From the IMG/VR virus record IMGVR_UViG_3300029787_000253, positions 461-27,625 of that record: DNA of 27,165 nucleotides; one strand, 5' to 3'. The stretch's first letter is position 1. The number at the start of each line of letters is the position of its first letter. The notes under the pieces were generated by a model, which saw nothing but the letters and a program-made list of their open reading frames with translations, did not search any database and was not told where the DNA came from. Both the position numbers and the translations under genes were made by a program. Source of the stretch: a virus. Below, piece by piece: positions 1 to 27,165 of the stretch.

Positions 1-12
1 TTTGACGGGTAA
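1..12 (+). CDS. 3' end of an upstream gene (partial)
   Basis: The first twelve bases read in frame as Phe-Asp-Gly-stop (TAA at 10-12). The stop lies just upstream of a clear Shine-Dalgarno (aaggag, 11-16) serving the next gene. In such a tightly packed phage genome this is probably the C-terminus of the preceding structural gene. Nothing can be said about its product. Confidence 0.35.
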   Translation, partial: FDG

Positions 13-21
13 GGAGCTTAG

Positions 22-966
22 ATGGCCAACACTACTTCAGGCTCTTATGTTTTTGATAAGAACCTAAGCATTGATGAGATTATTGAAGATGCATACGAAC
101 GTATTGGTATGCAGGGTGTTTCTGGCTATCAATTAAAAACTGCAAAAAGATCTTTAAATATTTTATTTTCAGAATGGGGAAATAGAGGATTACATTTTTG
201 GGAAGTTAAAAACCAAAGTGTGTCTTTAGTTGATGGTCAATCAGTTTATACTTTTTACAGATCACCTTCTGATGGTGCTTCCGATGGTATTAGCACAACT
301 CTATCTGCTGGAATAAATGCAGCAGTTACAACTATTGGTGTTGCGTCTGTTTCAGGAATGCCTACAGTTGGAGGAACTATTACAATTGGAACTGAACAAA
401 TTTCTTACACAGGAATTTCGTCTTTAAATTTAACAGGATGCACTAGAGGAATTAACGGAAGTACGGCAGCCGCACACAACAGTGGTGATGCAGTGTTACA
501 GTTTCCTAATGGAATAACTGATATTCAAGAATTAAATTATAGAGTTGCTTCTACAAACGTAGACACACCTATGACAAAAATTAGTAGATCTCAATATCAA
601 GGATTTTCAAATAAAACAGACAAAGGTTTGCCAACTCAATATTGGGTTCAAAGATTTATTGATAAAACAACTGTAACTTTATATTTAACTCCAGGTAGTT
701 CACAAGCTGGAAATTTTATAAATTTTTATTACACAAAAAGAATTGATGATGTAGGTGCTTATACAAATGCAACTGATGTGCCTTATAGATTTGTGCCGTG
801 TATGATTTCAGGTTTAACTTATTATTTAGCTTTAAAATATGCACCACAAAGAACACAAGAATTAAAGATGTTATATGAAGATGAATTATTAAGAGCGGAA
901 GATGAAGACGGTTCTTCTAATTCAACTTACATAGCACCTAAAATTTATTATCCTGGTATTGGTTAA
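22..966 (+). CDS. Virion neck/collar protein with inserted beta-module
   Basis: A 314-residue protein. The ATG lies 5 bases after a good Shine-Dalgarno (aaggag, 11-16). The N-terminus (about residues 14-75, with 'SIDEIIEDAYERIGMQG' and 'SEWGNRGLHFWEV') looks like a protein common in marine and other short-tailed phages, where it sits at the head-tail joint next to the adaptor. Residues about 91-160 form an inserted module ('TIGTEQISYTGIS', 'LTGCTRG', 'AAHNSGDAV') that also occurs in the next gene and in the gene at 13162. The C-terminal part (about 230-290) has the Tyr-rich beta and helical character of connector proteins. The stop overlaps the next start by one base (TAATG), so translation is probably coupled. 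The virion role is inferred from position and resemblance; the exact neck component is uncertain. Confidence 0.75.
   Translation: MANTTSGSYVFDKNLSIDEIIEDAYERIGMQGVSGYQLKTAKRSLNILFSEWGNRGLHFWEVKNQSVSLVDGQSVYTFYRSPSDGASDGISTTLSAGINAAVTTIGVASVSGMPTVGGTITIGTEQISYTGISSLNLTGCTRGINGSTAAAHNSGDAVLQFPNGITDIQELNYRVASTNVDTPMTKISRSQYQGFSNKTDKGLPTQYWVQRFIDKTTVTLYLTPGSSQAGNFINFYYTKRIDDVGAYTNATDVPYRFVPCMISGLTYYLALKYAPQRTQELKMLYEDELLRAEDEDGSSNSTYIAPKIYYPGIG
292..501 (+). repeat. Shared beta-module, copy A
   Basis: Codes for residues about 91-160 of the first full gene. The pattern is a Thr/Ser lead-in, 'TTIGVAS...GGTITIGTEQISYTGIS', 'LTGCTRG', then 'AAHNSGDAV'. Two diverged copies lie in the genes at 966 and 13162. 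It resembles a small beta-domain inserted into otherwise unrelated virion proteins. Confidence 0.65.
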
Positions 967-1781
967 TGACTACTTTTTCACAAGGTAAATACGCTTTAGC
1001 TATTTCTGACAGATCAGGTATGGCTTTTCCATACAACGAAATGGTTAGAGAATGGAATGGTGCATTTGTGCATATTTCAGAGTTTGAACCAAAACAACCA
1101 CAATTAGATCCCAAGCCTACAAGTGCAGATCCACAAGCTTTACAAAGAGCAAGACCTGCAAGAACAGAATTTCCAACAGAAGATTTTTTACCAGACAACC
1201 CTATTACAACTGCAGCTGCTGATGCTACAGTATCAATAGCATTTGAAAATGGAGCAATGCAAGTAAATGATTTTGTTAGATTAAGAAATATAAAATCACC
1301 AGTAGGTGGTGTTGCAATAGCTACTCTACAATTATCTACAACTTTAACTTCTGACATTACTGCAACAGCAGACACTATAGTATTAGATGTTGCTTCTATT
1401 TTTCCAACATCTGGTTTTGTTGTAATAGAAAAAGTAAATTCTGTAACCGGTAGATTTGAAAATGAAGTTATTCAATATACAGGAATAAGTGGCACGTCTT
1501 TAACAGGTTGTACTAGAGGAACTAGCGCACCTTACAGAGGAGTGTCTCCAGAAAAAACAATTGCCAGTGCTCACTCTTCAGGAGCTAAAGTATTTGGTGC
1601 ATATAAAATATCTTTTCTTGAAGAAACACAAGGACTTGCTGGATATAATGATAGCAGTGGTAATCCTGCTTTTGTAACAACCCAGGTAGGTTTTGGTTTT
1701 GAATTAGCAAATAATGCTACTAGCGCAGAAACAGGGGGCGGTTTTCAATGTACAATTGGACCCGTAAATGATAGAGCTTAG
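966..1781 (+). CDS. Conserved virion structural protein, unknown role
   Basis: A 271-residue protein whose ATG overlaps the upstream stop (TAATG). The N-terminal 70 residues ('ALAISDRSGMAFPYNEMVRE', 'HISEFEPKQPQLDPKP', 'ADPQALQRARPAR') are of a type I associate with structural genes of marine phages beside the adaptor; no function is known to me. Residues about 85-118 look like a short beta-segment. Residues about 124-210 are the second copy of the inserted module ('ENEVIQYTGISGTSLTGCTR'), and a beta-rich C-terminus follows. The module here is longer than in the upstream gene because of an extra loop before the 'SAHSSGAKVF' end. A tail-neck or collar surface role is inferred from position only. 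Confidence 0.65.
   Translation: MTTFSQGKYALAISDRSGMAFPYNEMVREWNGAFVHISEFEPKQPQLDPKPTSADPQALQRARPARTEFPTEDFLPDNPITTAAADATVSIAFENGAMQVNDFVRLRNIKSPVGGVAIATLQLSTTLTSDITATADTIVLDVASIFPTSGFVVIEKVNSVTGRFENEVIQYTGISGTSLTGCTRGTSAPYRGVSPEKTIASAHSSGAKVFGAYKISFLEETQGLAGYNDSSGNPAFVTTQVGFGFELANNATSAETGGGFQCTIGPVNDRA
1335..1595 (+). repeat. Shared beta-module, copy B
   Basis: Residues about 124-210 of the gene at 966. It shares with copy A the string 'YTGIS', 'LTGCTRG' and 'AHSSGA', and also at the DNA level (for example ctttaacagg followed by actagagga). Loop lengths differ from copy A, so the duplication is old or the modules were acquired separately. Confidence 0.65.
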
Positions 1782-1783
1782 TT

Positions 1784-2548
1784 ATGTCAGGAATTTCAAA
1801 ATATACATACGATACATTAAAACAAGCTATTCAAGATTACACTGAAGTTGGTACAGATGTTTTTACAACAACTATTTTAGATGGAATTATAATGGCTGCT
1901 GAAATGAGAATTAATCAAGAGCTTCCCATGGATGCAGATAGATTTGTACAAGAAGGTACTTTAGTTGCAAATGATAACACTATCAACGCACCGGCTGGAA
2001 CTTTATTTATTAGAGGCATAGAGGTATTTAATTCAACAGCTAACACAGAAGGCAATGGAACTTGGTTAGAGAAAAAAGATCAAACTTATCTTGCTGAATT
2101 TGTAGATAGAAAATTTGGTCCTTCGGGAGAAATACAATCTCCTACGGATACTGCTAATTCTGTAACAGGTTTCCCTAAATATTACGCTATGTTTGGAGGA
2201 GCTACTAGCAATACCACTACCACTTCTGGGGGTATGTACATAGCACCTACACCAGACGCAAATTATTTATTTAGAGTATATTATAATAAATATCCCACAG
2301 GACTAGGTTCTGGCGGAGATGGGACTGCCGAAACTTATTTAAGCACCTATTTTCCACAAGGCTTATTATATGCTTGTTTAGTAGAAGCTTATGGATTTTT
2401 AAAAGGTCCAACTGATATGTTGACATTATACGAAAATAAATATAAAAATGCAGTACAACAGTTTGCAGGAATGCAACTAGGTAGACGAAGACGAGACGAT
2501 TACACTGACGGAACAGTTAGAATACCAGTTAAGTCCCCGTCTCCATAA
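1784..2548 (+). CDS. Head-tail adaptor protein (SU10-like)
   Basis: A 254-residue protein. The N-terminus ('YTYDTLKQAIQDYTEV...FTTTILDGIIMAAEMRINQE') and the following 'VANDNTINAPAGTLFIRGIEV' match the pattern of the adaptor family that docks on the portal in SU10-like and many marine short-tailed phages. An all-helical N-terminal part and a C-terminal helix pair ('YLSTYFPQGLLYACLVEAYG', about 181-200, then 'LYENKYKNAVQQF') frame a beta region, as expected for a connector. It starts three bases after the preceding stop with only a weak ribosome-binding site, so it probably depends on coupling. The family assignment rests on motif memory, not on an alignment. Confidence 0.75.
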   Translation: MSGISKYTYDTLKQAIQDYTEVGTDVFTTTILDGIIMAAEMRINQELPMDADRFVQEGTLVANDNTINAPAGTLFIRGIEVFNSTANTEGNGTWLEKKDQTYLAEFVDRKFGPSGEIQSPTDTANSVTGFPKYYAMFGGATSNTTTTSGGMYIAPTPDANYLFRVYYNKYPTGLGSGGDGTAETYLSTYFPQGLLYACLVEAYGFLKGPTDMLTLYENKYKNAVQQFAGMQLGRRRRDDYTDGTVRIPVKSPSP

Positions 2549-2551
2549 ATG

Positions 2552-2570
2552 AGGAGAAAAAATTATGGCA
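2552..2570 (+). repeat. 19-bp translation-start repeat, copy 1
   Basis: The segment from the Shine-Dalgarno (aggag) through the ATG and second codon (GCA) is identical over 19 bases to 4502-4520. It is a strong ribosome-binding site for the small structural gene at 2565. Confidence 0.8.
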
Positions 2571-3005
2571 ATAACATCAGCGATATGTAACAGCTTTAAA
2601 AATCAAGTTTTAACAGCTACACATAACTTTACGGCGTCTACAGGAAACACATTTAAAATAGCTTTATACACAAGTTCAGCAACTTTAAGTGCGTCGACTA
2701 CAGCTTATTCTAGTTCTAACGAAATCACAAACTCTTCTGGATCTGCTTACTCAGCAGGCGGAAAAGCATTAACTAACATCACACCGTCATTAGATGGATC
2801 AACAGCTTGTGTTGACTTTGATGATATATCTTGGACATCTGCTTCTTTTACAGCAAACGGATGTTTAATTTATAATGATACGGCAACAGGTGATCCTGCA
2901 GTTTGCGCAGTAGCATTTGGTGGAGATAAAACAGTTTCGTCTGGAACTTTTACAGTTCAATTCCCTGCAAAGGCAGCAACAACAGCTATAGTAAGAATAG
3001 CATAA
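2565..3005 (+). CDS. Small beta-rich virion protein
   Basis: A 146-residue Ser/Thr/Ala-rich protein with no Trp except in 'DDISWTSASFTA' (about 88-97). The pattern of alternating hydrophobic and Ser/Thr residues and the ending 'TFTVQFPAKAATTAIVRIA' suggest a beta-sandwich. Similar small proteins are annotated only as structural or hypothetical in marine phages. It sits between the adaptor and the first fibre-type gene and has a strong ribosome-binding site, consistent with a well-expressed decoration or tail-surface protein. No catalytic motif is visible. The exact role is unknown; a head-decoration or collar-fibre protein are both possible. Confidence 0.6.
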   Translation: MAITSAICNSFKNQVLTATHNFTASTGNTFKIALYTSSATLSASTTAYSSSNEITNSSGSAYSAGGKALTNITPSLDGSTACVDFDDISWTSASFTANGCLIYNDTATGDPAVCAVAFGGDKTVSSGTFTVQFPAKAATTAIVRIA

Positions 3006-3010
3006 GGAGG
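3004..3010 (+). promoter_or_regulatory. Very strong Shine-Dalgarno for the cupredoxin-like gene
   Basis: aaggagg lies 8 bases before the ATG at 3019 and overlaps the stop of the previous gene. It is one of the best ribosome-binding sites in the window and fixes the start of the cupredoxin-like fibre protein. Confidence 0.75.
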
Positions 3011-3018
3011 TAGTCCTT

Positions 3019-4503
3019 ATGTCTGTTGCTAGAACGTACACCGTAACGGTGCAGAGCACCGGTTATGGAAATAAATATTACATTGATGGCGTTCAACAAG
3101 CCACTATAGTTCTCGCAAAAGGAATTACTTATAAGTTTGATGTTTCTGACAGTAGTGTCGGAGGACACCCTTTTAAATTTTCTACAACCAGTGACGGAAC
3201 ACATGGCGGAGGAAGTGAATACACTACCGGTGTAACAACTTCTGGAACCGCTGGAGACGCTGGAGCGTACGTACAAATTTCTGTAGCTGACAGTGCTCCA
3301 AGCACATTATATTATTATTGTCAGTATCACTCAGGCATGGGCGGTTCTGCAACTATTACGACTTCCGACGCTTATGGGATGATACCATGGAATTATAATT
3401 CATGGGCTTCAAATACTTCTTCTGTTCCTCTAACAGGTTTACAAGCAACAACAGCCCTAGGAACACCAGATGCTTTTCCAAGTTTAGGTTGGGGTCGTTC
3501 TGCATGGGGCGATAATTCGTGGGGTGTAGATTATACTGCCGTACAATTAACAGCACCGTCGGCAGCAACAACAGCCGTAGGAACACCAGAAGCTTATCCA
3601 GGAACAGGTTGGGGTAGACTTCAATGGGGTAACTCTGGATGGGGCGTAGCTTACAGTGTTTTAATTGGAGTGACAGGAGATGCACCTGCTGGATTAACAG
3701 CTTCTGTGGGAGCAGTAATAGGTGAACAGTTTTTAGATGTTCCTTTAACAGCTCCTTCAAATCAAGGTGTATCTGCCATTGGTTCTATAACCACTCAACA
3801 AATAACACCAGTACCTTTAACAGCTCCAAGTCAAATGATTTCTGAGATTGGAGATTTTGATAATGCAGGAACTTTAGTAGGTTGGGGTAGAAATGGTTGG
3901 GGTGAAGAACCTTACGGAGATTCATTTAATAAATTAGTTCAGCCTTCAGGTCTTGCTGCAACTTCAAGTGTAGGAGCTATTATTCCTGACGGAATGATAA
4001 TTGGAATAACAGCACCATCGGCAGCAACTTCAGCTTTAGGTTCAGTTGGGTTAGAGTTTGGTGCAGACACTCAACCTATATCGGGTCTGTCAGTTACTTC
4101 AAGTGTAGGACAAGTTGTTGCTGGAATTGGTGTTGCATTAACAGGACTAGCTGCAACTTCAAGTGTAGGAGCAATAACTCCTGCAGATGTGGTTGGACTA
4201 ACTGGTTTACAAGCTACTTCAGCTCTCGGAACCGCACAGGCTAACAATACTGAAATTGTAACGCCGACAGGTCTTACTGCAACTTCAAGTGTAGGGTCTA
4301 TTGTTGTTGGGATAGGAGTTCCTTTAACTGCACCAAGCGCTGCAACGTCAAGTGTAGGTGCAATAGTGCCTGCAGATGTTGTAGGATTAACAGGGGTTGA
4401 AGCTACCTCAGAAATTGGTACAACAGGCTTTGGAACATTGGCATACAAAGATATTGACATAACCGGCAATACTTCGTATACAGATGTAAATCACGCTGCG
4501 TAG
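3019..4503 (+). CDS. Virion protein: cupredoxin-like head plus tandem repeats
   Basis: A 494-residue protein. Residues about 5-115 look like a cupredoxin fold with a candidate type-1 copper site: His50 ('GGHPFKFS'), then Cys101, His104 and Met107 in 'YYYCQYHSGMGG'. Plastocyanin-like proteins use the same His, Cys-x2-His and Met ligands, with a somewhat longer His-Met gap. Residues about 138-470 hold about 13 repeats of the type 'LTGLAATSSVGAI' or 'LTAPSAATSSVGAI', spaced roughly 20-40 residues, typical of marine phage fibres. Three Trp-rich stretches (157-169, 197-209, 288-300; pattern GWGRxxWG) lie between early repeats. A structural, exposed tail or fibre role is likely; whether copper binds and whether it serves stability or redox is unknown. 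Confidence 0.7.
   Translation: MSVARTYTVTVQSTGYGNKYYIDGVQQATIVLAKGITYKFDVSDSSVGGHPFKFSTTSDGTHGGGSEYTTGVTTSGTAGDAGAYVQISVADSAPSTLYYYCQYHSGMGGSATITTSDAYGMIPWNYNSWASNTSSVPLTGLQATTALGTPDAFPSLGWGRSAWGDNSWGVDYTAVQLTAPSAATTAVGTPEAYPGTGWGRLQWGNSGWGVAYSVLIGVTGDAPAGLTASVGAVIGEQFLDVPLTAPSNQGVSAIGSITTQQITPVPLTAPSQMISEIGDFDNAGTLVGWGRNGWGEEPYGDSFNKLVQPSGLAATSSVGAIIPDGMIIGITAPSAATSALGSVGLEFGADTQPISGLSVTSSVGQVVAGIGVALTGLAATSSVGAITPADVVGLTGLQATSALGTAQANNTEIVTPTGLTATSSVGSIVVGIGVPLTAPSAATSSVGAIVPADVVGLTGVEATSEIGTTGFGTLAYKDIDITGNTSYTDVNHAA
3430..4428 (+). repeat. Tandem coding repeats (GLxATSSVGxI type)
   Basis: About 13 diverged copies coding for a core of Leu-Thr-(Gly/Ala-Pro)-x-x-Ala-Thr-Ser-x-(Val/Leu/Ile)-Gly-x-Ile. 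The DNA also repeats, for example gcaacttcaagtgtagga recurs several times between about 3958 and 4300. Later copies are more alike than earlier ones, which suggests recent expansion at the 3' end. Confidence 0.75.
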
Positions 4504-4520
4504 GAGAAAAAATTATGGCA
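4502..4520 (+). repeat. 19-bp translation-start repeat, copy 2
   Basis: Identical over 19 bases to 2552-2570, covering the Shine-Dalgarno, spacer, ATG and GCA codon. It is the ribosome-binding site of the fibre gene at 4515. A shorter version (aaattatggcaata) starts the gene at 17164. Confidence 0.8.
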
Positions 4521-5819
4521 TCAACATACACACCTTTAGGGGTCGAATTAATGGCAACCGGCGAAAATGCTGGTACTTGGGGAACAAAAACTAATACAAA
4601 TTTATCGATAGTAGAACAAATATCTGGTGGATATAAAGTACAAACTTTAAATGCTGCAGGGACTGGAGCAAATACAACAGCTTTAGCCGTAGCAGATGGA
4701 TCTGCCGGTGCTACACTAGCAACTAGAATTATTGTTTTAGGTGCAGAGTCACCAGAAGCAATTACAGGAAATAAAATTGTTACAGTGCCTAATGATGTAG
4801 AAAATTTTTACATAATAAAAAACAGCACGAGTGGTGCTTACACAGTACAATTTAAAACAGCATCTGGATCAGGCGGAACAGTAACATGGGCTGCTACTGA
4901 TAAAGATTGGAAAATTATTTATGTAGATGGCGCTGGAAGTAATCCAAGCGTTGTTGATACAGGAATGGTATCAGCAGCTAGTGTTTCAACGCTAACTAAC
5001 AAAACTTTAACTTCACCAGCAATTGGAACTTCGATTTTAGATACTAACGGAAATGAACTTGCGCTTTTAACAGCTACTGGTTCTGCGGTTAATGAGTTTA
5101 CAATTGCAAACGCAGCTACGGGTGCGGGACCTACTCTTTCATCTACTGGTGGTGATACAAATATTGACATTAACGTAACTCCAAAAGGAACAGGAGACGT
5201 TGTTCTTGCAGGTGATACTGTAAAAGTTGGAGACTCAGGAGCAGCAGCAGTTTTAACTTCAAACGGAGCAGGAACTCTAACAGTAACTACTGGCGGAGCA
5301 ACTGACTTAGTTTTAAACACAAACAGCGGTACAAACTCTGGATCGTTTACAATCACAGATGCGGCTAACTCTGACATGACTGCAGCCCCTAATGGCTATG
5401 GAAGATTTACTGTTGATGGTCAAGGTAAGATCGAAAGTCTTGCAGAAAAAATTACAATAGAAGCTACGGCTGCTACAGGTACAAAAACATTTGATGTATT
5501 AACACAAGCTCTTTTATACTACACTTCAAATGCTTCAGGAGACTGGACTTTAAATATTAGAGGTGATGGTTCTACAGCTTTAAACACTATTATGGATACA
5601 GGTGAGTCAGTAACAATTGCTCACATGGTAACTATTGGTGGTTCTGAATATAGAAATAGTGCTGTTCAAGTTGATGGCAGTAGTATAACTCCTGAATGGC
5701 AGGGTGGTTCTGCACCTACAGAAGGGAATACTAACTCAATAGATGTATACACATACACTATTATTAAAACTGGGGATGCCTCATTTACAGCTCTAGCAGC
5801 GCAAACACAATTTGCATAG
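4515..5819 (+). CDS. Tail fibre-like virion protein
   Basis: A 434-residue protein. Its N-terminus ('YTPLGVELMATGENAGTWGT', then 'TNTNLSIVEQISGGY') is the anchor-type N-terminus I recall from many marine phage fibre genes. Residues about 95-150 have a beta pattern with 'ENFYIIKNSTSGAYTVQFKT'. Residues about 160-300 are rich in Thr, Gly, Asn and Ser, with fibre-like segments 'TLTNKTLTSPAIGTSI' and 'INVTPKGTGDVVLAG'. The C-terminal 100 residues ('YYTSNASGDWTLNIRGDG', 'VTIAHMVTIGG') look like a compact beta end domain. No chaperone or protease motif is seen. It is followed after 8 bases by the glycine-rich gene with its own Shine-Dalgarno. A fibre role is well supported; receptor specificity is unknown. 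Confidence 0.75.
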   Translation: MASTYTPLGVELMATGENAGTWGTKTNTNLSIVEQISGGYKVQTLNAAGTGANTTALAVADGSAGATLATRIIVLGAESPEAITGNKIVTVPNDVENFYIIKNSTSGAYTVQFKTASGSGGTVTWAATDKDWKIIYVDGAGSNPSVVDTGMVSAASVSTLTNKTLTSPAIGTSILDTNGNELALLTATGSAVNEFTIANAATGAGPTLSSTGGDTNIDINVTPKGTGDVVLAGDTVKVGDSGAAAVLTSNGAGTLTVTTGGATDLVLNTNSGTNSGSFTITDAANSDMTAAPNGYGRFTVDGQGKIESLAEKITIEATAATGTKTFDVLTQALLYYTSNASGDWTLNIRGDGSTALNTIMDTGESVTIAHMVTIGGSEYRNSAVQVDGSSITPEWQGGSAPTEGNTNSIDVYTYTIIKTGDASFTALAAQTQFA

Positions 5820-5827
5820 GAGGATAA

Positions 5828-6718
5828 ATGGTAATTAGATCAACAAGAGGCGGAGGTTCTTTCCCAAGTCTCATAGGTGGCGGACCTAAATTCATGGAAG
5901 CTTCTGGGGGTAGTGTTTCTACTTCTGGAGATTATAAAATACACACATTTAATTCTGGTGGTTCGTTTGTCGTTTCTAAATTAGGAACGGACGGAACATA
6001 CGGAAAAGCTGTTAATGCTGCTTTAGTAGGCGGCGGAGGCGGCGGCGGTGGCGAACACGGCGGCGGAGGCGGCGGTGGAGGCCAAATAGACATGGGTAAT
6101 GCTATGCTTACTGTTGCAAAAGATACTTACAATATTGGAATAGGCTCTGGTGGATCTGCTGGCGGCGGATCAGGACCAGGCGGAGGAGTCGGAGGCGACT
6201 CAACTATGGGTTCTTTGTTAACTGCTAAAGGCGGTGGCGGAGGAGCTGGATGGAGTCAAGGTTCCGATGATGGTGGATCTGGTGGTGGATCCGGCGGAGG
6301 AAACTCTTACAACGGTGGTAATGGTACTCAACCATCACAACCAGGAAACTCAGGAACTTACGGACATGGAAATTCTGGAGGATCAGGACAATATTCTCAC
6401 CACGGTTCAGGTGGTGGCGGAGCTGGTAACGGCGGACAACCAGGACCTTCAAGACCAGGTGGTATCGGAGGAAGCGGTGGAAATGGAAGAGCAGATCAAA
6501 TTACAGGAACAACGAGATCAGGCGGCGGTGGCGGCGGATCTTGGGGTGGAACATCTTCAGGCGGAAACGGCGGAGGTGGAAGTGGACCATCTAACCCACA
6601 TACAGGACAACCAGGAACTAATAACCTCGGCGGTGGCGGAGGTGGCGGTGGCCAAGGTAAAGGTCCCGGCTCTACTGGTGGAACTGGATTTGCTGTAGTA
6701 AAGGTTAAATTTCAATAA
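5828..6718 (+). CDS. Glycine-rich tail fibre / adhesin
   Basis: A 296-residue protein whose residues about 67-285 are dominated by glycine, including runs of eight at 68-75 and 78-85 interrupted by 'EH' and further runs near 232-237 and 268-275. Such sequences in phage adhesins can form packed polyglycine-II helices, as in the S16 gp38 tip. Short non-Gly segments with Ser, Asn, His, Gln and aromatic residues between runs would supply the binding loops. Six X-Pro-Gly triplets occur (Pro 117, 172, 205, 210, 262, 280). The N-terminus (about 25-66) and C-terminus ('TGFAVVKVKFQ') are beta-like caps. The strong Shine-Dalgarno 'taggagga' (5817-5824) fixes the start, and the stop overlaps the next ATG by one base. 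GGC and GGA codons make this locally GC-rich in an AT-rich genome. A distal receptor-binding role is inferred. Confidence 0.75.
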   Translation: MVIRSTRGGGSFPSLIGGGPKFMEASGGSVSTSGDYKIHTFNSGGSFVVSKLGTDGTYGKAVNAALVGGGGGGGGEHGGGGGGGGQIDMGNAMLTVAKDTYNIGIGSGGSAGGGSGPGGGVGGDSTMGSLLTAKGGGGGAGWSQGSDDGGSGGGSGGGNSYNGGNGTQPSQPGNSGTYGHGNSGGSGQYSHHGSGGGGAGNGGQPGPSRPGGIGGSGGNGRADQITGTTRSGGGGGGSWGGTSSGGNGGGGSGPSNPHTGQPGTNNLGGGGGGGGQGKGPGSTGGTGFAVVKVKFQ

Positions 6719-7149
6719 TGGCTGATAAAATATTTGCAATAATGGATGGTTCTAATATCGTTACAAACGTAATGGTAGTAGACGCTACTGATGAAGCAGA
6801 TGGAATTTCAAAAGTTAGAACTATAATAGCAAACCCAACTGCGGTAGTTGCTGAAACATTTGAAAATGCAACGGATGCATCTACAAGATATAATTACGCA
6901 AGAATAGGTGGAACATGGGATCCAAGCAATGTTGCTTATTACGACCCAAGACCTTATACTTCTTGGACTTTAAACAGCGATTATCGATGGATTGCACCCG
7001 TAACAACACCCAATACAAATTATGTTGGAGACGTCTATGTGGTTTCTGAATGGGATGAAGCAGGTCAAAAATGGAATGGTTTAAATACAACCACTAATGT
7101 AGTGGAATATGTATGGAACCCTGCTACATTAGCTTGGGATACAGTTTAA
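6718..7149 (+). CDS. Small conserved marine-phage protein, unknown function
   Basis: A 143-residue acidic protein. It opens with a compact domain ('KIFAIMDGSNIVTNVMVVDA') and has a Tyr/Trp-rich centre ('YYDPRPYTSWTLNSDYRWIA', about 78-97) and the end 'EYVWNPATLAWDTV'. I associate the DPRPY-SW-LN-DYRW pattern with small proteins next to fibre genes in cyanophages and other marine phages. No enzymatic motif is seen. The start codon overlaps the glycine-rich gene stop (TAATG), and it is the last gene of the fibre block before the oxygenase island. A fibre accessory, cap or assembly role is plausible but unproven. Confidence 0.6.
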   Translation: MADKIFAIMDGSNIVTNVMVVDATDEADGISKVRTIIANPTAVVAETFENATDASTRYNYARIGGTWDPSNVAYYDPRPYTSWTLNSDYRWIAPVTTPNTNYVGDVYVVSEWDEAGQKWNGLNTTTNVVEYVWNPATLAWDTV

Positions 7150-7174
7150 TATTGATATAAAAATAAAACATGAT

Positions 7175-7180
7175 AAAAGG
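7175..7180 (+). promoter_or_regulatory. Ribosome-binding site choosing the first oxygenase start
   Basis: The purine stretch aaaagg lies 8 bases before the ATG at 7189. It overlaps the upstream in-frame GTG at 7180, which therefore lacks a usable ribosome-binding site. This favours the ATG. No convincing promoter is visible in the 39 bases between the fibre block and this gene. Confidence 0.5.
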
Positions 7181-7188
7181 TGTTTAGA

Positions 7189-7674
7189 ATGCCTTTTATA
7201 GAAAGAAACTTTATAAAAAATTTTATAACTTGGAAAAAATTAGACAACATCATTAAAGATTGTGATGAGAAAGATTTTGAAGTGATATTAGAAAATAAAG
7301 AAAAAAGATTTGGTAAAAACAATTATAAAAATAAATCAATTATTATTAGCAATTGTTTAAAATATCTTGATTGTAGTTTAATTAAAAAATACGTAGATAA
7401 AAACAAGCTGTTTCAATACAGCAATTGGGATGCTCACATATACGCCTCTTTTAAAAAAGAGGCATGTTCTTTTGGTAAACATTTGGATTATGCACACAAT
7501 CTAATTGTACAACAGAAAGGAAAATCAAGATGGATTGTTGATAATTTTTGTGACACGGTTTTAGAACCAGGTGACATGTTATACATACCATTTAAATATA
7601 AACATGAATGTGTGCCTTTAAGTAAAAGACTATCTATTAGTTTTCCTTTTTGGCCGAAAGGATATTGTGGATAA
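7189..7674 (+). CDS. JmjC/cupin-like Fe(II)/2OG oxygenase
   Basis: A 161-residue protein counted from the ATG with a ribosome-binding site; an in-frame GTG at 7180 would add three residues. The C-terminal half has the layout of small JmjC or cupin-type hydroxylases: 'GKHLDYAHNLIVQ' supplies the HxD pair (His98, Asp100), 'LEPGDMLYIP' is the typical strand-turn before the second ligand, and 'YKHECVPLSKRLSISF' supplies the distal His (139) and a basic residue for 2-oxoglutarate. It is much shorter than bacterial ribosomal-protein hydroxylases of the YcfD type, so only the catalytic barrel is present. It opens the row of eleven oxygenase-like genes. The substrate is unknown; protein side-chain hydroxylation is the commonest activity of this fold. 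Confidence 0.65.
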   Translation: MPFIERNFIKNFITWKKLDNIIKDCDEKDFEVILENKEKRFGKNNYKNKSIIISNCLKYLDCSLIKKYVDKNKLFQYSNWDAHIYASFKKEACSFGKHLDYAHNLIVQQKGKSRWIVDNFCDTVLEPGDMLYIPFKYKHECVPLSKRLSISFPFWPKGYCG

Positions 7675-8191
7675 AATAATATTACAAGAACTATCTTTTA
7701 ATTATGGTTATTTAAAAAAAATAAATAATAAAAAATTAATTACCCATATACTTAAAGAAGGGGAACCCGCTTCACCTGAAGAAACAGACTCAGTTCACGA
7801 AGACATTGTTTTTCCTATGCATGATGAATTACAAAAAATATTTGTAGGCATCACAAAACAACTTAATCAAAGTTTTGTAGTAACCAGGTTTTGGTCACAA
7901 ATACATTTACCTAACCACAGCACAAATGTGCACGATCATTTAGTCAGAGAAAACATGACTCTAAGTCCTGATTACTCTGGCGTTTATTATTTACAGTGCG
8001 ATGAGAAATCAGGGTACTTCTGTTTTCAATACAAAAAAGATGGAGTTAATTATTCTAGATGGAAGATTAAACCAGAGGTAGGAAAGTTTATTTTGTTTCC
8101 TTCTCACTTAGAACATTTTGTAAGCAGGAACTATAGCCAAAAAAGAAGGATAGCATTGTCTTTTAATTTTAGTATTGAAAAAGTAAATTAA
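7667..8191 (+). CDS. Putative 2OG-Fe(II) oxygenase, HxH type (PF13759-like)
   Basis: A 174-residue protein starting at GTG, overlapping the upstream stop by 8 bases, with aaagga about 5 bases ahead. The C-terminal half follows the plan of the PF13759 putative 2OG-Fe(II) oxygenases: 'NVHDHLVREN' gives His89 and His91 where other oxygenases have HxD, 'DYSGVYYLQCDEKSGYFCF' is the core strand pair, and 'GKFILFPSHLEHFV' gives the distal His (150). 'KRRIALSFNF' gives the 2-oxoglutarate-binding Arg and the SFN ending. The N-terminal 80 residues are helical and variable. Three later genes in the island belong to the same class. The biochemical activity of this family is not established, so 'oxygenase' is by family only. 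Confidence 0.7.
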   Translation: MDKIILQELSFNYGYLKKINNKKLITHILKEGEPASPEETDSVHEDIVFPMHDELQKIFVGITKQLNQSFVVTRFWSQIHLPNHSTNVHDHLVRENMTLSPDYSGVYYLQCDEKSGYFCFQYKKDGVNYSRWKIKPEVGKFILFPSHLEHFVSRNYSQKRRIALSFNFSIEKVN

Positions 8192-8739
8192 TGGAAAACT
8201 TCATAGGTAGATATAATATAGAAGAAGACGTTTGCGATAAGGTAGTTAAATATTTTTATAAAAATAAAACGAGACATGTAAACGGTATCATAGGAAAAGG
8301 GGATGTAGCAAAAGATAAAAAGGATTCTATTGACATAGCAATAAATGGTGCGGACGGACTTACACCTTTGTTAAAAGAATATTTTGAAGAACTGTCTTTT
8401 TGTTTAAATAAATATAAAAAGAAATATATATATTCAGATGTTGATCAATCTAGATATAATTTAAATGGTTGTAATATTCAAAAATATAATCCCGGTGGTG
8501 GTTTTAAACAATGGCATTATGAAAACAATGGTGAACTAAATGAAAGGCATTTAGTTTTTATGACATATTTAAATACTTGTAAAGCAGCGGGAACTATGTT
8601 TTATTATCAAAACAAGACTTTTAAATGCAAGAAAGGAGATACATTAATTTGGCCAGCTGCTTGGACACACACTCACAAGGGTCAAATATCTACTACTGAA
8701 ACTAAGTACATAATAACAGGATGGTATTGCTATGGATAA
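8191..8739 (+). CDS. 2OG-Fe(II) oxygenase (prolyl-4-hydroxylase-like, HxE)
   Basis: A 182-residue protein. The C-terminal 90 residues are a prolyl-4-hydroxylase-like barrel: 'NIQKYNPGGGFKQWHYENNG' carries His109 and Glu111, 'HLVFMTYLNTCKAAGTMFYY' is the core strand pair, 'KGDTLIWPAAWTHTHKG' gives the distal His (160 or 162), and 'TKYIITGWYC' gives a Lys for 2-oxoglutarate. The acid ligand is Glu rather than the usual Asp, which some active members of the superfamily tolerate. Among the HxD-class genes here only this one has it. Similar proteins with the THTHKG-type ending occur in cyanophages. The start is the ATG sharing one base with the previous stop. The substrate is unknown. Confidence 0.75.
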   Translation: MENFIGRYNIEEDVCDKVVKYFYKNKTRHVNGIIGKGDVAKDKKDSIDIAINGADGLTPLLKEYFEELSFCLNKYKKKYIYSDVDQSRYNLNGCNIQKYNPGGGFKQWHYENNGELNERHLVFMTYLNTCKAAGTMFYYQNKTFKCKKGDTLIWPAAWTHTHKGQISTTETKYIITGWYCYG

Positions 8740-9310
8740 AAAAACTCATGAACAGATAACTATGTTTCAAACAGATTTGTATGCTACAGATCTAAAAGGT
8801 ATTGATAACAAAAAAATAATTAAATACTTAAATAAAATACCGAAAGAGGAACACGATGTAGTTGCTTCAAATTATGGGGGCTGGCATAGTCCTTATTACT
8901 TTGACCCATTTCCTAGTTGTGTTGATGACTTAAACGAAAAAATAAATAACTTTGTTAAACGAACTTTAAGAAAAGATTTTAATATTGTTGGTGAAACACT
9001 GATACATAACAGTTGGTTTATTATAAATAAAAAGGGTGACTTTAACAAACCACACAAACATCCACCCTATGTTTTTTCAGGAGTGTATTATGTTAAGTGT
9101 GATGATGATTCTGGCAATTTAGTTTTTAATACACAGGCCGAAATGAATAATTATGCTACACACTATAGAGAATATAATAGCTATAATTCAAAGGATTTTT
9201 TTATTACACCTAAAACTGGACAGCTTTTAATTTGGCCGGCTTGGGTTGATCACTACGTAACACCAAGTAAATCTAATTCAGAGAGGATAGTATACAGTTT
9301 TAACATATGA
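8732..9310 (+). CDS. Putative 2OG-Fe(II) oxygenase, HxH type (PF13759-like)
   Basis: A 192-residue protein and the best match in the window to the PF13759 plan. 'HNSWFIINKKGDFNKPHKHP' carries His108 and His110, followed by 'VFSGVYYVKCDDDSGNLVF'. 'TGQLLIWPAWVDHYVTPS' gives the distal His (174) and 'SERIVYSFNI' the 2-oxoglutarate Arg (185) and the family ending. The ATG lies inside the end of the previous gene (8-base overlap) with agga about 9 bases upstream. It is clearly related to the gene at 11029, sharing the order SW-I-KKGD-H-x-H-(S/T)G-YY/YL, so the pair probably arose by an old duplication or parallel acquisition. The target is unknown. Confidence 0.75.
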   Translation: MDKKTHEQITMFQTDLYATDLKGIDNKKIIKYLNKIPKEEHDVVASNYGGWHSPYYFDPFPSCVDDLNEKINNFVKRTLRKDFNIVGETLIHNSWFIINKKGDFNKPHKHPPYVFSGVYYVKCDDDSGNLVFNTQAEMNNYATHYREYNSYNSKDFFITPKTGQLLIWPAWVDHYVTPSKSNSERIVYSFNI

Positions 9311-9894
9311 TAAATAATTTTGAGTATTGGCTTTTTGAATCTGTAATAGATTCATCAACATGTGAAAGAATAATTAAACTTTTTAAAAAACCTAAATTAG
9401 GTAAAATAGGTAAAGATGATAGATTAGATAAAAAGAAAAGACAATCAGATGTTTGCTTTAATAACACACCGTGGTTGTATGAAATAATAACTCCTTTTAT
9501 AAACGCAGCTAATGAACAAGCTAGTTGGAATGCTGATATAGTGTGGAACGAACATGTTCAACTTACTAAATATACAAAAAATCAACACTACGATTGGCAT
9601 ATAGATGCCCTAGAAGAGCCATATGGTACAAACACTTTTAAAGAATACACAGGTAAGATTAGAAAGCTATCTCTAGTCATGAACTTAACGGACCACAAAA
9701 AGTATGAAGGCGGTGATTTTTACTTTGCCTTTCATGGGCCCGACAAAGACAGAAGACCAACCAAAGTCCCAGAGTCTAAAAAACAAGGAAGCATTTTAGT
9801 CTTTCCTAGTTTTGTATGGCACAAAGTATCACCTGTAACAAAAGGCACGAGATACTCTTTGGTTAACTGGTCGTTAGGACCTCCTTGGAAATGA
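9307..9894 (+). CDS. PKHD-type 2OG-Fe(II) oxygenase
   Basis: A 195-residue protein that looks like a prolyl-4-hydroxylase-like enzyme of the PKHD (PiuC/YbiX) type across its whole length. 'LTKYTKNQHYDWHIDA' gives His98 and Asp100, 'RKLSLVMNLTDHKKYEGGDF' the core, and 'GSILVFPSFVWHKVSPVTKG' the distal His (172), followed directly by 'TRYSLVNWSLGPPWK' with the 2-oxoglutarate Arg (182). All expected catalytic residues are present and the length is near that of the stand-alone domain. Start and previous stop overlap as ATGA. It is a close relative of the island gene at 12016: both share 'GGD', 'HxVxPVTxGTR' and the ending GP-(P/K)-W-(K/R). It is likely an active hydroxylase; the substrate is unknown. 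Confidence 0.82.
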   Translation: MINNFEYWLFESVIDSSTCERIIKLFKKPKLGKIGKDDRLDKKKRQSDVCFNNTPWLYEIITPFINAANEQASWNADIVWNEHVQLTKYTKNQHYDWHIDALEEPYGTNTFKEYTGKIRKLSLVMNLTDHKKYEGGDFYFAFHGPDKDRRPTKVPESKKQGSILVFPSFVWHKVSPVTKGTRYSLVNWSLGPPWK

Positions 9895-10439
9895 TAAAAG
9901 TACATAAAAATTTTTTGTCAAAAGAAGAACTTGAAAATGTGAGGGAGTATTTTGAGTTTTGTTTTTTTAAAAAAACGGATACAAGACCTAGACCATGTCC
10001 TATGATTGAAGGGGCTCGTGTTATATATGGTGATCCTGTTGCCGATTATTTTTTATGTTCAAAAAAACACATAGTAGAAAAAGCATTTAATAAAGAACTT
10101 CTTCCAACCTATAGTTACACACGTATGTACTATAATGGTCAAGCTCTTCCAAAACATACAGATAGACCAGCATGTGAAATATCTCTAACGTTAAATATAT
10201 GGCAAGATCTAGAGTGGCCTATTTTTATGGATGGCAAACCTTATAGTGCAAAGTCGGGTGACTGTATATTCTATGAAGGACCTAAGTACGAACATTGGAG
10301 AGAACCTTACAAAGGAGAAACATGTTGTCAGGTATTTATGCATTACGTTGATGCTCATGGTCCAAATACTAATGTTGCATACGATGACACAAATCATTTA
10401 AAATATCCCAAAGAAATATATAAACAATGGTTCAAGTAA
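9891..10439 (+). CDS. 2OG-Fe(II) oxygenase (prolyl-4-hydroxylase-like)
   Basis: A 182-residue protein counted from the ATG that overlaps the previous TGA stop. An in-frame TTG at 9885 is closer to a possible 'agga' and would add two residues, so the start is not certain. 'YTRMYYNGQALPKHTDRPAC' carries His89 and Asp91, 'EISLTLNIWQDLEWPIFMDG' is the core, and 'AKSGDCIFYEGPKYEHWREP' gives the distal His (135). Unlike the PKHD gene before it, the residues after the distal His ('YKGETCCQVFMHYVDAHGPN') carry no obvious Arg at the usual 2-oxoglutarate position, unless Arg137 serves. I recall similar HTDRPACE-type proteins from cyanophage genomes. The substrate is unknown. Confidence 0.75.
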   Translation: MIKVHKNFLSKEELENVREYFEFCFFKKTDTRPRPCPMIEGARVIYGDPVADYFLCSKKHIVEKAFNKELLPTYSYTRMYYNGQALPKHTDRPACEISLTLNIWQDLEWPIFMDGKPYSAKSGDCIFYEGPKYEHWREPYKGETCCQVFMHYVDAHGPNTNVAYDDTNHLKYPKEIYKQWFK

Positions 10440-11032
10440 AAGAAGGCTATATCTCTAAAGCAGATTTAAAAATTATTAAACAACAAGTTGTTAATAATAA
10501 TAATTTTCCTTGGTACTATTATCCAGAACCTGTGTACGGCTTTCAAAAAAATTATCCGTGTCTAAGTCATATTTTATTGCCTCGTTACGACTATGAGAAT
10601 AATACAGGTTTTAAAGTAAACTCAGATCTGTATCCTTTTTTTACAGGTATAATAGAAAAAATTTGTAAGAAGCATAAAATAAAAATTAAAAGAATATTGA
10701 GAGGCGCTCTTAATTTAACAACTTATTTTAAGAAAGAATATTCTAATCCACATTTTGACCACACGTTTCCCCATATCGATATAATAATATATTGTAATAA
10801 ATTTAGTAAAGGCTCTACTTTTTTGTTTCAAGAAACATCTAAAACAAATCCTGCTGTAAGTAACAAAGATAGATATGAGCCCTATGTGGCAAAGACAATA
10901 ATTAAAGAAATGAAAGCTGACGAGGGTAAGTACAACATATTTCCTGGTGAAAACTATCATGCTGCTGGTTCTCCTGGAGAAGACGACGAGGTAAGAATAA
11001 TTTGTATATACACAATAGAGGAGGAGAAATGA
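10427..11032 (+). CDS. Putative 2OG-Fe(II) oxygenase (HxD)
   Basis: A 201-residue protein starting at an ATG 13 bases inside the previous gene. The C-terminal half shows the oxygenase pattern. 'YSNPHFDHTFPHIDIIIYCN' gives His109 and Asp111, 'SKGSTFLFQET' a GG-D-like turn, and 'DEGKYNIFPGENYHAAGSPG' the distal His (178); 'DEVRIICIYTIEEE' supplies an Arg (190) for 2-oxoglutarate. The N-terminal 95 residues are aromatic-rich ('FPWYYYPEPVYGFQKNYPCL') and probably shape the substrate pocket. It ends at a strong Shine-Dalgarno for the next gene. The full triad suggests an active enzyme; the target is unknown. Confidence 0.72.
   Translation: MVQVKEGYISKADLKIIKQQVVNNNNFPWYYYPEPVYGFQKNYPCLSHILLPRYDYENNTGFKVNSDLYPFFTGIIEKICKKHKIKIKRILRGALNLTTYFKKEYSNPHFDHTFPHIDIIIYCNKFSKGSTFLFQETSKTNPAVSNKDRYEPYVAKTIIKEMKADEGKYNIFPGENYHAAGSPGEDDEVRIICIYTIEEEK
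11017..11024 (+). promoter_or_regulatory. Strong Shine-Dalgarno setting the start of the HHH oxygenase
   Basis: agaggagg lies about 4-5 bases before ATG 11029, inside the 3' end of the previous gene. It shows that translation begins at 11029 and not at the in-frame TTG at 11002. It is by far the best ribosome-binding site in the oxygenase island and may mark re-initiation midway along a long message. Confidence 0.8.
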
Positions 11033-11565
11033 TACAAACTTTATTTTCAATAGACGCTTTTACTACGAAAGTAAAAGACTGGAAAAAGAAAAAAACCAAG
11101 ATTAAAAAATATGTAAAAGATTTTAAATACTACAGAAGACCGAATACTTCTTTTTCTACAACAAGATTTGGTACATCTTCTTTAGGATTAACAGATAAGT
11201 TGTACGAAATTTTTGCAGACGAACTTCATTTATTTGGAACAGAATGTAATTTTAAAAAATTATACATAACTGACTCATGGGTAATAAACTATAAAAAAGG
11301 TGATTACCAAGTTGCACACCATCATGGCAAGTCAATGTATACAGGTATTTTATATCTTAATTTAGATAAGAAACAAGAAACAGCAACTTACATAGCGCCT
11401 TGGTCTGATGAAATGAGTAAGCAAACTAAACTTACACAAATAGAATGTGAAGAAGGTACACTAGTAATTTTTCCAGGACACCTCTTGCATTATGTTAATC
11501 CAAACCTGTTAGACAAAGACCGAGTGGTTATTTCTTTTGATTTAGATTGCGATGAACAGGATTAG
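11029..11565 (+). CDS. Putative 2OG-Fe(II) oxygenase, HHH motif (PF13759-like)
   Basis: A 178-residue protein from the ATG set by the strong Shine-Dalgarno at 11017-11024. It is of the PF13759 type: 'DSWVINYKKGDYQVAHHHGK' carries three successive histidines (97-99), of which His97 and His99 fill the HxH positions. 'SMYTGILYLNLD' is the core strand, 'EGTLVIFPGHLLHYVNPN' gives the distal His (154), and 'DKDRVVISFDL' the 2-oxoglutarate Arg (165). The N-terminal 30 residues are very Lys-rich ('KDWKKKKTKIKKYVKDFKYY'). The 2-oxoglutarate end reads SFD rather than SFN. It overlaps the next gene by 14 bases. Confidence 0.74.
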   Translation: MIQTLFSIDAFTTKVKDWKKKKTKIKKYVKDFKYYRRPNTSFSTTRFGTSSLGLTDKLYEIFADELHLFGTECNFKKLYITDSWVINYKKGDYQVAHHHGKSMYTGILYLNLDKKQETATYIAPWSDEMSKQTKLTQIECEEGTLVIFPGHLLHYVNPNLLDKDRVVISFDLDCDEQD

Positions 11566-12019
11566 TATAATAGATAATTTTATTACTGAAAAAGAATGCA
11601 AGCAATTAATTAAGTTGCATAAAAAACATAAGAAAAATATGTGGCAACATGAGGATACATTTTGTGTTAGCTTAGATATCCTTAAAGAACCTGTTGTGTT
11701 AACACTAAGAAAGAAAATGAATGTGCTATCAAAAGAAATAAATAATTCTAAAGTAAACTATTCTAATTTAGTTAAATGGCCTGAAGGTGCAAGACACAGA
11801 ATGCATACAGACTATGCCGTAAGAGAAACAACACTGGCTTCTATTGTATATCTTAATCACGACTATCAAGGTGGACAAACACATTTTGAAGATGAGACTT
11901 CTATACAACCAGTGACAGGTAGAATACTTTTATTTAATGGTAATGAACGTTATCATGGTGTTAAACAAATTACAGAGGGAACAAGGTACACTGTAGCATC
12001 TTGGTATACAAAAATATGA
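11552..12019 (+). CDS. Short 2OG-Fe(II) oxygenase (prolyl-4-hydroxylase-like)
   Basis: A 155-residue protein, the shortest of the island and close to a bare prolyl-4-hydroxylase-like domain. 'WPEGARHRMHTDYAVRETTL' gives His85 and Asp87, 'ASIVYLNHDYQGGQTHFEDE' is the typical strand followed by the GG turn, and 'VTGRILLFNGNERYHGVKQI' gives the distal His (135). 'EGTRYTVASWYTKI' gives the 2-oxoglutarate Arg (145). Every diagnostic residue is present, so this is among the safest calls in the row. The ATG lies 14 bases inside the upstream gene. The substrate is unknown; members of this family hydroxylate proline or other side chains in proteins. Confidence 0.82.
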   Translation: MNRISIIDNFITEKECKQLIKLHKKHKKNMWQHEDTFCVSLDILKEPVVLTLRKKMNVLSKEINNSKVNYSNLVKWPEGARHRMHTDYAVRETTLASIVYLNHDYQGGQTHFEDETSIQPVTGRILLFNGNERYHGVKQITEGTRYTVASWYTKI

Positions 12020-12588
12020 GTGCTCTTAGGTATTGGATTTGGCCGCCACAGTTTGACAATAAAGAAATTAAAACATTAAATAAATTTATTGATCACAATT
12101 ATTTAGAATTAGAACCAAAAGAAGGGGCTGCTAGTGGTTCTTCAGGTAAGAGATTAAAACAAGAAAGACACACAAAATTAATAGAATGGCAAAAAATAGA
12201 ACCCTACTTTAAAAAAGTATATGGGTATGCAGAAGAAATTATTACACACGAGTTTGGTTATATAACTTTTAAAATGTTTGATGATAGACTTATAAATTTT
12301 GCAACATATACCTCAAAAGAAAAAGACTATTACGGTTGGCATGTAGACAGAAGTCCTGAAGGTAAAAACTTTGATGTCAAAGGCACATTGCTTATCAACA
12401 TGTCTGATACTCCTTACAAAGGCGGAGATCTAAGACTCTTTAATCAAGGACCAGAGACAGTTACGGATTTTAAAAAACCAGGGTCTATGATATTATTTGA
12501 TGGTTTTATGAGTCATGAAGTTACACCCGTTACTCAGGGAACAAGGAAAACAATAGCTATTTTTATGACAGGTCCAAAATGGAGATAA
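12016..12588 (+). CDS. PKHD-type 2OG-Fe(II) oxygenase
   Basis: A 190-residue protein counted from the ATG that overlaps the previous TGA; an in-frame TTG at 12001 would add five residues but has no ribosome-binding site. 'TSKEKDYYGWHVDRSPEG' gives His109 and Asp111, 'GTLLINMSDTPYKGGDLRLF' is the core, and 'PGSMILFDGFMSHEVTPVTQ' gives the distal His (167). 'GTRKTIAIFMTGPKWR' carries the 2-oxoglutarate Arg (177). It is the closest relative in the island of the gene at 9307 (same GGD turn, HEVTPVTQGTR block and GPxW(K/R) end) but differs strongly before residue 90. The target is unknown. Confidence 0.82.
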   Translation: MSALRYWIWPPQFDNKEIKTLNKFIDHNYLELEPKEGAASGSSGKRLKQERHTKLIEWQKIEPYFKKVYGYAEEIITHEFGYITFKMFDDRLINFATYTSKEKDYYGWHVDRSPEGKNFDVKGTLLINMSDTPYKGGDLRLFNQGPETVTDFKKPGSMILFDGFMSHEVTPVTQGTRKTIAIFMTGPKWR

Positions 12589-13091
12589 AGAATATAACAA
12601 CAGACTTTATAATATCCACAGTTAAGGACCATAAAAAGCATAAAAAAATACTTTTAGATTTAATAGATGAGATGCCTTTTAGTCAGTCACAACAAAATAG
12701 TAAGTCTGATTGGCTGCTGCCTGTAGAACAAGAAAGAAAATACCTAGATTATTTTTATAAAAAAGTAATAGATGAGTCTATGGATAGAATGCAAGATTAT
12801 TTTAAAGCAGACCAATGGCATATAGCTAACGCTTGGTTTCAACAATATCATGATGGAGCCCACCATATATTTCACAACCATGAAAAAACCAATTGGGCTA
12901 ATGTATATTTTTTAGAAATGCCGTCTACCACATACAGAACGCAGGTAAAAGTAAGAGGTAAACTCTTTAAGTATCAAGCTAAAGAAGGACAAGTGATAAC
13001 TTTCCCAGCGCATTTACTGCATAGCGCTCCCAGTATAGACAAAAAAAGAAAGACCGTAATAGCTTTTAATTCTAATTTTAGCCACTACTAG
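12579..13091 (+). CDS. Putative 2OG-Fe(II) oxygenase, HxH type
   Basis: A 170-residue protein, last of the row, with its ATG 10 bases inside the previous gene. 'YHDGAHHIFHNHEKTNWANV' gives His99 and His101, 'YFLEMPSTTYRTQVKV' the core, and 'KEGQVITFPAHLLHSAPSID' the distal His (148), followed by 'KKRKTVIAFNSNF', where Arg157 probably binds 2-oxoglutarate. The SGVYY signature of its relatives is replaced by 'WANVYFLEM', making it the most divergent HxH member. The N-terminal half ('NSKSDWLLPVEQERKYLDYF') shows no match I recognise. A 70-base gap with a possible promoter follows. Confidence 0.68.
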   Translation: MEIKNITTDFIISTVKDHKKHKKILLDLIDEMPFSQSQQNSKSDWLLPVEQERKYLDYFYKKVIDESMDRMQDYFKADQWHIANAWFQQYHDGAHHIFHNHEKTNWANVYFLEMPSTTYRTQVKVRGKLFKYQAKEGQVITFPAHLLHSAPSIDKKRKTVIAFNSNFSHY

Positions 13092-13110
13092 TAGCCACAA
13101 AATAGCTAGA

Positions 13111-13139
13111 TTTACAAGAATTATAATATATAGTATAGA
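13111..13139 (+). promoter_or_regulatory. Possible sigma70-type promoter after the oxygenase island
   Basis: TTTACA at 13111-13116 and TATAGA at 13134-13139 are separated by 17 bases, in the only real gap (13092-13161) between the island and the next structural gene. The match is moderate (5/6 and 4/6) and the region is simply AT-rich, so it may be chance. If real, it would let the nozzle and internal-protein genes be expressed independently of the island. Confidence 0.35.
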
Positions 13140-13161
13140 GTGCTAATATATTAGGATAAGT

Positions 13162-15339
13162 ATGCTACAAAAACTAGGTTTTGCTCCAGGATTTAACAAA
13201 CAAGTTACCGAAACAGGCGCCGAAGGGCAATGGTTTGACGGTGATAACGTTCGTTTTAGGTATGGGACCCCTGAAAAAATAGGTGGTTGGAGCCAATTAG
13301 GGGATAGTGTGTTGACTGGAGCTGCAAGAGCTGTCCATCATTGGGAAAATAATGACAGTGTTAAATACGCTGCTATAGGAACTAATAGAATTTTATACGT
13401 ATATTCCGGTGGGACTTACTACGATATTCACCCTATCAGAACTACTTTAACTGGAGCTAATTTTTCATCTACTGGTGGTTCAGCAGCAGTAACTATTACC
13501 TGTTCTGGAGTACACGGATTAATAGAAGATGACATTGTTTTATTTGACAGTGTAACAGGTTTATCGGGATCTACTTTTACTAACGCTACATTTGAAGATA
13601 ATAAATTTATGGTCACGTCTGTGCCCTCAGCCACTACTTTTACAATAACTATGGCTACAGTAGAAGCCGGAACTCCGTTAAGCACTGACGGATCGGCATC
13701 TGTTCTTTGTTATTATAACGTTGGTCCTTCTCAACAATTAGGTGGCTTTGGATGGGGAACTGCTAACTGGGGCGGTGAAGCTAGTGCACCGGTAACAACT
13801 ACGTTAGCTTCTGCATTAACAAATACTGTTGATACTACAATTGTATTAACAGACTCTAGTCAATTTCCATCATCAGGAGAAATTAGAATTGGATCTGAGG
13901 ATATTAGTTTTACAGCTAACAACACGGGAACCAATACTTTAAGCGGAGGAGCAAGAGCCGTAAACGGAACTTCACCATCCACACACAGCTCTAGCGCAAC
14001 GGTTACAAATATAAGTGACTTTGTTGCATGGGGGGAGGCGTCTACAGCCGACTTTACAATCTCACCTGGGTTATGGGTTTTAGATAACTTCGGTCAAAAA
14101 TTAATTGCACTTATTTATAATGGTGCTTGTTTTGAATGGGACGGAGCTCCATCAAACGCAACAGCAACAAGAGCTACAATTATTCCAAACGCCCCAACTA
14201 AATCTCGTCACGTAATTGTTTCTACACCAGACAGACACTTAGTGTTTTTTGGAACTGAAACAAAAGTAGGAGACACAACTACACAAGACGATATGTTTAT
14301 TAGATTTTCTGATCAAGAAAGTATTGATCAAACAGATTCATATACAGTTACTGCTAACAATACAGCAGGCACACAAAGATTAGCCGATGGATCAAGAATT
14401 ATGGGAGCTATTAAAGGTAGAGATGCTATTTATGTTTGGACCGATACAGCTTTATTTCTTATGCAATTTGTCGGTGCACCATTTACATTTTCTTTCCAAC
14501 AGGTAGGAACTAACTGCGGACTACTGGGCAAGAATGCCTGTATAGAGGTAGACGGTGCTGCGTATTGGATGTCAGAGAATGGTTTTTTTACTTATGATGG
14601 TCAGTTAAAATCAATGCCTTGTTTAGTAGAAGATTTTGTTTACGATAGTATTAACACTACAGCCAGAGATTTAGTTAACGCTGGTTTAAATAACCTATTC
14701 GGAGAAATAACTTGGTTCTATTGTAACAGCGGGTCTAACGTTGTTAATAGACAGGTAACTTATAACTATCTAGACTCTACTACTCAAAGACCTATATGGA
14801 CAACGGGTAGTTTAGCTAGAACTGCGTGGCAAGACTCAGCGGTATTTGGTCTACCGCATGCAACTTATTACACAGCTAGTGACAACAACTCTTTTGATGT
14901 TACTGGTAATACGGACGGAACTACTATATACTATGAGCAGGAAACAGGGACCGATCAAGTCAACGCTGGAGGAGCTGTTACAGCTGTAATAGCCAACATA
15001 TCTTCTGGTGATTTTGACATTACACAAAGAAGAAGTAACACAGGCCAAACTGTTGGTATGCCTGACTTAAGAGGAGATGGAGAATTTATAATGAGAATTA
15101 GCAGGTTTATACCAGACTTTATAGATCAAACTGGAAACACATCCATTAAATTTAAAACTAGAATTTATCCAAACAGTTCACAAGTTACAAATACTTTTAC
15201 TTGCACATCTTCTACAACTAAAAAAGATGTGAGGATTAGAGCTAGACAAATTGCATTAGAAGTTGCAAACACAGCTAGCGGAGAAGATTGGAAACTTGGT
15301 ACATTTAGATTAGATATACACCCAGGAGGAAGAAGGTAA
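13162..15339 (+). CDS. Tail nozzle-like virion protein with inserted beta-module
   Basis: A 725-residue protein. The ATG lies about five bases after agga (13153-13156). The N-terminus ('TGAEGQWFDGDNVRFRYGTP' then 'EKIGGWSQLG') is the sort found in P22 gp10 or T7 gp12-like tail-tip proteins with a beta-propeller, and repeated strands such as 'KYAAIGTNRILYVYSGG', 'DRHLVFFGTETKVG', 'AIYVWTDTALFLMQFV' and 'AAYWMSENGFFTYDGQ' fit propeller blades. Residues about 194-205 hold a Trp-rich 'GFGWGTANWGG' like the fibre protein at 3019, and about 212-282 the third copy of the shared module. The C-terminus ('RQIALEVANTASGEDWKLGT' then 'FRLDIHPGGRR') resembles the end of many phage tail proteins. It is separated from the other neck genes by the fibre block and the oxygenase island. 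Confidence 0.7.
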   Translation: MLQKLGFAPGFNKQVTETGAEGQWFDGDNVRFRYGTPEKIGGWSQLGDSVLTGAARAVHHWENNDSVKYAAIGTNRILYVYSGGTYYDIHPIRTTLTGANFSSTGGSAAVTITCSGVHGLIEDDIVLFDSVTGLSGSTFTNATFEDNKFMVTSVPSATTFTITMATVEAGTPLSTDGSASVLCYYNVGPSQQLGGFGWGTANWGGEASAPVTTTLASALTNTVDTTIVLTDSSQFPSSGEIRIGSEDISFTANNTGTNTLSGGARAVNGTSPSTHSSSATVTNISDFVAWGEASTADFTISPGLWVLDNFGQKLIALIYNGACFEWDGAPSNATATRATIIPNAPTKSRHVIVSTPDRHLVFFGTETKVGDTTTQDDMFIRFSDQESIDQTDSYTVTANNTAGTQRLADGSRIMGAIKGRDAIYVWTDTALFLMQFVGAPFTFSFQQVGTNCGLLGKNACIEVDGAAYWMSENGFFTYDGQLKSMPCLVEDFVYDSINTTARDLVNAGLNNLFGEITWFYCNSGSNVVNRQVTYNYLDSTTQRPIWTTGSLARTAWQDSAVFGLPHATYYTASDNNSFDVTGNTDGTTIYYEQETGTDQVNAGGAVTAVIANISSGDFDITQRRSNTGQTVGMPDLRGDGEFIMRISRFIPDFIDQTGNTSIKFKTRIYPNSSQVTNTFTCTSSTTKKDVRIRARQIALEVANTASGEDWKLGTFRLDIHPGGRR
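13795..14007 (+). repeat. Shared beta-module, copy C
   Basis: Residues about 212-282 of the nozzle-like protein: 'TTTLASALTNTVDTTIVLTD', 'FPSSGEIRIGSEDISFTA', then 'LSGGARAVNGTSPSTHSSSA'. The strand order and spacing match copies A and B, but YTGIS and LTGCTRG have diverged to FTANN and LSGGARA. Confidence 0.55.
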
Positions 15340-16448
15340 TGGCTACTGATGAAGAAATAAGACAGGCGGGTTTTAAATATATTCCGCAACAAAAATATTT
15401 ACAAAACCCTTTTGAGTTACCTGAAAATCAAACACCGGATACTTCATCACAAGCACCGGTTGTTAATCAAGGTATAGTAAATACCGGTTCGTTTAATAAT
15501 GCTATTTCTCCATATAGCGATCTAGCAGCTAACTTTAATACTGCTATTAACGCAAGACAAAACAGATTAGAAAACCCAGACAAGCTCGCAAGTTTTTTAT
15601 CAGAAAAGTTTGGAATAGGTGGACAACGTTCTGTAGATCAAATGATACGTGATGCAACTGCATACAACATGTCACAATTAGGAGCTGGCGTTAACTCACA
15701 AATTATACCTCAAAATAATAATATGACCGGGCCGGAAATAAACGAAGCAATTGCTGAATACGCCGGTGATGAAACAAGCATTGGAAATTATCCTGTAGAT
15801 GATCCACGAGATGTAAGAAAAGATTTACCATTTGGATTAACCGGTATTCTATCTGCCATATCTCCAAGTAGTTATTACGATAAGATGACAATGCCTGAAC
15901 AAATTTATACACAAAGTCAAATGGGTTACACAGGGCCGACTGTATTTGGAGAAAACAATACTGGAGGAAGTAAAGATTACTTTGGTAGAAACGTAGTATC
16001 AGCTTTTGGTAACTATGCAGAGAAACAAGCAAAAGATATTCAAAAATTAGATGACCTATTTGGTTCCGAAAATTTTGCTAAAAAATATGGTGCAGATACA
16101 GAATTAACTTTTAATGAAGAGACTGGTCAATTTGAGTTTACTGGTACAAACGCAGCAAAAGTTGCACGAGCTAATAAAATGAACAGATTAAATCTACTAA
16201 GATATAATTTTGACAAACAAGGTTTGAAAAAACTAGACGACATTAAAGATCAAACTGGTTTTACCGATATAATGGAAGCAGACAATAAAGGAACTACTGA
16301 TTATGGAATTACTTCAGGAATTTCTGATGACTCTTATAGATCAGCATCAGAAACTAGAAGAAGAAGTGATCAACAAGATGTAGGTGCAGGTCTTGGCGGA
16401 TCTACTTTTGATTACAATGATCCTTATGATGAAGGTGGTGGAGAATAA
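15339..16448 (+). CDS. Unknown virion-associated protein
   Basis: A 369-residue hydrophilic protein rich in Asn, Gln, Asp and Gly. The start shares one base with the previous stop and has purine-rich aggaggaagaagg ahead. Residues about 20-55 are disordered-looking ('LPENQTPDTSSQAPVVNQG'). A middle part ('ASFLSEKFGIGGQRSVDQMI', about 84-103) looks helical, and residues about 225-300 ('NYAEKQAKDIQKLDDLFGSE') may form helices. The last 50 residues are Ser/Arg/Asp-rich with a 'GGGE' end. No catalytic motif or membrane segment is seen. I do not recognise it. Its position between the nozzle-like gene and the internal proteins suggests a virion or assembly role. Confidence 0.55.
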   Translation: MATDEEIRQAGFKYIPQQKYLQNPFELPENQTPDTSSQAPVVNQGIVNTGSFNNAISPYSDLAANFNTAINARQNRLENPDKLASFLSEKFGIGGQRSVDQMIRDATAYNMSQLGAGVNSQIIPQNNNMTGPEINEAIAEYAGDETSIGNYPVDDPRDVRKDLPFGLTGILSAISPSSYYDKMTMPEQIYTQSQMGYTGPTVFGENNTGGSKDYFGRNVVSAFGNYAEKQAKDIQKLDDLFGSENFAKKYGADTELTFNEETGQFEFTGTNAAKVARANKMNRLNLLRYNFDKQGLKKLDDIKDQTGFTDIMEADNKGTTDYGITSGISDDSYRSASETRRRSDQQDVGAGLGGSTFDYNDPYDEGGGE

Positions 16449-16612
16449 TGGCAAAAATTGTACAGTCATTAACTAGAGCAACTAAAGATTACGAAGAAAA
16501 AACATTTCAATCTTTGGTTAGAGACCTTGACTCTGTAATAACAAAATTAAATACTTCTTTTCAAGAAGAAGTTAAACAGGAGATAGAAGCAAAAAGTTTC
16601 TTTTTAGAATAA
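16448..16612 (+). CDS. Small helical conserved phage protein (54 aa)
   Basis: A 54-residue protein (first half: MAKIVQSLTRATKDYEEK; ends AKSFFLE) with its ATG and its stop each sharing one base with its neighbours (TAATG at both ends). The sequence is amphipathic helix throughout ('SLVRDLDSVITKLNTSFQEE'). Very similar short proteins with an 'LTRA..DY....F..L...L..II..LN..FQ' pattern sit among the structural genes of cyanophages and pelagiphages. The function is unknown; a small virion or assembly component is plausible. Confidence 0.7.
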   Translation: MAKIVQSLTRATKDYEEKTFQSLVRDLDSVITKLNTSFQEEVKQEIEAKSFFLE

Positions 16613-16971
16613 TGACAGTATCTAATGTATATAAATTTTATGGAGTAGACGACATAACTTCTACAGCGGCACAAACTATGTTTGGTACTTCAGTTGTTGA
16701 AGGGGTAACAAAACAAAACCCTTTAGTAAACGAAACCTATATTATTAAATCTCTTTTAGTTACATCTGCTGGAACGCCCACAGTAACGGTAGCCAATAAC
16801 GATATTACAACCATAAAAACGGCTGCTTTAACGGCCAATACAACTACAGAATTATTAACCCAACCGTTAATAATAGAAGGCGATACAGCCTTTAAAATAA
16901 CTTCTAGCACTACGGATTCATTTGACATTGCTATTAGTTATTTAAACATAAAAAAGGATAGAATAGACTAA
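16612..16971 (+). CDS. Small beta-rich virion protein
   Basis: A 119-residue protein with alternating Thr/Val-rich strands and no Cys, Trp or charged clusters before the end ('LNIKKDRID'). The pattern 'VNETYIIKSLLVTSAGTPTV', 'NTTTELLTQPLIIEGDTAFK' and 'TTDSFDIAISYLNI' fits a jelly-roll or beta-sandwich of the kind seen in small T4-like and cyanophage structural proteins. Start and stop overlap its neighbours by one base each. The role is not known; a decoration or collar-surface protein is the best guess. Confidence 0.6.
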   Translation: MTVSNVYKFYGVDDITSTAAQTMFGTSVVEGVTKQNPLVNETYIIKSLLVTSAGTPTVTVANNDITTIKTAALTANTTTELLTQPLIIEGDTAFKITSSTTDSFDIAISYLNIKKDRID

Positions 16972-17141
16972 TGAAAACAATAGAACCGGCAAAGGTAGAA
17001 ACAACGTACAGACATAAGCAAACAGGCGAGCTTTTTAAGGAAAGAAAAGACTGGGAATCAAAGGGATATAAGAACGAGGACATGGCTCAAGATGTAAATG
17101 TAATCATGCCTCCTCTTGATTTACTAAGTAAAACAAAGTAA
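16971..17141 (+). CDS. Small hydrophilic protein (56 aa)
   Basis: A 56-residue protein from ATG 16971, sharing one base with the previous stop. The core 'TTYRHKQTGELFKERKDWES' followed by 'KGYKNEDMAQDVNVIMPPLD' resembles short phage proteins whose basic centre and 'V.V.MP.LDL' end occur near internal-protein genes of marine phages. Lys-rich with an acidic middle, it contains no metal or membrane motif. The function is unknown. The correct codon usage and exact coupling make it a credible gene. Confidence 0.65.
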   Translation: MKTIEPAKVETTYRHKQTGELFKERKDWESKGYKNEDMAQDVNVIMPPLDLLSKTK

Positions 17142-17163
17142 AACGATTAATTAAGGTAAAATT

Positions 17164-18759
17164 ATGGCAATATCTAGATCTCAACAACCCCAACAAATGC
17201 AAGCAGGATTAGGCTCTTTACAAGACCCTAGGCAGGGTTATTTTTTAGGGAAGCTTGTTAAGAAAGCTACTAGAGGTATTAAAAAAGTTGTCAAAAGCCC
17301 ACTAGGTAAAGCTGCGTTAATGGCTGCAGTTGGTTTTGGTATACCGGGAACACAATTTGGTGGTCTTTTAGGTAGAGCAAGTTTTGGTGGAGCAGCAAAA
17401 GGTTTGTTTGGAAATGTAGGAGGTATTGGAAAACTCCTTGGAAGCACTGGTAAGTTTAGTACACTTGGAGATTTATTTAGAGTTGGTGGTGAGGCTGGTG
17501 CAAAATTTAGTGTGCCTAGAATGTTAGCCGGAGGTTTAGGTGCTACAGCAATTGCAGCTCCATTCTTTATGGGTGGTGATGAAGAGGACGAAGGTCCAGT
17601 AGATGTTATGGATCCAAGAGCAGTAGTACAACGTGCAAAAAATTATTACAGTGGTGCAGGTGATGCAGGAGCTGGTTTAGATTTTATGCCAAAGAAACAA
17701 TATGTAATGTCAAATTTTTATGCTGCTGATGGTGGACTAGCTAGTATTGATACACCTAAGAGAGGTATGGTTGATGGACCAGGAAGTTATGCTGGATTTA
17801 GATTACTACCTGAAAATTTAGGCACGAACAGACGTTCTCCAGGTAAATTTGATTTTATGAGAGAAACAGGACCTATTAGTAAAAGCGACAAAAAACTTTT
17901 AGAAAATTTATCAGAAGAAGATTTAGAAGAATTAAAAAAAATGAAAGGCCCTTTTATATTTGAATTGCTAGAAGAAATATTAAAAACTCCATACAGAATA
18001 AGAGGTGGTGAAGGTCCTTTTCCAACAGACTATGCTGCTGGTGGTCGTGCAGGTTATGCAAATGGCATGATGGTTGAAGAAGATGACGAAGAAGAATTTA
18101 TTAGATCAAAAGCAGGACAACCTTTTAGACAAAGAAAAACATTTTTAAATATGGGCGGTGAAGCAGGTCAAGCTCAAGTAGAACAAATGTTAATGATGGA
18201 ATATGTTAAGTATAAAAATCAAGGTGGGGACATGACTTTTGAACAATTTGTTCAAGCCATAATGCAACAACAAGAGGGCGCAGGTATGGAGCAACCAGAA
18301 CCAGTTATGATGGCTGCTGATGGTGGACCCGTGCCAGGATCGACAGTTGCAGGATACACAACACCAGCAGGATATAATAAATTTGATTATAGATCCGGTG
18401 GTGCTCCTGTTAGAGTTGGCGCACAAGAAGGTGGAATCATGGAAACTGAAGAGGCATCAGAAATGATTGACATGGGTGGTATGGAAAAAGATTATAGAAA
18501 CGAAGGTGGTTTTGTAGCAATGGGCGGCAAAGAAAGAGCTGACGATGTACCAGCAAGACTATCTAAAAATGAATTTGTATTTACAGCGGATGCTGTTAGA
18601 AATGCAGGAGGCGGCGATATAGATAAAGGCGCTGAAGTTATGGAAAATTTAATGAACAATTTAGAACAGGGCGGTGAAGTTTCTGAAGACTCACAAGGTC
18701 TAGAAGGTGCACAAGCAATGTATGATCAACAACAAATGTTACAATCGAGGATGATATAA
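17164..18759 (+). CDS. Internal virion / DNA-ejection-type protein
   Basis: A 531-residue protein. Residues 1-50 are basic ('GKLVKKATRGIKKVVKSPLG'); about 50-140 are Gly/Ala-rich with hydrophobic stretches ('ALMAAVGFGIPGTQFGGLLG', 'GGLGATAIAAPFFMGG') that could insert in a membrane. Then comes an acidic spacer (DEEDEGP) and a long region with repeated double-glycine motifs ('AADGGLAS', 'AAGGRAG', 'AADGGPVPG', 'RSGGAPV', 'NEGGFVAMGGKE'). The block 'DDVPARLSKNEFVFTADAVR' (about 460-479) is one I recall from internal proteins of marine phages. The basic-hydrophobic-Gln-rich layout suits an ejected internal protein that crosses the cell envelope. It is followed with one-base overlap by another such gene. 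Confidence 0.65.
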   Translation: MAISRSQQPQQMQAGLGSLQDPRQGYFLGKLVKKATRGIKKVVKSPLGKAALMAAVGFGIPGTQFGGLLGRASFGGAAKGLFGNVGGIGKLLGSTGKFSTLGDLFRVGGEAGAKFSVPRMLAGGLGATAIAAPFFMGGDEEDEGPVDVMDPRAVVQRAKNYYSGAGDAGAGLDFMPKKQYVMSNFYAADGGLASIDTPKRGMVDGPGSYAGFRLLPENLGTNRRSPGKFDFMRETGPISKSDKKLLENLSEEDLEELKKMKGPFIFELLEEILKTPYRIRGGEGPFPTDYAAGGRAGYANGMMVEEDDEEEFIRSKAGQPFRQRKTFLNMGGEAGQAQVEQMLMMEYVKYKNQGGDMTFEQFVQAIMQQQEGAGMEQPEPVMMAADGGPVPGSTVAGYTTPAGYNKFDYRSGGAPVRVGAQEGGIMETEEASEMIDMGGMEKDYRNEGGFVAMGGKERADDVPARLSKNEFVFTADAVRNAGGGDIDKGAEVMENLMNNLEQGGEVSEDSQGLEGAQAMYDQQQMLQSRMI

Positions 18760-19667
18760 TGTCAATAGCAGAATTTTTAGAACCGGCGATAAAAGATTAC
18801 GCAACACAAGCAAAAGCAACTTATTCAGCACCCATAGATACGTCTCAATTTACTGGTAGACAGTTTGTTGCGGGCGAAGATCCTTTACAATCACAAGCAA
18901 TTAGTATGGCTCAACAAGGTGTGGGTTCTTATGCACCATTTTTACAAGCTGCACAAGTTGCACAACAACAAGGGGCCGGGGCTCTAGGACAATCAGCTCA
19001 AACTATTGGTGGACTAAGTGCATTAACTGGACCACAAGCTTACCAACCTTTTATGTCTCCGTATCAGTCACAAGTTATTGACACAACTCTTGCAGAGTAT
19101 GACAGACAAGGTTCAGCGGGAGAACAGGCAATTAAAGATCAAGCTGTAGCTTCAGGTAATTTTGGTGGTGGAAGAGAAGGTGCACAGTTAGGTCAGTATC
19201 AATCGGATAGATTAGCGGACAGAGCTGCACTACAGGCATCTTTATTACAACAAGGATTTAATCAAGCTGGTCAAGCAGCACAACAAAATTTTGCAAATCA
19301 AGGCGCTATTTCAACTGCACAACAAGGACTAGCTGGTGCGTACGGAAATCAAATGAATCAACAATTTGGTTTATCTGATTTTGGTAGACAAAGTATGGGC
19401 CAAGACATTTCTTCATTAGGAACTCTTGGTGCAATGAGACAAGGATTATCACAAGCTCAACTTCAAGCAGATCAACAAGCTGTTAGAACAGGTGCATACG
19501 AACCTTATGGAAGGCTTTCACAATACGGTGGTACATTAGCTCCTTTCTTTGGAGGCGTAGCTGGACAACAATATTCTGATCAAGGACCAACAAGTCCATT
19601 CTCAACAGCATTATCTACTGCTTTAGGAATTGGTGGGTTGTTTGCTAAAAACCCATTTAGGAGTTAA
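18759..19667 (+). CDS. Internal virion-type protein, Gln/Ala/Gly-rich
   Basis: A 302-residue protein. Gln, Ala and Gly dominate ('QAISMAQQGVGSYAPFLQAA', 'GFNQAGQAAQQNFANQ', 'LSQAQLQADQQAVRTGAYEP'), a composition typical of internal or ejected proteins beside larger ones. The recurring 'S.F.A.....QSQ....Q.G.' spacing suggests long amphipathic helices. The C-terminus 'LGIGGLFAKNPFRS' is short and hydrophobic, then basic. Start and Shine-Dalgarno (gagg) lie at the previous stop. A role in DNA ejection or capsid interior is inferred from neighbours and composition. Confidence 0.6.
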   Translation: MSIAEFLEPAIKDYATQAKATYSAPIDTSQFTGRQFVAGEDPLQSQAISMAQQGVGSYAPFLQAAQVAQQQGAGALGQSAQTIGGLSALTGPQAYQPFMSPYQSQVIDTTLAEYDRQGSAGEQAIKDQAVASGNFGGGREGAQLGQYQSDRLADRAALQASLLQQGFNQAGQAAQQNFANQGAISTAQQGLAGAYGNQMNQQFGLSDFGRQSMGQDISSLGTLGAMRQGLSQAQLQADQQAVRTGAYEPYGRLSQYGGTLAPFFGGVAGQQYSDQGPTSPFSTALSTALGIGGLFAKNPFRS

Positions 19668-19669
19668 CA

Positions 19670-21019
19670 ATGAGACCATTAAATAGACCGATGTTTAGAT
19701 ACGGTGGACCTATTAAACAAGGTATTATGTCTGGCATTAGAGAACCTAAAAAGAATGGTGGGTCTATGAGAGAAAAACAAGGTAAGTATTTAGTAGGTGA
19801 TCCAATTTATCCAAAAACAGATGGTAGAGCACATCATGCTATTTTTGGTGGCGTAGGTGTAGCTGCAGCACTTGCGGCAGCAGGTAGAGCTGGAATGAGG
19901 TATATTCCCCAACTATATAGAGCAGGTAAAAGAATTTTTGGTAAAACTACACCAGCTTCAATTACAAAAGGTGGTTCTAGAGTACCCGGTGCATCTGGAA
20001 GTTATACTCCAGTAACTATAAACCCAGCTAAATTTACTCCTAATTTTTTAGGAAAAGATCCTATTCTTAGAACAATTGCAGGCGGTGGAGCTATTGGATC
20101 TAAACTTATTAAACCTGCCGGTAAATTTATGTTTGGTTCTCCAACAGGATTAGTCCTAACTGGTCTTGGTGGTAAACAAGCATACGATATGTTAAAAGCA
20201 GATCCTAAAAAAGATACAGATGGAGACGGCATATCTGATATTAATAAAAAGAAAAGAGCAATAGGCATGCCAGAAAATTTAACTCTTGGTGGAGGACAAA
20301 ATATTCCTGACCCAAGACCTGAAGGTCCATCAGCTGCAGAAATAGCAAAAGCTAGAATGAATGCAAACAAAAAGAAATATTATGAAATAATGGGTATTGA
20401 TAAAATGGGTAAAGAAGCCGTAGGCGATTCATTAATTAATGCAAGCAGAGCAATCAATGCACTAAACATGGAAGGCGTTGGATTAAAAGAAGGTCTAAAA
20501 TCTGGTAAACTACAGAATTTAGTTATCGAAGGTATTAGTAAAGCTATGGATAAACCAGGCAAAACTAAACAAGCGGTTGATGCAGCTATACTTAAAGCAG
20601 AAATTACAAAAGATATTAATGAAGGCAAAGGTGGTACTTATTATCAAAATGCCAAAGATTATGCTAAGATGAAATATGGTGAAGTCACTCCAGATACAAT
20701 GGCAAGAGCATATAAAGATTTAGGATTTAACAAAGAAACTTCGTTTGCAGAAGATGTAATAACAAACGCTAAAAATATTGGAGGCGGTGCCGTAACTTCT
20801 GATGTGTTAAAACTAACAATCCAAGATAGTTTAGGTACTGTTCCTACTGTTCTAGCAGACACAACTAAAATGGCTGAAATTAGAAAGTCAGATGACTTTA
20901 CAGATGATAGAGATTTTGCTTTAAAAGCTGTAGCACAAAAACCTGATGGTATTTATATAATAGATACAATTGCCGTAGCAGTTCAAGATGGTACACCGCA
21001 AATAGTATTCGAGGGGTAG
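19670..21019 (+). CDS. Internal virion-type protein with RYGGP start and Ca-binding-like motif
   Basis: A 449-residue protein. The start 'MRPLNRPMFRYGGPIKQG', followed by 'NGGSMREKQ...YLVGDPIYPKTDGR', is a pattern I associate with internal or ejection proteins in pelagiphage-like genomes. Residues about 56-75 are a hydrophobic Ala/Gly stretch ('FGGVGVAAALAAAGRAGM'). At 182-190 'DTDGDGISD' has the spacing of EF-hand or thrombospondin type-3 Ca2+-binding loops. Residues about 195-440 are helical and charged. It has a clear Shine-Dalgarno (aggag, 19659-19663). A role in the ejected channel is inferred; enzymatic activity is not indicated. Confidence 0.62.
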   Translation: MRPLNRPMFRYGGPIKQGIMSGIREPKKNGGSMREKQGKYLVGDPIYPKTDGRAHHAIFGGVGVAAALAAAGRAGMRYIPQLYRAGKRIFGKTTPASITKGGSRVPGASGSYTPVTINPAKFTPNFLGKDPILRTIAGGGAIGSKLIKPAGKFMFGSPTGLVLTGLGGKQAYDMLKADPKKDTDGDGISDINKKKRAIGMPENLTLGGGQNIPDPRPEGPSAAEIAKARMNANKKKYYEIMGIDKMGKEAVGDSLINASRAINALNMEGVGLKEGLKSGKLQNLVIEGISKAMDKPGKTKQAVDAAILKAEITKDINEGKGGTYYQNAKDYAKMKYGEVTPDTMARAYKDLGFNKETSFAEDVITNAKNIGGGAVTSDVLKLTIQDSLGTVPTVLADTTKMAEIRKSDDFTDDRDFALKAVAQKPDGIYIIDTIAVAVQDGTPQIVFEG

Positions 21020-21022
21020 AAC

Positions 21023-24000
21023 ATGGCCTCAATGTATGATTTCTTAGAAGAGTCTTCAACATCTCAAAACAACTTTAACAAAGTAGGTAATATTGAATCT
21101 GTTTTATCTGGCGTTGTATCTGGATTAATTTCTATACCCAAAGGTTTATTTTCATTAGGCGCAACTCTTACTGACTTGGGCGTTAACAGCGGTAAAGCTG
21201 CCGAGGTAGAACAATGGTTTGATGATCTAACAGAATTTGATGAAAAAGCAGAAGCAACTACAGCAGGTAAAATTACAGAGGCATTAGTTAACATTGGAAT
21301 ACCTGCAGCAAGGGGTTTTAAAATAGCGTCTAAAGTAGCTGACGATGCTATGCGTGCTGCAAGAGGTGGTAAATATTTAAAAGCATCTAACCCTAAGTTA
21401 TTAGAAGGTGCTAAAGCTGCACAAGAGTTAAACGCTGCGGGTAAAACAAATAGATTTATAGCCGGTGCATTAGGTGGTGGTTTAGCAGAGTCTGTATTTG
21501 TAGGTGACGTAGAGCAATTAGGATCATTGGGCGATTTAATTGGCGGACCAACACAAATTGACAGAGGAACTGACGACGATGCAACTAGAGAATTATTAAA
21601 TAGAATTAGATTTGGAACTGAAGGAGCTTTATTTACAGGATTAATTGGTGGCGTTGGGGCTACGGTAAAAAAACTTACGGACAGAACTAAACAATTAGAC
21701 GTAGCAAATTCTAAATTAGACAGATGGATTGATAAAATTGCATCAGGGTTCAGGGCAAGAAGTGGTAAGACACAAGAGTTCTTTGATGAAGAAAGATTAA
21801 CAACAGGTTTAAAAGCAGGAGATGCCGCTGCTGCTAGAAACATATCTAGAGATTTAGATATCGCAATAGATAAAGTATTTAGTCCTTACAGAACTATTGT
21901 TAACCAAGCGACAGCAGCAGATAGAAAAACATTATTAAAACAAATTAATGACTTAATGTTGGAGGGAAATCCTACGATAGACAAAGATGGTATTGCAAAA
22001 TTTGGTGAACTCGACCAAGGTTTAAAAGATAAACTTGTTTCTAGATTAAAAGGACTAGATGTTAAAGACGAAGTTATTACAGATATACTTAGCAGTCTGT
22101 CTAATATTAGAACTAGGTGGTCAGATCTTTTTTCAAAACTTGGACAACAATTAGATTCCGATGAAATAAAAGAATTTAAAGATTTATTTGGTGAAAAATT
22201 TAAAGGTTATTTAGGAGCAACGTACGACATATTTCAAAACGATAGTATTCTACCCTGGTTGAGATACACTCCAACTAGAGAAGCTATTGATAAAGCTAAA
22301 GCGTCTTTTATATCTAGTGCAAGAGAAGCTGGTGAAGAGATGACAGATCTACAAGCAGAGCAGGCAGTATCTAGAGTTTTAAAAACTGCAAGATTACCGA
22401 AAGGTATGAGAATGGATAAACCATCTGATGCAATTTTTGAAGTACCGAGTTTTTTTGTAAACAGAACCGTATTAAAAGATGTTACAACTGACAGAGGGTC
22501 TGCATTAATTTCTGCAGGTAGAATTAAACCCGGAGACAAAGAAGTTTTTGAAAACCTTTTAGGTAAACAAGCTAACCCGATGCAAACTATTTTAGGTGGC
22601 ACTGCAAAACTTTCTATGATCGTAAGGCGTAACGAGTTTTTTCAAAATTTAATTAAAACATCCGATGATTTAAAAGCAACAGGTAAAACACCTATGTTTG
22701 CTAAAACACAAGACGAAGCAAGATTAATATTTGGTGATGACTTTCAACAAATAAGAATTGACCAAGCCAAAACTTTAAGTGTTGCAGCTAAAGGTGGGTC
22801 GGTTAATCCATTAAACGAATTATATACAACACCTGGTATAGCTAAAGCATTAGAAGGAACATCATTAGCATTTGATAACAACGGAATGTTAGGACAGCTC
22901 TACAATAGCTTAGTTCTATATCCAAAAGGTTTATCACAAATTGCTAAAACAATTTTATCACCAGTCACTCACGTTAGAAACTTTGTAAGTGCTGCAGCGT
23001 TTGCTTCTGCAAATGGTATTATACCGGCAGCTGATCCTGCTGCAATCAAACAAGCCTATCAAGCATTACAAACACCTCTTAAAGGCACAAGAATGCAAAA
23101 CGAATTGTACGAAAAACTTTTAAAACTTGGTGTTGTAAATAGTAACGTAAGATTAGGGGACCTAACTAAACTTTTACAAGACGTAGACTTTGGTGAAACT
23201 ATGACTTCTGACAAAGGTTTAAGATTATTATTAAAACCATTATCAAAATTAAAATCTGTATCTCAAGATTTGTATACAGCTGAGGATGATTTTTGGAAAA
23301 TATATTCTTGGGCTATAGAAAAAAAGAGAATAGAAAAAGCTTTTGAATCTGTGGGTGTTACAAGAGGACAATTTATTAAACGAAATGGACAAGAAGTAAG
23401 ACTAACAGAAGAATTTTTAGAACAAGAAGCAGCAGATATTGTTAAAAATAATATACCTAATTATGATTATGTACCTGACTTTATTAAGTCTTTAAGGAAA
23501 CTACCTATTGGAAATTTTGTATCTTTTCCAGCAGAGATAGCTAGAACAGGAACTAACATAGTCCAACGTGCATTAAGAGAAATTAATGAGACTGTTGAAT
23601 TAGCTGATGGTACTATTGTAAAACCTTTTCAATCAATAGGGTATAGAAGATTGTTTGGTTTTGGTGCTACAGTGGCAGCTGTTCCTTATGCTACAGCAGA
23701 AGGATTTGCTGCCCTTTACGACGTCACAGACGACGAGAGAGCGGCATTAAAAAGATTTGTGGCTCCATGGTCTAAAAACTCTACAATTCTGCCTATAAAA
23801 CAACCAGACGGCTCATTTAAATACATAGATTTTAGTCATGCCAATGCATATGACACTTTAATTAGACCAATTCAAACGGTTATTAATAAAGTAGCTGCTG
23901 GTGAGACAGATCAAGACGGTATTATGGATGACATGGTAGCAGGTGTCTTTGAAGCTATGAAAGAATTTGGTCAGCCATTTGTATCTGAGTCTATTTGGAG

Positions 24001-24895
24001 TGAAGCAGTATTAGATTTAATTGCAAGAAGTGGACAAACAAGAGATGGTTTTCAAGTGTTTAATCCTCAAGATTTACCTGGAGACAAAGCAACAAAAATT
24101 ATGAAACATTTGGTTAAAGCAGTAATGCCATTTTCTGCACAACAATTAGTGAGACTAGATCAATCAATTAAATCAGTAGATGTTATTACAAAAATACCTG
24201 GTGCGGGTGATGATGTGTTTAGTTCTAGTGGTGAGACTTATGAATTTGGTGATGAGTTTGCAGGTTTATTTGGTTTTAGATCTGTTAACGTAAACCCAAC
24301 CAGAGCTATGAATTTTAAAGTGGCAGATTATCAAAAAGGTGTAAGGGAATCGAGACAATTATTTACAAGAGAAGCTTTACGTGGTGGACCTATTGAGCCG
24401 GCTGCAATTGTTGATGCTTATTTAAATGCAAACAGAGCTTTGTTTGGAGTTAAAAAAAATTTAGGGGAAGATATAGAAGCGGCACAAACTTTAGGAATAT
24501 CTGGTGAGGGTCTTAGAAATTCTTTAGATAGATTATCTAACATAGAAGTTAATGCTATTATAAATAAAAGATTTAGACCTATTACTATCTCTAATGACAT
24601 TAGAGCTGCTTTTAGAACCAACGCAATTAAGTTAGGAGTGCCTGACCCGATGGAAACAGCGTTCCCAATCATTGCTGATCTTAGATCACAGATGTTGTCT
24701 GTATTATTAAGTGAAGTATCGTTTCCAAGAATAGATAATCCATTACAACCTATTATGCAAAACACACCATTAGGACCAACTACATTAAACTTACCTGGCA
24801 TTGATGCTGGTGCAGTAAATAATCAAGTTCAAGGTGGTAATTTTAATAACCTGACAACACAACAAAAATTAGGTATACTTTTTCCAAATGACTAG
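21023..24895 (+). CDS. Large internal virion / ejection protein (1290 aa)
   Basis: At 1290 residues this is the largest gene in the window, preceded by gaggggt. The N-terminal 250 residues alternate Gly/Ala-rich hydrophobic stretches ('VLSGVVSGLISIPKGLFSLG', about 27-46; 'GALGGGLAESVFVGD') with acidic segments. A mostly helical body follows, with 'KRFVAPWSKNSTILPIKQPD' and 'SHANAYDTLIRPIQTVINK' near residues 912-960. No lysozyme, transglycosylase or peptidase signature is apparent to me. The size and position (last of the internal proteins, just before the lysis genes) match large ejected proteins such as T7 gp16 without showing homology. It is probably part of the trans-envelope DNA channel. 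The 8-base overlap with the lysis gene suggests late co-expression. Confidence 0.65.
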   Translation: MASMYDFLEESSTSQNNFNKVGNIESVLSGVVSGLISIPKGLFSLGATLTDLGVNSGKAAEVEQWFDDLTEFDEKAEATTAGKITEALVNIGIPAARGFKIASKVADDAMRAARGGKYLKASNPKLLEGAKAAQELNAAGKTNRFIAGALGGGLAESVFVGDVEQLGSLGDLIGGPTQIDRGTDDDATRELLNRIRFGTEGALFTGLIGGVGATVKKLTDRTKQLDVANSKLDRWIDKIASGFRARSGKTQEFFDEERLTTGLKAGDAAAARNISRDLDIAIDKVFSPYRTIVNQATAADRKTLLKQINDLMLEGNPTIDKDGIAKFGELDQGLKDKLVSRLKGLDVKDEVITDILSSLSNIRTRWSDLFSKLGQQLDSDEIKEFKDLFGEKFKGYLGATYDIFQNDSILPWLRYTPTREAIDKAKASFISSAREAGEEMTDLQAEQAVSRVLKTARLPKGMRMDKPSDAIFEVPSFFVNRTVLKDVTTDRGSALISAGRIKPGDKEVFENLLGKQANPMQTILGGTAKLSMIVRRNEFFQNLIKTSDDLKATGKTPMFAKTQDEARLIFGDDFQQIRIDQAKTLSVAAKGGSVNPLNELYTTPGIAKALEGTSLAFDNNGMLGQLYNSLVLYPKGLSQIAKTILSPVTHVRNFVSAAAFASANGIIPAADPAAIKQAYQALQTPLKGTRMQNELYEKLLKLGVVNSNVRLGDLTKLLQDVDFGETMTSDKGLRLLLKPLSKLKSVSQDLYTAEDDFWKIYSWAIEKKRIEKAFESVGVTRGQFIKRNGQEVRLTEEFLEQEAADIVKNNIPNYDYVPDFIKSLRKLPIGNFVSFPAEIARTGTNIVQRALREINETVELADGTIVKPFQSIGYRRLFGFGATVAAVPYATAEGFAALYDVTDDERAALKRFVAPWSKNSTILPIKQPDGSFKYIDFSHANAYDTLIRPIQTVINKVAAGETDQDGIMDDMVAGVFEAMKEFGQPFVSESIWSEAVLDLIARSGQTRDGFQVFNPQDLPGDKATKIMKHLVKAVMPFSAQQLVRLDQSIKSVDVITKIPGAGDDVFSSSGETYEFGDEFAGLFGFRSVNVNPTRAMNFKVADYQKGVRESRQLFTREALRGGPIEPAAIVDAYLNANRALFGVKKNLGEDIEAAQTLGISGEGLRNSLDRLSNIEVNAIINKRFRPITISNDIRAAFRTNAIKLGVPDPMETAFPIIADLRSQMLSVLLSEVSFPRIDNPLQPIMQNTPLGPTTLNLPGIDAGAVNNQVQGGNFNNLTTQQKLGILFPND

Positions 24896-25076
24896 AAACG
24901 CATTACAAAAAATAGAAGACCACGAAAAGCTTTGTCGAATTATGCAGAAGCAAACGCATGACAAGATTAATAAGCTTGAACGTCAAATTAATAGAGTCGA
25001 AAGCATATTATTGGTATCTACTGGGGCTTTGATATCTGGTATGGCTTATGTTATATTTGCTTTAATTATTAGATAA
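24888..25076 (+). CDS. Small membrane protein, probable holin or holin helper
   Basis: A 62-residue protein. Residues 1-38 form a charged helix that looks coiled-coil-like ('KINKLERQINRVES'), and residues about 39-61 are one hydrophobic segment ('ILLVSTGALISGMAYVIFAL'). This is the plan of small XhlA-like phage lysis proteins. It starts 8 bases inside the large internal protein gene and is followed within 2 bases by the peptidase, as in holin-endolysin pairs. With one membrane segment it may be a holin, or an accessory to one encoded elsewhere. The function is inferred from topology and context. Confidence 0.6.
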   Translation: MTRNALQKIEDHEKLCRIMQKQTHDKINKLERQINRVESILLVSTGALISGMAYVIFALIIR

Positions 25077-25078
25077 AA

Positions 25079-25555
25079 ATGAATCTTTCACGTAACTTCA
25101 GCTTGCAAGAGCTTATCAAAAGCGACACTGCTATCCGTATGGATATTGATAACAATCCTAATGCAGATCAAATAGAAAAATTAAAAGCATTGTGTGAAAA
25201 TATTTTGCAACCCGTACGTGATCATTACGGCAGGGTTAAAGTGACTAGCGGGTTCCGTTCAGAAAAATTGTGTCTAGCCATAAAAAGTTCAATTAATAGT
25301 CAACATGCAAAAGCGGAGGCGGCCGACTTTGAATGTCTAGGAGTAGACAACGCTGAATTGGCTGATTGGATTTATAAAAATTTAGATTTTGATCAATTGA
25401 TACTCGAGTTTTACACGCCCGGCGAACCTAATTCGGGATGGATACATTGCAGCTATACTCCGGACCAACCAAGAAAACAATTTTTACATGCTTTTAAATC
25501 GGAAGGTAAAACTAAATACAAACCCGTAATAGGATCAGCTAGAAATTTAGTTTAG
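25079..25555 (+). CDS. M15-type zinc peptidase (endolysin)
   Basis: A 158-residue protein of the peptidase M15A type (D-Ala-D-Ala carboxypeptidase/endopeptidase fold). 'LQPVRDHYGRVKVTSGFRSE' is the conserved opening; 'SSINSQHAKAEAADFE' carries the zinc ligands His76 and Asp83; 'SGWIHCSY' provides His123. These positions match the family arrangement (H, D, H). The length is that of a bare catalytic domain with no extra cell-wall-binding part and no signal peptide, so export would depend on the holin candidate. The ATG is 2 bases after the stop of the membrane gene. It should cleave peptide bridges in peptidoglycan at lysis. Confidence 0.82.
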   Translation: MNLSRNFSLQELIKSDTAIRMDIDNNPNADQIEKLKALCENILQPVRDHYGRVKVTSGFRSEKLCLAIKSSINSQHAKAEAADFECLGVDNAELADWIYKNLDFDQLILEFYTPGEPNSGWIHCSYTPDQPRKQFLHAFKSEGKTKYKPVIGSARNLV

Positions 25556-26985
25556 ATCCAATCTTTTAATTCTTCACCCATAATCTGGCTAGCTATATTA
25601 ACTTTTTTCTTAAGAGCTTTTACAATTCTCGCATCAACAGTATCTTCACAATAAATATCTATATAAGTCATAGGAAATTTTTGACCTATACGATCTATTC
25701 TAGCCTCTGATTGTTGTCTTTTTTCTAAGTCATAACCATTAGAATAGTAGATCATTGTACTAGCAGCTGTTAAAGTAATACCATAACCACCTGTTTGTGT
25801 TGTACCAACAAAAAATCTTACAGGTGAGTCTGGATCTTGAAATTTTTTTATATTAGATTGACGCTCACCCATCGGTGTTAAACCGTAGTAGTCTACAAAA
25901 CTATTTTCGCCAAATTTTTTAACTATCTCCCGGATTATCCTATTAACATCTCTTTGCCAATGGGCCCAAATAACTACTTTGCCCTCTATCTCTTCTAAAA
26001 CATTTATTAATTCTGGCAATCTGTTGGAGTCTAGGTCGTGAATTGTACCATCATCTGCAGTAAAATGACCACAAGTAATTTGTTGAAGTCTCATAAGTTG
26101 AGTCATGACAGTAGCAGTAGTCATTAACTTACCGTCCATCTGTGCAAGAGCAAATTGTTTCATTTGTAGGTACGCTTTCTTTTGGTCCGGCGTAAGTGTA
26201 ACTAAACGTTTAACAAAAGTTTTTTCTGGTAAATCTAAACAATCTTCTTTTAGCACTCTGTAAGAAAAAGGTTTTAATTTTTCTGACAATTCTGCAAGAT
26301 GTTGATAACCAGTCACAATTTGTACAGATCGTCCACCAAAGTTTGCTGTTTTCATTTTAGCATACCTAGTTCTAAACGTGTAATAAGAAGTGTGTCCTAA
26401 TAATTCTTTTTGTAAAAATTCACATTGTTTATATAAATCTAATGGTGACTTGGTAACAGGCGATCCTGTAAGAATTCTTTTATACGGTGCATACTCACCA
26501 AGAGTACAAATATGTTTTGTACGTTTTGCATCTGGATTTTTAATTGTTGTAGACTCATCAATAGCCATCATAGTTCTGTGACATCTTAAAAATTTAGCAG
26601 CAAACTCTACACCTTTTTTAGTAGAAAAAGCTTCTACATTCATAATTAAAATATGTAAGTCTTCTCCCGGTTCAAAAACTTTATCTAGTTCTGATTGTTG
26701 TTTTTTAGTGCTCATTGCTTGCCACAAAACTGATGTGTGCTCTACATGATCTGGCATATGGTCTGGTATTTCATTTTGATACCAGTTTTTGTAAACACCT
26801 TTTGGTGCCACAATTAAGACACCATTTATTTTACCGGCGTCATACAACATAGCAATGTTATCTATCAATACTTTTGATTTACCAGTACCCATTTCCATAA
26901 AATAAGCAAAGTATGTCTTGTCCCAAGAAAGCTCTAATGCTTTTAGTTGATGAGCATACGGCTTAGTTTTAAATTTATATCTCAT
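25552..26985 (-). CDS. SNF2/superfamily-2 type helicase
   Basis: A 477-residue protein on the - strand, starting at the ATG at 26985 ('MRYKFKTKPYAHQLKAL'); an upstream in-frame ATG at 27024 lies before the -10 of the likely promoter and is not used if that promoter is. It contains Walker A 'MGTGKS' (residues 32-37), the 'DEST' box (about 143), 'TGSP' (about 173-176), 'VVIWAHWQRDV', 'TTQTGGYGITLTAAS' and motif VI 'QQSEARIDRIGQ' (about 424-435). Together these identify an SNF2-like DNA translocase as used by marine phages in replication or recombination. The DEST and GTGKS residues are intact. Its stop and the stop of the M15 gene overlap, facing each other. The only gene on this strand, it probably has its own promoter. 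Confidence 0.85.
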   Translation of the reverse strand: MRYKFKTKPYAHQLKALELSWDKTYFAYFMEMGTGKSKVLIDNIAMLYDAGKINGVLIVAPKGVYKNWYQNEIPDHMPDHVEHTSVLWQAMSTKKQQSELDKVFEPGEDLHILIMNVEAFSTKKGVEFAAKFLRCHRTMMAIDESTTIKNPDAKRTKHICTLGEYAPYKRILTGSPVTKSPLDLYKQCEFLQKELLGHTSYYTFRTRYAKMKTANFGGRSVQIVTGYQHLAELSEKLKPFSYRVLKEDCLDLPEKTFVKRLVTLTPDQKKAYLQMKQFALAQMDGKLMTTATVMTQLMRLQQITCGHFTADDGTIHDLDSNRLPELINVLEEIEGKVVIWAHWQRDVNRIIREIVKKFGENSFVDYYGLTPMGERQSNIKKFQDPDSPVRFFVGTTQTGGYGITLTAASTMIYYSNGYDLEKRQQSEARIDRIGQKFPMTYIDIYCEDTVDARIVKALKKKVNIASQIMGEELKDWI

Positions 26986-27004
26986 AATAATTATTCTTTC
27001 TGTA

Positions 27005-27032
27005 TTGACTTCTATATAGAACATCCTATATT
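27005..27032 (+). promoter_or_regulatory. Possible divergent promoter, + strand
   Basis: TTGACT (27005-27010) and TATATT (27027-27032) are separated by 16 bases and overlap the helicase promoter on the other strand. If used, the transcript would begin about 27039, next to ATG 27041. No Shine-Dalgarno is visible for that gene, so it might be leaderless. The match is moderate. Confidence 0.4.
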
Positions 27033-27041
27033 GTTTGTCAA
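27013..27041 (-). promoter_or_regulatory. Sigma70-type promoter for the helicase
   Basis: On the - strand, TTGACA (27041-27036) and TATATA (27018-27013) are separated by exactly 17 bases. The -35 is perfect and the -10 matches 4/6. It lies just upstream of the helicase ATG at 26985, leaving a leader of roughly 20 bases. The start codon candidate at 27024 would be upstream of the -10. Confidence 0.65.
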
Positions 27042-27165
27042 TGTCAGAAAGAAAAAAAATAGTATACGTAATTCAAGAATTACCCGGCACAAAAGCAAAC
27101 GCTCCTAAAATAAATATTATGAGTGCAAGAGAGTACGGTGATTTTAAATTTTTATTACCAGAATT
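27041..27165 (+). CDS. 5' part of a small conserved phage protein (partial)
   Basis: Open for 41 codons to the window edge. It begins MSERKKIVYVIQELPGTK, followed by 'KINIMSAREYGDFKFLLPE'. The shape (short strand IVYVIQE, then a helix start 'SAREYGD' and 'LLPE') resembles the small proteins of marine phages with 'A..YG....LLP'. No Shine-Dalgarno is visible before the ATG. It is divergent from the helicase and probably begins the next (early/replication) block. The end lies outside the window. Confidence 0.5.
   Translation, partial: MSERKKIVYVIQELPGTKANAPKINIMSAREYGDFKFLLPE

Follow-up and report, generated by a model that had tools for sequence, protein, structure and literature searches.

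Eleven consecutive Fe(II)/2-oxoglutarate oxygenase genes linked to a Gly-rich tail protein in a pelagiphage-like virus

Organization of the oxygenase row

The stretch of DNA analysed here (27,165 nt; the window) comes from an HTVC023P-type pelagiphage-like metagenomic contig. The order of its tail, stabilization and helicase genes is common to HTVC023P and HTVC027P. Eleven consecutive open reading frames (P1–P11), all on the + strand and with no other gene between them, occupy positions 7189–13091. The row and its flanking genes are as follows, with metal ligands and match E-values given for each oxygenase.

4515–5819, + strand: tail protein (phrog_31104/5906), upstream of the module; 70–93% identical in contigs L166–L168
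5828–6718, + strand: Gly-rich tail protein, proposed substrate and adhesin; 40% Gly; Gly_rich_2 (PF21722), phrog_2295
6718–7149, + strand: c9 protein (phrog_7759), small and conserved; directly 5' of the island in most relatives; same family as S-SM1_050
7189–7674, + strand: P1 oxygenase, JmjC_2/cupin type; HxD98...H139; Pfam E 4e-13; GTG start at 7180 possible
7667–8191, + strand: P2 oxygenase, PF13759; HDH89...H150; E 4e-10
8191–8739, + strand: P3 oxygenase, PF13640; HYE109...H160; E 4e-9
8732–9310, + strand: P4 oxygenase, PF13759/TIGR02466; HKH108...H174; E 1e-23
9307–9894, + strand: P5 oxygenase, PF13640/phrog_61; HID98...H172; E 7e-15
9891–10439, + strand: P6 oxygenase, phrog_2954 (named 'ferrochelatase'); HTD89...H135; PHROG E 1e-47
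10427–11032, + strand: P7 oxygenase, phrog_274 (named 'DNA endonuclease V'); HFD109...H178; PHROG E 3e-24
11029–11565, + strand: P8 oxygenase, PF13759; HHH98...H155, numbered on the 179-residue translation from 11026; E 6e-16
11552–12019, + strand: P9 oxygenase, PF13640/phrog_2297; HTD85...H135; E 3e-12
12016–12588, + strand: P10 oxygenase, PF13640; HVD109...H167; E 8e-12
12579–13091, + strand: P11 oxygenase, PF13759; HNH99...H148; E 3e-7
13162–15339, + strand: stabilization-like tail protein (c0); conserved 3' border of the island, with which it does not travel

P1 starts at GTG 7180 or ATG 7189, and P8 at ATG 11029. Neighbouring oxygenase genes overlap by 1–14 bases, in agreement with a preliminary description of this DNA that had reported an uninterrupted, overlapping row, and the eleven genes are probably translationally coupled. 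Promoter matches were not above those in shuffled sequence, and a scan for terminators was uninformative (5 matches versus 3.6 expected).

The row fills a hypervariable island at one fixed site, 3' of the Gly-rich tail protein and the small conserved c9 protein, which is possibly an adhesin chaperone or partner, and 5' of the stabilization gene. Related phages have 1–12 oxygenases at this site, which places the window at the long end of the range. Some sister islands add a flavin halogenase or a carbamoyltransferase, in or beside the island; both are absent from the window island and from most others.

Superfamily membership and misnamed families

Pfam, PHROG or the predicted fold places all eleven proteins in the Fe(II)/2-oxoglutarate (2OG) oxygenase superfamily, which bears out the assignment in the preliminary description. 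Nine pass a curated Pfam cut-off: P1 with JmjC_2 (49 bits), P2, P4, P8 and P11 with PF13759, and P3, P5, P9 and P10 with PF13640. P6 and P7, without a Pfam match and hard to classify, both have the double-stranded beta-helix fold on which that assignment depended (model pLDDT 91 and 87, respectively), and the best PDB matches of the models are prolyl hydroxylases and other 2OG oxygenases.

An alignment of all eleven leaves only two His and one Gly invariant. The iron triad proposed earlier for every gene is found in each: HxD in P1, P5, P6, P7, P9 and P10, HxE in P3, and HxH in P2, P4, P8 and P11, accompanied throughout by a distal His and kept in orthologues of two other phages. The HxH form is also seen in the PF13759 relatives 3BVC and 2RG4. 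Most of the proteins have an Arg or Lys after the distal His, a candidate 2OG-binding residue; P6 has no basic residue at +9 to +12 from it, and nearby only R137 and Q147. Purifying selection on the oxygenases is strong, and the metal triads are retained. Because dN/dS is 0.05–0.18 in every oxygenase gene (window versus contig L168) and the same gene order, sought as the preliminary description had proposed, occurs in independent contigs, a chance origin of the row is excluded. Recent tandem duplication was rejected, as the members are only 14–22% identical to the first gene.

P6 is a member of the family that the literature calls phage 'ferrochelatase', and the HTVC023P gp67 'ferrochelatase' scores 236 bits with this family. 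The confident P6 model (182 aa) is a single beta-rich domain with a prolyl-hydroxylase-like fold, matching Pseudomonas putida prolyl 4-hydroxylase (4j25; Foldseek E 3e-8) and PHD2 (E 4e-8), with a VIA-align Z of about 16 against prolyl hydroxylases; the fold is the same, but identity to 4j25 and PHD2 is only 9–20%. A phmmer search of P6 against the PDB gave nothing credible, and the oxygenase claim therefore rests on fold. P6 matched no Pfam family at E up to 10, hence not PF00762 (ferrochelatase), and neither P6 nor gp67 matched NCBIfam. No ferrochelatase chain is among the fold matches listed, which alone would not exclude one. We reject a ferrochelatase identity on the lack of a PF00762 match, on a fold other than the two-domain alpha/beta chelatase fold of about 300 aa, and on the prolyl hydroxylase matches. 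Judging from the model, one further oxygenase would lie behind the published phage 'ferrochelatase', for which enrichment in seasonal viruses (PMC11561400) and a connection to iron and heme (PMC9599517) have been reported. A bacterial origin of P6 was also rejected: its 13 loci in 84,980 species are mostly in marine MAGs or SAGs and are likely phage contigs.

The name DNA endonuclease V was rejected for P7 and P9, which have no such Pfam match; P9 is a PF13640 protein and P7 folds as a 2OG oxygenase. Several members carry 'DNA endonuclease' names in PHROGs, and the P7 fold resembles the AlkB family about as well as P4H, so that TET- or AlkB-like modification or repair of nucleic acids could be considered. 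However, the PHROG families in question here match 2OG oxygenases, the row sits in the late structural region, and the sole Tet_JBP match is weak (P9, E 0.13); we regard this role as extremely improbable.

Inheritance of the oxygenase set with the tail protein

The linked Gly-rich tail protein (5828–6718), overlooked by the preliminary description, is the strongest clue. It tracks the oxygenase set better than the backbone does, and is 89–99% identical only in contigs with the same set. Contig L168 has all eleven oxygenases at 72–91% identity and in the same order, plus a twelfth; its backbone is 27–48% identical to that of the window (one partial gene 69%), yet its Gly-rich protein is 89% identical. 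In L167, 10 of the 11 oxygenases are 90–100% identical, but the stabilization protein only 59%. L319, L321 and L323 likewise keep the oxygenase set on a divergent backbone. L001 is the converse case: its stabilization protein is 93% identical, whereas tail protein and oxygenases both differ. The oxygenase set thus follows the Gly-rich tail protein, not the phage backbone, and these comparisons show that tail-tip gene and set have been transferred as a block between divergent backbones. Chimeric assembly is unlikely, since the block is found on different backbones in several contigs, which come from different samples.

Block-wise inheritance and transfer of the set support the common purpose suggested earlier for the row, and relatives have their oxygenase genes adjacent, not scattered. 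The row had also been called exceptional; its length stands, but not its uniqueness, as L168 has 12 such genes, L319 has 11 and cultured cyanophages have long rows.

Over 102 loci, oxygenase-set similarity correlates with that of the upstream tail protein (partial rho 0.19, p 0.003) and not with that of the adjacent downstream gene (partial rho -0.03, p 0.69). Among pairs with similar tail proteins, 8 of 56 had dissimilar sets; among those with similar downstream genes, 703 of 828 did. In the sample with the least query bias (22 loci found via the stabilization gene, window included), the partial correlation was 0.13 (p 0.062). When loci were found by the Gly-rich protein alone, oxygenases lay within 5 kb on its 3' side in 27/34 cases and on its 5' side in 3/27, and a Gly-rich gene is among the three genes upstream of 18/21 and 19/22 islands in two of three samples, versus 12% per gene. 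Some islands lie behind tail proteins without a strong Gly enrichment (L066, L076; 19/35 in the P6-query sample), and a short Gly-rich relative in ACG-2014e is not accompanied by oxygenases. Correlations between tail-protein amino-acid composition and oxygenase number were weak and mixed, with no amino acid convincing. Physical proximity lets genes co-travel without functional coupling.

Strong content variation at a fixed site, and the hypervariable regions close to tail genes for which marine phages are known, would fit a recombination hot spot that gathers unrelated oxygenases, each with its own role, with linkage alone giving co-travel. We consider this quite improbable, given that the cargo is nearly all of one enzyme superfamily, that gene order is preserved across divergent phages and that the abutting downstream gene does not co-travel.

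Proposed function and known systems

The best explanation, to which we give a probability of roughly one half, is that the enzymes oxidatively modify their cognate tail-tip adhesin, a reading in which we infer both chemistry and substrate. The tail-tip module would comprise the Gly-rich adhesin-like protein (5828–6718), its small partner (6718–7149) and the cognate row (7189–13091). Late in infection, before assembly, the oxygenases would work in the host cytoplasm, each on particular sites, and hydroxylate or otherwise oxidise the tail-tip protein (or its partner) at several residues. The modification pathway or combinatorial modification raised earlier is possible. Halogenases and carbamoyltransferases of sister islands may tailor the same target further, and a module swap would exchange a chemically matured host-binding surface. 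The co-movement of tail-tip gene and set suggests, though it is not proof, that the enzymes chemically finish the protein used by the phage to grip its host. More tentatively, we hypothesize that phage receptor-binding proteins undergo combinatorial post-translational maturation. Mobile enzyme sets matched to the adhesin, with as many as a dozen oxygenases and sometimes halogenases and carbamoyltransferases, would place amino-acid chemistry that is not genetically encoded on the tail tip, and marine phages would thereby diversify host binding through exchange of enzyme sets as well as through sequence.

If the enzymes instead changed the receptor or surface of the host so as to shut out other phages, they would follow the carrier's tail specificity and likewise be coupled to the tail protein; in pelagimyophages, glycosyltransferases of the host recognition cluster have been proposed to change the host surface (PMC7029224). 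The window island, however, lacks glycan-building genes, the nearest fold matches of P6 include peptidyl hydroxylases, a hint of protein substrates, and a slow, late receptor change would presumably be of little use to a lytic phage, making this rather unlikely. Synthesis of a small oxidised, halogenated and carbamoylated metabolite, or decoration of a surface polysaccharide, seems unlikely too. The same enzyme classes co-occur in sister islands and in a jumbo cyanophage cluster with halogenase, carbamoyltransferase and 2OG oxygenase together, interpreted as metabolite or capsule biosynthesis (Iyer et al. 2021, PMC7824862), but the window has oxygenases only. It lacks a scaffold-building enzyme, halogenase and carbamoyltransferase are missing here and in most islands, and the set tracks a tail protein.

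2OG-Fe(II) oxygenases are among the commonest unexplained marine phage genes and are usually classed as metabolic helpers; coupling to a tail protein points to the tail tip as a specific target that can be tested. Auxiliary metabolic genes tuning host 2OG, nitrogen or iron metabolism are the published view (Sullivan 2010, PMC3037559; Wittmers 2022, PMC9599517), and all the oxygenases are expected to need 2OG, O2 and iron. However, 2OG could be drained without eleven enzymes that are divergent and each conserved, the 'ferrochelatase' partner is apparently an oxygenase too, and island content tracks the tail, not the backbone; we find this role highly improbable for the row. The 2OG-Fe(II) genes with a 'ferrochelatase' partner in HTVC023P-type pelagiphages (PMC9599517) agree with the window in phage type and site. 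Wittmers 2022 described eight such genes as non-orthologous and in proximity 'although not adjacent', and treated ferrochelatase as a function of its own (PMC9599517). S-SCSM1 has 24 diverse 2OG-Fe(II) genes, which have been taken to reprogram host metabolism (PMC9602691). Some of them form short rows between tail genes; unlike in the window, the longest run in the stretches of genome examined is four genes.

Long oxygenase rows are already present in cultured cyanophages, under mixed names. In the cyanomyoviruses S-SM1, S-RSM4, S-CAM8 and Sf-CH11 the array adjoins a tail protein, as in the window (Gly_rich_2 confirmed in S-SM1 and Sf-CH11), although these are contractile T4-like phages of cyanobacteria. 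Their array genes are annotated piecemeal as endonuclease, ferrochelatase or hypothetical, and the link to the tail protein is not made in the published descriptions compared. Sf-CH11 has a Trp halogenase and S-CAM8 a carbamoyltransferase, in or beside the array. S-SM1 and S-RSM4, with nine detected oxygenases each, have the order Gly-rich protein, small protein, oxygenases, and phrog_2295 and phrog_7759 were confirmed in S-SM1. In HTVC033P, a Gly-rich tail protein is likewise followed by oxygenases.

Eleven predicted oxygenases in one row

By gene order and by its stabilization protein, which has 41-47% identity to those of HTVC023P and HTVC027P, the window is an HTVC023P-type pelagiphage-like sequence, and it covers 27,165 of the 27,625 bases of the IMG/VR record. 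The preliminary description had reported a row of eleven genes with overlaps of up to 14 bases, and this arrangement was recovered.

Oxygenase row and members with a variant motif
7189-13091, + strand: oxygenase row P1-P11, eleven ORFs with mutual overlaps of 1-14 bases
7667-8191: P2, HxH replaces HxD/E
8732-9310: P4, HxH replaces HxD/E
11029-11565: P8, HxH replaces HxD/E
12579-13091: P11, HxH replaces HxD/E

The G+C content is 29-33% within the island, the variable oxygenase gene set (window 7000-13000), versus mostly 33-43%, and up to 50%, in the remaining window. The earlier assignment of all eleven to the Fe(II)/2OG oxygenases also holds: nine ORFs pass Pfam cut-offs, and P6 and P7, for which no Pfam family was found, have strong PHROG matches and oxygenase-like predicted folds. 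AlphaFold modelling, previously proposed as a check, gave models with pLDDT 91 for P6 (38 aligned sequences) and 87 for P7 (21 aligned sequences), and these resemble P. putida P4H, PHD2, AlkB homologues, and other 2OG enzymes. The predicted P6 model aligns with prolyl hydroxylases at a Z of about 16 (VIA-align), and its residues H89, D91, and H135, together with an EHWR motif, are kept across the 38 sequences. The HxH of P2, P4, P8, and P11 is also present in the solved PF13759 relatives 3BVC and 2RG4, and alignment suggests that these four proteins could possibly have a three-histidine iron site of the same kind. The window carries eleven intact predicted oxygenases, and all of them appear to be under use, because dN/dS is 0.05-0.18 for every gene and the triads are intact (window compared with L168, a related phage locus).

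Fixed site, variable content, and the Gly-rich tail protein

In contigs retrieved with the stabilization gene as query, the oxygenases lie 3' of a gene of the c9 family (a small protein, phrog_7759) or of a tail gene, and 5' of the stabilization gene. These islands hold 1 to 9 oxygenases in many different combinations. Across all loci, 84% of 659 oxygenase-oxygenase junctions overlap, by a median of 4 bases, and this is as expected for coupled translation. The longest rows have 12 oxygenases (L168), 11 (the window and L319), and 10 (L167, L321, and L323). Three oxygenases occur at the same site on the opposite strand in HTVC027P (L082 14295-15956).

When loci were collected with the Gly-rich protein (window 5828-6718) as sole query, oxygenases were found within 5 kb downstream of its gene in 27 of 34 loci, and upstream in 3 of 27. 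A Gly-rich gene is just upstream in about 86% of islands in two of three island samples, and in 16 of 35 islands in the sample gathered with P6. Among cultured phages, the Kyanoviridae S-SM1 and S-RSM4 each have a Gly-rich relative, a small gene, and then nine detected oxygenases (S-SM1_049 is Gly_rich_2/phrog_2295 and S-SM1_050 is phrog_7759). The pelagiphage HTVC033P has a Gly_rich_2 tail protein and, behind it, two genes annotated as oxygenases and one as 'putative ferrochelatase'. A counterexample is ACG-2014e, with a short Gly-rich relative and no oxygenases. The layout of Gly-rich tail protein and predicted oxygenases recurs in two phage morphotypes. Another tail protein of the window (3019-4503) has an N-terminal part that, by eye, looks cupredoxin-like (HPFKF...YYYCQYHSGMGG).

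Inheritance of the block and its possible role

The same ordered row, which had been suggested as something to look for elsewhere, is present in L168 on a divergent backbone. All of P1-P11 occur there in the same order at 72-91% identity, with an extra oxygenase inserted between P9 and P10; the Gly-rich protein is 89% and c9 62% identical, versus 27-48% for backbone genes, with one partial match at 69%. P2-P11 are 90-100% identical between the window and L167, and the stabilization protein just 59%. L001 is the converse case, with a stabilization protein at 93% but a different Gly-rich protein and different oxygenases. Similarity of the upstream tail protein correlates with that of the oxygenase set over 102 loci (partial rho 0.19, permutation p 0.003), a result limited by the gathering of this sample with tail and oxygenase queries; the abutting downstream gene has no correlation with the oxygenase set in these loci (-0.03, p 0.69). 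The tail effect is 0.13 (p 0.062) in 22 loci sampled via the stabilization gene, window included, and 0.22 (p 0.006) once five module relatives join them. In these comparisons, the predicted oxygenases and the Gly-rich tail protein form one transferable block. We infer that the Gly-rich tail protein may be modified late, in the cytoplasm, by the oxygenases.

Genes for other tailoring enzymes bear on a live alternative, that oxygenases, halogenase, and carbamoyltransferase constitute a metabolite or capsule pathway, as Iyer et al. proposed for a jumbo cyanophage with all three (PMC7824862). Of 26 flavin halogenase gene matches, most are located among oxygenase genes or next to them, and carbamoyltransferase genes are so placed in a few cases; the oxygenase row of Sf-CH11 contains a tryptophan 7-halogenase.

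Tailoring enzymes inside oxygenase islands of related loci
L001, 3862-5397: flavin halogenase (PF04820, 2e-91)
L048, 3974-6830: flavin halogenase and carbamoyltransferase
L327, 11220-12776: flavin halogenase

Phage 2OG oxygenases have elsewhere been interpreted as 2OG/nitrogen modulation (PMC3037559), as host reprogramming (PMC9602691), and as AMGs with a ferrochelatase partner (PMC9599517). A link of oxygenase arrays to tail proteins was not found in the open literature, most subscription journals being outside the scope of this search.

Ferrochelatase and endonuclease names

PMC9599517 and PMC11561400 treat the phage 'ferrochelatase' family phrog_2954 as an AMG; by modelled fold and motif, this family is a predicted 2OG oxygenase.

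Members of phrog_2954
Window, 9891-10439: P6
L081, 12289-12909
L324, 15793-16909

PHROG families 274 and 2297, named DNA endonuclease (V), match 2OG oxygenases too (window 10427-11032 and 11552-12019), and these names look wrong. In ACG-2014f, a 362-aa annotated ferrochelatase (L165 7965-9053) has a C-terminal part that matches Fe2+-dependent dioxygenase models, and the protein looks like a two-domain 2OG oxygenase.
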